A stretch of DNA of 47,835 bases from Chromatiaceae bacterium. Lineage in GTDB: Bacteria; Pseudomonadota; Gammaproteobacteria; Chromatiales; Chromatiaceae. The DNA lies in assembly GCA_003562815.1 (NCBI GenBank), contig PWTO01000098.1, positions 1 to 47,835 on the forward strand, written 5' to 3'. Below are positions 1-47,835 of the stretch, in pieces. Both the position numbers and the translations under genes were made by a program. The notes beneath the pieces were generated by a model. The model saw nothing but the letters and a program-made list of their open reading frames with translations, was not told the DNA's origin and made no database searches. Numbering within the stretch: the first letter of the stretch is position 1; each line of letters begins with the position of its first letter.

Positions 1-432
1 CACGCCGGAGGCGTCGGTGCCGGGGATGTCGCAGTGCAGCCAGCCCTGGGTGTGCGAGATCATGGCCACCGAGTTCTGCGTGCCGCCCACGATGAAGCCG
101 GCCTCCTCCAGCGCCTGGATCAGCGGCGCCACACGCGACTCCTCGGTCACCATGTACTCGATATTCGAGCGCAGCGTGAAGTGGACATAGCCATCGGCGA
201 ACTCGTCACCGATGTCGCAGAGCTTGCGCAGGGTGAAGACATCGAGGATGCGCTGGGTGCCGGCGCGTACGGTCCAGATCTCGTCGCCGCTGTAGGCAAC
301 GTGGCGCAGCACGCCCGGACGGGGATGCTCGTGATACTTCCACTGGCCGAAGTTCTTGCGCATCGTTGGATGCAGGTACTGCCACGGGTCGGGGCAACCA
401 GACTCGATGGGCTCGCGCATGTCTTTAGCCAT
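1..432 (-). CDS. dsrB: Dissimilatory sulfite reductase beta subunit, N-terminal part (cut by window edge)
   Basis: Reverse-type siroheme sulfite reductase beta subunit, the cytoplasmic partner of DsrA in oxidising stored sulfur to sulfite. Only the first 144 codons are in the window and the reading frame is open to base 1. The translation begins MAKDMREPIESGCPDPWQYL and continues with GQWKYHEHPRPGVLRH and AYSGDEIWTVRAGTQRI, which I recognise as DsrB of purple sulfur bacteria. The start is the ATG at 432, preceded by GGAGAG. It lies 112 bases downstream of dsrA on the same strand, the standard dsrA-dsrB order. The catalytic siroheme/cluster cysteines lie beyond the edge and cannot be checked. 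The ORF track missed it because it has no stop in the window. Confidence 0.93.
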   Translation of the reverse strand, partial: MAKDMREPIESGCPDPWQYLHPTMRKNFGQWKYHEHPRPGVLRHVAYSGDEIWTVRAGTQRILDVFTLRKLCDIGDEFADGYVHFTLRSNIEYMVTEESRVAPLIQALEEAGFIVGGTQNSVAMISHTQGWLHCDIPGTDASGV

Positions 433-544
433 CGGCAACTCTCCAGTAAATCAGTAAACAGTTAGGTGCTGATCGAAGTCGGCGAAGCCGGCAAACGCGC
501 GCGGCGCGCTCTGCCGGTGTCCACCGCCGATCTGGGACGACCCT

Positions 545-1801
545 TTAGCCGGCAGCCTTCTCGGCCTGGCGCTCGAACCACTGCTCGGCGGCCTCGTCCC
601 AGCCGTCCATGCGGACGTAGGAGCTTTGGCGCGGATGGCTGAGCATGTTCGGGTCGGGCTCGATGCCGATGCCGTCGAGGAAGTTGGCCAGTCCGATGCG
701 CTCGATCATTTCACCGCAGCGCTCGTGCTCAAGACCATTCTCGGCCCAGAAGTCGATGATGCTCTCCGCCATCTCGACCATCTCCTCGTAATCTTCGGCG
801 GTGTCGAGCTTGCGGAAGGGCACGATCACGGTGCCCATCAGATCGCCGATCTTGAGCGTCCGTTTACCGCCGATGAGGATGGTCACACCCTTGTCGTCGC
901 CGGGATGCAGCGCCTTCGGCATCACGTTCAGACAGTGCATGCAGCGCACGCAGTCGCGGTTATTCACCGCCAGGGTGTCGTCGTCGTTGAGCGACAGCGC
1001 CTGGGTCGGACAGCGCGTGATGACATTGTCGATGATGTACTGGCGGCCCTTGGCCTGGACGTAGGCCTTGACCTCGTCCTGATCGACCTTCATGTCATCG
1101 CGCCAGGTGCCGAGCACGGCGAAGTCCGAGCGCTCGATGGCGTTCTGGCAGTCGTTGGCGCAGCCCGAGACCTTGAACTTGAACTTATAGGGCAGCGCCG
1201 GGCGATGGACATCGTCGACGAAGTTGTTGACCAACGCGCGGTGCGCCTTCAGCTCGTTGGTGCAAGACATCTCGCAGCGCGCCGCGCCGACACAGGACAT
1301 CGCGGTGCGCACGCAGGGGCCAGCGCCGCCGAGATCCCAGCCGTATTCGTTGATTTCGTCGAAGAAATGCTGCGTGGCATTGGTGTCGGCACCGATGAAC
1401 ATGATGTTGCCGGTCTGACCGTGGAAGGTGACCAGGCCCGAGCCATGCTTCTCCCAGCTATCGGCGAGCTGGCGCAGCATCGCGGTGCTGTAGTGGTTAC
1501 CCGCCGGCGGCTGCACGCGCAGGGTGTGGAATTCCCTGGATTTCGGGAAGGCCTTACCGACCTCGGAGAAGCGCGGAATGATGCCGCCGCCATAGCCATA
1601 GACCGAGACGGTACCGCCCTTCCAGTAACCCTTACGGGTCTCGTAGGAGTGTTCGAGCTGACCGAGCAGGTCGTTGGTCAGCGCATTGATGCGCGCGTCG
1701 CCGTGCTCGTCGCGAAGACGCTTGATGCCCGAGATGAAGCTCGGCCAGGGACCGTCCTCAAGTTGGTCGAGCATCGGAGTTTGGTGCTTGTCGAGGGCCA
1801 T
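545..1801 (-). CDS. dsrA: Dissimilatory sulfite reductase alpha subunit (oxidative rDsr type)
   Basis: Alpha subunit of siroheme sulfite reductase; in sulfur oxidisers the DsrAB complex works in reverse, releasing sulfite from sulfur delivered on DsrC. The 418-residue product has the siroheme-[4Fe-4S] cysteines in CVRTAMSCVGAARCEMSC (about residues 163-180) plus CANDC (214-218), and an inserted ferredoxin domain with CVRCMHC near residue 300. Length matches the family. The track ORF starts further upstream at 1879, but ATG 1801 has a strong ribosome site (TAGGAGAGAT) and the residues before it are low-complexity, so I chose 1801. It heads a dsr operon running off the left edge. Subunit identity is certain; the oxidative direction is inferred from similarity to purple sulfur bacteria and the genomic context. 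Confidence 0.97.
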   Translation of the reverse strand: MALDKHQTPMLDQLEDGPWPSFISGIKRLRDEHGDARINALTNDLLGQLEHSYETRKGYWKGGTVSVYGYGGGIIPRFSEVGKAFPKSREFHTLRVQPPAGNHYSTAMLRQLADSWEKHGSGLVTFHGQTGNIMFIGADTNATQHFFDEINEYGWDLGGAGPCVRTAMSCVGAARCEMSCTNELKAHRALVNNFVDDVHRPALPYKFKFKVSGCANDCQNAIERSDFAVLGTWRDDMKVDQDEVKAYVQAKGRQYIIDNVITRCPTQALSLNDDDTLAVNNRDCVRCMHCLNVMPKALHPGDDKGVTILIGGKRTLKIGDLMGTVIVPFRKLDTAEDYEEMVEMAESIIDFWAENGLEHERCGEMIERIGLANFLDGIGIEPDPNMLSHPRQSSYVRMDGWDEAAEQWFERQAEKAAG

Positions 1802-1933
1802 GTCGCTATCTCTCCTATCGAGAAACGTCGTGGTAAGACACAGATCGCATTCGGATTCGTTCGCGGCGCCGCGTGCCACGGAGCTGCACTATACGGGGCG
1901 ACAGGCCCAGCCGGAAACCGCCCCTTAGGGAGA

Positions 1934-1966
1934 GAGGGGTAGGCCCCTCATATCCCCTTGGGGATA
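1934..1966 (-). promoter_or_regulatory. Tandem hairpins in the dsrA leader
   Basis: Two adjacent inverted repeats lie 130-165 bases before the dsrA start: TATCCCC-AA-GGGGATA (1951-1966) and GAGGGG-CCTA-CCCCTC (1934-1949), read on the minus strand. A further CCCTAAGGGG follows. The repeated CCCC and GGGG tracts could pair in more than one way, so this may be a structured mRNA leader or, alternatively, a protein-binding operator. Function is inference only. Confidence 0.45.
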
Positions 1967-2031
1967 GTTGACAGCCACACTTTTTCTCTTTCTCGATCAG
2001 CCACCTAGTACAGGGTCTTGGCACCGATCAT

Positions 2032-2058
2032 GGGGCGCAGAGCATAAGCCTGCGCCCC
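2032..2058. repeat. Perfect 9-bp inverted repeat around the dsrA -10 box
   Basis: GGGGCGCAG (2032-2040) and CTGCGCCCC (2050-2058) are exact reverse complements separated by 9 bases that contain the -10 hexamer. No T-run follows on either strand, so a terminator is unlikely. An operator for a dimeric regulator is the simplest reading; the regulator is unknown. Confidence 0.55.
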
Positions 2059-2069
2059 GCCTATGTCAA
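2041..2069 (-). promoter_or_regulatory. Candidate sigma-70 promoter of dsrA
   Basis: On the minus strand a perfect -35 TTGACA (2064-2069) is followed after exactly 17 bases by TATGCT (2041-2046). A transcript starting near 2034 would have a leader of about 230 bases before dsrA. The -10 box sits in the loop of a perfect inverted repeat (see separate entry), which suggests a regulator can occlude it. Confidence 0.6.
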
Positions 2070-2222
2070 CATATCCTAATATTCCAATAGCTTATTTGGG
2101 CTGGACTCGCCGCCCCCAGCCGCCGCCCCAGCGCGCGAGTTGTTTTTATGCCGTTGCGGCTTTACCTGCTCGGGACGACGTCGACGCGCTCGGCGCACTT
2201 CAGTCAGAGAGGTTCAGACCGC

Positions 2223-2414
2223 ATGCTCAAGCTCAGCGATATTCTCGTCTCCAACAAGGAACTCGAGCGCTTCGAGGACCTGATCCCCGCGATTCAGGAG
2301 GTTGCGCGGCACGGTGAACGCTTCTTCCGCATCGACGTCAAGCCGCCGTTTTCCGACACACCGGATGACTGGGAGGATCGACTTGAAGCGGCATTCAGCG
2401 GTCTTGTGCGGTGA
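2223..2414 (+). CDS. Small acidic hypothetical protein (63 aa)
   Basis: I do not recognise this protein. The product begins MLKLSDILVSNKELERFEDL and is probably a small soluble helical protein; it has no signal peptide, cysteine or membrane segment. The track starts the frame at 2148, but ATG 2223 has a plausible GAGAGG site and the earlier residues are not protein-like, so I use 2223. It is the first gene of a plus-strand set diverging from dsrA and is followed after 74 bases by the helical-repeat protein. It could be an accessory subunit of that set or an independent small protein. Its codon use and the conserved-looking DVKPPFSDTPDDWEDRL segment support coding. Confidence 0.6.
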   Translation: MLKLSDILVSNKELERFEDLIPAIQEVARHGERFFRIDVKPPFSDTPDDWEDRLEAAFSGLVR

Positions 2415-2488
2415 CGCGATCGTCGCGGAATCAGGCAAACATTCATAAAGAGGACAGCGCCGTTACGCGGCGACAAAGAGCAGTTGCC

Positions 2489-3208
2489 ATGAAGCATTTT
2501 GACATCACCCGGACCCAGTTAGCAGACACCGCCGCCGACTCCATCGCCAATCGCGCCGCCGAAGAAGCGGCCCTGGAATCGCACCTCCTGGCCTTGGAGG
2601 AGCAATACGCCACGCTGCGGCGCATCGGAGCCGATCGCGTGCAGCTCGCCGAGCTGCAACTGCAACAGGCCCGCACCCTGGTCGGGCTGGGCCGCGGCGA
2701 GGAGGCCTGGCCGCAGGCGCGCGAAGCCTTCGAGGCGTTCATCGCTAGCGACGCCTTTGAGTCTGCGGCCGATTGCTGCGATGTCCTGTTCCGCGCCGAG
2801 CAAGCGCAATCGCTCACGGCCCTTGGCCAGGGCATTTGGCTCGCGGTCACCTACCCCATCGATGTCGAACTCTCGATCGAACTTCTGTCGCACATCGTCG
2901 ATGAGACGCCGGATGATGCCGACGGTGCCGCCGTCGCCGCGACCACCGCGTTGTTTCTCGCCGATGTCCGCGCCGAGGGTGTGCAACGCGAGAACTTGCG
3001 TTTCTTCGCCTCGCAGATCCTCGCCGATGTCGCCCGCCGTCACAGTGGCGTCGAGTCGCAAGAGGCCTTCGATCGCTGGCGCGATCGACTGGAATTGCGC
3101 GAGCCCGAGAAATTCCTGGTCCGGCTGCGCAACGTGGTCGATGTCTTGGTGCAAGACGAGTGGTGGTTCGATCGCGACGCCCTGCAAGGCAAACTCCCCG
3201 TCAACTGA
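2489..3208 (+). CDS. Helical, TPR-like protein of unknown function beside Cas6-like gene
   Basis: The 239-residue product is not recognised by name. It is alanine/leucine/glutamate-rich throughout and reads as consecutive amphipathic helices, as in tetratricopeptide-type scaffolds (for example RVQLAELQLQQARTLVGLGR near residue 50). There is no signal peptide and no catalytic motif. I start it at ATG 2489 (MKHFDITRTQ), 26 codons into the track ORF, because the upstream part is low complexity and overlaps the previous gene; an AAAGAG stretch lies before it. The stop is 10 bases before the Cas6-like gene, so the two are very probably co-transcribed and their products may act together. That partnership is inference. 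Confidence 0.75.
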   Translation: MKHFDITRTQLADTAADSIANRAAEEAALESHLLALEEQYATLRRIGADRVQLAELQLQQARTLVGLGRGEEAWPQAREAFEAFIASDAFESAADCCDVLFRAEQAQSLTALGQGIWLAVTYPIDVELSIELLSHIVDETPDDADGAAVAATTALFLADVRAEGVQRENLRFFASQILADVARRHSGVESQEAFDRWRDRLELREPEKFLVRLRNVVDVLVQDEWWFDRDALQGKLPVN

Positions 3209-3218
3209 GGACCGATCC

Positions 3219-3911
3219 ATGTTCTGGCAAGACGCCGAGTCGGAGCCCCAGCCCCGAGTTCCCGATGATGTCATCGACCTGATGTTCCCCTTGCAACGGT
3301 GCAAATCGCTGCCTGTGGATCACGCCCACGCGCTCTCCGAGGCGCTGATCGGCGCCGTTCCCTGGCTGGCCGACGAACCGCGAGTGGCGATTCATACGAT
3401 CCACGTCGCGGGTTCGCAAAACGGGTGGGAACGACCCACGCACGGTCGCGAGCAGTCGCTGCTGCCCTCGCGCCGCACCAAGCTCGGCATCCGCATCCCA
3501 CGCACCCGCCTTGACGACCTGAAGGCCGCGCTCGAAGGGCGCGCCCTCGACATCGGAGGCTCAAGCCTCACCCTTGGCCCAGCGAAGGAACGCCCGCTCA
3601 GCGCGGAAAAAACCCTCTTTGCCCGCTATGTCGTTGCCCATGCCGACGAGGACGAGGATCGGTTTCTACGCCAGATCGCCAGCGAACTCGCGCCGCGCGG
3701 CATCAAGCTCCGTAAGGCCCTGTGCGGCAAGACCCTGTCCCTGAGCACCCCCGCCGGCCCTCTGCTGACGCGCAGCCTGATGCTCGCCGAACTCAGCCTT
3801 GAGGACGCCATCGCGCTCCAACAACAGGGCATCGGCGCTCACCAGACCATGGGCTGTGGGATCTTTCTGCCGCATAAGGGCATCGAGGCGGTTGCCCAGG
3901 CGGCCAGCTAA
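3219..3911 (+). CDS. Stand-alone Cas6/Cmx6-like CRISPR RNA endonuclease homologue
   Basis: The 230-residue product resembles the Cas6 proteins assigned to the MYXAN subtype (Cmx6), RAMP-fold enzymes that cut pre-crRNA. Recognisable blocks in order are DHAHALSEALIGAVPWL (34-50), an SRRTKLGIRIP strand (84-94), LEGRALDIGGSSLTLG (105-120), LFARYVV (133-139) and the C-terminal glycine-rich loop GIGAHQTMGCGIFLPHK (204-220) typical of the family. Histidines 35, 37, 59 and 62 are candidates for the catalytic residue; I cannot say which. ATG 3219 follows the previous stop by 10 bases with TGAGGA as ribosome site. No other cas gene or repeat array is visible in 47.8 kb, so its RNA target is unknown. 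It could be a domesticated endoribonuclease or act on a distant array. Confidence 0.8.
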   Translation: MFWQDAESEPQPRVPDDVIDLMFPLQRCKSLPVDHAHALSEALIGAVPWLADEPRVAIHTIHVAGSQNGWERPTHGREQSLLPSRRTKLGIRIPRTRLDDLKAALEGRALDIGGSSLTLGPAKERPLSAEKTLFARYVVAHADEDEDRFLRQIASELAPRGIKLRKALCGKTLSLSTPAGPLLTRSLMLAELSLEDAIALQQQGIGAHQTMGCGIFLPHKGIEAVAQAAS

Positions 3912-3951
3912 CAGGCGATGCGCTCGCCGATCGGGCGGCACACGCGCACAG

Positions 3952-3980
3952 GTGACGTCTGCACAACAATTGACTAATAT
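3952..3980 (+). promoter_or_regulatory. Candidate promoter of the DsrC-like gene
   Basis: GTGACG (3952-3957), a 17-base spacer and TAATAT (3975-3980) give four of six matches in each box. It lies in the 183-base gap between the Cas6-like gene and the DsrC-like gene and would give a leader of about 110 bases. This is moderate evidence only; the gene could equally be read through from upstream. Confidence 0.35.
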
Positions 3981-4094
3981 TCGCGGGTTTTCATCGACGA
4001 GCATCGGCCCAAGCGACCGCGCGCCGACGATTGATCAACCCTAGACCGCCGACCTAAGGCGTGGCGGCATTGAACGACAAGAGGAGCATTCGAC

Positions 4095-4433
4095 ATGGCG
4101 ATCGAAGTAAACGGCAAGCACATCGAGACCACCGAGTCCGGGTTCCTGGTCAACCCGCTCGACTGGGACGAGGATGTCGCCAAGGCGGTAGCCGATAGCG
4201 AGGGTATCGAGCTGACCGAACGCCACTGGGATGTCATCAACTATCTGCGCGATGAGTATCTCAATAACAACCAGAACCAACCCATGGAGCGGGCACTCCT
4301 GAAGGATATGGGCAAGAAGTGGGGCAGTAAGCCGAGCAGCAAGGAGGTCTACCAGCTCTTCCCGCTGGCACCGACCAAGCAAGGCACCAAGATCGCCGGC
4401 CTGCCCGAGGTTCATCGCAAAGGCGGTTACTGA
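4095..4433 (+). CDS. DsrC/TusE-fold protein lacking both conserved cysteines (RspA type)
   Basis: The 112-residue product has the DsrC/TusE fold signature: a DGK-like start (VNGKHIETTESGFLV), LTERHWDVINYLRDEYL, a KDMGKKWGSKPSSKEVYQLFP core and KQGTKIAGLPEVHRKGGY at the end. In true DsrC the C-terminal arm carries a penultimate cysteine and a second cysteine in KQACRFAGLP; here both are absent (the arm reads KQGTKIAGLP and ends in tyrosine). It therefore cannot carry the DsrC trisulfide and fits the cysteine-free RspA group proposed as regulatory homologues. AAGAGGAG precedes ATG 4095. It lies 2.3 kb from dsrA and downstream of the Cas6-like gene. It is surely not the sulfur-carrier DsrC itself; its role is unknown. 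Confidence 0.88.
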   Translation: MAIEVNGKHIETTESGFLVNPLDWDEDVAKAVADSEGIELTERHWDVINYLRDEYLNNNQNQPMERALLKDMGKKWGSKPSSKEVYQLFPLAPTKQGTKIAGLPEVHRKGGY

Positions 4434-4448
4434 GCGGGTATCGCTCAG
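4430..4448. terminator. Possible bidirectional hairpin between convergent genes
   Basis: CTGAGCG-GGTAT-CGCTCAG forms a perfect 7-bp stem overlapping the stop of the DsrC-like gene and just ahead of the end of the convergent DUF6489 gene. There is no clear T-run, so it is at best a weak terminator. Confidence 0.3.
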
Positions 4449-4454
4449 CGGCGG

Positions 4455-4712
4455 CTAGGCGTCATCCTTGCGCGTCTGGCGCGCCGCCGCGCCTATTCCG
4501 GCGGCGAATAAGCGTTGCATCATGTCCATCCCCGCCAAGCTGGTTTTGAGGTAAGGCTGCATCAGCTCCATCGGATCATAGCCTTCGACGCCCTGCTCGA
4601 TCCGCGCCTGAATGTCCTCCAGCATGCGTTGTTGCAGCCCTTCGAGATCCGGCAGTCCCATGAGTTGGCGCAGCTCGGTCGGCGACGCTTCGACATCGAC
4701 ATGAAATTTCAT
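4455..4712 (-). CDS. DUF6489 family protein
   Basis: The 85-residue product begins MKFHVDVEASPTELRQLMGL and contains LEGLQQRMLEDIQARI and GMDMMQRLFAAGIG, the pattern of the DUF6489 family. Members are small, soluble and helical, often encoded singly in proteobacteria, and have no established function. ATG 4712 is preceded by GGGGGAA. It converges on the DsrC-like gene with 21 bases between them, and its own upstream gap carries no recognisable control site. No partner or pathway can be read from the sequence. Confidence 0.8.
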   Translation of the reverse strand: MKFHVDVEASPTELRQLMGLPDLEGLQQRMLEDIQARIEQGVEGYDPMELMQPYLKTSLAGMDMMQRLFAAGIGAAARQTRKDDA

Positions 4713-4781
4713 CAGCTTCCCCCAGTGGTAACCATCATGGATGGCGATCCTAGCATTCAGAGACGCGCGCGGGCGCTCCGG

Positions 4782-5327
4782 TCAGTGACGACTTGCATGC
4801 GGCGGCAGCTCAGGCCGCACCGGCTCCTCGACGATCAGCCCACGACGCACACGCCGACCGAGCAGCACGCAGGCACGCTCGAAGGCACGCTCAGCCGCGC
4901 TGGCCGACCATTCCCACTCCACCGTAGGGGCGTCCAAGCGGGTCTGCCAATGCGCCAGAATGAACACCGACCCGACCCGCACTTCGAGGGCCCAATCATG
5001 CCAGGCTGCGGTGTTATCCTGCTCATCGACAAATTCCTGCTCGATGAGCCGGATACTTTTCTCGCCGGTCTCGTCCATCGCCGTACGCTGTGACAGGATC
5101 GCCTCCTCGTCGATGCAGCTCGCCCATCCCGTGTGCACCGCAGAGGCGGTCTCCATCAACGCATGCGCGATGAGTTCGGGGGTGAGCGTAAAGTTTAACG
5201 GGCTGTCCCAGTCAGGATCGGCACCGAGCTTGAAATCTGGCGTGAGGTTGATGGTCATCGAGATGAGCGCGTACGACGGCAAGAAACAGCAAAGACCCGC
5301 GTAGCTTAAACCCGGAGGCACGTTCAT
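4782..5327 (-). CDS. Hypothetical protein
   Basis: I do not recognise this product. The conserved-looking part starts at MTINLTPDFKLGADPDWDS and includes WDWALEVRVG-like and AHWQTRLDAPTVEWEW stretches rich in tryptophan, ending in a basic tail. It may be a small alpha/beta protein; no catalytic motif is seen. The start is uncertain: ATG 5327 adds 23 residues with a short hydrophobic patch (SYAGLCCFLPSYALISM) and has a weak GAGAA site, whereas ATG 5258 gives a plain soluble start without a ribosome site. It is transcribed away from hslO, with which it shares an upstream region of about 120 bases. Confidence 0.5.
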   Translation of the reverse strand: MNVPPGLSYAGLCCFLPSYALISMTINLTPDFKLGADPDWDSPLNFTLTPELIAHALMETASAVHTGWASCIDEEAILSQRTAMDETGEKSIRLIEQEFVDEQDNTAAWHDWALEVRVGSVFILAHWQTRLDAPTVEWEWSASAAERAFERACVLLGRRVRRGLIVEEPVRPELPPHASRH

Positions 5328-5446
5328 GTCTGTTCTCGCTGATCTCAGCCGAGCGCCTGCCACATCCCTGACACCCGTCGCCACACCAACCGACCATGGG
5401 GCACCTCGCCTGCCTGATGATCGTCGCTGGAGCAAAAACAGCTAGT

Positions 5447-7004
<1,558 letters not shown>

Positions 7005-7011
7005 TAGCCCG

Positions 7012-7791
7012 GTGCACGAGCGGCCCCCTCCGCAGCTTGCGCTCGCACTCGCCCAGCCCGAACCGAGCGGACTCGACGGTTTCGTCGCGCATGGCAACGC
7101 CGCCGTGGTCGCCGCCGTGCGGCACTGGGCCGATGGTAGCGGTGAGCCCTATCTGTATATCCACGGCGCGGCGACGAGCGGCAAGTCGCGCTTGCTCGTC
7201 TGCGCCGCCGGCGAGATCCGCCAGCGCGGGCTCAGCGTGATTTACCTGCCGCTGGACACGCCCAAGCTCACCCCGGATGTCCTCGATGACCTCGAGCAGC
7301 GCGACGCCATTCTGCTCGATGCGGTGCAAGCCATTGCTGGCCATCGCGCCTGGGAGCAAGCCCTGTTCAACCTCTACAACCGCGCCCGAGATGCCAAACG
7401 ACGGCTGCTTGCGGGCGCGCGTCAGCCGACCGGCCGGCTCGGTCTGCAGCTCCCCGATCTCTCCTCACGCCTCGCCGCCGGTCCAAGCTATAACCTCAAG
7501 CCACTGAGCGATGCCGGCCGCGCCGAATTGCTGCGCGTCGGCGCCGCGCAGCGTGGACTGCGCCTTGGCGATGCCATGATCCGTTATATCCTCAGCCGCT
7601 GCCCGCGCGACCCTGGCGTCTTGCGCGACCTCCTCGATGCGATCGACCGCGCCGCCTTGGCCGAGCAGCGACAACCCTCGATCCGATCGATTGGCCGGCT
7701 ACTTGAACAGCTCGAACGCCGGGCTGGCGAGCCGCACACCAAGCCCCTGTCGGCGTTGGTCGAGCCGCTGCGGCCCAACGCGGCCGATTGA
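7012..7791 (+). CDS. hda: DnaA-related regulatory inactivator Hda
   Basis: AAA+ protein that, with the beta sliding clamp, stimulates DnaA-ATP hydrolysis after initiation. The 259-residue product opens with a clamp-binding-like motif (PQLALAL), followed by the FVAHGNAAVVAAV segment, a Walker A GAATSGKSRL (about residues 51-60), a degenerate Walker B (DAILLDAVQAI), and a C-terminal lid domain (LRDLLDAIDRAAL). I use the GTG at 7012, 7 bases after wrbA, because the homology to Hda starts there; the track ORF start lies inside wrbA in another frame. The slightly weak Walker B is usual for Hda rather than DnaA. Assignment to Hda rather than DnaA rests on length and lack of the DNA-binding domain. 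Confidence 0.9.
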   Translation: MHERPPPQLALALAQPEPSGLDGFVAHGNAAVVAAVRHWADGSGEPYLYIHGAATSGKSRLLVCAAGEIRQRGLSVIYLPLDTPKLTPDVLDDLEQRDAILLDAVQAIAGHRAWEQALFNLYNRARDAKRRLLAGARQPTGRLGLQLPDLSSRLAAGPSYNLKPLSDAGRAELLRVGAAQRGLRLGDAMIRYILSRCPRDPGVLRDLLDAIDRAALAEQRQPSIRSIGRLLEQLERRAGEPHTKPLSALVEPLRPNAAD

Positions 7792-8012
7792 ACGCGCTGG
7801 GCGCGCGTCACCGCGATATCACCGAGAACCTTGAGCCCGCGCAATAGAATGCCGAGCCCGGTCTTGTACGCGTGCGGTTGACTTGCTTTGATACCCGATG
7901 AATCTCGGGGCTTCCGATTACATTGCCCGCTCATCGGCAACGGCACGCGCTCTGATCGACTGCGCTGCCCAACCCGCGCCCCGCGGGCCACAACACCATA
8001 GAGTTTATAAGC

Positions 8013-8435
8013 ATGGCCTTGATCGATTGTCCGGAATGCGGCGCCCAGGTCTCGGACCGCGCCCCGACCTGTCCGCACTGCGGCGTTCCCATCGCCAGCG
8101 GCGCCACGTCCACGCAGCCGTCCTCAGCCACCGCCGCGCAAGGCAGTGTCGCCGAGCCGGCGAGTGCCAATCGCCTCGATGCGAGCATCCACGACACCGT
8201 CGAGCCGTTCCGATTACGCCTGGCCGGCCGACCGCTTCCGATCGCCGGCCTGCTGTTTTGGGGGGGCATGGTGGTGGGCCTCGTACTCAAGGCCATCGCA
8301 CCGCCGTCGGACCCCGAGACCGAGACCGAATTCTGGCGCTATCTGCCCTGGCTCATGATTTGGTGCGGCGTGCTTTGGTTCGCGGTCACCGAGTTTGGCG
8401 CGCTGATTAAAAACAAACTCAACAAACAACGCTAA
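8013..8435 (+). CDS. Zinc-ribbon membrane protein of unknown function
   Basis: The 140-residue product starts with a double CxxC zinc ribbon, CPECGAQVSDRAPTCPHCG (residues 6-24), followed by a Ser/Ala-rich linker and two hydrophobic segments (about 75-93 and 108-128). Such proteins are common in proteobacteria and have no fixed role. GGG GGG G and TTTT runs lie together in the first membrane segment (TTTTGGGGGGGC), a tract prone to frameshift. It is preceded by a 221-base gap after hda and followed by 114 bases before hoxU. Nothing ties it to the hydrogenase beyond position. Confidence 0.8.
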   Translation: MALIDCPECGAQVSDRAPTCPHCGVPIASGATSTQPSSATAAQGSVAEPASANRLDASIHDTVEPFRLRLAGRPLPIAGLLFWGGMVVGLVLKAIAPPSDPETETEFWRYLPWLMIWCGVLWFAVTEFGALIKNKLNKQR

Positions 8436-8549
8436 CGGCAGGGTTTTAGAGGCAGCGGGCGGACATGCACCGCTCGCGGAGGTCGTGTATCGTCGGGCTC
8501 TGAGGCTCACGCAGCGCCATACCCACCCTCGACGGATACGGTAAGACCG

Positions 8550-9281
8550 ATGCCCATCATCGCCACGCAACCGAGTGTTCGAGTCGTCACGCTGAGGATC
8601 GATGGTCACGATCTCTCGGCGCGCGAAGACGAAACCATCATCGAAGTGTGCCGGGAGAACAAGATCCCGATCCCCAGCCTGTGCTGGATGGACGGGCTCT
8701 CCGTCATTGGCGCCTGTCGGCTCTGCATGGTCGAGGTCGCCGGCCAAAACCGCCTGCTCGCGGCCTGCGCCACCCGCGTCGCCGAGGGCATGGAGGTCAC
8801 GACCAATTCCGAGACGCTGCAGCGCTATCGGCGTACCCTGGTCGAGCTGCTGTTCGCCGAGCGTAACCATATCTGCTCGGTCTGCGTCTCCAACGGCCAC
8901 TGCGAGCTGCAATGGCTGGCCATGGCCTGTGGCGTCGATCATGTGCGCATGCCCTACCGCAATCACGGCTACGCGGTCGATAGCACGCACGAGATGTTCC
9001 GCCTCGATCACAACCGCTGCGTGCTCTGCAACCGCTGCGTGCGCGTCTGCGACGAGATCGAGGGCGCCCACACCTGGGATGTGATGGGCCGCGGCAGCGA
9101 CTGTCAGGTCATCACCGATCTGGCCAGACCCTGGGGCGAGAGCGACACCTGCACGAGCTGTGGCAAATGCGTGCAGGTCTGCCCGACCGGCGCCTTGGTC
9201 AAGCAGGGCACTTCGGTCGGAGAAATGGTCAAAGATCAGCACTTCCTGCCGATTCTAGCCCGCCGGAGGTCCGCACGATGA
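8550..9281 (+). CDS. hoxU: Hydrogenase diaphorase-side iron-sulfur subunit HoxU
   Basis: Electron-transfer subunit of bidirectional NAD(P)-linked [NiFe]-hydrogenase (group 3d), homologous to the N-terminal part of NuoG. The 243-residue product has a plant-type [2Fe-2S] domain ([22 protein letters not shown]), the His/Cys cluster region ([15 protein letters not shown]), and two [4Fe-4S] ferredoxin motifs ([11 protein letters not shown] and [14 protein letters not shown]). All expected ligands are present. ATG 8550 gives a normal length. hoxY begins in an ATGA overlap, so translation is coupled. Unusually, neither hoxE nor hoxF precedes it; a zinc-ribbon protein does. Confidence 0.95.
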
Positions 9282-9907
9282 CCGCCCACAGCAACGCACC
9301 GACGACCTTGACACCGTCTCAGCCGCAGGCTCAGCCACAGCCCGCTGCGGGCGCTGAGACGAGCGCTGGCACTGGCAACAAGATCCGGGTCGCGACCATC
9401 TGGCTCGATGGCTGCTCCGGTTGCCATATGTCCTTCCTCGACATGGACGAGCGTCTGGTCGATCTGGCCCAGCAGATCGATATCGTCTACAGCCCGCTCG
9501 TCGATACCAAGACCCTGCCCGATCGGGTCGATGTTGGCATCATCGAGGGCTCGATCAGCAACGAGGAGGATCTGCACAAGGCGAAGCTGTTTCGCGAGCA
9601 TTGCACTCTGCTCATCAGCTTGGGCGACTGCGCGGTCAATGGCAACGTCCCGGCCATGCGCAATCCGTTCAAGCTCGAGAGCGTCTACGAGCGCGCCTAT
9701 CTCGAAAACGTCAACGTCAACCAGCAGATTCCGAGCGTTGGCGTCCCGGCCCTGCTCAAAACGGTCTTGCCGGTGCATGCAGTGGTCACGATCGATGTGT
9801 TCGTCCCCGGGTGTCCGCCGAATGCCGATGTCATCCACTCTGTGCTGAGCGAATTGATCGCCGGTCGCACCCCCGAGCCGCTCAGTCAGACCCGTTTCGG
9901 CGCCTGA
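9278..9907 (+). CDS. hoxY: [NiFe]-hydrogenase small subunit HoxY
   Basis: Small subunit that carries the [4Fe-4S] cluster next to the [NiFe] site and passes electrons to HoxU. The 209-residue product contains [19 protein letters not shown] (about residues 44-62) with the first two cluster cysteines, a third cysteine in [15 protein letters not shown] and the fourth in [11 protein letters not shown]. An N-terminal stretch of about 35 residues rich in Thr, Gln and Pro before [11 protein letters not shown] is longer than I expect for HoxY and has no Tat motif, consistent with a soluble enzyme. It starts at ATG 9278 within the end of hoxU (ATGA). hoxH follows after 34 bases. Confidence 0.95.
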
Positions 9908-9941
9908 ACCCCTTCCACCGCCCCAGCCCGGACCCGCGACC

Positions 9942-11375
9942 ATGAGCCGAACCATCAGCATCGACCCGGTCACCCGCATCGAGGGCCATGCCCGCATCTC
10001 GCTGCAGCTTGCCGACAGCGGCGCGGTCGAGGACGCCAAGTTCCACCTGACCCAGTTTCGCGGCTTCGAGAAGTTTTGCGAGGGCCGCCCCTACCGCGAG
10101 ATGCCGGCCCTGACTGCGCGCACCTGCGGCATCTGCCCGGTCAGCCATCTGCTGGCCTCCAACAAGGCCTGCGACGACCTGCTCGCGGTGACCATCCCGC
10201 CCACCGCCGAGAAACTGCGCCGGCTGATGAACCTGGCGCAACTGCTGCAATCGCATGCGCTGTCGTTCTTCCACCTCTCCTCGCCCGATTTGCTGCTGGG
10301 CTGGGACTCCGACCCGGCCAAGCGCAACATCTTCGGCGTCATGGCCAAGGACCCGGAGCTGGCCAAGCAAGGCATCAAGCTGCGCCAGATCGGCCAGACC
10401 ATCATCGAGATGCTCGGCGGCAAGAAGATCCATCCGACCTGGGTGGTGCCGGGCGGCGTCAACGAACCGCTCGACAGCGACAAGCGCGAGGCGATGCTGA
10501 ACATGCTGCCGGAGGCGCTGACCATCGCCAAGGACACCTACGCACTGTTCAAGACCATGGTGCCCAAGTTCAAGGACGAGGCCGAGCACTTCGGCACCAT
10601 GCCGACCATGTTCCTGTCGCTGGTCTCGCCCAAGGGACAACTCGAGCACTACGACGGCTTCTTGCGCATCAAAGACGCGCAAGGCCGCATCGTCGAAGAC
10701 AGGGTGCCGCCGTCCGACTACCCGCGCATCATCGGCGAGGCGGTCGAGGACTTCAGCTACATGAAGTTCCCTTACTACAAGCCGCTGGGCTACCCGAACG
10801 GCATCTACCGCGTCGGCCCGCTGGCGCGGCTCAACAATGCCGAGAGCTGCGGCACACCGTTCGCCGATGTCGCCCTGGCCGAGTTCCACATGTTGCAGGA
10901 AGACTCCGGGCCGGTGCGCTCGAGTTTCCACTACCATTACGCGCGCTTGGTCGAGATCATCTTCGCGATCGAGATGATGCAACGGCTGCTCAAAGACCCG
11001 AGCATCCTCGACACGCGGGTGCGCGCCCATGCGCGCGGCAACCGCGACGAGGGCATCGGCGTCGCCGAGGCCCCACGCGGCACTCTGATGCATCACTACA
11101 AGATCGACGAGGCGGGTCTGATCACCTGGGTCGATCTGATCATCGCCACCGGCCACAACAATCTGGCGATGAATCGCAGCATCAAACAGGTCGCCGATGC
11201 CTATGTCGATGGCAACACGCTTTCGGAAGGCATGCTCAATCGGGTCGAAGCGGTGATCCGCTGCTACGATCCCTGCCTCTCCTGTGCCTCGCATGCATTC
11301 GGCCAGATGCCGTTGAGCATCGAGCTGAAGGATGCCTCTGGCGCCGTCATCGATCGCCTGGTGCGCGACGCATGA
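9942..11375 (+). CDS. hoxH: [NiFe]-hydrogenase large subunit HoxH
   Basis: Catalytic subunit of the soluble hydrogenase. The 477-residue product has both active-site cysteine pairs: CGIC (residues 62-65) after RIEGHARISL, and DPCLSCASH (443-451). The 26 residues after His451 (AFGQMPLSIEL...) should be removed by a dedicated endopeptidase once nickel is inserted, and a protease gene follows immediately. Length and motifs match HoxH of group 3d. The start ATG 9942 (MSRTISIDPVTRIEG) has no strong ribosome site. The stop overlaps the start of the protease gene (ATGA). The 470-residue antisense ORF across this gene is a shadow. Confidence 0.97.
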   Translation: MSRTISIDPVTRIEGHARISLQLADSGAVEDAKFHLTQFRGFEKFCEGRPYREMPALTARTCGICPVSHLLASNKACDDLLAVTIPPTAEKLRRLMNLAQLLQSHALSFFHLSSPDLLLGWDSDPAKRNIFGVMAKDPELAKQGIKLRQIGQTIIEMLGGKKIHPTWVVPGGVNEPLDSDKREAMLNMLPEALTIAKDTYALFKTMVPKFKDEAEHFGTMPTMFLSLVSPKGQLEHYDGFLRIKDAQGRIVEDRVPPSDYPRIIGEAVEDFSYMKFPYYKPLGYPNGIYRVGPLARLNNAESCGTPFADVALAEFHMLQEDSGPVRSSFHYHYARLVEIIFAIEMMQRLLKDPSILDTRVRAHARGNRDEGIGVAEAPRGTLMHHYKIDEAGLITWVDLIIATGHNNLAMNRSIKQVADAYVDGNTLSEGMLNRVEAVIRCYDPCLSCASHAFGQMPLSIELKDASGAVIDRLVRDA

Positions 11376-11983
11376 GCGCCACTGCGCCTTGGGGCGATGA
11401 CGGCTCGCACAGCACCGCTGGCGGGTCAGCCCATCCCGAAGAAGGCGCTGCGGCGGCTGCCTTTGCCACCAGCGCCACGAGGCCGCTGCGGGCGCTGGTG
11501 ATCGGCTACGGCAGCCCGATTCGCGGCGACGACGCGCTCGGCCCGCTGGTCGCCGATCAGCTCGAGACGCGCGTCAGCGCCGATCCCGAGCTGAGCGCTC
11601 GGGTCGAGGTCCAGGCGCGCCACATCCTGACCGCCGAGCTGGTCGACGATCTCGCCCGCGCCGAGCGCGTCATCTTCATCGACGCTGCGGCGAATCGAGC
11701 GCCCGGCGAGGTCAGCCGCCAGCGCCTAGCCCCCGATGCCAGCGCCCTCTCGACCATGGCCCACTTCCACGATCCACGCGAGCTGCTCGCCTGGTGTCAG
11801 GCCCTGTATCAACGGGTGCCAGAGACCTGGCTGGTCTCGGCTGGCGGCGCCGACTGGGGCTATGCCTGCTATGCGCTGAGCGAGACGGCGCAGGCAGTAG
11901 TCGCGCCGATGATCGCCGAGGTGCTGAGCCTCGTCGGCGCCGAGCCTGACACCCCTAACACCGGCCCTGAAACCTACTCCTGA
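11372..11983 (+). CDS. Hydrogenase maturation endopeptidase (HyaD/HoxW family)
   Basis: Nickel-dependent check-point protease that cleaves the C-terminal extension of the large subunit. The 203-residue product begins with about 38 Ala/Gly/Ser-rich residues, then the family core: ALVIGYGSPIRGDDALGPLVA (about 41-61), VIFIDAAANRAPGE and MAHFHDPRELL with a potential metal-binding histidine, then WLVSAGGADWGYACYALSE in place of the usual GxEPE-like loop. ATG 11372 overlaps the hoxH stop, so coupling and substrate specificity for HoxH are strongly suggested. HoxW would be a reasonable name, but I leave the symbol empty because the protein is divergent. Confidence 0.88.
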   Translation: MSATAPWGDDGSHSTAGGSAHPEEGAAAAAFATSATRPLRALVIGYGSPIRGDDALGPLVADQLETRVSADPELSARVEVQARHILTAELVDDLARAERVIFIDAAANRAPGEVSRQRLAPDASALSTMAHFHDPRELLAWCQALYQRVPETWLVSAGGADWGYACYALSETAQAVVAPMIAEVLSLVGAEPDTPNTGPETYS

Positions 11984-11988
11984 CACCG

Positions 11989-13227
11989 ATGCGCGAGATC
12001 GTCCAGATCGATATCTCCGGCCCCGACCGGCCCGGTATCACCATGGCCCTGACCCAGGTGCTGGCCCGTTATGAGGTCGCGGTGCTCGATATCGGCCAAT
12101 CGGTGATCCACGACACCCTCGCCCTTGGCATGCTCATCGAGCTGCCCGAGGAGCCGGCGAGCTGCCCGGTGTTCAAGGAGCTGCTGTTCGCCGCCCATGA
12201 GCTTGGGCTCGCGGTGCGCTTCACCCCGGTCGAGGCCGATGCCTACGAGCGCTGGGTCGATGAGCAAGGCAAGGCGCGCCACATCCTGACCCTACTCGGG
12301 CGCGAGATCACCGCCGCACAGATCGCCCAAGTGTCCGCCGTGGTCACCCAGAACGGGCTCAATATCGAGCAGATCACGCGGCTTTCGGGGCGCATCTCGC
12401 GCCGCGCTAGCCGACCGAGCCGCCCGGCCAGCGTCCAGCTCTGGCTCAAGGGACCAGTCGCCGATGTCGGCGCCCTGCATGCGAGCTTCCTCGAGCTTGG
12501 CCATCGCCTCGAGGTCGATATTGCCATCCAGGAGGACGACATCTTCCGCCGCAACCGGCGCCTGGTCTGCTTCGACATGGACTCGACCCTGATCCAGACC
12601 GAGGTCATCGACGAACTCGCCGCCGCCGCTGGCGTCGGCCCCCAGGTCGCCGAGATCACCGAGCGCGCGATGCTGGGCGAGCTGGATTTCAACGAGAGCT
12701 TCCGCCGCCGCATGGCGTTATTGGAGGGGCTGGAGGAGACGGTGCTTGCCGGTATCGCCGAGCGGCTACCGATCACGGACGGCGCCGAGCGGCTGATCGG
12801 TGCGCTCAAGCAGCTCGGCTACCGGGTCGCGATCCTCTCCGGCGGCTTCACCTACTTTGCCGAGCACCTGCAACGGCGCCTCGGCATCGACGACGTGCAT
12901 GCCAATCGGCTCGAATTCGAGAACGGCCGACTGACCGGCCGCGTCACCGGCCGCATCGTCGACGGCCAACGCAAGGCCGAGCTGCTGCGTGAGATCGCCG
13001 CCCGCGAAGGCATCCGGCTGGAGCAGGTCATCGCGGTCGGCGACGGCGCCAACGACTTACCGATGCTCTCGATCGCCGGCCTCGGCATCGCCTTCCACGC
13101 CAAACCCCTGGTCAAGGAGCAGGCGCGCCACTCCATCGCCACCGTCGGCCTCGACGGCATCCTCTATCTGATCGGCATGCGCGATCGCGATCTGGAGGAT
13201 CAGGCTCGACGAGAACTTGCCGGATGA
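11989..13227 (+). CDS. serB: Phosphoserine phosphatase with N-terminal ACT domains
   Basis: Last step of serine biosynthesis, hydrolysing phosphoserine. The 412-residue product has two ACT-like regions (IDISGPDRPGITMALTQVLA at 8-27 and LTLLGREITAAQIAQVSAVV at about 101-120) followed by a HAD phosphatase: FDMDSTLIQTEVIDE with nucleophile Asp196 and Asp198, LSGGFTYFAEHL, and VGDGANDLPML. Complete and of normal length for ACT-fused SerB. It begins 5 bases after the protease stop, so it may be transcribed with the hox genes, though its role is unrelated. It converges on the HDOD gene with 22 bases between. Confidence 0.96.
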   Translation: MREIVQIDISGPDRPGITMALTQVLARYEVAVLDIGQSVIHDTLALGMLIELPEEPASCPVFKELLFAAHELGLAVRFTPVEADAYERWVDEQGKARHILTLLGREITAAQIAQVSAVVTQNGLNIEQITRLSGRISRRASRPSRPASVQLWLKGPVADVGALHASFLELGHRLEVDIAIQEDDIFRRNRRLVCFDMDSTLIQTEVIDELAAAAGVGPQVAEITERAMLGELDFNESFRRRMALLEGLEETVLAGIAERLPITDGAERLIGALKQLGYRVAILSGGFTYFAEHLQRRLGIDDVHANRLEFENGRLTGRVTGRIVDGQRKAELLREIAAREGIRLEQVIAVGDGANDLPMLSIAGLGIAFHAKPLVKEQARHSIATVGLDGILYLIGMRDRDLEDQARRELAG

Positions 13228-13249
13228 CCAGATCCGACAAACCGGCGCT

Positions 13250-14122
13250 TCAATACACCATCATCCAGCCTGGCAACATGATTTCGTACATCTCGGTCAC
13301 CTGCAGGTTGATGTCGTCTGGCAGGCGAGTCACTGTCTCTGGCGCTAGATTTAAACGCTCGGCGAGCGCTTGGAGTTTTTCGGTTGCCCTGTCCGACTGC
13401 AGACGCTCTCGGTCGAACATGGCGGCCTGAAAGAGCGCGGCGATCTCGCGCGCGGCATACACAATCTCGGTTTCGGTGCGGTAGCACACGGCGGCGCTAG
13501 GATTGAGGTGATGGGCGATCGGTTGCCAGAGCGATTCGGGGAGCTGCCAGCTCTTGAGCAAGGCGGCACTGAGTTCGGCGTGATTGAATCCGAAGACCTG
13601 CTCCTCGGCGGCAATCACGTCGAGTCCTTCTCGATCGATGCGCTTGAGCACCTCCACATACGCCTCAGGACGTTGACCGAGGAGCACCAGCTTACCAAGC
13701 GCATGTAACAGTCCGGCGAGAAAGAGCGGCTCGCTCTTAGGCAACGAGAGATGTACTGCCAGTGTCCGTGCGGCGATCCCACAGGCGACGCCACTGAGCC
13801 AAAAACGCTCCATGTCCACCCGCTCGGGCGGCAATCCCTTGAACACATCGACCGCACAGGTGGCGAAGACCAGATCGCGCAAAGCCTCATAACCGATCAT
13901 GCTGATCGCCTGGGTGACGGTGTCCACCGAATGCGGACGGGCGTAAAAGGCGCTGTTGAGCAGGCGCAGCAAGCGCGCCGACAACGCGGGGTCGCACAGG
14001 ATGACCTCTGCTAGGTCGGAGGGCTGCGACGCAGGATCATCGATCAACTGATTGAGGCGTAATGCCACATCAGGTAAGGAATAGAGGTGTTCGGTTTCCT
14101 GGACGAGAGACTCGGGAGTCAT
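13250..14122 (-). CDS. HDOD-domain protein
   Basis: The 290-residue product has an HDOD domain: LYSLPDVALRLNQLIDDP near the start, ILCDPALSARLLRLLNSAFY, and GLLHALGKLVLL and HHLNPSA further on, where the HD-type metal ligands are only partly kept, as is normal for HDOD. Such proteins act in signalling, motility or cyclic-di-GMP-linked regulation, usually by protein binding rather than hydrolysis. No output domain is attached. ATG 14122 (MTPESLV) is preferred over the TTG at 14140. A terminator of the upstream minus-strand gene lies 70 bases before the start, so it has its own promoter, not identified. Confidence 0.85.
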   Translation of the reverse strand: MTPESLVQETEHLYSLPDVALRLNQLIDDPASQPSDLAEVILCDPALSARLLRLLNSAFYARPHSVDTVTQAISMIGYEALRDLVFATCAVDVFKGLPPERVDMERFWLSGVACGIAARTLAVHLSLPKSEPLFLAGLLHALGKLVLLGQRPEAYVEVLKRIDREGLDVIAAEEQVFGFNHAELSAALLKSWQLPESLWQPIAHHLNPSAAVCYRTETEIVYAAREIAALFQAAMFDRERLQSDRATEKLQALAERLNLAPETVTRLPDDINLQVTEMYEIMLPGWMMVY

Positions 14123-14185
14123 GATCGGATTGCCCCGCAAAATTTCAACTTGCAGCCTGGGTTGGCTATTCTAAGGCAAATCTAA

Positions 14186-14226
14186 GGCAAAAAACGATCA
14201 AGGCCGCTTAAAGCGGCCTTGATCGT
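14186..14226 (-). terminator. Rho-independent terminator of the 84-aa orphan gene
   Basis: ACGATCAAGGCCGCTT (14194-14209) and AAGCGGCCTTGATCGT (14211-14226) are perfect 16-base arms. On the minus strand the stem is followed by TTTTTTGCC, the classic arrangement. It lies 72 bases after the stop of the minus-strand ORF at 14299 and would end its transcript before the HDOD gene. Confidence 0.85.
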
Positions 14227-14298
14227 TCGAGCCTCACGAACGCTATCCAGTGATGGCGTCACGCTCGACGGTAGGCGTTGCGGGCCGATCCTCTTCAG

Positions 14299-14553
14299 TT
14301 ACTGCAGCTGCTGCGGTAACCAGCTAGCAATCCGGCTGCGCTCGGCGGACTCGTCGATGCTGAAGAAGCGGTTCAGCACCAACAAGGCCTCGTCGAGATC
14401 GGAGCACCCGTAGTCGTCCATGACGACATGGTTGCTGCACTCTTCAACATGGTAGCGGTGCGCCCGGTCGGCGGCGTCGTAGCGCAGACGGTAGCCGGAC
14501 CCGGTCCAAGAGTCCCACTTGTAGCGGATCACTTGTTCTTTTTCGTCAAACAT
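14299..14553 (-). CDS. Small orphan protein (84 aa), unknown
   Basis: I do not recognise this product. It begins MFDEKEQVIRYKWDSWTGSG, is rich in Tyr, Asp, Glu and Arg, has two cysteines (VEECSNHVVMDDYGCSDLDE) and a helical C terminus (LDEALLVLNRFFSIDESAER). There is no signal peptide or membrane segment. ATG 14553 has AGGTTGAGAG before it. The gene is flanked by an AT-richer gap upstream and by a textbook terminator downstream, which makes it a single-gene transcription unit. Cytoplasmic regulator or toxin/antitoxin-like roles are possible but nothing in the sequence shows it. Confidence 0.65.
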   Translation of the reverse strand: MFDEKEQVIRYKWDSWTGSGYRLRYDAADRAHRYHVEECSNHVVMDDYGCSDLDEALLVLNRFFSIDESAERSRIASWLPQQLQ

Positions 14554-14849
14554 CTCTCAACCTATTGTTTTGATGAATCATCCAGAAAATCGAGCGGCGA
14601 CAGAGCGGGCAGCGCCGGATGCGGGATTCCCCGAACGTCAAAACCGCGCATGTCGCAAAAGTGCGTCCGGCGGTCTCTTACCCCATAGTCTAGAAGCACA
14701 AATGCCACTTGACAACAGAAAGTCTAACCAGTGTTCGATAAAAAAAGTGCGGACCTGCACGCATTTTTCGCACAACGCATGATCAGGCTCTTTTGTTCCA
14801 AATAAACAACAAAAATGCGATTTTGCAACAAACAACGGGCATAGCGCCA
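14554..14849. other. AT-rich gap between metA end and orphan gene
   Basis: This stretch is lower in GC than its surroundings. It should contain the promoter of the 84-aa minus-strand gene and the 3' end of the metA transcript. Short ORFs in it (for example 14638-14850 minus) look non-coding. Apart from the weak terminator listed separately I see nothing definite. Confidence 0.5.
14740..14768 (-). terminator. Possible metA terminator
   Basis: On the minus strand, AAAAATGCG-TGCAGGTC-CGCACTTTTTTT forms a short GC stem (TGCG/CGCA) flanked by A and T runs that extend the pairing, followed by TTTTTTTAT. It lies about 80 bases after the metA stop. The stem is weak, so confidence is low. Confidence 0.35.
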
Positions 14850-15929
14850 TCAGCCGGCGCGGATGAGCATGCGCAACGGATCTGCAGGGTCCACCCAGTC
14901 CATGAAGGGGATGCGGCGGTCGTTGTGGGTCACCCGGTAGATCAATCCCAGCCAGTTCCCCACCACACCCTCGGCGGTGTCGCGCCAGGTATTATCGAGC
15001 CCGGCGGCGATCCGTGCCTCTGGAAACAACGGCGGCTCGCGGCCTCGATCCAGGGCACGCTGCAGCATGTGGCGATGCTCCTCGAGCACGGCCGCCGCCT
15101 TGGCCGAGAACACATTCTCTGGAAAAGGCGGATAGTCCTCCCGCGCTCCGCTCGCGAAGCGCTCGACCTCGCGCTTGTATTCCTTCAGCAACGAGATGGT
15201 GTCGTACTCAGGGTGGCCTTGGAACATCACCAGACGCAGCCCGTCCGGGCTGGTGGCCAAATGCACGCCGGCCTCGTCGCTCTCGACCAGAACCCGCGCC
15301 CCAGCCGCCTCGAATTGTTCCCGGCTGACCTCGTTGAAGCGCGAATGCGGAACGTCGAACAGGGTGTTGGTGCTCTCGACCAGCGGATGTCCCTGATCGA
15401 CCACGCCATGCGTGAAAACCCCCCAACGTTTGGCCGGCAGCGGCTGGCGCCGTTGACCGTAACGAAACTGCATCACTGCATGGGTGGCCAGACAGGAGCA
15501 GAGGGTCGAGGCGACATGCTCGAAGGCCCAGTCCACCACCTCGATCAATGGCGCCCAGAACGGCTGTTGCGTCAAATCCGGACCGCTCACATTGGCACCG
15601 GTGACGATCAGCGCGTCCAGCCCTTGCTCGCGCACCACCTCGAACGGCTGATAGTAGCGCTCGATATGCGCCCTCGCCTTCTCGCCGCGCGGCAGTTCCG
15701 GCAGCGAGAAGGGATGCACATAGAACTGCGCGATCTGATTGCTCTGCCCGACCAACCGGAAGAACTGCCGCTCGGTGGCCGCCAGCGCGGCATCGGGCAT
15801 CATGTTGAGCAGCCCGACGTGCAGCTCGCGGATATCCTGATGCAGCGCCCAGTCGGATTCGAGGATGTTCTGCCCCTCGGCGCGCAGGCGATCAAAGGTC
15901 GGCAGGTGATTATGGGCAACAATCGGCAT
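14850..15929 (-). CDS. metA: Homoserine O-acyltransferase, MetA family
   Basis: Activates homoserine with an acyl group in methionine synthesis. The 359-residue product aligns with E. coli MetA: LHVGLLNMMPDAALAATERQF, DALIVTGANVS, the nucleophile cysteine in STLCSCLATHAVMQFRYG, PHSRFNEV, and the His/Glu pair in GHPEYD. The family is normally about 310 residues, so this one is longer, mainly at the C terminus. At the position of Gly111 in E. coli (linked to succinyl preference; Glu to acetyl preference) it has Ser. Thus succinyl versus acetyl cannot be decided. ATG 15929 is preceded by AGAGGAG. It follows the P-loop ATPase gene by 13 bases on the same strand. Confidence 0.9.
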   Translation of the reverse strand: MPIVAHNHLPTFDRLRAEGQNILESDWALHQDIRELHVGLLNMMPDAALAATERQFFRLVGQSNQIAQFYVHPFSLPELPRGEKARAHIERYYQPFEVVREQGLDALIVTGANVSGPDLTQQPFWAPLIEVVDWAFEHVASTLCSCLATHAVMQFRYGQRRQPLPAKRWGVFTHGVVDQGHPLVESTNTLFDVPHSRFNEVSREQFEAAGARVLVESDEAGVHLATSPDGLRLVMFQGHPEYDTISLLKEYKREVERFASGAREDYPPFPENVFSAKAAAVLEEHRHMLQRALDRGREPPLFPEARIAAGLDNTWRDTAEGVVGNWLGLIYRVTHNDRRIPFMDWVDPADPLRMLIRAG

Positions 15930-15942
15930 GGACGCGCTCCTC

Positions 15943-16845
15943 TCAACCGTTTCCGAGCCCGAGCCCGCGCAGGGCCTCGGCTTCCTCGTCCGGCGTCAGC
16001 GCTGGCGTGCGCGCGATCGCGGTCTCGATCAATGCCAGGAAATCCTGCTCATCGCGCACTGCCGCGACCTCGGTCGATTCGACCGTGTAGCCGAACGGCC
16101 GCGCGATGGCCTCGTAGCGCGGCACCCGCGAGTGGAACAGGCGCGGGAAGACCCAACGCGTGAAGTCGTTCGGCTCAATGTCGGCGACATACTCGAGCCC
16201 ATGCTCGGTGAGATAATCCTTGACCGCAGCCTTGATGAACGCAGGGCGAAAATACAGCGGCTTCGGATCGGCTTGCGCGCGTTGGATGAGTTTGATCTCA
16301 TCGGCCTGGGGCACGCGGATGTAGAGGATCAGGCTGTGCTGGGCGAGGAGATCGATAACCGAGGGCGCTTCGAGTTCGCAAAGACTACCGCCGACATCGT
16401 TGACGAAATGGCTGTAGCCATAGATCTCGCGGGCCTTGCGGATGAACTCCGGTACATCCTGCATGGCGCGAATCTCGGCATCGCGATACAGGGCCTGACG
16501 CCGGTTGAACTCGGGCAGCGAGAGACCGCCCTTTTCCGGGTCGCCGAGCTGACCGACGAAGCTCAACACTGGCCCGAGGTCATCGACCTGGATCTTGTTC
16601 TGGAACGCGACCCAGTCACGCCGCAGCAAATCACGCAGGAAAGGCACCTGCATCGCTTGCGACTTGATCAGGTCCAGGATCGGCTCGTCGAGATAGCGGG
16701 TGCCAATGCGATAATCGCCGGAGTAGTGAAACCAGTCGCTGCGCCGCAGTAGCCCGGAGAGATAGGTCTTGCCGACCCCCGACATGCCCAGCAAGGTGAT
16801 GCAGCGATGCTGCCAGTGGTGGAATTCCTCGATCGTCAACCTCAA
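15943..16845 (-). CDS. P-loop ATPase/kinase-like protein upstream of metA, unknown role
   Basis: The roughly 300-residue product has a Walker A motif GMSGVGKTYLSGLL near residue 20, then LLRRSDWFHYSGDYRIGTRYLDE, a stretch often seen in small-molecule kinases, and NDVGGSLCEL and LILYIRVPQADE, which could hold a Walker B-like aspartate and strand. I do not recognise a named family. The 537-codon track ORF is too long: its first part is antisense to the mla leader and low complexity. The best start is TTG 16845, seven bases after GAGGGC; no ATG fits. With metA 13 bases downstream they form an operon, suggesting a link to methionine or one-carbon metabolism (inference). Confidence 0.75.
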   Translation of the reverse strand: MRLTIEEFHHWQHRCITLLGMSGVGKTYLSGLLRRSDWFHYSGDYRIGTRYLDEPILDLIKSQAMQVPFLRDLLRRDWVAFQNKIQVDDLGPVLSFVGQLGDPEKGGLSLPEFNRRQALYRDAEIRAMQDVPEFIRKAREIYGYSHFVNDVGGSLCELEAPSVIDLLAQHSLILYIRVPQADEIKLIQRAQADPKPLYFRPAFIKAAVKDYLTEHGLEYVADIEPNDFTRWVFPRLFHSRVPRYEAIARPFGYTVESTEVAAVRDEQDFLALIETAIARTPALTPDEEAEALRGLGLGNG

Positions 16846-17065
16846 AACAGTGCCCTCGACAGCGCTGATCCTAGCGATAAGCAAGCGCCCCGAGGCGACT
16901 CGCGGTCGGCCTCGAACTATACGCGATCCGAGCGCCCGCTCACCAGCGCACCCCACAGGCGTGTCTACCGTGCTAGGCTCGATCCGATCGATCATGGTCC
17001 CAACCTGGCGATGACACGGCCACCCTGCCCGACAACCCGCTCGCCCCAGCCGATACCCGCCGAGA

Positions 17066-18292
17066 ATGGATGCCGTTACTCCCCCAGCCTCCGTTGAGCC
17101 CGAACTCAGGCCACCCTCCATCGCGCTCGGCGAGGACAGGCCCGAGGCGATTGAGCTGCGCCTGGCCGGGCACTGGCGCTTGGACCAGCGCATCCCGCCC
17201 CTGAGCGATGCCGCAGCGCTGATCGATCGCGCGCTCGCGCGCTCGCCGACACAGACGTCGGACCACGCCTCGGACCAAACGCCGGACCAAGACCGCCCTC
17301 TGCGTTTCGAGACCAGCGAACTGCTCGACTGGGACTCCGCCCTCGTGACCTTCGTCGCCGGCATCGATCGTCTGTGCCACGCGCGCGCGCTCCAGTGCGA
17401 CCACGACGCCCTGCCGCACGGCCTGCGCCGCCTGCTCGAGATGGCGCGCAACATCCCGCCCGCCCCGGAGCAGGAAACCCACGATCGCGGCCCCGGCTTC
17501 GTGACCCGCATCGGGCTCGACCTCGCCGACCTGGTGCGCTCCACCGGCGAGATCATGGCCTTTTTCGGCGAAGGGGCGATCGCCGTGCGTCACTTCCTCG
17601 CCGGGCGCGCGCGCTATCGCAAATCCGAACTTTGGGTCATCATCCAAGAGTCGGGCGCCGACGCGCTGCCCATCATCAGCCTGGTGAGCTTTTTGGTCGG
17701 CATGATCTTGGGCTACATTGGCGATCAGCAACTGGCCCAGTTCGGTGCCCGCATCTTTGTGGCCGACCTGGTCGGGCTCGCGACCGTGATCCAGATGGGC
17801 GCGCTGATCACCGGCATCGTCCTCGCCGGGCGCACCGGAGCGGCCTTCGCCGCGCGCATCGGCACCATGCAAGTCAACGAGGAAATCGATGCGCTGCGCA
17901 CCTTCGGCATCCCACCGATGGAGTTCTTGGTGCTGCCGCGCATGCTCGCGCTGATCTTGATGACACCGCTGCTGACCCTCTATGCCGACCTGCTTGGCAT
18001 CCTCGGTGGGCTCTTCGTCGGCACTGTCGTCGGCGGTGTCAGCCTGACCGCCTATCTGATCCAGACGCAGGCGGCGATCGGCTGGAACCACATCATCCAG
18101 GGCCTGATCAGCGCCACCGTCTATGGCGCCATCGTCGCCGCCTCCGGCTGCCTGCGCGGGATGCAATGTGGACGCAGCGCGGCGGCCGTTGGCGAGGCCA
18201 CCACCTCGGCGGTGGTCACCGCCATCGTCTTCATCGTCATCGCCGCTGCGGTGCTGACGGTGATCTTCAATGCCATTGGGCTCTCGGGGTGA
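17066..18292 (+). CDS. MlaE-family ABC lipid-transport permease with N-terminal STAS domain
   Basis: Inner-membrane permease of an MCE/Mla-type transporter that moves phospholipid or similar lipids between membranes. The 408-residue product has an N-terminal STAS-like domain of about 110 residues (ELRLAGHWRLD ... FETSELLDWDSALVTFV), the MlaB-like element fused to the permease, and then the MlaE domain: VGMILGYIGDQQLAQFGA, GIVLAGRTGAAFAARIGTMQVNEEIDAL, and several membrane segments to the C terminus. ATG 17066 starts 220 bases after the divergent ATPase gene. The ATPase and MCE genes follow in order. Substrate is not shown by the sequence. Confidence 0.92.
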   Translation: MDAVTPPASVEPELRPPSIALGEDRPEAIELRLAGHWRLDQRIPPLSDAAALIDRALARSPTQTSDHASDQTPDQDRPLRFETSELLDWDSALVTFVAGIDRLCHARALQCDHDALPHGLRRLLEMARNIPPAPEQETHDRGPGFVTRIGLDLADLVRSTGEIMAFFGEGAIAVRHFLAGRARYRKSELWVIIQESGADALPIISLVSFLVGMILGYIGDQQLAQFGARIFVADLVGLATVIQMGALITGIVLAGRTGAAFAARIGTMQVNEEIDALRTFGIPPMEFLVLPRMLALILMTPLLTLYADLLGILGGLFVGTVVGGVSLTAYLIQTQAAIGWNHIIQGLISATVYGAIVAASGCLRGMQCGRSAAAVGEATTSAVVTAIVFIVIAAAVLTVIFNAIGLSG

Positions 18293-18305
18293 GCGCGCGA
18301 GAGCG

Positions 18306-19103
18306 ATGAGCACGCACATCCAGACCCCGCCCGAGACCGACGCAACGCCGGCGACGCCCGACGTGGTGATCCAGGTCGAGGATGTCACGCTCGGCTATGG
18401 CTCGACCCTGATTCAGCAGGGGCTCGACTTCGTCATCCACAGCGGCGACGTCTTCATTATCATGGGCGGCAGCGGTTGCGGCAAAAGCACCGTGATGCGC
18501 GCGCTGACCGGCCTGCTGGCGCCACAGCAAGGCCGGATTCTGCTGCATGATCAAAGCCTGTGGGAGAGTTCGGAAGAGGCGCGCGTCCAACTTCTACGCA
18601 AAATCGGTGTCATGTATCAGAGCGGCGCGCTCTGGAGTTCGATGACCTTGGAGGAGAATGTGGCGCTGCCGCTCGAACAATACACGCGCTTGTCGCGGCA
18701 GCAGATCTGCGAGCTGGCCGAGTACAAACTGGCACTGGTTGGGCTTGCCGATTTCGGCGACTATTATCCGGGGCAGATCAGCGGCGGCATGCGCAAGCGC
18801 GTCGGTGTCGCGCGCGCCATGGCCCTTGACCCCGATATCCTCTTCTTCGACGAACCTTCGGCCGGTCTCGATCCGCTCTCCGCGCGGCGCCTTGATGACC
18901 TGATCCTCGAATTGCGCGACAGCCTAGGAACAACCATGGTGGTGATCACTCACGATCTCGACAGCCTCTTTCTGATCGGCGACGACGCCGTCTTCCTCGA
19001 CGCCGAGACCCGCACCCTGCTCACCAGCGGCAATCCGAAACAGTTGCGCGATCACAGCGAGATCGCCGAGGTCCGCGCCTTTCTGCGCCGAGGCGAACCA
19101 TGA
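18306..19103 (+). CDS. MlaF-family ABC transporter ATPase
   Basis: Cytoplasmic ATPase that powers the MlaE/MCE lipid transporter. The 265-residue product has Walker A GGSGCGKSTVMRAL (about residues 56-69), the signature ISGGMRKRVGVARAMALDPD typical of the MlaF/LinL group, Walker B ILFFDEPSAGLD, and the H-loop VITHD. Starts at ATG 18306, 13 bases after the permease stop. The downstream MCE gene overlaps its stop (ATGA). The N-terminal 20 residues are Thr/Pro-rich and likely flexible. Confidence 0.94.
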   Translation: MSTHIQTPPETDATPATPDVVIQVEDVTLGYGSTLIQQGLDFVIHSGDVFIIMGGSGCGKSTVMRALTGLLAPQQGRILLHDQSLWESSEEARVQLLRKIGVMYQSGALWSSMTLEENVALPLEQYTRLSRQQICELAEYKLALVGLADFGDYYPGQISGGMRKRVGVARAMALDPDILFFDEPSAGLDPLSARRLDDLILELRDSLGTTMVVITHDLDSLFLIGDDAVFLDAETRTLLTSGNPKQLRDHSEIAEVRAFLRRGEP

Positions 19104-20137
19104 GTCGCGAGGCCAATCCGACCATCATCGGCGGCTTCGTGCTCGGCGCGGTCGCGCTCGTTGTCATCGGCATCCTGGTGTTCAGCAGCGGCGCCTGGCT
19201 GCGCGAGCGGCTCTTTCTGGTGACCTACTTTCCGGGGTCGGTGCAGGGGCTGAACGTCGGCGCCCAGGTCCAGTTCCAGGGCGTGCCGATCGGCCAGGTG
19301 GTCGAGATCGGGCTTGACTATCTCGCCGATCGCGACAGTTTTCGGGTGCCGGTGCGCTACGAGGTCTGGCCCCGGAGCATCGATGTGCTCGGCGCGCGCG
19401 AGGGCACCACGAGCAGCGAACTCCTGCAGCATCTGGTCAACGAGAGCGGTCTGAGCGCCCAGCTCGAATCGGTGAGCCTCGTCACCGGTCAGTATCTGGT
19501 CAGTCTGAGCCTGAACCCCGGACTGCCGAAACGCGACACGAGCCCATTGCCCGATGGCAGCATTCAGGTGCCGGCCATCGCCGCCGTCCGCGATCGCGTT
19601 CAGCAGATGCTCGAGAATCTGCACCTCGATGAACTCGTCAATACCGCGCAGGACACCCTGAATGGCATCAACCGGCTGGTCAACGCCGGCGAGACACGCT
19701 CGGCGCTGAACAACCTGGACCGAACCCTCTCGGGGATCGCAAATCTGGTGGATAATCTCGACCGCCAAATTCAACCGCTCGCCGAGCGCGCCGACAGTGC
19801 CATCGACAAATACGAGCAGCTCGGCGAGGTTCTGCAAGAGGAGGTCGCCCCGGTGCTGCGAGAGCTGACCGAGGCTGGACAGGCGGTCAGCGCCCTCGCG
19901 CAACGGATGGAAGCGGAGGTGGGGCCGATCGCGGGTTCCACCCGGCGCGCCCTAGAGGAAGCGGCACAGGCGATGAACGCCGTCAGCCAGCTCACCGCCG
20001 AGGGCTCATCGACGCGCTACGAGCTGGATCAATTGCTGGTGACCGCAACCCGTGCCGCGCGCTCGATTCGTTCCCTCGCCGACTATCTCGAGCGCCATCC
20101 GGAGGCCCTGCTGCAAGGCAAGCGCTCGCGTTATTGA
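19100..20137 (+). CDS. MlaD-like MCE-domain protein
   Basis: Membrane-anchored periplasmic lipid-binding component. The 345-residue product has one N-terminal membrane anchor (IIGGFVLGAVALVVIGILVF, residues 9-28), one MCE domain (FPGSVQGLNVGAQVQFQGVPIGQVVEIG, about 45-72), and a long helical C-terminal region (about 150-340) that could form the barrel or tube seen in MCE proteins. Longer than E. coli MlaD (about 180 residues), closer to the PqiB-like or LinM type. Starts in an ATGA overlap. No MlaC or outer-membrane lipoprotein gene follows; a protease gene begins 182 bases later. Confidence 0.92.
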   Translation: MSREANPTIIGGFVLGAVALVVIGILVFSSGAWLRERLFLVTYFPGSVQGLNVGAQVQFQGVPIGQVVEIGLDYLADRDSFRVPVRYEVWPRSIDVLGAREGTTSSELLQHLVNESGLSAQLESVSLVTGQYLVSLSLNPGLPKRDTSPLPDGSIQVPAIAAVRDRVQQMLENLHLDELVNTAQDTLNGINRLVNAGETRSALNNLDRTLSGIANLVDNLDRQIQPLAERADSAIDKYEQLGEVLQEEVAPVLRELTEAGQAVSALAQRMEAEVGPIAGSTRRALEEAAQAMNAVSQLTAEGSSTRYELDQLLVTATRAARSIRSLADYLERHPEALLQGKRSRY

Positions 20138-20319
20138 CCGGCCCACGAGCGCGCGCTGGTTTGGATGAACGATCGGTAACCCATTGGCAACCGGCCCGTA
20201 AAGCCGCACCCCCAACACTGGCTCGCACAGGCTGAGCTGACGGCCAGTGCCCTGGCCCACGTTCCGGCCAGCGCTGCGTCGAACAGACACCTGCGGCAGC
20301 ATTCACTCAGGAGTTCATG

Positions 20320-21819
20320 ATGCCTTCGACTCGACCCACCACCGTCTGCAGACGCCATCCCGCGCGCTCAGCGGCAACGCTCAGCCTGGCAGGCCTTTTG
20401 TCAGCGCTGCTCTTGACCGCCCAGCCCGGCCATGCGGACTCGGTCCCCGATCCGCTGAACGCCCCAGCCGGGCCGGCCAGTTTCGCCGATGTCGTGGAGC
20501 GCGTCACGCCAGCGGTGGTCAATGTCACGGTCGCGCAAGAGGCCCGGCAGGCCCTCTCGATACCCGGCGGCCCACTGCCCGACGAGGGTTCGCCGCTGTA
20601 CGAATTCTTCAAGCGCTTCGGCGGACTCGGAGAGATGCCGATGCCAGGACCGCGCCAGCGTGAAGGCGAGGGCTCGGGCTTCATCATCGATGCCGAAGGC
20701 CATATCGTCACCAACAACCATGTGGTCGATGGCGCCACCCGCATCGAGATCACCTTAAACGACGGCGAGCAGTACGAGGCGGTGGTGATCGGCCGAGATG
20801 CCAAGACCGACCTCGCCTTGCTCAAGATCGATACCAGCGACCCCCTGCCCTATGTGGCCTTCGGCGACAGCAGCGGCGCCCGCGTGGGCGACTGGATACT
20901 CGCGGTTGGCAATCCCTTCGGGCTCGGCGGCTCGGTCAACGCCGGCATCATCTCGGCGCGTGGGCGCGACATCAACTCCGGCCCTTATGACGACTATATC
21001 CAGATCGACGCACCGATCAATCGCGGTAATTCCGGCGGCCCGCTGTTTGATGCGCGCGGTGTGGTGATCGGCGTCAACACCGCGATCTTCTCGCCCAGTG
21101 GCGGCAATATCGGCATCGGCTTCGCGATCCCGTCCGAGACCGCCGCCAAGATCGTCGCCGATCTCAAGACCAAGGGGCGTGTCGATCGCGGCTGGCTCGG
21201 GGTCCAGATCCAGCCCGTGACCGACGAGATCGCCGCCAGCCTCGGCCTGGCCGAGACCCGTGGCGTGCTGGTTGCGGATGTCCTCCCCGGCACGCCGGCC
21301 AAGGCGGCTGGCGTCAGCAGCGGCGACATCATCTTGCAAGCCGCTGGCGAGCGGATGCAGGAATATCGCGACCTGACCAAGCTGATCGCTGGCATCGATG
21401 CGGGCACCCCCATCGAGCTGGTGGTGTTGCGCTCCGGTGAGACCCTGACCATTCCAGTCACCATCGGCCAGATGCCGAGCGAGGAGCTGACCCGCAACGT
21501 CCCCCCCGCTGAGTCCGCTGGCGACGCGCCCCGGCTCGGTCTGTATTTGGCTCCATTGACTCCCGAGCTGCGCGCCGAACGCGGGATCGAGAACGACGCC
21601 ACCGGCGTGCTCGTCGCCCAGGTCGCCCCTGGGAGCCCGGCGCACATCGCGGGGATCAAGGCCGGTAGCCTGATCTCGATGGTCGGCCAGCAAGCCGTCA
21701 CCCAGCCCAGCCAGGTGGTCGATGCGGTCAAACAGGCCGCCGCCGCCAACCGGCCCGCGATCTTGCTGCGGGTGGAGCAAGAGGGTGAGCAGCGTTTTGT
21801 CGCGGTCCCGATCGGTTGA
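20320..21819 (+). CDS. Periplasmic serine protease, HtrA/DegQ (Do) family
   Basis: Trypsin-like protease and chaperone that degrades misfolded envelope proteins. The 499-residue product has a signal peptide (LAGLLSALLLTAQPGHA, cleaved near residue 39), the catalytic triad His in VTNNHVVDG, Asp in KTDLALLKID, Ser in GNSGGPL, and two PDZ domains (GWLGVQIQPV and LGLYLAPLTP). Two ATGs are adjacent (20317 and 20320); with CAGGAG just before, the second has the better spacing. Complete length for the Do family. It is followed after 33 bases by a two-component pair, so envelope stress may control or be sensed with it. Whether it is DegP or DegQ is not decidable. Confidence 0.95.
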   Translation: MPSTRPTTVCRRHPARSAATLSLAGLLSALLLTAQPGHADSVPDPLNAPAGPASFADVVERVTPAVVNVTVAQEARQALSIPGGPLPDEGSPLYEFFKRFGGLGEMPMPGPRQREGEGSGFIIDAEGHIVTNNHVVDGATRIEITLNDGEQYEAVVIGRDAKTDLALLKIDTSDPLPYVAFGDSSGARVGDWILAVGNPFGLGGSVNAGIISARGRDINSGPYDDYIQIDAPINRGNSGGPLFDARGVVIGVNTAIFSPSGGNIGIGFAIPSETAAKIVADLKTKGRVDRGWLGVQIQPVTDEIAASLGLAETRGVLVADVLPGTPAKAAGVSSGDIILQAAGERMQEYRDLTKLIAGIDAGTPIELVVLRSGETLTIPVTIGQMPSEELTRNVPPAESAGDAPRLGLYLAPLTPELRAERGIENDATGVLVAQVAPGSPAHIAGIKAGSLISMVGQQAVTQPSQVVDAVKQAAAANRPAILLRVEQEGEQRFVAVPIG

Positions 21820-21852
21820 GTGCCGGCACCGGTCGGGAGGCCGATCATCGCC

Positions 21853-22530
21853 ATGCGTGTACTGGTGATCGAGGATGACGCGCAGCTCTGCGGCTATCTT
21901 GCCAAGGCTTTCGGCGAGATCGGCGCGAGCGTGGATCTGGCCGAAAACGGCCGCGACGGGCTCTTTCTCGCCGCCGGCAATCGCTACGATGCCATGGTCG
22001 TCGATCGCATGCTGCCGGAACTCGACGGGCTGGCCATCATCCGCACCCTGCGCGCCTCGGGCAATCCGACGCCGGTGCTGATTCTCAGCGCCCTCGGCGA
22101 GGTCGATCACCGGGTCGAGGGGCTGCGCGCCGGCGGCGATGATTACCTGGTCAAGCCATTCGCGTTCTCCGAGCTGCATGCGCGCATCGAGGCCCTGCTG
22201 CGGCGCGCGACGCCCGGCGACGCGCCGGTCACTCACCTGAGCGTCGCCGATCTCGAACTCGACTTGCTCAAGCGTGAGGTCCAGCGCGCCGGCCAACCGA
22301 TCGCACTGCAACCGCGCGAGTTCAAGCTGCTGGAGTACCTGATGCGCCACGCCGGCCAGGTTGTCACCCGCACCATGCTGCTCGAACACGTCTGGGATTA
22401 TCATTTCGATCCGCAGACGAACGTCATCGATGTCCATATCAGCCGCTTACGCGCCAAGATCGACAAAGACTTCGAACAGCCGCTGCTGCAGACGGTGCGC
22501 GGCGCCGGCTACATGCTGCGCGCCGATTGA
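21853..22530 (+). CDS. OmpR-family response regulator
   Basis: DNA-binding response regulator. The 225-residue product has a receiver domain (MRVLVIEDDAQLC with acidic pocket, phosphoacceptor Asp in MVVDRMLPELDGL, Lys in DYLVKPFAFSELHARIEALLRR) and a C-terminal winged helix (QPREFKLLEYLMRHAGQVVTRTMLLEHVW, NVIDVHISRLRAKID, TVRGAGYML). ATG 21853, 33 bases after the protease stop. Its TGA overlaps the histidine kinase start (TGATG), so the pair is translationally coupled. Resembles regulators of metal or envelope stress responses; the signal is unknown. Confidence 0.95.
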   Translation: MRVLVIEDDAQLCGYLAKAFGEIGASVDLAENGRDGLFLAAGNRYDAMVVDRMLPELDGLAIIRTLRASGNPTPVLILSALGEVDHRVEGLRAGGDDYLVKPFAFSELHARIEALLRRATPGDAPVTHLSVADLELDLLKREVQRAGQPIALQPREFKLLEYLMRHAGQVVTRTMLLEHVWDYHFDPQTNVIDVHISRLRAKIDKDFEQPLLQTVRGAGYMLRAD

Positions 22531-24101
22531 TGGCCTTGCCGGCCAGCGCGCGCCGCGCATGGCGCTGGCTGCGCGCGTCGCGTTTCACCCTGACCAGCTC
22601 GACCTTCCGCCTAGCGCTGCTGTACATGCTCTTGGTCGGCGTCTCGGTGGCGATCCTGCTCGGGTTTCTTTACTGGTCCACCGCCGGCTACATGGCGCGC
22701 CAGACCGATGCCACCATCGGCGCCGAGATCCAGGGCCTGGCCGAGCAGTATCGGCGCCGTGGGCTGGCCGGCCTCTCGACCCTCATCGCCGAGCGCATCG
22801 CGCGCAATCCGCAGGGCGCCTCGATCTATCTGCTGACCCAGCCGAACGGCACGCCCATCATCGGCAATCTCGACAGTTGGCCGCCGGTCGCGCCCGATGG
22901 CGAGGGCTGGGTGCAGTTCCGCACCCAGCAGGCGAGCGCAGGCAAGGCCAGCGTTGAGCATGAAACCCGCGCCAAGGTGTTTCGCTTACGCGGCGAGCTC
23001 AGGCTGCTGGTCGGGCGCGATGCGCGCGAACTGGCCGCGATCCGCAAGCTGGTGCTGGACGCCATCAGCTGGGGCTTGGCGATCACGGTCGGGCTGGCGC
23101 TGCTCGGCGGCTGGCTGATGAGCGCCGGTATCGCGCGCCGGCTCGATATCATCAATCAGGTGAGCCGCGAGATCATGCAGGGCGACCTGACTCGGCGCGT
23201 GCCGAGCGCCGGCACCGGGGACGACTTTGACCAATTGGCCGAGAATCTGAATCGCATGCTCGAGCGCATCGAGGCGTTGATGCTCAGCATCCGGCAGGTC
23301 TCGGATAACATCGCTCACGATCTGCGCACGCCGTTATCGCGCTTGCGCCATCGGCTCGAACTCTTGCGCGGCAGCATGCGCGACGAGGCGGCGCGCACCG
23401 AGGTCGAGGTGGCGATCGGCGATGCCGACGAGCTGCTGAGTGCCTTCAATGCGCTGCTACGCATCGCCCGCATCGAGGCCGGCAGCCGCCGCGCGGCCTT
23501 TGCCGATCTCGACCCGCTGCCTCTGCTACGCGACGTGGCCGAACTCTACGAACCGCTGGCGGCGGAGTCGCGGCAGGCGATCGAGGTCGAAGGGGCCGGC
23601 GGCGATAGCGGCAACGATCGCGGCGCCTGCCGGCTGCACGCGGACCGTGACCTGCTGTTCCAGGCGCTGGCGAATCTGGTCGATAATGCGATCAAGCATA
23701 CCCCGGATGGCGGTCGCATCCGGCTGCGCGCGCACTGCACCAGCGAGGCCGTCGAACTCAGCGTCAGCGACGACGGCCCCGGCATCCCCGCCGAACTGCG
23801 CGACAAGGTGTTGCAGCGCTTCTTTCGCATCGACGAAAGTCGCGCCGCCCCTGGGCATGGGCTCGGCCTCAGCCTGGTGCAAGCGGTCGCGCAGTTGCAT
23901 GGCGCCACGCTCAGTCTGGAAGATGCGGCCCCCGGCCTCAGGGTCAGGTTGCACCTGCCGAAACCAGCCAGGGTGGATTTCAACCTCCCTGGGTGTTGGG
24001 ATCGCGCGCCGGCGGGCGCATTACTAGGGCAGCCGGTCGGCCCGGCAGCGAGTCGATACGGCCAACAAGCCGTCCCCCCACCCAAAGGAGTTCCAAGATG
24101 A
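22530..24101 (+). CDS. Sensor histidine kinase with C-terminal extension
   Basis: Inner-membrane sensor kinase, partner of the preceding regulator. The product (523 residues) has two membrane segments (about 30-50 and 172-192) around a periplasmic domain of about 120 residues, a HAMP region, an H-box NIAHDLRTPLSRLRHRLELL, the N-box LVDNAIKHTP, G1 DDGPGIP and G2 GHGLGLSLVQAVAQLHG. After the normal end of the ATPase domain (LRVRLHLPKPA) about 45 extra residues run up to the yceI start, ending PPPKGVPR, which encodes the yceI ribosome site. This tail is probably a loose extension into former spacer. Stop overlaps the next start (ATGA). Confidence 0.94.
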   Translation: MALPASARRAWRWLRASRFTLTSSTFRLALLYMLLVGVSVAILLGFLYWSTAGYMARQTDATIGAEIQGLAEQYRRRGLAGLSTLIAERIARNPQGASIYLLTQPNGTPIIGNLDSWPPVAPDGEGWVQFRTQQASAGKASVEHETRAKVFRLRGELRLLVGRDARELAAIRKLVLDAISWGLAITVGLALLGGWLMSAGIARRLDIINQVSREIMQGDLTRRVPSAGTGDDFDQLAENLNRMLERIEALMLSIRQVSDNIAHDLRTPLSRLRHRLELLRGSMRDEAARTEVEVAIGDADELLSAFNALLRIARIEAGSRRAAFADLDPLPLLRDVAELYEPLAAESRQAIEVEGAGGDSGNDRGACRLHADRDLLFQALANLVDNAIKHTPDGGRIRLRAHCTSEAVELSVSDDGPGIPAELRDKVLQRFFRIDESRAAPGHGLGLSLVQAVAQLHGATLSLEDAAPGLRVRLHLPKPARVDFNLPGCWDRAPAGALLGQPVGPAASRYGQQAVPPPKGVPR

Positions 24102-24823
24102 ATCGCCTCATCCCCATCCTGTTATCGACCAGCCTCGTCGGTGCCGGTCTCGCGCCGGCGGTTGCCGCCGAGTGGACCCTCGATCCGGCGCGCTCGCATC
24201 TGAGCTACGTCTCCATCAAGTCCGGCCATATCGGCGAAATCAACCATTTCACCGAGATCGCCGGGCGCATCGACGATGACGGCCAGGTGGTGGTCGATAC
24301 CGCGCTCGATAGCGTCGAGACGCTGATTCCGATCCGCAACGAGCGCATGCGCGAGATCCTGTTCAAGACCACGAATTACAGCGATGCAACCCTGAGCGCC
24401 AAGCTCAATCCCGCCGAGATCGCGGCCTTGCAACCGGGCGAGATCGTCGAGGTGGTCGCCGAGAGCACGCTCAGTCTGCACGGCGAGCGCCAACCGCTGG
24501 TGCTCAAGATGCAGGCGGCGAAGCTCGATGCACACACCCTGATGGTGGCCAGCATCGAGCCTGTGATCCTCGATGCCGCCAATTTTGGCTTAAGCGAGGG
24601 CGTCGAGACGCTGCGCGAGATCGCCGGGCTCGATAGCATCAGCCGCGCCGTGCCGGTGACCTTTGTGATGACCTTCGAGAGCGAGCATCCGGCACCGGGC
24701 GCCAGCGCCGAGATGCCGACTGCGAAAACGCTCGATCGATACCTGACCTACCGAGAGATCGTCGAGGCGATGAGCAGCGAGCAGAAGGAAGCGATCGCAG
24801 CACTGTTTAGCCCTCGCCGTTAG
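24098..24823 (+). CDS. YceI-family periplasmic protein
   Basis: Exported lipocalin-like protein; family members bind long isoprenoid or quinone-type lipids. The 241-residue product has a signal peptide (LLSTSLVGAGLAPAVAA, cleaved near residue 24), then EWTLDPARSHLSYVSIKSGHIGEINHF, the YceI beginning, and NRERM-like HPIRNERMREILFKTTNYSDATL. A tail of about 50 residues (ending YREIVEAMSSEQKEAIAALF) goes beyond the usual domain. AAAGGAG lies before ATG 24098, which overlaps the kinase stop. As the last gene of the protease-regulator-kinase set it may be the target of that system. The next gene converges. Confidence 0.92.
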   Translation: MNRLIPILLSTSLVGAGLAPAVAAEWTLDPARSHLSYVSIKSGHIGEINHFTEIAGRIDDDGQVVVDTALDSVETLIPIRNERMREILFKTTNYSDATLSAKLNPAEIAALQPGEIVEVVAESTLSLHGERQPLVLKMQAAKLDAHTLMVASIEPVILDAANFGLSEGVETLREIAGLDSISRAVPVTFVMTFESEHPAPGASAEMPTAKTLDRYLTYREIVEAMSSEQKEAIAALFSPRR

Positions 24824-24854
24824 CAGCGAGCGCCGCGCCAGCCCCAGCCGACGC

Positions 24855-26903
24855 TCAGACGCTGTCGAAGCGTTCGAACTGCATGCTGTACTGGCCACGG
24901 CCCTGGGTCAGACTGCGCAGCTCGGTGGTATAGCCGAGCAGGTACTCGAGCGCGACCTCGCAGCGGATGCTCGCCGAATCGTCGGCGTCTTGACCCGTCT
25001 TGGTGGCCTGTATCGCGGCGCGCCGCTGCTGCAGGTCGCCAAGCACGCTGCCAAGATTGGCCTCGGGCACCACCACATCCACGCGCATCACCGGATGCAA
25101 GGCAACCGGCCCAGCCGCAGCCAGTGCCTTGGCCAGGGCGCGCATGGCGGCGGCTTGCAAGGCCTCCGGCGTGCTCTGTGGACCGAACAGCTCCACCTCC
25201 GCCAGGGTGACGGCGACATCGTCCACCGGCGCCCCCTGCAACACACCACTGGCCAGCCCGGCCTGCAGACCATCCTCCAACGCCCGCTGCTGCTCTAATG
25301 AGAGTTCCGCGCCGTCCGGGCGCAGCTGCGGTTGGCACTGGATCTGGTGGCCCGCGCCGCGCTCCCTGGGCGCCACTGCGACTGCGGCCCAGGCGCTGAG
25401 TTCGGGCTGCTTGCCATCGGGGCTCGCCGGGCGGCTGTGCAACTGCTCGGCGCGTGCCGCGCGGGCGATGGTCTCGCGCACCGCGACCGCCGGCCGGCCA
25501 CAGCGCACGCGCTGCCCGAATTCGCGCTCGATGCGTTCGAGCACGATCTGCAGATGCAGTTCGCCCATGCCGCGCAACAGGCGCTGACCGGTCTCGGGGT
25601 CTTCCTCGACCCGTAGCGTCGGGTCCTCCTGCTCGACCTTGTCCAGCACCTCGAGCAACTTGTCCTCATCGGTGCCCACCGCCGGCTCGATGGCCAGGCT
25701 CAGCACCGGCTGGCGCGCCTCGATGCGCTCCAGCGCCAGCAGGTGCTCCGGATCGCAGAGGGTATCGCCGGTGGCGGCATGGCGCAGCCCGGCGAGGAGC
25801 ACGATCTGCCCCGGCCCCGCCTCATCCAGGCGCGTCTTGCGCCCGGCATCGACATCGAAGATGCGCGCGACCTGCTCCTTGCGCACGCGCCCGTCGGCGC
25901 TCTGGAAGGCGATGCTATCGCCAACCTTGAGCCGATTGCGGTAGACGCGCGTGAAGCAATGGCGCCGCCCGTCCCACAACTGCACCTTGAACACCAGCGC
26001 CACCAACGGGCCCTGGGCGCCGATGGCAACGGTCTCGGGCTCGCCATCCGGCCGCCGCGCGATGGCCGCCGGCCGATCGAGCGGCGCCGGCAACAGGTCC
26101 ACCGCTGCGTCCATCACCGGCTGCACGCCGAGGTTGCGCAAGGCGCTGCCGCCGAAGCAGGGGAACAGGCGCCCGGCGAGGGTGCCACGCCGCAGGGCGG
26201 CGAGCAGGGGGTGCGGCTCGGGCTCGCCGCCATCGAGCACCAGATCGGCCAGGGTCTCATCGGCGTCGGCGGCGGCGAGCAACAGCGCCTCGCGCAGGTC
26301 GGCGACCGGTTCCCAGAGCGCGTCCGGGCAGGGTTCGCTCGACATCTGCTCGCCCTGTTCGCCGCCAAAGCGCAGCAGGCGTCGGTGCAGCAGATCGATA
26401 CAGGCCTGCCGATCGGCGAGCGGCACGGTCATCGCCACCGGCTCGACTCCAAGACGCTCGCGGATCGCACCGAGCACGCGACGAAAATCGGCCCCGGGCC
26501 GGTCGATCTTGTTGACGAAGAAGAGCACGGGTAGCCCAAAGCGGCAGCGTTGGCGCCAGACCGTCTCGGTCTGCGGCTCGACGCCGCGCACGCCGTCGAG
26601 CACCAGAACAACCCCATCGAGCACGCGCATCGAGCGCTCGACCTCGATGGTAAAATCCACATGGCCGGGCGTATCCACGACCTGCAGCAGATGCTCGCGC
26701 CAAGGCGCCTTGGTCACCGCTGCGGTGATGGTGATACCGTGATCCTGTTCCTCGGCCATCCAATCCATGTGCGCGGCGCCGTCGTGGACCTCGCCGATCT
26801 TGTGCGAGGCGCCGGCGTAGTAAAGGATACGCTCGGTCAACGTGGTCTTGCCCGCGTCGACATGCGCGGCGATACCGATGTTGCGCACATGCGCGAGCGC
26901 CAT
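24855..26903 (-). CDS. Elongation factor G paralogue (EF-G-like GTPase)
   Basis: Translational GTPase of the EF-G-like group distinct from the str-operon fusA. The product (682 residues from ATG 26903) has G1 AHVDAGKTTLTER, switch I with HGITITAA where canonical EF-G has RGITI, G3 DTPGHVDFT, G4 NKID, then EF-G domains II-V ending GRGQYSMQFERFD. In domain IV the usual HDVDSSEMAF is replaced by ELFGPQSTPEALQAAAMRA. The track ORF starts 17 codons earlier (26954) and overlaps the divergent gene region; between the two starts lies a run of eight A. AAAGGTCAGG before 26903 favours it. Roles of such paralogues include recycling or stress translation; not decided here. Confidence 0.85.
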   Translation of the reverse strand: MALAHVRNIGIAAHVDAGKTTLTERILYYAGASHKIGEVHDGAAHMDWMAEEQDHGITITAAVTKAPWREHLLQVVDTPGHVDFTIEVERSMRVLDGVVLVLDGVRGVEPQTETVWRQRCRFGLPVLFFVNKIDRPGADFRRVLGAIRERLGVEPVAMTVPLADRQACIDLLHRRLLRFGGEQGEQMSSEPCPDALWEPVADLREALLLAAADADETLADLVLDGGEPEPHPLLAALRRGTLAGRLFPCFGGSALRNLGVQPVMDAAVDLLPAPLDRPAAIARRPDGEPETVAIGAQGPLVALVFKVQLWDGRRHCFTRVYRNRLKVGDSIAFQSADGRVRKEQVARIFDVDAGRKTRLDEAGPGQIVLLAGLRHAATGDTLCDPEHLLALERIEARQPVLSLAIEPAVGTDEDKLLEVLDKVEQEDPTLRVEEDPETGQRLLRGMGELHLQIVLERIEREFGQRVRCGRPAVAVRETIARAARAEQLHSRPASPDGKQPELSAWAAVAVAPRERGAGHQIQCQPQLRPDGAELSLEQQRALEDGLQAGLASGVLQGAPVDDVAVTLAEVELFGPQSTPEALQAAAMRALAKALAAAGPVALHPVMRVDVVVPEANLGSVLGDLQQRRAAIQATKTGQDADDSASIRCEVALEYLLGYTTELRSLTQGRGQYSMQFERFDSV

Positions 26904-27087
26904 CGGTGCCTGACCTTTTTTTTGGTTGCGGGGATGTTGACTGGACTGACTCATGAACCACCATCGACCTGAATTGAAGACTTGGCAGACCCCTTTGGCC
27001 CAGCCCGCGATCGAGCGCTCGGCCCAACATTCAGCCCAGCCCCGGCTCCAGCCGCTGGCTCAGGCCATCCACTGCGGAGATTCGACC

Positions 27088-28092
27088 ATGACGATGCGGC
27101 CCACATCCACACGCGGCGTCTGGCCCGCGCGCGAACGCCCCACCCCAGCGCGCCGCTGGCCACGCCTTGCCGGCGTCCTCGCCATGATCGTCGGCCTGAG
27201 CGCCGCGATGGCGATGACCGCCGCCGAGGCCAAGGTCTATCGGCTCATCGATCCGAGCGATAGTGTCATCGGCACCCCGTTCTATGTAAAGGCGCGTCGG
27301 GAGCATACCTTGCTCGATATCGGTCGCCACCACGGACTCGGCGCCGACGAGATGACACAGGCCAACCCGGGTGTCGATCTGTGGATTCCCGGCGAAGGCA
27401 CGAAGGTGCTGGTGCCCACGCGCCATGTCTTACCCGACGCGCCGCGCAAGGGGATCGTCCTGAATCTGGCCGAGCGCCGGATGTATTACTATCGCTCAGC
27501 GAGCGAGATCGAGACGTTTTCGATCGGGATCGGCCGCGAGGGTTGGGAGACGCCAGTCGGCAGCTACCACATCATCGAGAAGACCGAGAACCCGAGCTGG
27601 ACACCGCCGGCCTCGATTCGTGCCGAATACGCCAAGCGCGGCGAAACGCTCCCCGCCGTGGTGCCACCCGGGCCGGACAATCCGCTCGGCAGCCACCGCC
27701 TGCGGCTCAACAATCCGAGCTATCTGATTCATGGCACCAACAAACCCTGGGGCGTCGGCATGCCGGTCAGCTCGGGCTGCACTCGCATGTTTCCGGAGGA
27801 TATCGGGCATTTGTTCGATCAGGTTACGGTCGGCACGCCAGTGACGATCGTCGATCAGCCCTACAAGGTCGGCTGGCTTGGCGACCAGCTGTTTCTGGAG
27901 GTCAGTCGAGAGGAGGGAACGACGCCGCGCCGCATAGAAGAGATTATTCCGCCCTCGATCGCCCAGGCCGAGGGGATCGTGATCGATTGGGACGCGATCA
28001 GGCGGGTACAGCAGGAGAATACCGGCTTCCCACAGCTTGTGGGAAGCCGGCAAGGCTCAAAGAGCTGGCATCATTTCGACAGGATCTTCTGA
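27088..28092 (+). CDS. L,D-transpeptidase (YkuD domain, ErfK/YbiS type)
   Basis: Periplasmic enzyme that forms 3-3 peptidoglycan crosslinks or ties lipoproteins to peptidoglycan. The 334-residue product has a signal sequence (residues about 25-48, ending AEAKVY), a LysM-like middle (LLDIGRHHGLGADEMTQANPGVDLWIPGEG), and the YkuD catalytic block HGTNKPWGVGMPVSSGCTRM with His215 and Cys231. ATG 27088 is preceded by GGAGA; the track start at 26953 is implausible. The convergent gene 5 bases beyond encodes an Lpp-like lipoprotein ending in lysine, a possible substrate. A 12-bp perfect stem lies in the last codons. Confidence 0.92.
   Translation: MTMRPTSTRGVWPARERPTPARRWPRLAGVLAMIVGLSAAMAMTAAEAKVYRLIDPSDSVIGTPFYVKARREHTLLDIGRHHGLGADEMTQANPGVDLWIPGEGTKVLVPTRHVLPDAPRKGIVLNLAERRMYYYRSASEIETFSIGIGREGWETPVGSYHIIEKTENPSWTPPASIRAEYAKRGETLPAVVPPGPDNPLGSHRLRLNNPSYLIHGTNKPWGVGMPVSSGCTRMFPEDIGHLFDQVTVGTPVTIVDQPYKVGWLGDQLFLEVSREEGTTPRRIEEIIPPSIAQAEGIVIDWDAIRRVQQENTGFPQLVGSRQGSKSWHHFDRIF
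28022..28050. repeat. Perfect 12-bp inverted repeat inside the L,D-transpeptidase 3' end
   Basis: CCGGCTTCCCAC and GTGGGAAGCCGG are exact reverse complements separated by AGCTT. It lies within codons for TGFPQLVGSRQ, 42 bases before the stop, and about 50 bases after the stop of the convergent lipoprotein gene. No T-run follows in either direction. It may act as a transcript-end stabiliser for the lipoprotein mRNA. Confidence 0.6.
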
Positions 28093-28097
28093 TGCGA

Positions 28098-28295
28098 TTA
28101 CTTTGCCATGACGCGCTGGTACATACGGTTGATGCGATCCTCGTTGGCCTCGCAGCAAGCCTGCGCCGAGTTGGCGGCGTTCATCGCCGCCTGCGCCATA
28201 TCGCGCGCCTCCTGATCGGTGGCACAACCGCCGAGCAACGAGGCGCCCAGCAGTGCAGCAGCAGACAGAGAGGCGAGCTTGAATGTCTTGGTCAT
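28098..28295 (-). CDS. Lpp-like alanine-zipper outer-membrane lipoprotein
   Basis: The 65-residue product has a lipoprotein signal peptide with lipobox LLGGC (Cys about residue 24), a short helical heptad region rich in Ala, Met and Asn (EARDMAQAAMNAANSAQACCEANEDRINRMYQ) and the C-terminal residue lysine (RVMAK). This is the layout of Braun's lipoprotein/OprI, in which the terminal lysine is linked to peptidoglycan by L,D-transpeptidases. Two adjacent cysteines in the helix are odd. ATG 28295 has GGAGAA before it and an extended -10 promoter about 42 bases upstream. Convergent with the transpeptidase gene. Its linkage is inference. Confidence 0.85.
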   Translation of the reverse strand: MTKTFKLASLSAAALLGASLLGGCATDQEARDMAQAAMNAANSAQACCEANEDRINRMYQRVMAK

Positions 28296-28336
28296 TGGAA
28301 GTTCTCCATATTTTGAGTTTGCCGAACGGCACCTGA

Positions 28337-28345
28337 TTTATATCA
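28337..28345 (-). promoter_or_regulatory. Extended -10 promoter of the lipoprotein gene
   Basis: TGATATAAA on the minus strand is an extended -10 (TGnTATAAA). No good -35 is seen 16-18 bases upstream. A transcript starting near 28330 would have a leader of about 35 bases with GGAGAA before the ATG. Confidence 0.5.
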
Positions 28346-28425
28346 CAGACCGAGGGCGTTTTTCGCACCGGCGGATCGCTCATGCGCAGCGCCTACAGAA
28401 CCCTGTTTAGAAGAGAGCACCGGAA

Positions 28426-29019
28426 TTGGTCGACCGCTACTATCGCCGCCCGTTACCCAACAGCGGTCCACATCCCTTTCGTTGCCAGGGCTTCGTGCGC
28501 AACGGCACCATTGCCACGCAAGGCGGTGCGCCGCTACCGATCGAGTCCCTACCGCCTTTTCTGCGTGCGTTGCTGGTCACCGATGGCACCGTAACCAAAG
28601 CACTGGAGGCCTATTTCTGGGAGCCGGTCGTCGTCGATACGCTGCGTCAGGAGTTCATTGAGGCGGCCGCCGAGATACCCTGGATCGAGGTCGACCCCGG
28701 CGATCAGGTCATGGTGCGCGAGGCGCTGTTGCGCGGCAGCGACAGCAACAAGCACTATGCGCGCGCCTTCTCGGTGATCCGCTCCAGGCTCATCCCGGCC
28801 TCGTTTCGGGAACGGCTGATCAATCGCGAGATCGGCATTGGCGTGCTGATCCGCGACAGCGGTCTGGAGAGCTTTCGCGAAGTGATGGAAGTCGGGGTCG
28901 AACCGGCGTCGGCCAGTGGCGAGCAGGCGCTGTTTCGCACCTATCGCATCATCATCGACGGCCAGCCGGTGATTCTGATCAGCGAGATCTTTCCGCTCGC
29001 GCTCTATCTCTCGGCCTGA
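28426..29019 (+). CDS. Chorismate lyase-like protein (DUF98/UbiC fold)
   Basis: The 197-residue product matches the chorismate pyruvate-lyase-like DUF98 family: [27 protein letters not shown] (about 42-68) is the diagnostic block, followed by [22 protein letters not shown] and [23 protein letters not shown]. UbiC makes 4-hydroxybenzoate for ubiquinone; this family also includes enzymes on other aromatic acids, so the product is uncertain. The start is TTG 28426 with AAGAGAG before it; no ATG in frame precedes the homology. It is convergent with lipB, overlapping by 16 bases. Confidence 0.85.
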
Positions 29020-29678
29020 GCCGCCTCGCGGTCGCGGCCGAGAGGACGGCCCAGCAGCCGGCACAGGTGAGCGGCGAGCCGATCGCCAGCGGCCTGGACG
29101 CCGATGCGGCCACCATGATCGCACAGCCGCGTTACCGCCAGCCCAGGATAGCCGCACGGGTTGATGCGCCCAAACGGAGCCAGATCGAGCGCGACGTTCA
29201 GTGCGATGCCGTGATAGCTGCAGCCATGGCGCACCCGCAAACCGACCGAGGCGATCTTCGCCGCCCCCACGTACACGCCGGGCGCATCGGCCCTAGGCTG
29301 GGCATCGATTGCATGCTCGGCCAAGAGGTCGATGAGCGCCTGTTCGAGCAGATGCACCAACTGCTTGACCCCGAGCCGGGAGCGCTTCAAGTCCAACAGC
29401 AGATAGGCCACCAGTTGACCGGGACCATGATAGGTCACCTGGCCACCGCGGTCGCAGTGGATCACCGGGATCGGACCAGGGTCCAGGACGTGCTCCGGTA
29501 AGCCGGCTTGCCCGAGCGTGAACACCGGTGGATGCTCCAGCAGCCAGAGTTCATCCTCGGTGCCCGCATCGCGGGCATCGGTGAAGGCGCGCATCCGCGC
29601 CCAACTCTCGGCGTAGTCGCACTGCCCGAGCCAGCGCACTCGCAGCGGCAGCAGTGGCGACAAGGGCTCAGAAGGCAC
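29004..29678 (-). CDS. lipB: Octanoyltransferase (lipoate synthesis)
   Basis: Transfers octanoyl from ACP to lipoyl domains of dehydrogenases and GcvH. The product (224 residues from GTG 29678) has [42 protein letters not shown], the catalytic Lys in [12 protein letters not shown] and the thioester Cys in INPCGYPGL. The track ORF begins further upstream inside the previous gene; I prefer GTG 29678, which overlaps the ybeD-like stop by 11 bases, but TTG 29663 is also possible. The stop overlaps the convergent DUF98 gene by 16 bases. ybeD-lipB is a classic neighbour pair. Confidence 0.94.
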
Positions 29679-29949
29679 AGGTAATGCGCTCGTGCTCGGA
29701 CAGCTCGCGGTAGATGGCATCCAGTTGGTCCTTGCTGCGCGCCTCAATCACCACCGTCACCGAGACCCAGCGACCCGTGCGACTCGCGCGCGCGCGCACC
29801 GCATCCTTGCGGGTCTCCGGCGCATGGCGCTCGATGATCGCGCGCAGGATGGCCTCGATCCCATCCTCGGCGCGCCCCATCGCCTTGATCGGGAAAGCGC
29901 ATGGGAAGCGCAGCAGGGTGTCGTCTTGGATGGGGTCTGAATCCGCCAT
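29668..29949 (-). CDS. YbeD/DUF493 family protein
   Basis: Small soluble protein of the DUF493 family, usually found just before lipB, with an ACT-like alpha/beta fold; function unproven. The 93-residue product begins [25 protein letters not shown] and ends [27 protein letters not shown], the family's typical beginning and end. ATG 29949 is the start; the frame before it is low complexity. It overlaps lipB by 11 bases, and 23 bases separate it from the aminotransferase, so all three are likely one transcript. Confidence 0.9.
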
Positions 29950-29972
29950 GCGCGTCATCCTCTTCGCAACGC

Positions 29973-30833
29973 TCAGGCCGCCGCGCGGCGTAGCTCGGCC
30001 TTGAAGGCTTGATAGCGTGCATCGATACGCCGCCACAGCGGCCCGGGACGCCCGTCGCCGACCGAGCGTTCATCGAGTCGCGTCACCGGCAGCACCTCGC
30101 GAGTCGAGCTGCTGATCCAGACCTCGTCGGCCTGGCGCAGTTCCTCGACCGCGAGGTCACGCTCTTGGGTCGATATCCCGTCGCCCCTGGCCAGCTCCAG
30201 CACCAGATCGCGGGTGATTCCGGCCAGCAGCAATGGCCCCTTGGGCGGCGTGATCAACTGCCCATCGCGTACGATGAACAGATTGCTGGTCGAGCCCTCC
30301 AGGGCCAGGCCGTCACGCACCAGGATGGCCTCCTCGGCCCCCGCCTCTTGCGCCGACTGGCGCAGCAGCACAGCCGCCAACAGCGAGGTCGATTTGATAT
30401 CGCAGCGCAGCCAGCGGATATCCTCGCGCGTGACCACGGTCACTCCTTGCTCGGCGACAGCCGCATCACGCGCCTTCATCGGCTTGGCCATCGCCAGCAC
30501 CGTCGGCGTCGGCTGAGCCGGGAAACGATGATCGCGTGTCGGCGCCGAACCGCGCGTCACCTGCAGATAGAGCGCCTGGTCGGTCATCGGATCAGGCGCG
30601 AGCAATCGGGTGAAAACGCTCGACCAGTCAGCCCCTGACAGCGGCACTTGCAGCCCGATGGCGCGCAGGCTGTTGTCGAGCCGTTGCAGATGCTCGGCGG
30701 CGCGCAACGGATGTCCGGCATAGACCGGAATCACCTCGTAGACACCATCGCCGAACAGGAAACCACGGTCCATCACCGAGATCATGGCCTGTTGCGGCGC
30801 GACGAAGGCACCGTTGAGATACAGCTCGCTCAT
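29973..30833 (-). CDS. Class IV aminotransferase, D-alanine aminotransferase-like
   Basis: PLP fold-type IV enzyme. The 286-residue product begins MSELYLNGAFVAPQQAMISVMDRGFLFGDGVYEVIPVY, the D-amino-acid transaminase pattern, and has the PLP lysine in CDIKSTSLLAAVLLRQSA and EGSTSNLFIV and AGITRDLVLELA. In this position (after dacC, before ybeD-lipB) it is likely to supply D-glutamate or D-alanine for peptidoglycan, but branched-chain or aminodeoxychorismate lyase-like activity is not excluded. ATG 30833 (MSELYLNG) is preferred to 30845. Confidence 0.9.
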   Translation of the reverse strand: MSELYLNGAFVAPQQAMISVMDRGFLFGDGVYEVIPVYAGHPLRAAEHLQRLDNSLRAIGLQVPLSGADWSSVFTRLLAPDPMTDQALYLQVTRGSAPTRDHRFPAQPTPTVLAMAKPMKARDAAVAEQGVTVVTREDIRWLRCDIKSTSLLAAVLLRQSAQEAGAEEAILVRDGLALEGSTSNLFIVRDGQLITPPKGPLLLAGITRDLVLELARGDGISTQERDLAVEELRQADEVWISSSTREVLPVTRLDERSVGDGRPGPLWRRIDARYQAFKAELRRAAA

Positions 30834-30845
30834 CGACGTGCGCAC

Positions 30846-31967
30846 CTAAAAAAGCTTCAGGATCGAATCAACCGTCTGGCGCAGCAGGCCGCCACGCGCG
30901 ACTGGATCGAGCGCCACGGCCGGCTGACGCTTGATGACCTCGGCGTCCAGCAGCAAGACGATTTCGCCAACCTGCTCGCCCTCATCAATAGGCGCCTCGA
31001 GCACCGCCTTTGGCTCGAGTTGGGCCGAGAGTGCATCGAAACGACCGCGCGGCACGGTGATGGTCACTTCGGTGGCCGGCCCCACCGCAACCATCGACGG
31101 ATCGCCGGACCAGACGCGCAGCACCTCGAGAGGCTCGAGCGCGGCATAGAGACGGTGAGTCTCGAAAAAGCGGAACCCATAATTCAACAACGCTAGACTA
31201 TCGGCGACGCGCGCCGCATTGCTCTCGGTGCCCATCACCACCGAGATCAAGCGCTGACCATCGCGCTCGGCCGAGGACACCAAGCAATAGCCGGCGGCCC
31301 GGGTGTGGCCGGTCTTGACGCCGTCCACGCCGACGCCCCTGCCGAGCAAGCGGTTGCGATTGAACTGCCGGATACCCTGCCAGGTGAATTCGGGCTCTGA
31401 GTACCAACGATAAAACTCGGGAAACTCGCGGATCATCGCCGTGGTCACCAGCGCGATATCCTTGGGCGTGGTGACGTGCTCGGGGCCGGGCAAGCCGGTC
31501 GCGTTGGTGAAATGCGTCTGCGTCATGCCGAGCCGCTGCGCATGCTGGTTCATCAGACTGGCGAAGCCCTCCTCGGTGCCGGCGATATGCTCGGCCAGTG
31601 CCACGCTGGCATCATTGCCGGACTGGATGATCATGCCCTTGAGCAAATCCTCGACCGGGATCTGATGACCGACCTCGATGAACATCTTCGAGCCGCCGGT
31701 TCGCCAGGCCTTCTCGCTGATCAAGACCTGATCGTCGAGAGCGATGTTGCCAGCCGCCAGCTCACTAAAGACCACATAGGCGGTCATGATCTTGGTCAGG
31801 CTTGCAGGCTCAAGACGCGCGTCGGCATTCGCGGCCGCGAGCACCGCGCCACTGTCATGGTCGATCAGCAGATAGCCCTCGGCGCCCAGCGCTGGCGGCG
31901 GTGGGGGCTCGGCCCAAGCCGTGACGAGGACCAGGCTGGCGAGAATGATGGTGATGATGTAACGCAT
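30846..31967 (-). CDS. dacC: D-alanyl-D-alanine carboxypeptidase (PBP5/6 type)
   Basis: Periplasmic, membrane-tethered enzyme that trims pentapeptides of peptidoglycan. The 373-residue product has a signal peptide (residues 1-19, AWA/E), SLTK at 56-59 with the nucleophile serine, SGN at 116-118, KTG further on (GVDGVKTGHTRAAGYC), the PBP5 C-terminal beta domain and a final amphipathic helix (GGLLRQTVDSILKLF) that anchors it to the membrane. All catalytic motifs are present. It lies between rlpA and the aminotransferase, as in related Gammaproteobacteria; dacA or dacC would be equally fair names. Confidence 0.95.
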   Translation of the reverse strand: MRYIITIILASLVLVTAWAEPPPPPALGAEGYLLIDHDSGAVLAAANADARLEPASLTKIMTAYVVFSELAAGNIALDDQVLISEKAWRTGGSKMFIEVGHQIPVEDLLKGMIIQSGNDASVALAEHIAGTEEGFASLMNQHAQRLGMTQTHFTNATGLPGPEHVTTPKDIALVTTAMIREFPEFYRWYSEPEFTWQGIRQFNRNRLLGRGVGVDGVKTGHTRAAGYCLVSSAERDGQRLISVVMGTESNAARVADSLALLNYGFRFFETHRLYAALEPLEVLRVWSGDPSMVAVGPATEVTITVPRGRFDALSAQLEPKAVLEAPIDEGEQVGEIVLLLDAEVIKRQPAVALDPVARGGLLRQTVDSILKLF

Positions 31968-32030
31968 GGGCGGGGAGTTTACCTGCTCGCGGGAACCTCG
32001 GCAGCCCGCATCTGACGGCGATGTGCGGGA

Positions 32031-32870
32031 TTAGGGTGACACCACGACCGGCTGATCGAGACCGAGGGCCGTCAGCCGGCGCCCGAGCGCATCGGCATCC
32101 GAGGTCGAGCGCAGCGGCCCGACCTGGACCCTGTAGAGTGGCGGCGCCGCACCGCCGGCGCCCGGCGCTTTCACCAACACCGGCGTGTCCAGCGTCGAGA
32201 CTAAGCGGTGGCGCAGTTGCTCCGCGTTACCGCGGCTGCCGAATGCGCCCACCTGGAGATAGACCGCTTGCCCCGAAGGGCGCGCACGCGTGTCTGCGGC
32301 GGCCAACCGCAAGAGCGTCTTCGCATCCTGGCCATGATCGCGCGGATCGATCGAGCGCACCTCGACGCGTGCCGTGCCAGCGTTGACCATATCCAGCCGC
32401 TTGGCGGCGGCATACGAGAGATCGATGATGCGATTGCCGACGAAAGGCCCACGGTCGTTGATCTTCACCACGGCCCGGCGCCCATTCTCGAGGTTGGTGA
32501 CCAGCGCGTAGGTCGGCAAGGGCAGCGTCTTGTGAGCCGCCGTCATCCTGTGCATATCATAACGCTCGCCGCTGGAGGTGTCGCGACCATGGAACTTCTT
32601 GCCGTACCAGGAGGCGACGCCTGTTTCGCGATAATTGCGGCTGCTGGACTTGGTGTGATAGCGCTGACCAAACACCACGTAGGAGTCCATGTTGCCTCGG
32701 CGCGACTTCGGCTCGGCTTTTGGCATGGTCTCAATGAAAATGTCGCTTGTGGACGGCGTTTTCGACGTGCTTCCGCAGCCGGCCATGAGCATGATCAGCC
32801 CACTCAGGAGGCCAAGCCTCAGCGCTCCTGACAGCCACCCTTGGTCCTTGGTCGTCGGCCTGAACGGCAT
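32031..32870 (-). CDS. rlpA: Rare lipoprotein A, septal-ring/lytic transglycosylase with SPOR domain
   Basis: Outer-membrane lipoprotein that binds and, in some species, cleaves denuded glycan strands during division. The 279-residue product has a lipobox LMAGC (Cys near 32), the RlpA double-psi barrel: [47 protein letters not shown], and [28 protein letters not shown], then a C-terminal SPOR domain ([21 protein letters not shown] ... [10 protein letters not shown]). The track start is GTG 32882; ATG 32870 has GGTGGCGA before it and I use it. mltB ends 14 bases upstream. Confidence 0.95.
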
Positions 32871-32884
32871 CGGGATCGCCACCG

Positions 32885-33898
32885 CTACGCATCCAGCCTC
32901 GCAATCGCTCGACTCAGTTCATAGACGGCGAGTGCATACAGGTTGCTATGGTTGTAACGGGTGATGGCGTAGAAATTCTCCAAGATGACCCAGTATTCAG
33001 GCCCCTCATGATTGAGTTCGATCAGCGCGGCACGGGCGTGCGGGTCTAGCGGCTCGGCCAGCTCGACGCCGGCCTCCTCAAGCCGTGCGACGCTGAGGTG
33101 CGGCACGATCGGTCGTTTGCCACCGACCTCGATCCCGTCTCCGAGCGGCTGGCGCAGCGTCGCCGGGGTGGCGATCGGCGCGCCGCGCAGCCATCTGTGA
33201 TCGGCGAGATAGGCACCGACACTGCCGATCACATCGGCCTCGCTGTTCCAGAGATCGCGCCGGCCGTCGCCATCGAAATCGACCGCGTAGGCGCGATAGC
33301 TTGACGGGATGAACTGCGGCTTGCCGAGCGCGCCGGCATAGGAGCCGTACGCAGTGGCCGGATCGATCGCTTCTTCGCGCGCGAGCAACAGGAACTCCTC
33401 AAGCTCCTTGCGAAAGAACGCCGCCCGCCGCGGATAAGCGAATCCGAGCGTGCTCAACGCATCGAGCACGCGGTGAGGGCCAAGGGTGGCGCCGTAATTG
33501 GTCTCGATGCCGATGATCGCGACGATCACCTCCGGCGGCACGCCATAGGTCTGTTCGGCGCGCTGCAGCAAGGCCGCATGTTCGGCGAGGAAACGCTGCC
33601 CGCCGGCGATGCGCTCTGGCGTCACGAACAGCGCCCGGTATACCCCCCATGGCTTGCTTTCATAGGGCTGGTCCATGGCATCGACGATCGCTTGTCGATA
33701 GCGCGCGCTCTGCATGAGCGCCACCAACTCGGCGCGCTCGAAGTCATGTCGCGCGACCATCTCCTCGATAAAGGCCTCGCGCTCAAGCGCATAGCTCGCA
33801 GGTGCCTCGGCCTTGGCCAGCGCCGGTATCCATAGCAGCCAGGCCAGCAGGACCCCAGCAACGGTGGTGGGCGTGACCGAGAGCGGATTGTTGGGCAT
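32885..33898 (-). CDS. mltB: Membrane-bound lytic murein transglycosylase B
   Basis: Periplasmic transglycosylase cutting glycan strands with 1,6-anhydro products. The product (337 residues from ATG 33898) has an N-terminal hydrophobic signal ([18 protein letters not shown]), catalytic Glu in [22 protein letters not shown], and [31 protein letters not shown], typical of the MltB family. There is no lipobox cysteine, so it is probably soluble or signal-anchored, unlike E. coli MltB. The track start 33955 overlaps rodA; ATG 33898 with GAGGTAG before it is better. In the mre-mrd-rlpA cluster it serves cell elongation. Confidence 0.95.
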
Positions 33899-33947
33899 GG
33901 GAAAGACTACCTCGATCGTCGATTCAACCTTGAGTATAGGCGCGAAC

Positions 33948-35081
33948 TCACTCACTTTGAAGCAGTTTCCGCCGCGTTTGCACCGACATCAGGATGCCGA
34001 AGCCCAGCATCAGGGTCACCAACGAGGTTCCGCCATAGCTGATCAGAGGCAGCGGCACCCCGACCACGGGCAGGAGCCCGATGACCATCCCCATGTTCAC
34101 GAACAGGTAGACGAAGAACACGATGGTGATCGATCCCGCCAAGAGTCGGCTATAGGCATCCGGGGCCTGCGCGGCAATACTCAGCCCGCGCAGGATCACC
34201 GCCAGGTACAGCAGCATCAACAGGATGACCCCCGACAAGCCGAGTTCTTCGCCGAGCACGGCAAAGATGAAGTCGGTCGAGCGCTCCGGCAGGAACTCGA
34301 GCTGGGATTGGGTGCCCTCCAGCCAACCCTTGCCATGTACGCCCCCGGAGCCGATCGCGATCTGCGATTGAATGATGTGATAGCCGGCGCCGAGCGGGTC
34401 GGAGCCTGGGTCGAGAAAGGTCAGCACGCGGCGGCGTTGATAGTCGCGCATCAGCGACCAGGCCAGGGGCGCTGCGGCGGCGCCCAGCACGATTAGCCCG
34501 ATGATCAGACGCCAGCGCAAGCCGGAGAGAAAGAGTGTCGTCAGCCCGGCACTGGCGACCAGCAACGCGGTGCCCAGATCAGGCTGCTTGGCGATCAACA
34601 GCACCGGCACCGCGATCAGCAGGCTGGTGACCAGGATATCGAGCAGACGCGGTGGCATGGGGCGAAGCGACAGATACCAGGCCAACATCATCGGCAAGGC
34701 CAGCTTGAGGATCTCGGAGGGCTGAAAGCGAACCACCCCCAGATCCAGCCAGCGCTGCGCGCCCTTGCTCTGCTCGCCCACGAGCAGCACCGCCAGCAAC
34801 AGCAGCAGTCCCAGTAGGAACAGCGGCAAGGACCACCGGCACAGCAGCACTGGCGGCACCTGCGCGACCGCGATCATCAGCACAAAGGCGAGCCCAAGCC
34901 GCATCAGTTGTCGTTCGACCTGCTCGCCGGATTGCCCGCTGGCGCTATACAGAATCAGCAGCCCCAGCGCACAGATCAGCAGCAGCAGCAGCAGCAGGGG
35001 GAGATCGATATGCAGCCGTGCTGGCAATCCCCCCCTGGGCGCGTTTGAGTCACGATCGAGCCGAAGCTTATTCGTTGACAC
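33948..35081 (-). CDS. rodA: Rod-shape peptidoglycan glycosyltransferase RodA
   Basis: SEDS-family polymerase of lipid II that works with PBP2. The 377-residue product has about ten membrane segments, ILYSASGQ near the first, WLDLGVVRFQPSEILKLALP, AKQPDLGTALL with the conserved SEDS Asp, HIIQSQIAIGSGGVHGKGW, and GVPLPLISYGGTSLV. The start is probably GTG 35081, overlapping the mrdA stop by 14 bases; the track ATG at 35126 lies inside mrdA. Gene order mreBCD-mrdA-rodA is canonical. Confidence 0.95.
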   Translation of the reverse strand: MSTNKLRLDRDSNAPRGGLPARLHIDLPLLLLLLLICALGLLILYSASGQSGEQVERQLMRLGLAFVLMIAVAQVPPVLLCRWSLPLFLLGLLLLLAVLLVGEQSKGAQRWLDLGVVRFQPSEILKLALPMMLAWYLSLRPMPPRLLDILVTSLLIAVPVLLIAKQPDLGTALLVASAGLTTLFLSGLRWRLIIGLIVLGAAAAPLAWSLMRDYQRRRVLTFLDPGSDPLGAGYHIIQSQIAIGSGGVHGKGWLEGTQSQLEFLPERSTDFIFAVLGEELGLSGVILLMLLYLAVILRGLSIAAQAPDAYSRLLAGSITIVFFVYLFVNMGMVIGLLPVVGVPLPLISYGGTSLVTLMLGFGILMSVQTRRKLLQSE

Positions 35082-36978
35082 GGCGCGCCACCATCGCCGA
35101 GCGGGCGTCGGTCTCATCAGCGTCATCGGTGGCCGGCACCACGCGTTGATCGAGGAGCCAACTGTCCATCACCGCACGCGCGACGGGAGCGGCGGTCGCA
35201 CCACCGGAACCGCCATTCTCGATAATGACAGCCACTGCGATGCGCGGGTTGTCAACCGGCGCAAAACCAACGAACAAGGCATGATCGCGCAGGCGCTCGT
35301 CGATTTCGGCCTCGTTATAGGTTTCGTTCTGGCCAATGGTGAACACCTGCGAGGTTCCGGTCTTACCGGCAATCCGATAGTCTTGATGATGGATACGGCG
35401 CGCAGTGCCCCGTCGTCCCTCGACCACATTGGTCATCGCATCGATGATGACCTGCCAGTGCGCCGGGTCTTTGTCCGACAAGTGGCGCTGCTGTGCTGCG
35501 GTCGGCTCCAAAGGCTCCCCCAAGCCGCTTCGCGTCGCGTTCACCAGGCGTGGCTGCACATAGACGCCGCGATTGGCGGCAGCGGCGGTGGCCGCCGCGA
35601 GTTGCAGCGGTGTGGCCAAAAAGGCCCCCTGGCCGATGCCAACGATCAGCGTCTCGCCGGGAAACCAGGGTTGATTGCGCGCCCGTCGCTTCCACTCCGG
35701 CGAGGGCAGTAGGCCGCCCAGTTCGCCGGCGATAACGGCCCCGGTTGGCCGACCGAAGCCAAACTCGGCTAAGTACTTGTTCATGCGCTCGATGCCCATG
35801 TCATGGGCAAGGCGATAGAAGTACACATCGCAGGACTGCACGATGGCATCCTCCATCGCCAGCGAGCCATGCCCGCGCGCGCGCCAGCAGCGATAGCGGT
35901 GCGAATGCCCGGGCAGTTGGAAATAGCCGCCGCAGTGTTTGCCTTCACGCGCCCTGGCCACCCCGCTGGCCAGGCCGCCCAAGGCGATAAATTGCTTGAT
36001 GGTCGAGCCCGGAGGATACTGGCCGCGAATGGCGCGATCATAGAGCGGGCGGTCGATATCATCGCGCAAGGCGGCGAAGGCCTTGAAGCCGATACCGCCG
36101 ACGAAGGGATTCGGGTCATAGCTCGGCGAGCTGACCATCGCCAGCACCCCGCCGGTCTCGGGTTCGATCGCGACCACCGCGCCGCGCCGATCGCCGAGGG
36201 CGGCGGCGGCGTCGCGTTGCAGGTTCATGTCCAGGAACAGATGCAGATCGCGACCGGACACCGGCGTCTTCTCCTCGCGCCGCTCCAAGATGCGCCCGCG
36301 CGCATTGACGACCACCTGCTGATAGCCGACATGCCCGTGCAGCCAGGCCTCGTGGTACTTCTCGACCCCGACCTTGCCAAGGTGTGAGCTGCCGGCGTAG
36401 TTGGAGCGATCGATCCGTTCGAGTTCCTGCTGGTTGATACGCCCGACATAACCGACCACATGCGCGGTGTGCAGCCCTTGGGGATAGAAGCGCGACAGCT
36501 CGGCGGCGATCTCCACGCCCGGAAAGCGATGACTCTGCACGGCAAAGCGGGCGCGCTCGACCTCACTGAGGTCGAGGCGGATCGGCACGCCCTCGAAACG
36601 CCGGCGCTGCGGCAGCAGTCGCCTGAAACGCTCGCGATCGAGCTCCGAGATCGGCACCAGCGTGGACAGCTCGGCGATCGTCGATTCGAGATCGGCGATC
36701 TTCTCCGGCTCGATCGTCAGCGCATAGGAGGGAACATTGTCCGCCAATAGCACACCATTGCGATCGTAGATCAGGCCGCGCGTGGGCGGCATCGGCTGGA
36801 TCTTGATGCGATTGCCATCGGACAAGGTCGTGAAGTGCGTGTGACGCGTCACCTGCAGGTGGAACAGCCGCATCCCGATCAGTGCCAGGCCGAGGATGAC
36901 GATGAGCGCCAGAAACAGCGCGCGGATGCGAAACAGGCGTTTCTCGCCGCGTTGATCCGTGAAGACTTCTGCAAGCAT
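35068..36978 (-). CDS. mrdA: Penicillin-binding protein 2, elongation transpeptidase
   Basis: Inner-membrane transpeptidase of the elongasome. The 636-residue product has one N-terminal membrane helix (FLALIVILGLALIGMRLF), the PBP dimerisation/pedestal domain, the SxxK serine in GQYPPGSTIKQFIAL, SCD in VQSCDVYFYRLAHDMGIERM, and KTGTS in RIAGKTGTSQVFTIGQ. Complete. Starts at ATG 36978, 22 bases after the mreD stop. It ends within rodA (14 base overlap with GTG start). Partner of RodA and MreC. Confidence 0.97.
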   Translation of the reverse strand: MLAEVFTDQRGEKRLFRIRALFLALIVILGLALIGMRLFHLQVTRHTHFTTLSDGNRIKIQPMPPTRGLIYDRNGVLLADNVPSYALTIEPEKIADLESTIAELSTLVPISELDRERFRRLLPQRRRFEGVPIRLDLSEVERARFAVQSHRFPGVEIAAELSRFYPQGLHTAHVVGYVGRINQQELERIDRSNYAGSSHLGKVGVEKYHEAWLHGHVGYQQVVVNARGRILERREEKTPVSGRDLHLFLDMNLQRDAAAALGDRRGAVVAIEPETGGVLAMVSSPSYDPNPFVGGIGFKAFAALRDDIDRPLYDRAIRGQYPPGSTIKQFIALGGLASGVARAREGKHCGGYFQLPGHSHRYRCWRARGHGSLAMEDAIVQSCDVYFYRLAHDMGIERMNKYLAEFGFGRPTGAVIAGELGGLLPSPEWKRRARNQPWFPGETLIVGIGQGAFLATPLQLAAATAAAANRGVYVQPRLVNATRSGLGEPLEPTAAQQRHLSDKDPAHWQVIIDAMTNVVEGRRGTARRIHHQDYRIAGKTGTSQVFTIGQNETYNEAEIDERLRDHALFVGFAPVDNPRIAVAVIIENGGSGGATAAPVARAVMDSWLLDQRVVPATDDADETDARSAMVARRVNE

Positions 36979-37000
36979 GGTGTCGACTCAATCCGTGGCG

Positions 37001-37498
37001 TCAGCGCTCGCTTAAGGTCAGCCCCGCAGACAGCCGCAGCCAATCCAGCAAGGGGCTCAGCCAAAGCCAAAACACTAACCCCACAAAGGTGGGCAACCAG
37101 TAGTCCAGTGCCGGGGTCGGCTGACCGCTCGCGCCCAAGACCCAAAGCGAGAGCAACCGCTCGACCAGCAGCAAGAGCCAAACCGCCACCGCCTGCTGCC
37201 AGAGCGGAAAGACGCGGATGCGCCGATGCAATTCGCCGGCCAAATAGGCAACGATGGACAGCGATAACGCGCGCTCGCCAAGCAAGGCCCCGGAGACCAC
37301 GTCATGGGCGATGCCAAGCGCAAAGCCGGTGAAGATGCCGAACCTGCTCGGCATCACCAGGCACCAGTAGATCAAGATCAGCGTCACCCATTGCGGACGG
37401 TAGTCATCCGCCCAGGCGGGTATGGGGACCACCGTCAAGGTGAGCGCGGCGACCAGGCTCAGGGCGACGAAGACCCCCGTGCGCGGGAATCCACTCAC
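37001..37498 (-). CDS. mreD: Rod shape-determining protein MreD
   Basis: Inner-membrane protein linking MreC and the elongation enzymes. The 165-residue product has about five hydrophobic segments and the family blocks RPQWVTLILIYWCLVMPSRFGI, GFALGIAHDVVSGALLGERALSLSIVAYL and ELHRRIRVFPLWQQA. The start is GTG 37498, overlapping the mreC stop (GTGA), which explains why the track began it far upstream. Length is normal for MreD. Translationally coupled to mreC. Confidence 0.95.
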   Translation of the reverse strand: MSGFPRTGVFVALSLVAALTLTVVPIPAWADDYRPQWVTLILIYWCLVMPSRFGIFTGFALGIAHDVVSGALLGERALSLSIVAYLAGELHRRIRVFPLWQQAVAVWLLLLVERLLSLWVLGASGQPTPALDYWLPTFVGLVFWLWLSPLLDWLRLSAGLTLSER

Positions 37499-38409
37499 GA
37501 GCGATCCTCCGGGCGCGCCGGCACGCGCGGGACCGAGATGACCGGATGCGCGCCGCCCGGCGTCGCCGCGTTCGGCGTGGCTTGAACCGGATCGACCGTC
37601 CACACCAGCAAGACCTCGTGACTGCGATCCAGGCGCGCCGTCGGCTCGGCGTTGACGATCGCGAACGGGCTATTCGGATCATCGGCGACCTCGACAATGC
37701 GTGCTACCGGATAACCGGCGGGGAACACCCCGCCCATGCCCGAGGTGACCAGAAGATCGCCGACACGCACATCGGTGTTCTTCGGCAAATGCGGCAGCCG
37801 CAACTGATTGACCAGGCCGGTGCCGGTGGCGATGGTCCGCAGCCCGTTGCGGTTGATCTGCACGGGCAAGGCATGATCGGCATCGGTGATCAGTAGCACG
37901 GTCGCGGTGAGCGGATTCACGGCGATGACCTGTCCCATCACGGCATGCGCGTCGAGCACCGGTTGCCCGACATAGACCCCCGATGCGGTGCCCTTGTTCA
38001 CCAATACCTGCTGCCGGTAGGGGTCGAGTTCGACCTGCAACAGCTCCGCGACCAAGACGCGGTCACCGACCTTGAACGAGGAGCCGAGCAGATCCCGCAG
38101 CCGGCTGTTCTCCGACTGCAGGGCGAGAAAGCGCTGCATGCGCCCCTTGAGCGCCAGATTTTCATGTTCGAGCAGCGTGTTGCGTTCGCGCAGGTCGGCC
38201 TCGGTCGCGAGGCGGCTGTTGAGCGTGCGTGCGAGCTGGCTCGGCTGCGAGGCGAGCCAATGGATCGGATAGGCGGCCACCGCGAGCGTTGAGCGTACCC
38301 AGTCTAGATGGCGATCGCGCGCATCGGCGAACATCAGGCCCAGCGACAACAGCACGGCAATCGTCAGCCGCAGCAGCGGTGGCGGTCCATGATCGAATAA
38401 CGCGTTAAT
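37495..38409 (-). CDS. mreC: Rod shape-determining protein MreC, apparently starting with AUU
   Basis: Periplasmic scaffold of the elongasome. From an ATT codon at 38409 the frame gives 304 residues: INALFDHGPPPLLRLTIAVL, which matches the usual MreC N terminus (short basic/polar segment, GP, then the membrane helix LLSLGLMFADA), a coiled coil (LRERNTLLEHENLALKGRMQ), and the beta domain (VLVAELLQVELDPYRQQVLVNKG, VTSGMGGVFPAGYPVARI). The track starts at GTG 38355, inside the membrane helix and without a ribosome site. GGAGGTGA lies six bases before ATT, an ideal site, and a stop lies just upstream in frame, so no other start exists for the conserved N terminus. Confidence 0.93.
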   Translation of the reverse strand: MNALFDHGPPPLLRLTIAVLLSLGLMFADARDRHLDWVRSTLAVAAYPIHWLASQPSQLARTLNSRLATEADLRERNTLLEHENLALKGRMQRFLALQSENSRLRDLLGSSFKVGDRVLVAELLQVELDPYRQQVLVNKGTASGVYVGQPVLDAHAVMGQVIAVNPLTATVLLITDADHALPVQINRNGLRTIATGTGLVNQLRLPHLPKNTDVRVGDLLVTSGMGGVFPAGYPVARIVEVADDPNSPFAIVNAEPTARLDRSHEVLLVWTVDPVQATPNAATPGGAHPVISVPRVPARPEDRS

Positions 38410-38415
38410 AGCGCA

Positions 38416-38423
38416 TCACCTCC
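38416..38423 (-). promoter_or_regulatory. Near-perfect ribosome-binding site deciding the mreC start
   Basis: GGAGGTGA on the minus strand matches the anti-Shine-Dalgarno sequence almost fully and lies six bases before the ATT at 38409. An ATG overlapping its end opens a three-codon frame (ATG CGC TAT TAA) whose stop overlaps the ATT; it is too close to the site to be initiated efficiently. Confidence 0.75.
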
Positions 38424-38462
38424 GCGTCGCCTAAGCGATCGTTGCCGGCGGTTCCGTCGCGC

Positions 38463-39961
<1,499 letters not shown>

Positions 39962-39964
39962 ATG

Positions 39965-40252
39965 ATGGCCCTCGACAGCAGCGACGTCGCCAAGATCGCG
40001 CACCTCGCCCGGCTCGATGTGAAACATGACGCACTCGATCACTTCATCGCCGAACTCAGCAACATCCTCGACCTGGTCGAACAGATGCGCAGCATCGACA
40101 CCAGCGGGGTCGAGCCCATGGCCCACCCGCTGCACATGGCGCAGCGGCTGCGCCCCGACCGCGTCACCGAAACCAACCAGCGCGAGCGCTTTCAGCAGCG
40201 CGCGCCACAGACCGAGGATGGTCTCTACCTGGTGCCGAGGGTGGTCGAGTGA
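39965..40252 (+). CDS. gatC: Aspartyl/glutamyl-tRNA amidotransferase subunit C
   Basis: Small subunit that stabilises GatA in the GatCAB complex, which amidates misacylated Glu-tRNA(Gln) or Asp-tRNA(Asn). The 95-residue product ([20 protein letters not shown]) has the family pattern, with the [19 protein letters not shown] and LYLVPRVVE segments. Two ATGs are adjacent (39962, 39965); I use the second. The stop overlaps the gatA GTG start, giving coupling. Preceded by the mreB-gatC control region. Confidence 0.95.
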
Positions 40253-41709
40253 GCGCCCTGCACGAGCACTCGATCACCGCCCTCGCCGCTGCACTGCGCG
40301 CGCGCACATGCTCTGCGCGTGAGCTGACCGCGCATTATCTGGCGCGCATCCAGGACCTCGACGAACATCTCAACGCCTATATCACGGTCACCGCCGAACA
40401 GGCGCTGGCCGCCGCCGAGCGTGCCGATCGGCAGCTCGCCGCCGGCACAGCGGGTCCGCTCGCCGGCATCCCGATCGCCCACAAGGACATCTTCTGCACC
40501 AACGGCGTCAAGACCAGTTGCGGCTCGCGTATGCTCGACACCTTCGTCGCGCCCTATGACGCCACCGTCATCGAGCGCCTGCAAGCCGCCGGCGTCGCAA
40601 TGCTGGGCAAGACCAACATGGATGAATTCGCGATGGGCTCCTCGAACGAGACCAGCTATTACGGTCCCGTCCGCAACCCCTGGAATCTGGAGCGCGTTCC
40701 GGGCGGCTCCTCCGGCGGTTCGGCCGCAGCGGTCGCAGCCGGACTCTGCGCGGCGGCCACCGGCACCGACACCGGCGGCTCGATCCGCCAGCCGGCGGCT
40801 TTCTGCGGCATCACCGGCCTCAAACCGACCTATGGCCGCTGCTCGCGCTGGGGCATGATCGCCTTCGCGTCGAGTCTCGATCAGGCCGGCGTGCTGGCCG
40901 GTAGCGCCGCCGATGCGGCCCTGCTGCTGCAGGCGATGGCTGGCTTCGACGAACGCGATTCGACCAGCGCCAACGAACCGGTGCCAGACTATCGCGCTCA
41001 GCTCGAGGACGACATCGCCGGGCTCAAGATCGGCCTGCCCAAGGAATACTTCGGCGAAGGACTCGACCCAGGCGTCGCCGCATCGGTCGAAGCTGCGATT
41101 AAGGAATACGAGGCCCTTGGCGCTAGCGTGCGCGAGATCAGCCTGCCCAACGCACCGCTGTCGGTGCCGGTCTATTACGTCGTTGCCCCCGCCGAGTGCT
41201 CGTCGAACCTCGCCCGCTTCGACGGCGTGCGCTTCGGCCATCGCTGCGAAGCACCGCGCGACCTCGAGGATCTCTACAAACGCAGCCGCGCCGAGGGCTT
41301 CGGCGCCGAGGTCAAACGCCGCATCATGATCGGCACCTATGTGCTCTCGGCCGGCTATTACGACGCCTACTACCTCAAGGCGCAGCAGTTGCGCCATCTG
41401 ATCAGCGACGACTTCAAGCGCGCCTTCGCGCAGGTCGATGTGATCATGGGCCCGACCACGCCGAGCACCGCCTTCGCGCTCGGCGCCAAGCGCGACGACC
41501 CGGTGGCGATGTACCTGAACGACATCTACACCATTGCCACCAACCTCGCCGGTCTGCCCGGCGTGTCGATTCCGGTCGCGCCGGTCGATGGCCTGCCGGT
41601 CGGCTTGCAGCTGATCGGCGATGTCTTCCAGGAGGGCCGTTTGCTCAACATCGCCCACCGCCTGCAGCAGGCGACGGATTGGCACCGTGCCCGCCCCGGT
41701 GTCCTGTGA
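40249..41709 (+). CDS. gatA: Aspartyl/glutamyl-tRNA amidotransferase subunit A
   Basis: Glutaminase subunit providing ammonia to GatB. The 486-residue product is an amidase-signature enzyme with the Ser-cisSer-Lys triad: Lys in [13 protein letters not shown], cis-Ser in [13 protein letters not shown], nucleophile Ser in [18 protein letters not shown]. Full length. GTG 40249 starts inside the gatC stop. gatB, which usually follows, is absent; the next gene is mrpE after 43 bases. The large antisense ORF is a shadow. Confidence 0.97.
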
Positions 41710-41752
41710 GCGCGCATCCTGTTTGAGCGGACGCCGGCGCTGGAGAGCGGCT

Positions 41753-42289
41753 TTGACGTTCTGGTGGCTGATGTCCGGTGCAGCGCAGACGGTACACCTC
41801 GGCCACCGCCTATGGAGCTGGTTCTGGCGCTTCCTGGTGCTCTGCCTGCTCTGGTGGGTGCTGACCGGTGCCGATCCGCACGCCCTGCGCTGGGGATTGC
41901 CGATCGCCATCCTGGCCAGCCTGATGTCCTCCGGGCTGCCGCGCGCGGGGGGTTGGAACTGGCGGCTACTCGGTCTGCTGCGGTTTGCGCCGACCTTTGT
42001 TTGGTATAACCTACAGGGCGGTATTGAGGTCGCGCTGCATGCCCTGTGGCCCAGCCGGCATCCCGACCCGACCCTGCTGAACTATCGCATGCGCTTGCCG
42101 GTCGGACCGAGTCAGATCTTTTTTGCCAACCTCGTCAATCTGGTTCCCGGAACCCTGACCGTGCGCATCGGGCGACGCGATCTCTACATCCACGTTTTGG
42201 TCGCCTCGCCCAAGGTGGCGCCGATCCTCGCCCGGCTGGAATGGCGGGTTGCGGACCTGTTCGGAGTCGATCTCATCGCCGATGACTGA
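41753..42289 (+). CDS. mrpE: Na+/H+ antiporter subunit E (MrpE/MnhE)
   Basis: Accessory membrane subunit of Mrp antiporters. The product (178 residues from TTG 41753) has two to three hydrophobic segments (LVLCLLWWVLTGA, ALRWGLPIAILASL, FAPTFVWYNL) and the MrpE block FANLVNLVPGTLTVRIGRRDLYIHVL. GGAGAG before the TTG favours it over ATG 41771. It opens the antiporter operon, whose genes all overlap or abut. Confidence 0.9.
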   Translation: MTFWWLMSGAAQTVHLGHRLWSWFWRFLVLCLLWWVLTGADPHALRWGLPIAILASLMSSGLPRAGGWNWRLLGLLRFAPTFVWYNLQGGIEVALHALWPSRHPDPTLLNYRMRLPVGPSQIFFANLVNLVPGTLTVRIGRRDLYIHVLVASPKVAPILARLEWRVADLFGVDLIADD

Positions 42290-42566
42290 CCTCTACTTCT
42301 ACGCCGCCCTCTTCCTGCTTGCGAACATGCTCGTGGGACTGGCCCGCGCCCTGCGCGGACCGACCATGCCCGACCGCATGCTCAGCGGCGAGCTGATGGG
42401 CACCACCGCCGTGGCCGTGTTGCTGCTGCTGTCGGTGGCCACCGACACCGAGGCGCTGATCGATGTGGCGCTGATCTTCGCGCTGCTGAGCGTGCTGGCG
42501 GTGGTCACCTTCGTGCGCCGCACCTGGCCCGAACCCGGGCCGCCGCGCGGCAGGCGCTGGCCATGA
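42282..42566 (+). CDS. mrpF: Na+/H+ antiporter subunit F (MrpF/MnhF)
   Basis: The 94-residue product has three membrane segments (YFYAALFLLANMLVGLARAL, MGTTAVAVLLLLSV, LIDVALIFALLSVLAVVTFVR) and the MrpF motif RGPTMPDRMLSGELM. ATG 42282 overlaps the mrpE stop. The stop overlaps the mrpG start. Helper subunit of the antiporter complex. Confidence 0.92.
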   Translation: MTDLYFYAALFLLANMLVGLARALRGPTMPDRMLSGELMGTTAVAVLLLLSVATDTEALIDVALIFALLSVLAVVTFVRRTWPEPGPPRGRRWP

Positions 42567-42865
42567 ACCTGTTCATCGATGGCGCCAGCCTGATGCTGTT
42601 GGTACTGGGGCTGCTGTTCTTTCTCTCCGGCACCATCGGCCTGCTGCGCTTTCCCGACGTGTTCACGCGGCTGCATGCGCTGAGCAAGACCGACACCCTC
42701 GCCCTCGGCTTCATCAGCGCCAGTCTCGCGCTGCAATCGGGCAGCCTGCTTCTGACCCTGAAGCTGCTATTGATCACCCTCCTGGTCATGGTCGCGGGCG
42801 CCACCAGTTCGAGCCTCATCGCGGGCGCGGCGATCGCGCGCGGTGTGCGCCCGTGGCAACGCTGA
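42563..42865 (+). CDS. mrpG: Na+/H+ antiporter subunit G (MrpG/MnhG)
   Basis: The 100-residue product has three membrane segments and the MrpG signature GTIGLLRFPDVFTRLHALSKTDTLALG. It begins in an ATGA overlap with mrpF and its last codons overlap the GTG of the next gene by 13 bases. Small structural subunit. Confidence 0.92.
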   Translation: MNLFIDGASLMLLVLGLLFFLSGTIGLLRFPDVFTRLHALSKTDTLALGFISASLALQSGSLLLTLKLLLITLLVMVAGATSSSLIAGAAIARGVRPWQR

Positions 42866-43791
42866 TGGCGCTGGTCTTCGATGCCCTGCTGGCGCTCGCC
42901 ATGCTCTGGCTGGCCTGGCAGGGTGTGCACGCGCAGACCCTGTTCCAGGCCGTGGTCAGTTTCATGCTCTTCGGCTTGCTCATCGCCCTGGCCTGGGTGC
43001 GCTTGGACGCCACTGACATCGCCTTGGCCGAAGCCGCCCTCGGCTCGGGGGTCACCGGCGCCCTGCTGTTCGCCGCGCTCGGCCAGTTACCTCCCGAGCC
43101 GATCCGGGCACGGCGGCGCACCCGCTGGCACCGGCGACTACTCGCACTCGCTTGGGGGCTGGTGCTGCTCGCGCCGATCGCCCTGTTGCTCTACGGCGTG
43201 CTGCAACTGGAAGGGCGCGGACTCGGCGCCGAGGTCAACGCATCCCTGAGTCAGGCCAATATCGGCTCGCCGGTGACGGCGGTGTTGCTGAATTTTCGCG
43301 CCATCGACACGCTGCTGGAATTGGTCGTCATGCTCTCGGCGGTGGTGGTGGTCTGGTCGCTCGGGGCGACCGCGCCCTCCCCCTTACCGTGGTTGCCGGC
43401 GCCCTCATTGCCGGCGCTGACGCGGCTGCTGTTTCCGGTCTTCCTGCTCACCGCCGGCTATCTGTTGTGGCGCGGCGAACATGGCCCCGGCGGCGCCTTT
43501 CCCGCCGGCGCGGTGCTCGCCGCCGGGTTCGTGCTGGCGATCCTCTCCGGTGCGCGCGCGCCGGCCCCGGACGGTCATACCGGTTGGCGCTTGCTGATCT
43601 GTTTGGGGCCTTTGGCCTTTGCCATGGTCGCCGGCGGCGTGCTGCTGGCCGGCTATGTCTATTTCGAGTATCCGCCGCGCGTGGCCGGGTTGCTGATGAT
43701 CGGTATCGAAATCGCCGCCGGCATCTCCATCGGGTTCATGCTCACGGCGTTGTTCTTTGCCGCCGAACGAGATCACTCGTCGCAGGTCTGA
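42853..43791 (+). CDS. mrpB: Fused DUF4040 (MrpA C-terminal-like) and MrpB subunit
   Basis: The 312-residue product joins two Mrp modules. Residues about 1-75 (ALVFDALLALAMLWLAWQGVHAQTLFQAVVSFMLFGLLIALAWVRLDATDIALAEAALGS) are DUF4040/MbhD, normally the C-terminal part of MrpA, and residues about 165-305 (LFPVFLLTAGYLLWRGEHGPGGAFPAGAVLAAGF) are MnhB. Between them lies a membrane/loop region with AIDTLLELVVMLSAVVVVWSLG, typical of the MbhE/MrpB entry. Start GTG 42853 within mrpG. Full-length MrpA is absent, so this is a fusion with a rearranged MrpA C terminus. Confidence 0.88.
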   Translation: MATLMALVFDALLALAMLWLAWQGVHAQTLFQAVVSFMLFGLLIALAWVRLDATDIALAEAALGSGVTGALLFAALGQLPPEPIRARRRTRWHRRLLALAWGLVLLAPIALLLYGVLQLEGRGLGAEVNASLSQANIGSPVTAVLLNFRAIDTLLELVVMLSAVVVVWSLGATAPSPLPWLPAPSLPALTRLLFPVFLLTAGYLLWRGEHGPGGAFPAGAVLAAGFVLAILSGARAPAPDGHTGWRLLICLGPLAFAMVAGGVLLAGYVYFEYPPRVAGLLMIGIEIAAGISIGFMLTALFFAAERDHSSQV

Positions 43792-43792
43792 G

Positions 43793-44095
43793 ATGCCCCC
43801 GCTGACCTCAGAAACGCTGTTCACCCTGACCGCCGTCCTGTTGTTCGGCATCGGCGCGCATGGCCTGACCCAAACCCGCCATGCGCTGCGCCGACTGCTG
43901 GCGCTGAACATCTGTATCTCGGCGATCTTTCTACTCCTCGTCGCCAGCGGTAAGCACGGCGATACCGACCCGGTGCCGCACGCCATGGTGCTGACCGGCA
44001 TCGTCGTTGCGCTCAGCACCACGGCGGTCGCAATCAGCCTGATCGTGCGGCGCAACCGACATCGGCGGCCACCGGATGGCGGCCTGCATTGGTGA
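43793..44095 (+). CDS. mrpC: Na+/H+ antiporter subunit C (MrpC/MnhC, NuoK-like)
   Basis: The 100-residue product has three membrane helices and the NuoK/MnhC features HALRRLLALNICISAIFLLLVA and VPHAMVLTGIVVALSTTAVAISL. ATG 43793 follows the previous stop by one base. The stop overlaps the start of the mrpD-like gene (GTGA). Ends with a basic tail. Confidence 0.9.
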   Translation: MPPLTSETLFTLTAVLLFGIGAHGLTQTRHALRRLLALNICISAIFLLLVASGKHGDTDPVPHAMVLTGIVVALSTTAVAISLIVRRNRHRRPPDGGLHW

Positions 44096-45573
44096 CGAGT
44101 TGCCTGCCGCATCTGATCGCGGCGCCAATTCTGCTGCCGCTGCATGCCGCCCTGCTGCTGTTTCTGTGGCCGCAGCCTTGGCGCTTGATCAGCCTGCTGG
44201 TGGCCGGCCTGACGCTGGTGGCCACGGCCTTGCTCCTCGACTGCACCCTGACCCAAGGCGGGATCGATTATGCCCTCGGCGCCTGGCAGCGACCGCTGGG
44301 CGTGCACTGGCGCCTGGATGCCATCGGCGCGCTGCTGTTGCTGACGACCAGTGTACTGATGCTTGCCGTGCTGGTGGCCATGATGCGCGCGCCCGCCTCA
44401 GTGCCGGGTGTATCGACTCAGGATCAGTCGTATCTGATGCCGCTGTGTCTGTTCCTCTGGACCGGGTTGAGCGTGCTGTTTACCGCCGCCGACCTGTTCC
44501 AGCTCTATGTCGCGCTCGAACTCGTGACCCTGTCGGCGGTCGCCCTGGTGGCGCTGGGGCGCGACAGCCGGGCGCTGGATGCCGCGACCCGTTATCTGTT
44601 TGCGGCCGTGTTTGGCTCCCTGCTCTATCTGCTCGGACTGGCGCTGCTCTATGGCCAGTACGCGGTACTCGATGTCGGCCTGCTCGGCGAGCGGATGCAG
44701 GCCGAGGCGCTGCTCACCGACGCGCTGGCGATCACTGCGATCACCCTGGGGCTGCTGCTGAAGGCCGCGCTGGTGCCCTTGCATTTCTGGCTCCCGGCCG
44801 CGCATAGCCGCGCCAAACCAGGCGTCAGCGCGCTGTTGTCGGGCCTGGTAGTGGCGTCCGGCAGCTATCTGCTACTGCGCCTGTGGTTGGGGCCGTTTCA
44901 GCCCTGGTTGCAACCGCCGGTGAGCACCCTACTCGGGGCCATCGGCGCCGCAACCATGCTGTGGGGCGCGCTGCAAGCGCTGCAGCAACGGCGCCTGAAA
45001 CGGGTCATCGCCTATTCCACGGTCTCTCAGAGTGGGCTTATCTTGCTGGCTCTGCCACTTGCGCTGGGCGAGGGGTCAGCGTTCGTCGGCGCCATCCTGC
45101 TGATGGTCAATCACGCCCTAGCCAAGGCCGCACTGTTTCTGTCGGCGGGCCTGTTGGTGCGCCAGGCCGGACACGACCATCTCAGCCGTCTGGGCCAGGC
45201 CTGTGGGCCCCTGGCGCCGGTCTGGCTAGCCTTCGCCTTGGCCGCGCTGGCGTTGATCGGTGCACCGCCGAGCCTGGGCTTCGCCGGCAAATGGGCCTTG
45301 CTGCAAGCCGCCGTCGCCCAGCACGCCTGGGGCTGGCTGGGGCTGATTGTGCTGAGCAGTCTGCTGACCCTGGCTTATCTGTATCGGGTCGCGGCGCCAG
45401 CGCTCGGCCCGTCGTCCTCCCAGACATGCCCAATCACCGACGGCCCCACGGCGATCGCCTGGAGCGAGTACGCGATCGTATTGCTGTTGGCCGGGCTGGC
45501 CTTCACGCTCGGCCTGTTGATCCTGCCCCTGGTGCCGGCCCTCGAAGCGGTCGGTGCAGGACTGCCGACATGA
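44092..45573 (+). CDS. mrpD: Proton-conducting antiporter subunit D (MrpD/NuoN-like)
   Basis: Large proton-transporting membrane subunit with about 13-14 helices. The 493-residue product has the core Glu segment LYVALELVTLSAVALVALGR, Lys-containing LLLKAALVPLHFWLPAAHSRAKPGVSALLSGLVV, and KRVIAYSTVSQSGLILLA plus NHALAKAALFLSAGLL, typical of MrpD/NuoN. GTG 44092 (or TTG 44089) overlaps the mrpC stop. It is followed in an ATGA overlap by a second antiporter-like subunit. Confidence 0.92.
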   Translation: MTSCLPHLIAAPILLPLHAALLLFLWPQPWRLISLLVAGLTLVATALLLDCTLTQGGIDYALGAWQRPLGVHWRLDAIGALLLLTTSVLMLAVLVAMMRAPASVPGVSTQDQSYLMPLCLFLWTGLSVLFTAADLFQLYVALELVTLSAVALVALGRDSRALDAATRYLFAAVFGSLLYLLGLALLYGQYAVLDVGLLGERMQAEALLTDALAITAITLGLLLKAALVPLHFWLPAAHSRAKPGVSALLSGLVVASGSYLLLRLWLGPFQPWLQPPVSTLLGAIGAATMLWGALQALQQRRLKRVIAYSTVSQSGLILLALPLALGEGSAFVGAILLMVNHALAKAALFLSAGLLVRQAGHDHLSRLGQACGPLAPVWLAFALAALALIGAPPSLGFAGKWALLQAAVAQHAWGWLGLIVLSSLLTLAYLYRVAAPALGPSSSQTCPITDGPTAIAWSEYAIVLLLAGLAFTLGLLILPLVPALEAVGAGLPT

Positions 45574-47114
45574 CGCTGGACCCCAACCTCCTGTTGCTGC
45601 TGGCCCTCTTGGTCCCTTGGCTGATCCTGCTGTTGGGGCTCAGCGTGCATGGCCGCTCCTTGGCCGCCTGGCTGACGTGCGCCGCCGCTTGGCCGGCACT
45701 CGGGGTCTTGCTGTTCGCCGCGCCTGAGCAACCCTTGCATCTGGCGCTGGGGCCGCTAGTGTTCACCAGCACTCAGGAGGCCGACTGGCTGACGTTGATC
45801 GGCGTCCTGCTCTGGAGTCTGCTGCTGCCCTATAGCTGTGCCTGGAGCCTGCGTCAGGCGCCTGAGCGCGCGTGGGTGCTCCAAGGCTGGCTGCTGGCGA
45901 CCTTGGGTGCCAGCCTGATCACGTTATTCGCCGCCGATCTGCTGGCCTTCTATCTCGGCTTCGCGCTCACCAGTTTCTTTGCCTGGGGGCTCATTCTGTA
46001 CGGCAAGGGCGCCGCCGCGCGTTATGCCGCCTGGGTCTATGTGAGCCTGATGCTGGTGGCAGAGCTGTGCCTGCTGATCGGGTTGGCGGCACTCGCCAAC
46101 CAGGGGGATCTGAGTTTCGGCGCGGTTGCCGATGGCCGCCTGGGTGGGGTGCCGCTGGCGCTGTTCGGCCTTGGTTGCGCGATCAAAATGGGCCTCCTCG
46201 GCGTGCATGGCTGGCTGCCGCTGGCGCATGGCAGCGCGGTGTTGCCGGGCAGTGCCCTGCTCAGCGGTCTGCTGGTCAAGTTCGGGCTGTTGGCCTGGTG
46301 GCATGTCGCGGCGACCAGCACCACCCTGACCGACCTCGGTTGGCCGTTGGCACTGCTCGGGCTGGCCGGGGCGGTGTATGGCGCCGTGCTGGGGCTGTTG
46401 CAGGCGGCGCCCAAGCGCGTGCTCGCCTACTCCACCGTCAGTCAAATGGGCCTGCTCACCCTGGCCCTGGGCGCAGCCCTGGCCAGTGCCGACCCGACCT
46501 ACCAGCCTTTGGTCGAGGGCTTCGCGATTCACCATGCGTTGACCAAGACGCTGGCCTTCCTGGCCTTGGGGATCATCGTCAGCGCTCACCCCAACCTGCA
46601 ACGGTTGGGCTGGCTGGGCCTGGCTTGGGTGCTACTATCGCTCTCTGGAGCCCCCTTCACCAGTGGCGCCAGCGCCAAGGCCGGACTGCTCGAACTGGTG
46701 CAAGCGGCCGGGTTTCCGGATTGGCTCAGCGGCGTGCTGAGCCTGACCTCGCTGCTGAGCGCAGCGATCCTGACGCATCTTCTGCTGCGGGTGCGCGCCG
46801 AGCCCGGCACCGAGGCGCTCGTCGGCCTCGGCCAGTGGTTGCCCTGGTCACTGTTGTTTGGCCTCTGCCTGCTGCTGCCGCTGGCGCTCCCCGGCGGTTG
46901 GTATCCCGGCGAGTTCTGGCCGCTGGCGATGGGCATTGGACTGGCGTGGCTCTGGCGCGGTCGCTGGCACTTACCGGCCACTGCCGGCGCGCCCCGGCTG
47001 CCGGCCTTGGGTGTGCGCTTGGAGCGGCGACTCCAGCGCTGGCAGGTTCTGGGTCGCTCGATGCTAGTCCTGGCGCTGGTCCTGCTGTTGAGCCTCTTGG
47101 TCTCGCAATACTAG
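45570..47114 (+). CDS. Second proton-conducting antiporter subunit (MrpD/MrpA N-terminal-like)
   Basis: The 514-residue product is another NuoL/M/N-family transporter: FYLGFALTSFFAWGLILYG in place of the usual Glu-rich helix (VALELxS), CAIKMGLLGVHGWLPLAHGSAVLPGSALLSGLLVKFGLL with transporting lysines, KRVLAYSTVSQMGLLTLAL and IHHALTKTLAFLALGI. It lacks the DUF4040 end of MrpA. It may stand in for the missing MrpA N-terminal antiporter module, or be a duplicated MrpD. ATGA overlap with the upstream gene; last of the operon. The first transporting glutamate appears replaced in this copy. Confidence 0.85.
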   Translation: MTLDPNLLLLLALLVPWLILLLGLSVHGRSLAAWLTCAAAWPALGVLLFAAPEQPLHLALGPLVFTSTQEADWLTLIGVLLWSLLLPYSCAWSLRQAPERAWVLQGWLLATLGASLITLFAADLLAFYLGFALTSFFAWGLILYGKGAAARYAAWVYVSLMLVAELCLLIGLAALANQGDLSFGAVADGRLGGVPLALFGLGCAIKMGLLGVHGWLPLAHGSAVLPGSALLSGLLVKFGLLAWWHVAATSTTLTDLGWPLALLGLAGAVYGAVLGLLQAAPKRVLAYSTVSQMGLLTLALGAALASADPTYQPLVEGFAIHHALTKTLAFLALGIIVSAHPNLQRLGWLGLAWVLLSLSGAPFTSGASAKAGLLELVQAAGFPDWLSGVLSLTSLLSAAILTHLLLRVRAEPGTEALVGLGQWLPWSLLFGLCLLLPLALPGGWYPGEFWPLAMGIGLAWLWRGRWHLPATAGAPRLPALGVRLERRLQRWQVLGRSMLVLALVLLLSLLVSQY

Positions 47115-47253
47115 AAAGACCCGGTCATGGTGCGCTGCGACCATCAAGGCTGTCGGCGGTCGCGTTGACAGAATCCGGCAACGCCAAGTAATGCAGGCGC
47201 TTAAGCTCCCGCCGACCATGCGCCACCGAGTCGAGCACCGCATTGACGAAACC

Positions 47254-47664
47254 CTAGGCGCTCGGGACATAGGCGAAGGACCGCGCGCCGATAAAATTGA
47301 ACAACATCGCCACCCCAGAGCCTGCGGCCAAGGGCAACACCGGCCAGGCCGCGAGTGCTGGCCAGGCCATCAGTACCCCAGCATAGACGCCCAAATTGAT
47401 CAGCGCGCCGAGGCCCTGCACCGCCACATAACGCCCATACTCGCGCGATCGATTCCGCGAGGCCCGCTGGCCGAAGGTAAAGCGCCGGTTCAGCCCCCAG
47501 GTGACCGTCACCGCCAGCGCGAAAGATAGCCAGCGCGACTCATACAAGTCCCAGCCGCCAACCCGAACCAGCCAGGTCAAGACCAAGGCATCCACGGCAA
47601 AACCGAGCGCCCCGACCGCCCCAAAGCGCCAGATTTGCCGCGCCAGAGACTGCGTCATCGCCAT
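47254..47664 (-). CDS. GtrA-like membrane protein
   Basis: Four-helix membrane protein of the GtrA family, often involved in moving lipid-linked sugars for cell-surface polysaccharides. The 136-residue product has IWRFGAVGALGFAVDALVLTWLV, RWLSFALAVTVTWGLNRRFTFGQ, and YVAVQGLGALINLGVYAGVLM and a last helix, ending ARSFAYVPSA. ATG 47664 or 47658. A 139-base gap separates it from the convergent antiporter operon; I see nothing in it. No glycosyltransferase neighbour is within the window. Confidence 0.9.
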   Translation of the reverse strand: MAMTQSLARQIWRFGAVGALGFAVDALVLTWLVRVGGWDLYESRWLSFALAVTVTWGLNRRFTFGQRASRNRSREYGRYVAVQGLGALINLGVYAGVLMAWPALAAWPVLPLAAGSGVAMLFNFIGARSFAYVPSA

Positions 47665-47758
47665 TGCAGCTACACACCTCGAAAGGCTGCGTGAGTGTGG
47701 GTCGTCCAGCGTGGACGTGATACGCTCATTAACACTGATTTGGAACCAGGATGCAGCA

Positions 47759-47835
47759 GTGACACTGTCGGCAAAGCGCCTTTCGCGGCTGAAGCTCCTC
47801 GGGTTGGGGCTGATCCTCGCCCTTCCGCCTGCAGG
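47759..47835 (+). CDS. Start of an exported protein (cut by window edge)
   Basis: From GTG 47759 the frame is open to the end of the window and reads VTLSAKRLSRLKLLGLGLIL followed by ALPPA, a typical signal peptide with basic n-region and hydrophobic core. CCAGGA lies nine bases before. It diverges from the GtrA gene. Only 25 codons are visible, so no function can be given and the call depends on sequence beyond the edge. Confidence 0.45.
   Translation, partial: MTLSAKRLSRLKLLGLGLILALPPA

Follow-up and report, generated by a model that had tools for sequence, protein, structure and literature searches.

The location of a gene for a Cas6-like protein beside the dsr genes of a Chromatiaceae bacterium raises the question of what a member of this family does at a sulfur-oxidation locus. 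Cas6 is the enzyme that produces CRISPR guide RNA, and we know of no role of the Cas6 family besides the cutting of CRISPR RNA. In the window, the whole 47,835-nt stretch of DNA that was analysed, the reverse strand carries dsrA, encoding the alpha subunit of reverse dissimilatory sulfite reductase (545 to 1801; TIGR02064, E=3.3e-198), with dsrB behind it (1 to 432, truncated at the window edge). On the forward strand, a block of four genes encodes a 63-aa acidic protein (2223 to 2414) and a 239-aa acidic all-helical protein (2489 to 3208), neither of a known family, the Cas6-like protein of 230 aa (3219 to 3911) and, last in the block, a DsrC-like protein lacking the C-terminal cysteines (4095 to 4433; PF04358, E=8e-36). 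The open reading frames agree with the positions that the original prediction gave for the first three of these genes, and the 0.4 kb that it placed between them and dsrA was measured as 421 nt from the dsrA start to the 63-aa gene. Its description of a tight operon with a spacing of 10 bases is correct for the gap between the helical and the Cas6-like genes, whereas the 63-aa gene ends 74 nt upstream of the helical gene. When compared with Halochromatium relatives, the Cas6-like, helical and 63-aa genes had dN/dS values of 0.10-0.18, 0.05-0.07 and 0.01-0.05, respectively, and therefore all three are under purifying selection. Genes resembling those for the subunits of an NAD-reducing hydrogenase, together with a maturation protease gene, were noticed, by eye only, near the dsr block at 8550 to 11983.

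By sequence, fold and candidate active residue, the protein is a member of the Cas6 family that stands outside any CRISPR system. It scored 204.1 bits against the Pfam Cas6 model PF09559 (E=2.6e-60; curated cut-off 26.7) and 110.7 bits against TIGR02807, cas6_cmx6 (curated cut-off 98.85), and the family assignment of the original prediction was thus borne out by both models. Its AlphaFold2 model (pLDDT 89.9) has the double ferredoxin-like architecture and the glycine-rich loop of the Cas6 fold, and the best matches of this model in the PDB, searched with Foldseek, were Cas6 proteins, with 8fcu_B at the top (E=3.6e-16, TM 0.72-0.77). His35, a candidate catalytic residue judging from where it sits, at the beginning of the first helix, was present in all 51 dsr-linked and all 12 CRISPR-linked PF09559 proteins compared. 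Arg92, Gln201 and the residues Gly206, Gly212 and Gly214 of the glycine loop were also kept in both groups; His35, Arg92, Gly206 and Gly212 are invariant within the dsr clade, and the C-terminal loop (GCG) had rightly been called well kept.

The surface of the dsr-linked proteins has been altered while the fold and the candidate active site were retained, because the residues and fold described above are conserved while the basic character was lost and a new loop was added. Fourteen residues were invariant or nearly so in the dsr group only: Trp3, His59, His62, Ser66, Asn68, Trp70, Arg72, Pro73, Arg86, Glu146, Lys166, Gly170, Arg185 and Lys220. Several of these lie in loop 59-73 (SxNGWxRP), which is invariant in the dsr clade and missing from CRISPR Cas6s, relative to which residues 70-79 are an insertion. 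The invariant SxNGWxRP stretch coincides with the lowest-confidence region of the AlphaFold2 model, which would fit a loop that becomes ordered on binding a partner. Two cysteines were gained in the dsr group, Cys28 in 46 of 51 proteins (90%) and Cys169 in 41 of 51 (80%). Furthermore, members of the dsr group range from acidic to neutral (median pI 6.2, net charge -3, n=121), whereas their CRISPR-linked relatives are strongly basic (pI about 10). Residues that are basic in the CRISPR group, Arg172 among them, have not been conserved in the dsr group.

The association with dsr genes was found to extend far beyond this contig. Of 210 genomes of the same order, 188 encode PF09559 proteins, almost always in single copy. 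In a survey of about 110 loci of the order with flanking DNA, the arrangement dsrB-dsrA on one strand and 63-aa, helical, Cas6-like and DsrC-like genes on the other extends from Halochromatium to Sedimenticola, Solemya symbionts and Thiolapillus; dsrA is divergent from the block in nearly all loci, and the helical gene is separated by small median gaps of 23 nt from the gene before it and 28 nt from the gene after it. The exceptions were Thiosymbion, in which the Cas6-like gene occurs without the 63-aa and helical genes, and Achromatium, in which the helical gene is missing. For the class as a whole, a profile built from 30 orthologs was run against 369 genomes of 272 genera and many families across Gammaproteobacteria. 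Full-length, single-copy Cas6-like matches were obtained in 118 of these genomes and dsrA (E<=1e-60) in 117; both were present in 110, the Cas6-like gene only in 8, dsrA only in 7 and neither in 244 (odds ratio 479, Fisher p=1.5e-74, calculated with kinship ignored). Among the eight genomes with the Cas6-like gene only, at least two carry a dsrA fragment at a contig edge beside the block, and in four the block reaches a contig end. Where both genes were on the same contig, 80 of 82 pairs were adjacent and divergent. The original prediction that the gene is built into a sulfur-oxidation locus is therefore supported by co-occurrence as well as by position, and the same block recurs across the Gammaproteobacteria. 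Its term "orphan" undersells a conserved member of the dsr neighborhood, and the interval that it described left out the DsrC-like gene.

Three remoter matches in a phylum sample (E 1e-41 to 1e-49) were likewise accompanied by a divergent dsrA, a DsrC-like gene and a TauD-type gene, and no matches outside Gammaproteobacteria were seen in this sample, for which the number of other classes is unstated. A horizontal or viral origin was considered and rejected: the dsr-linked protein had no match in phages, and the plasmid matches were CRISPR Cas6s only, at 25-29% identity. Reduced genomes of 1.0-1.1 Mb and 33-34% G+C retain the Cas6-like gene next to dsrA (L162, L163). This retention, together with the dN/dS of the gene and its presence in more than 180 genomes of one order, refutes the notion of a neutral passenger or an annotation artefact, a negligible possibility for which nothing speaks beyond the family name. 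In a 1.4-Mb genome (L164:7779-9174), a lone Cas6-like gene is divergent from an apparent RNase III gene (rnc-era), 41 kb away from dsr.

The most obvious function for such a protein would be to mature CRISPR RNA in trans for arrays located elsewhere in the genome. Family membership is in accord with this, and so is the own genome of the window, in which another contig (L001, G000 contig C3), the one contig outside the window to which our view of arrays was limited, carries an array of 36-nt repeats (repeat GTCTCAATCCCCTTCATAGCGGGGCAGCGTTCAGAC; 1-303) followed by cas1 with a different cas2-like gene on either side and by a csx-like gene (465-3252), while the dsr-linked protein is the only PF09559 protein encoded. 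However, this genome also encodes a separate classical Cas6 (PF10040, 63 bits), followed by a csx-like gene (L200, G000 contig C228, 241-2484), so that the array and cas1 are not left without a Cas6 of their own. As had been predicted, no CRISPR-like array was found in the 47,835-nt window, and cas3, cmx8, cas7 and cas5 were absent beside the Cas6-like gene at this and related loci. The gene is not associated with cas1, which was found in 121 of 188 Cas6-positive and in 10 of 22 Cas6-negative genomes of the order (p=0.10), leaving 67 Cas6-positive genomes without cas1. The same was true of 16 of 26 further genomes with the Cas6-like gene, several of them single-contig and all five genomes of 1.0-1.1 Mb among them. 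Moreover, PF09559 proteins that are genuinely linked to CRISPR form another clade. They occur as a second copy 7-9 kb from cas1 in five Chromatiales genomes (L113-L117), and also next to cas3 on cyanobacterial plasmids, and in a maximum-likelihood tree 51 dsr-linked and 12 CRISPR-linked proteins were split by a single branch with a support of 99/99. The tree is unrooted and therefore does not specify the order of dsr and CRISPR use. We consider a trans-acting CRISPR role very improbable. Since the gene is kept even in tiny symbiont genomes without CRISPR genes, the dsr-linked protein probably has a different job, and it is almost certain that it represents a distinct, conserved and CRISPR-independent subfamily within the gammaproteobacterial oxidative dsr locus, usually accompanied by a DsrC paralog and the 63-aa and helical proteins and divergent from dsrAB.

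The other products of the block were characterized as well. The 63-aa protein, for which 80 distinct orthologs were collected, has the shared motif LS..F..D..P....TP..WE..LE..F and no match in Pfam, NCBIfam or PHROG; the sole match of its profile in the PDB, a designed TIM barrel, was dismissed as chance. The helical protein (87 orthologs) had been called TPR-like. Its AlphaFold2 model is confidently all-helical (pLDDT 91.3), but no TPR or other Pfam or NCBIfam family was matched and Foldseek gave no match at E<=0.001, and "all-helical" is as much of that description as can be retained. Where the helical gene is not adjacent, it was encoded elsewhere in 10 of the 14 genomes tested and absent from the two smallest. 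The DsrC-like gene follows the Cas6-like gene in most loci, and its product is presumably of the RspA-like kind. The C-terminal 25 residues are free of cysteine in all 80 distinct DsrC-like proteins encoded adjacent to the Cas6-like gene, and therefore these proteins cannot carry sulfur as a persulfide in the way that DsrC does. Other genes are found in the vicinity of the block. In 26 of 78 loci (for example, L051:7901-8824), the block is headed by a gene for a TauD-family Fe(II)/2-oxoglutarate dioxygenase, located between dsrA and the 63-aa gene; this gene was lost in the clade of the window. In a few loci, genes for a NarX/NarL-like kinase and regulator and a rhodanese come after the block, in one case right behind the DsrC-like gene (L185:3009-5494), and NarX/NarL-related regulators were seen near the block in six other loci.

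The suggestion that the protein acts on cellular RNA, for instance the dsr leader, was pursued by a search for conserved targets. This search, which included the dsrA leader, yielded no RNA hairpin shared throughout the clade, and an Rfam scan gave no match. Strong intercistronic hairpins of very variable sequence are present in most species in the dsrA-dsrB and dsrC-dsrM gaps (for example, L033:7033-7140 and L033:4194-4381), but they are missing from two reduced genomes that keep the Cas6-like gene and therefore were rejected as an obligatory target. From the leader and intercistronic results together, no universal RNA target was found.

The dsrA upstream region does contain a conserved element, a palindrome TATCCC-N4-GGGATA at 1951 to 1966. 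This palindrome recurs across the order: 52 of 78 loci have an exact copy, and most of the others deviate at no more than one position. The palindrome of the window is the sole copy in the 3.2-Mb genome and did not occur in shuffles of the window. On the dsrA strand, it is followed on the 3' side by a CCCCC..GTGGA(R)T-like box and a TATA-like element, which in many loci lies about 17-20 nt past the box and in the window is aligned with TATAGT (1888 to 1893, reverse strand), a candidate -10 element for dsrA. A second sigma-70-like promoter candidate directed toward dsrA, TTGACA-17-TATGCT (2041 to 2069, reverse strand; 10 of 12 matches, with a mean of 0.2 in shuffles), is conserved just among the closest relatives, in which the palindrome could therefore still be transcribed. 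As an RNA hairpin and Cas6 substrate, the palindrome was rejected for several reasons: the spacing is fixed and the arms are invariant with no compensating changes, singly changed sites were about equally often wobble-compatible and broken on the dsrA strand, and the element is located upstream of the promoter-like elements and is unique in the genome. It is probably a DNA operator bound by a transcription factor specific to dsr, perhaps a regulator of the NarL type given the 7-2-7 layout of the site. Neither action on RNA nor the dsr leader as its target is thus borne out: the leader has no conserved hairpin, its palindrome is better read as an operator, and the dsr-linked proteins lack the basic pI of CRISPR Cas6s.

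In Allochromatium vinosum, transcripts of dsrEFH and dsrC are more abundant than those of dsrA despite a single transcription unit, and further promoters are found at dsrC and dsrS only (PMC3397948, PMC3368242), and therefore there is room for control at the RNA level. Our best guess, to which we give about even odds, is that the block serves specifically to regulate the dsr genes after transcription. Its Cas6-like protein would bind RNA of the dsr operon and, because His35 is invariant, may also cut it; the DsrC-like protein, being unable to transfer sulfur itself, would sense the state of the sulfur-relay proteins, while the 63-aa and helical proteins, both acidic, would act as adaptors. Control at the RNA level is favored because the fold and His35 are kept, the gene has the position of a regulator and the dsr transcripts of A. 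vinosum are unequal; adjacent and divergent is how the genes of a regulator and its target are usually arranged. Co-occurrence with dsrA, retention in the 1.0-1.1-Mb genomes without cas1 and the 99/99 monophyly support this reading as well, while the acidic pI, the lost basic positions, the lack of a clade-wide hairpin and the empty Rfam scan count against it. More tentatively, a Cas6 might have been recruited to core energy metabolism such that sulfur-responsive cutting or binding of dsr mRNA, controlled by the cysteine-less DsrC paralog, sets the ratio and level of the Dsr proteins.

The loss of the basic surface and the gain of a new invariant loop make a role at the protein level a serious rival, and the main one, though one less likely than not. 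The Cas6 fold would have been reused as a protein-binding Dsr accessory that has given up RNA binding, for instance in the maturation or handling of DsrAB/DsrC together with the DsrC-like protein. The tight pairing with a DsrC paralog, a co-occurrence with dsrA as strict as that of a pathway component and the gained cysteines Cys28 and Cys169 are all in keeping with such an accessory. A pure protein binder would have no need of His35 and the glycine loop, which are kept without exception, and the divergent position is more typical of regulators. It is also conceivable, but improbable, that the protein acts on tRNA or another general RNA with the DsrC/TusE-like protein in RNA modification linked to sulfur relay. 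The DsrC homolog TusE hands sulfur to MnmA for tRNA thiolation (PMC3397948), and the Cas6 fold binds RNA hairpins. However, the adjacent DsrC-like proteins would not be able to deliver sulfur, and tRNA thiolation is general, whereas the Cas6-like gene tracks dsrA. Control of dsr RNA by the module is therefore the reading we prefer, at the strength given above.

No literature linking Cas6 with dsr was found in a search that mostly excluded subscription papers, so that an earlier mention is possible. In the Thiodictyon genome, a DsrC-like gene near the dsr cluster was noted and the Cas6-like gene went unremarked (PMC5944118); the same holds for Thiocapsa bogorovii, in which the DsrC-family gene LT988_06690 is listed at a distance of five locus tags from dsrA (PMC10892978). 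Cas6 is not mentioned in a study from 2024 on the evolution of Dsr (PMC11406059). The present results indicate that reverse Dsr, a main route of sulfur oxidation in phototrophic and symbiotic bacteria, is almost always accompanied by a member of this Cas6 subfamily, whether or not the genome has CRISPR. Should the protein act on RNA, it would be a CRISPR-type ribonuclease serving metabolism and would provide a handle on the unequal dsr transcript levels; if it acts on proteins, it would be a new component of an intensively studied pathway. In addition, TIGR02807, the equivalog model for the I-MYXAN Cas6, accepts the dsr-linked protein, and therefore CRISPR surveys would count false CRISPR genes. 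More than 180 genomes of one order carry a gene that this NCBI model would probably label as a CRISPR protein, which misleads such surveys.

When compared with known systems, the protein is most like the type I-MYXAN Cas6/Cmx6 (TIGR02807, PF09559), for example that of cyanobacterial plasmids, with which it shares the fold, the length, His35, Arg92 and the GxG..GCGxF loop. In contrast to the I-MYXAN systems, such as that of pSYLB, the dsr-linked gene has no neighboring cas3, cas5, cas7, cas8 or array, and its product belongs to a separate clade, has the extra loop 59-73, is acidic rather than basic and tracks dsrA rather than cas1. The Cas6 of the type I-B CAST Cascade (PDB 8fcj, 8fcu) is the top structural match (TM 0.72-0.77; profile E=4e-23), but it has Asn at the position of the invariant His35 of the dsr clade and does not have the SxNGWxRP loop. 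The protein encoded at the end of the block is a homolog of the DsrC/TusE family (PF04358) that differs from DsrC in that both C-terminal cysteines are absent from all 80 distinct adjacent homologs. The block is linked to the oxidative dsr locus, as are DsrR, DsrS and the DNA binder DsrC of A. vinosum; DsrR has been reported to participate in the regulation of sulfur oxidation (PMC11406059), and DsrC binds DNA upstream of dsr (PMC5944118). The genes for these three proteins lie inside dsrABEFHCMKLJOPNRS, whereas the Cas6-like block, previously undescribed as a part of the system, diverges from dsrA.
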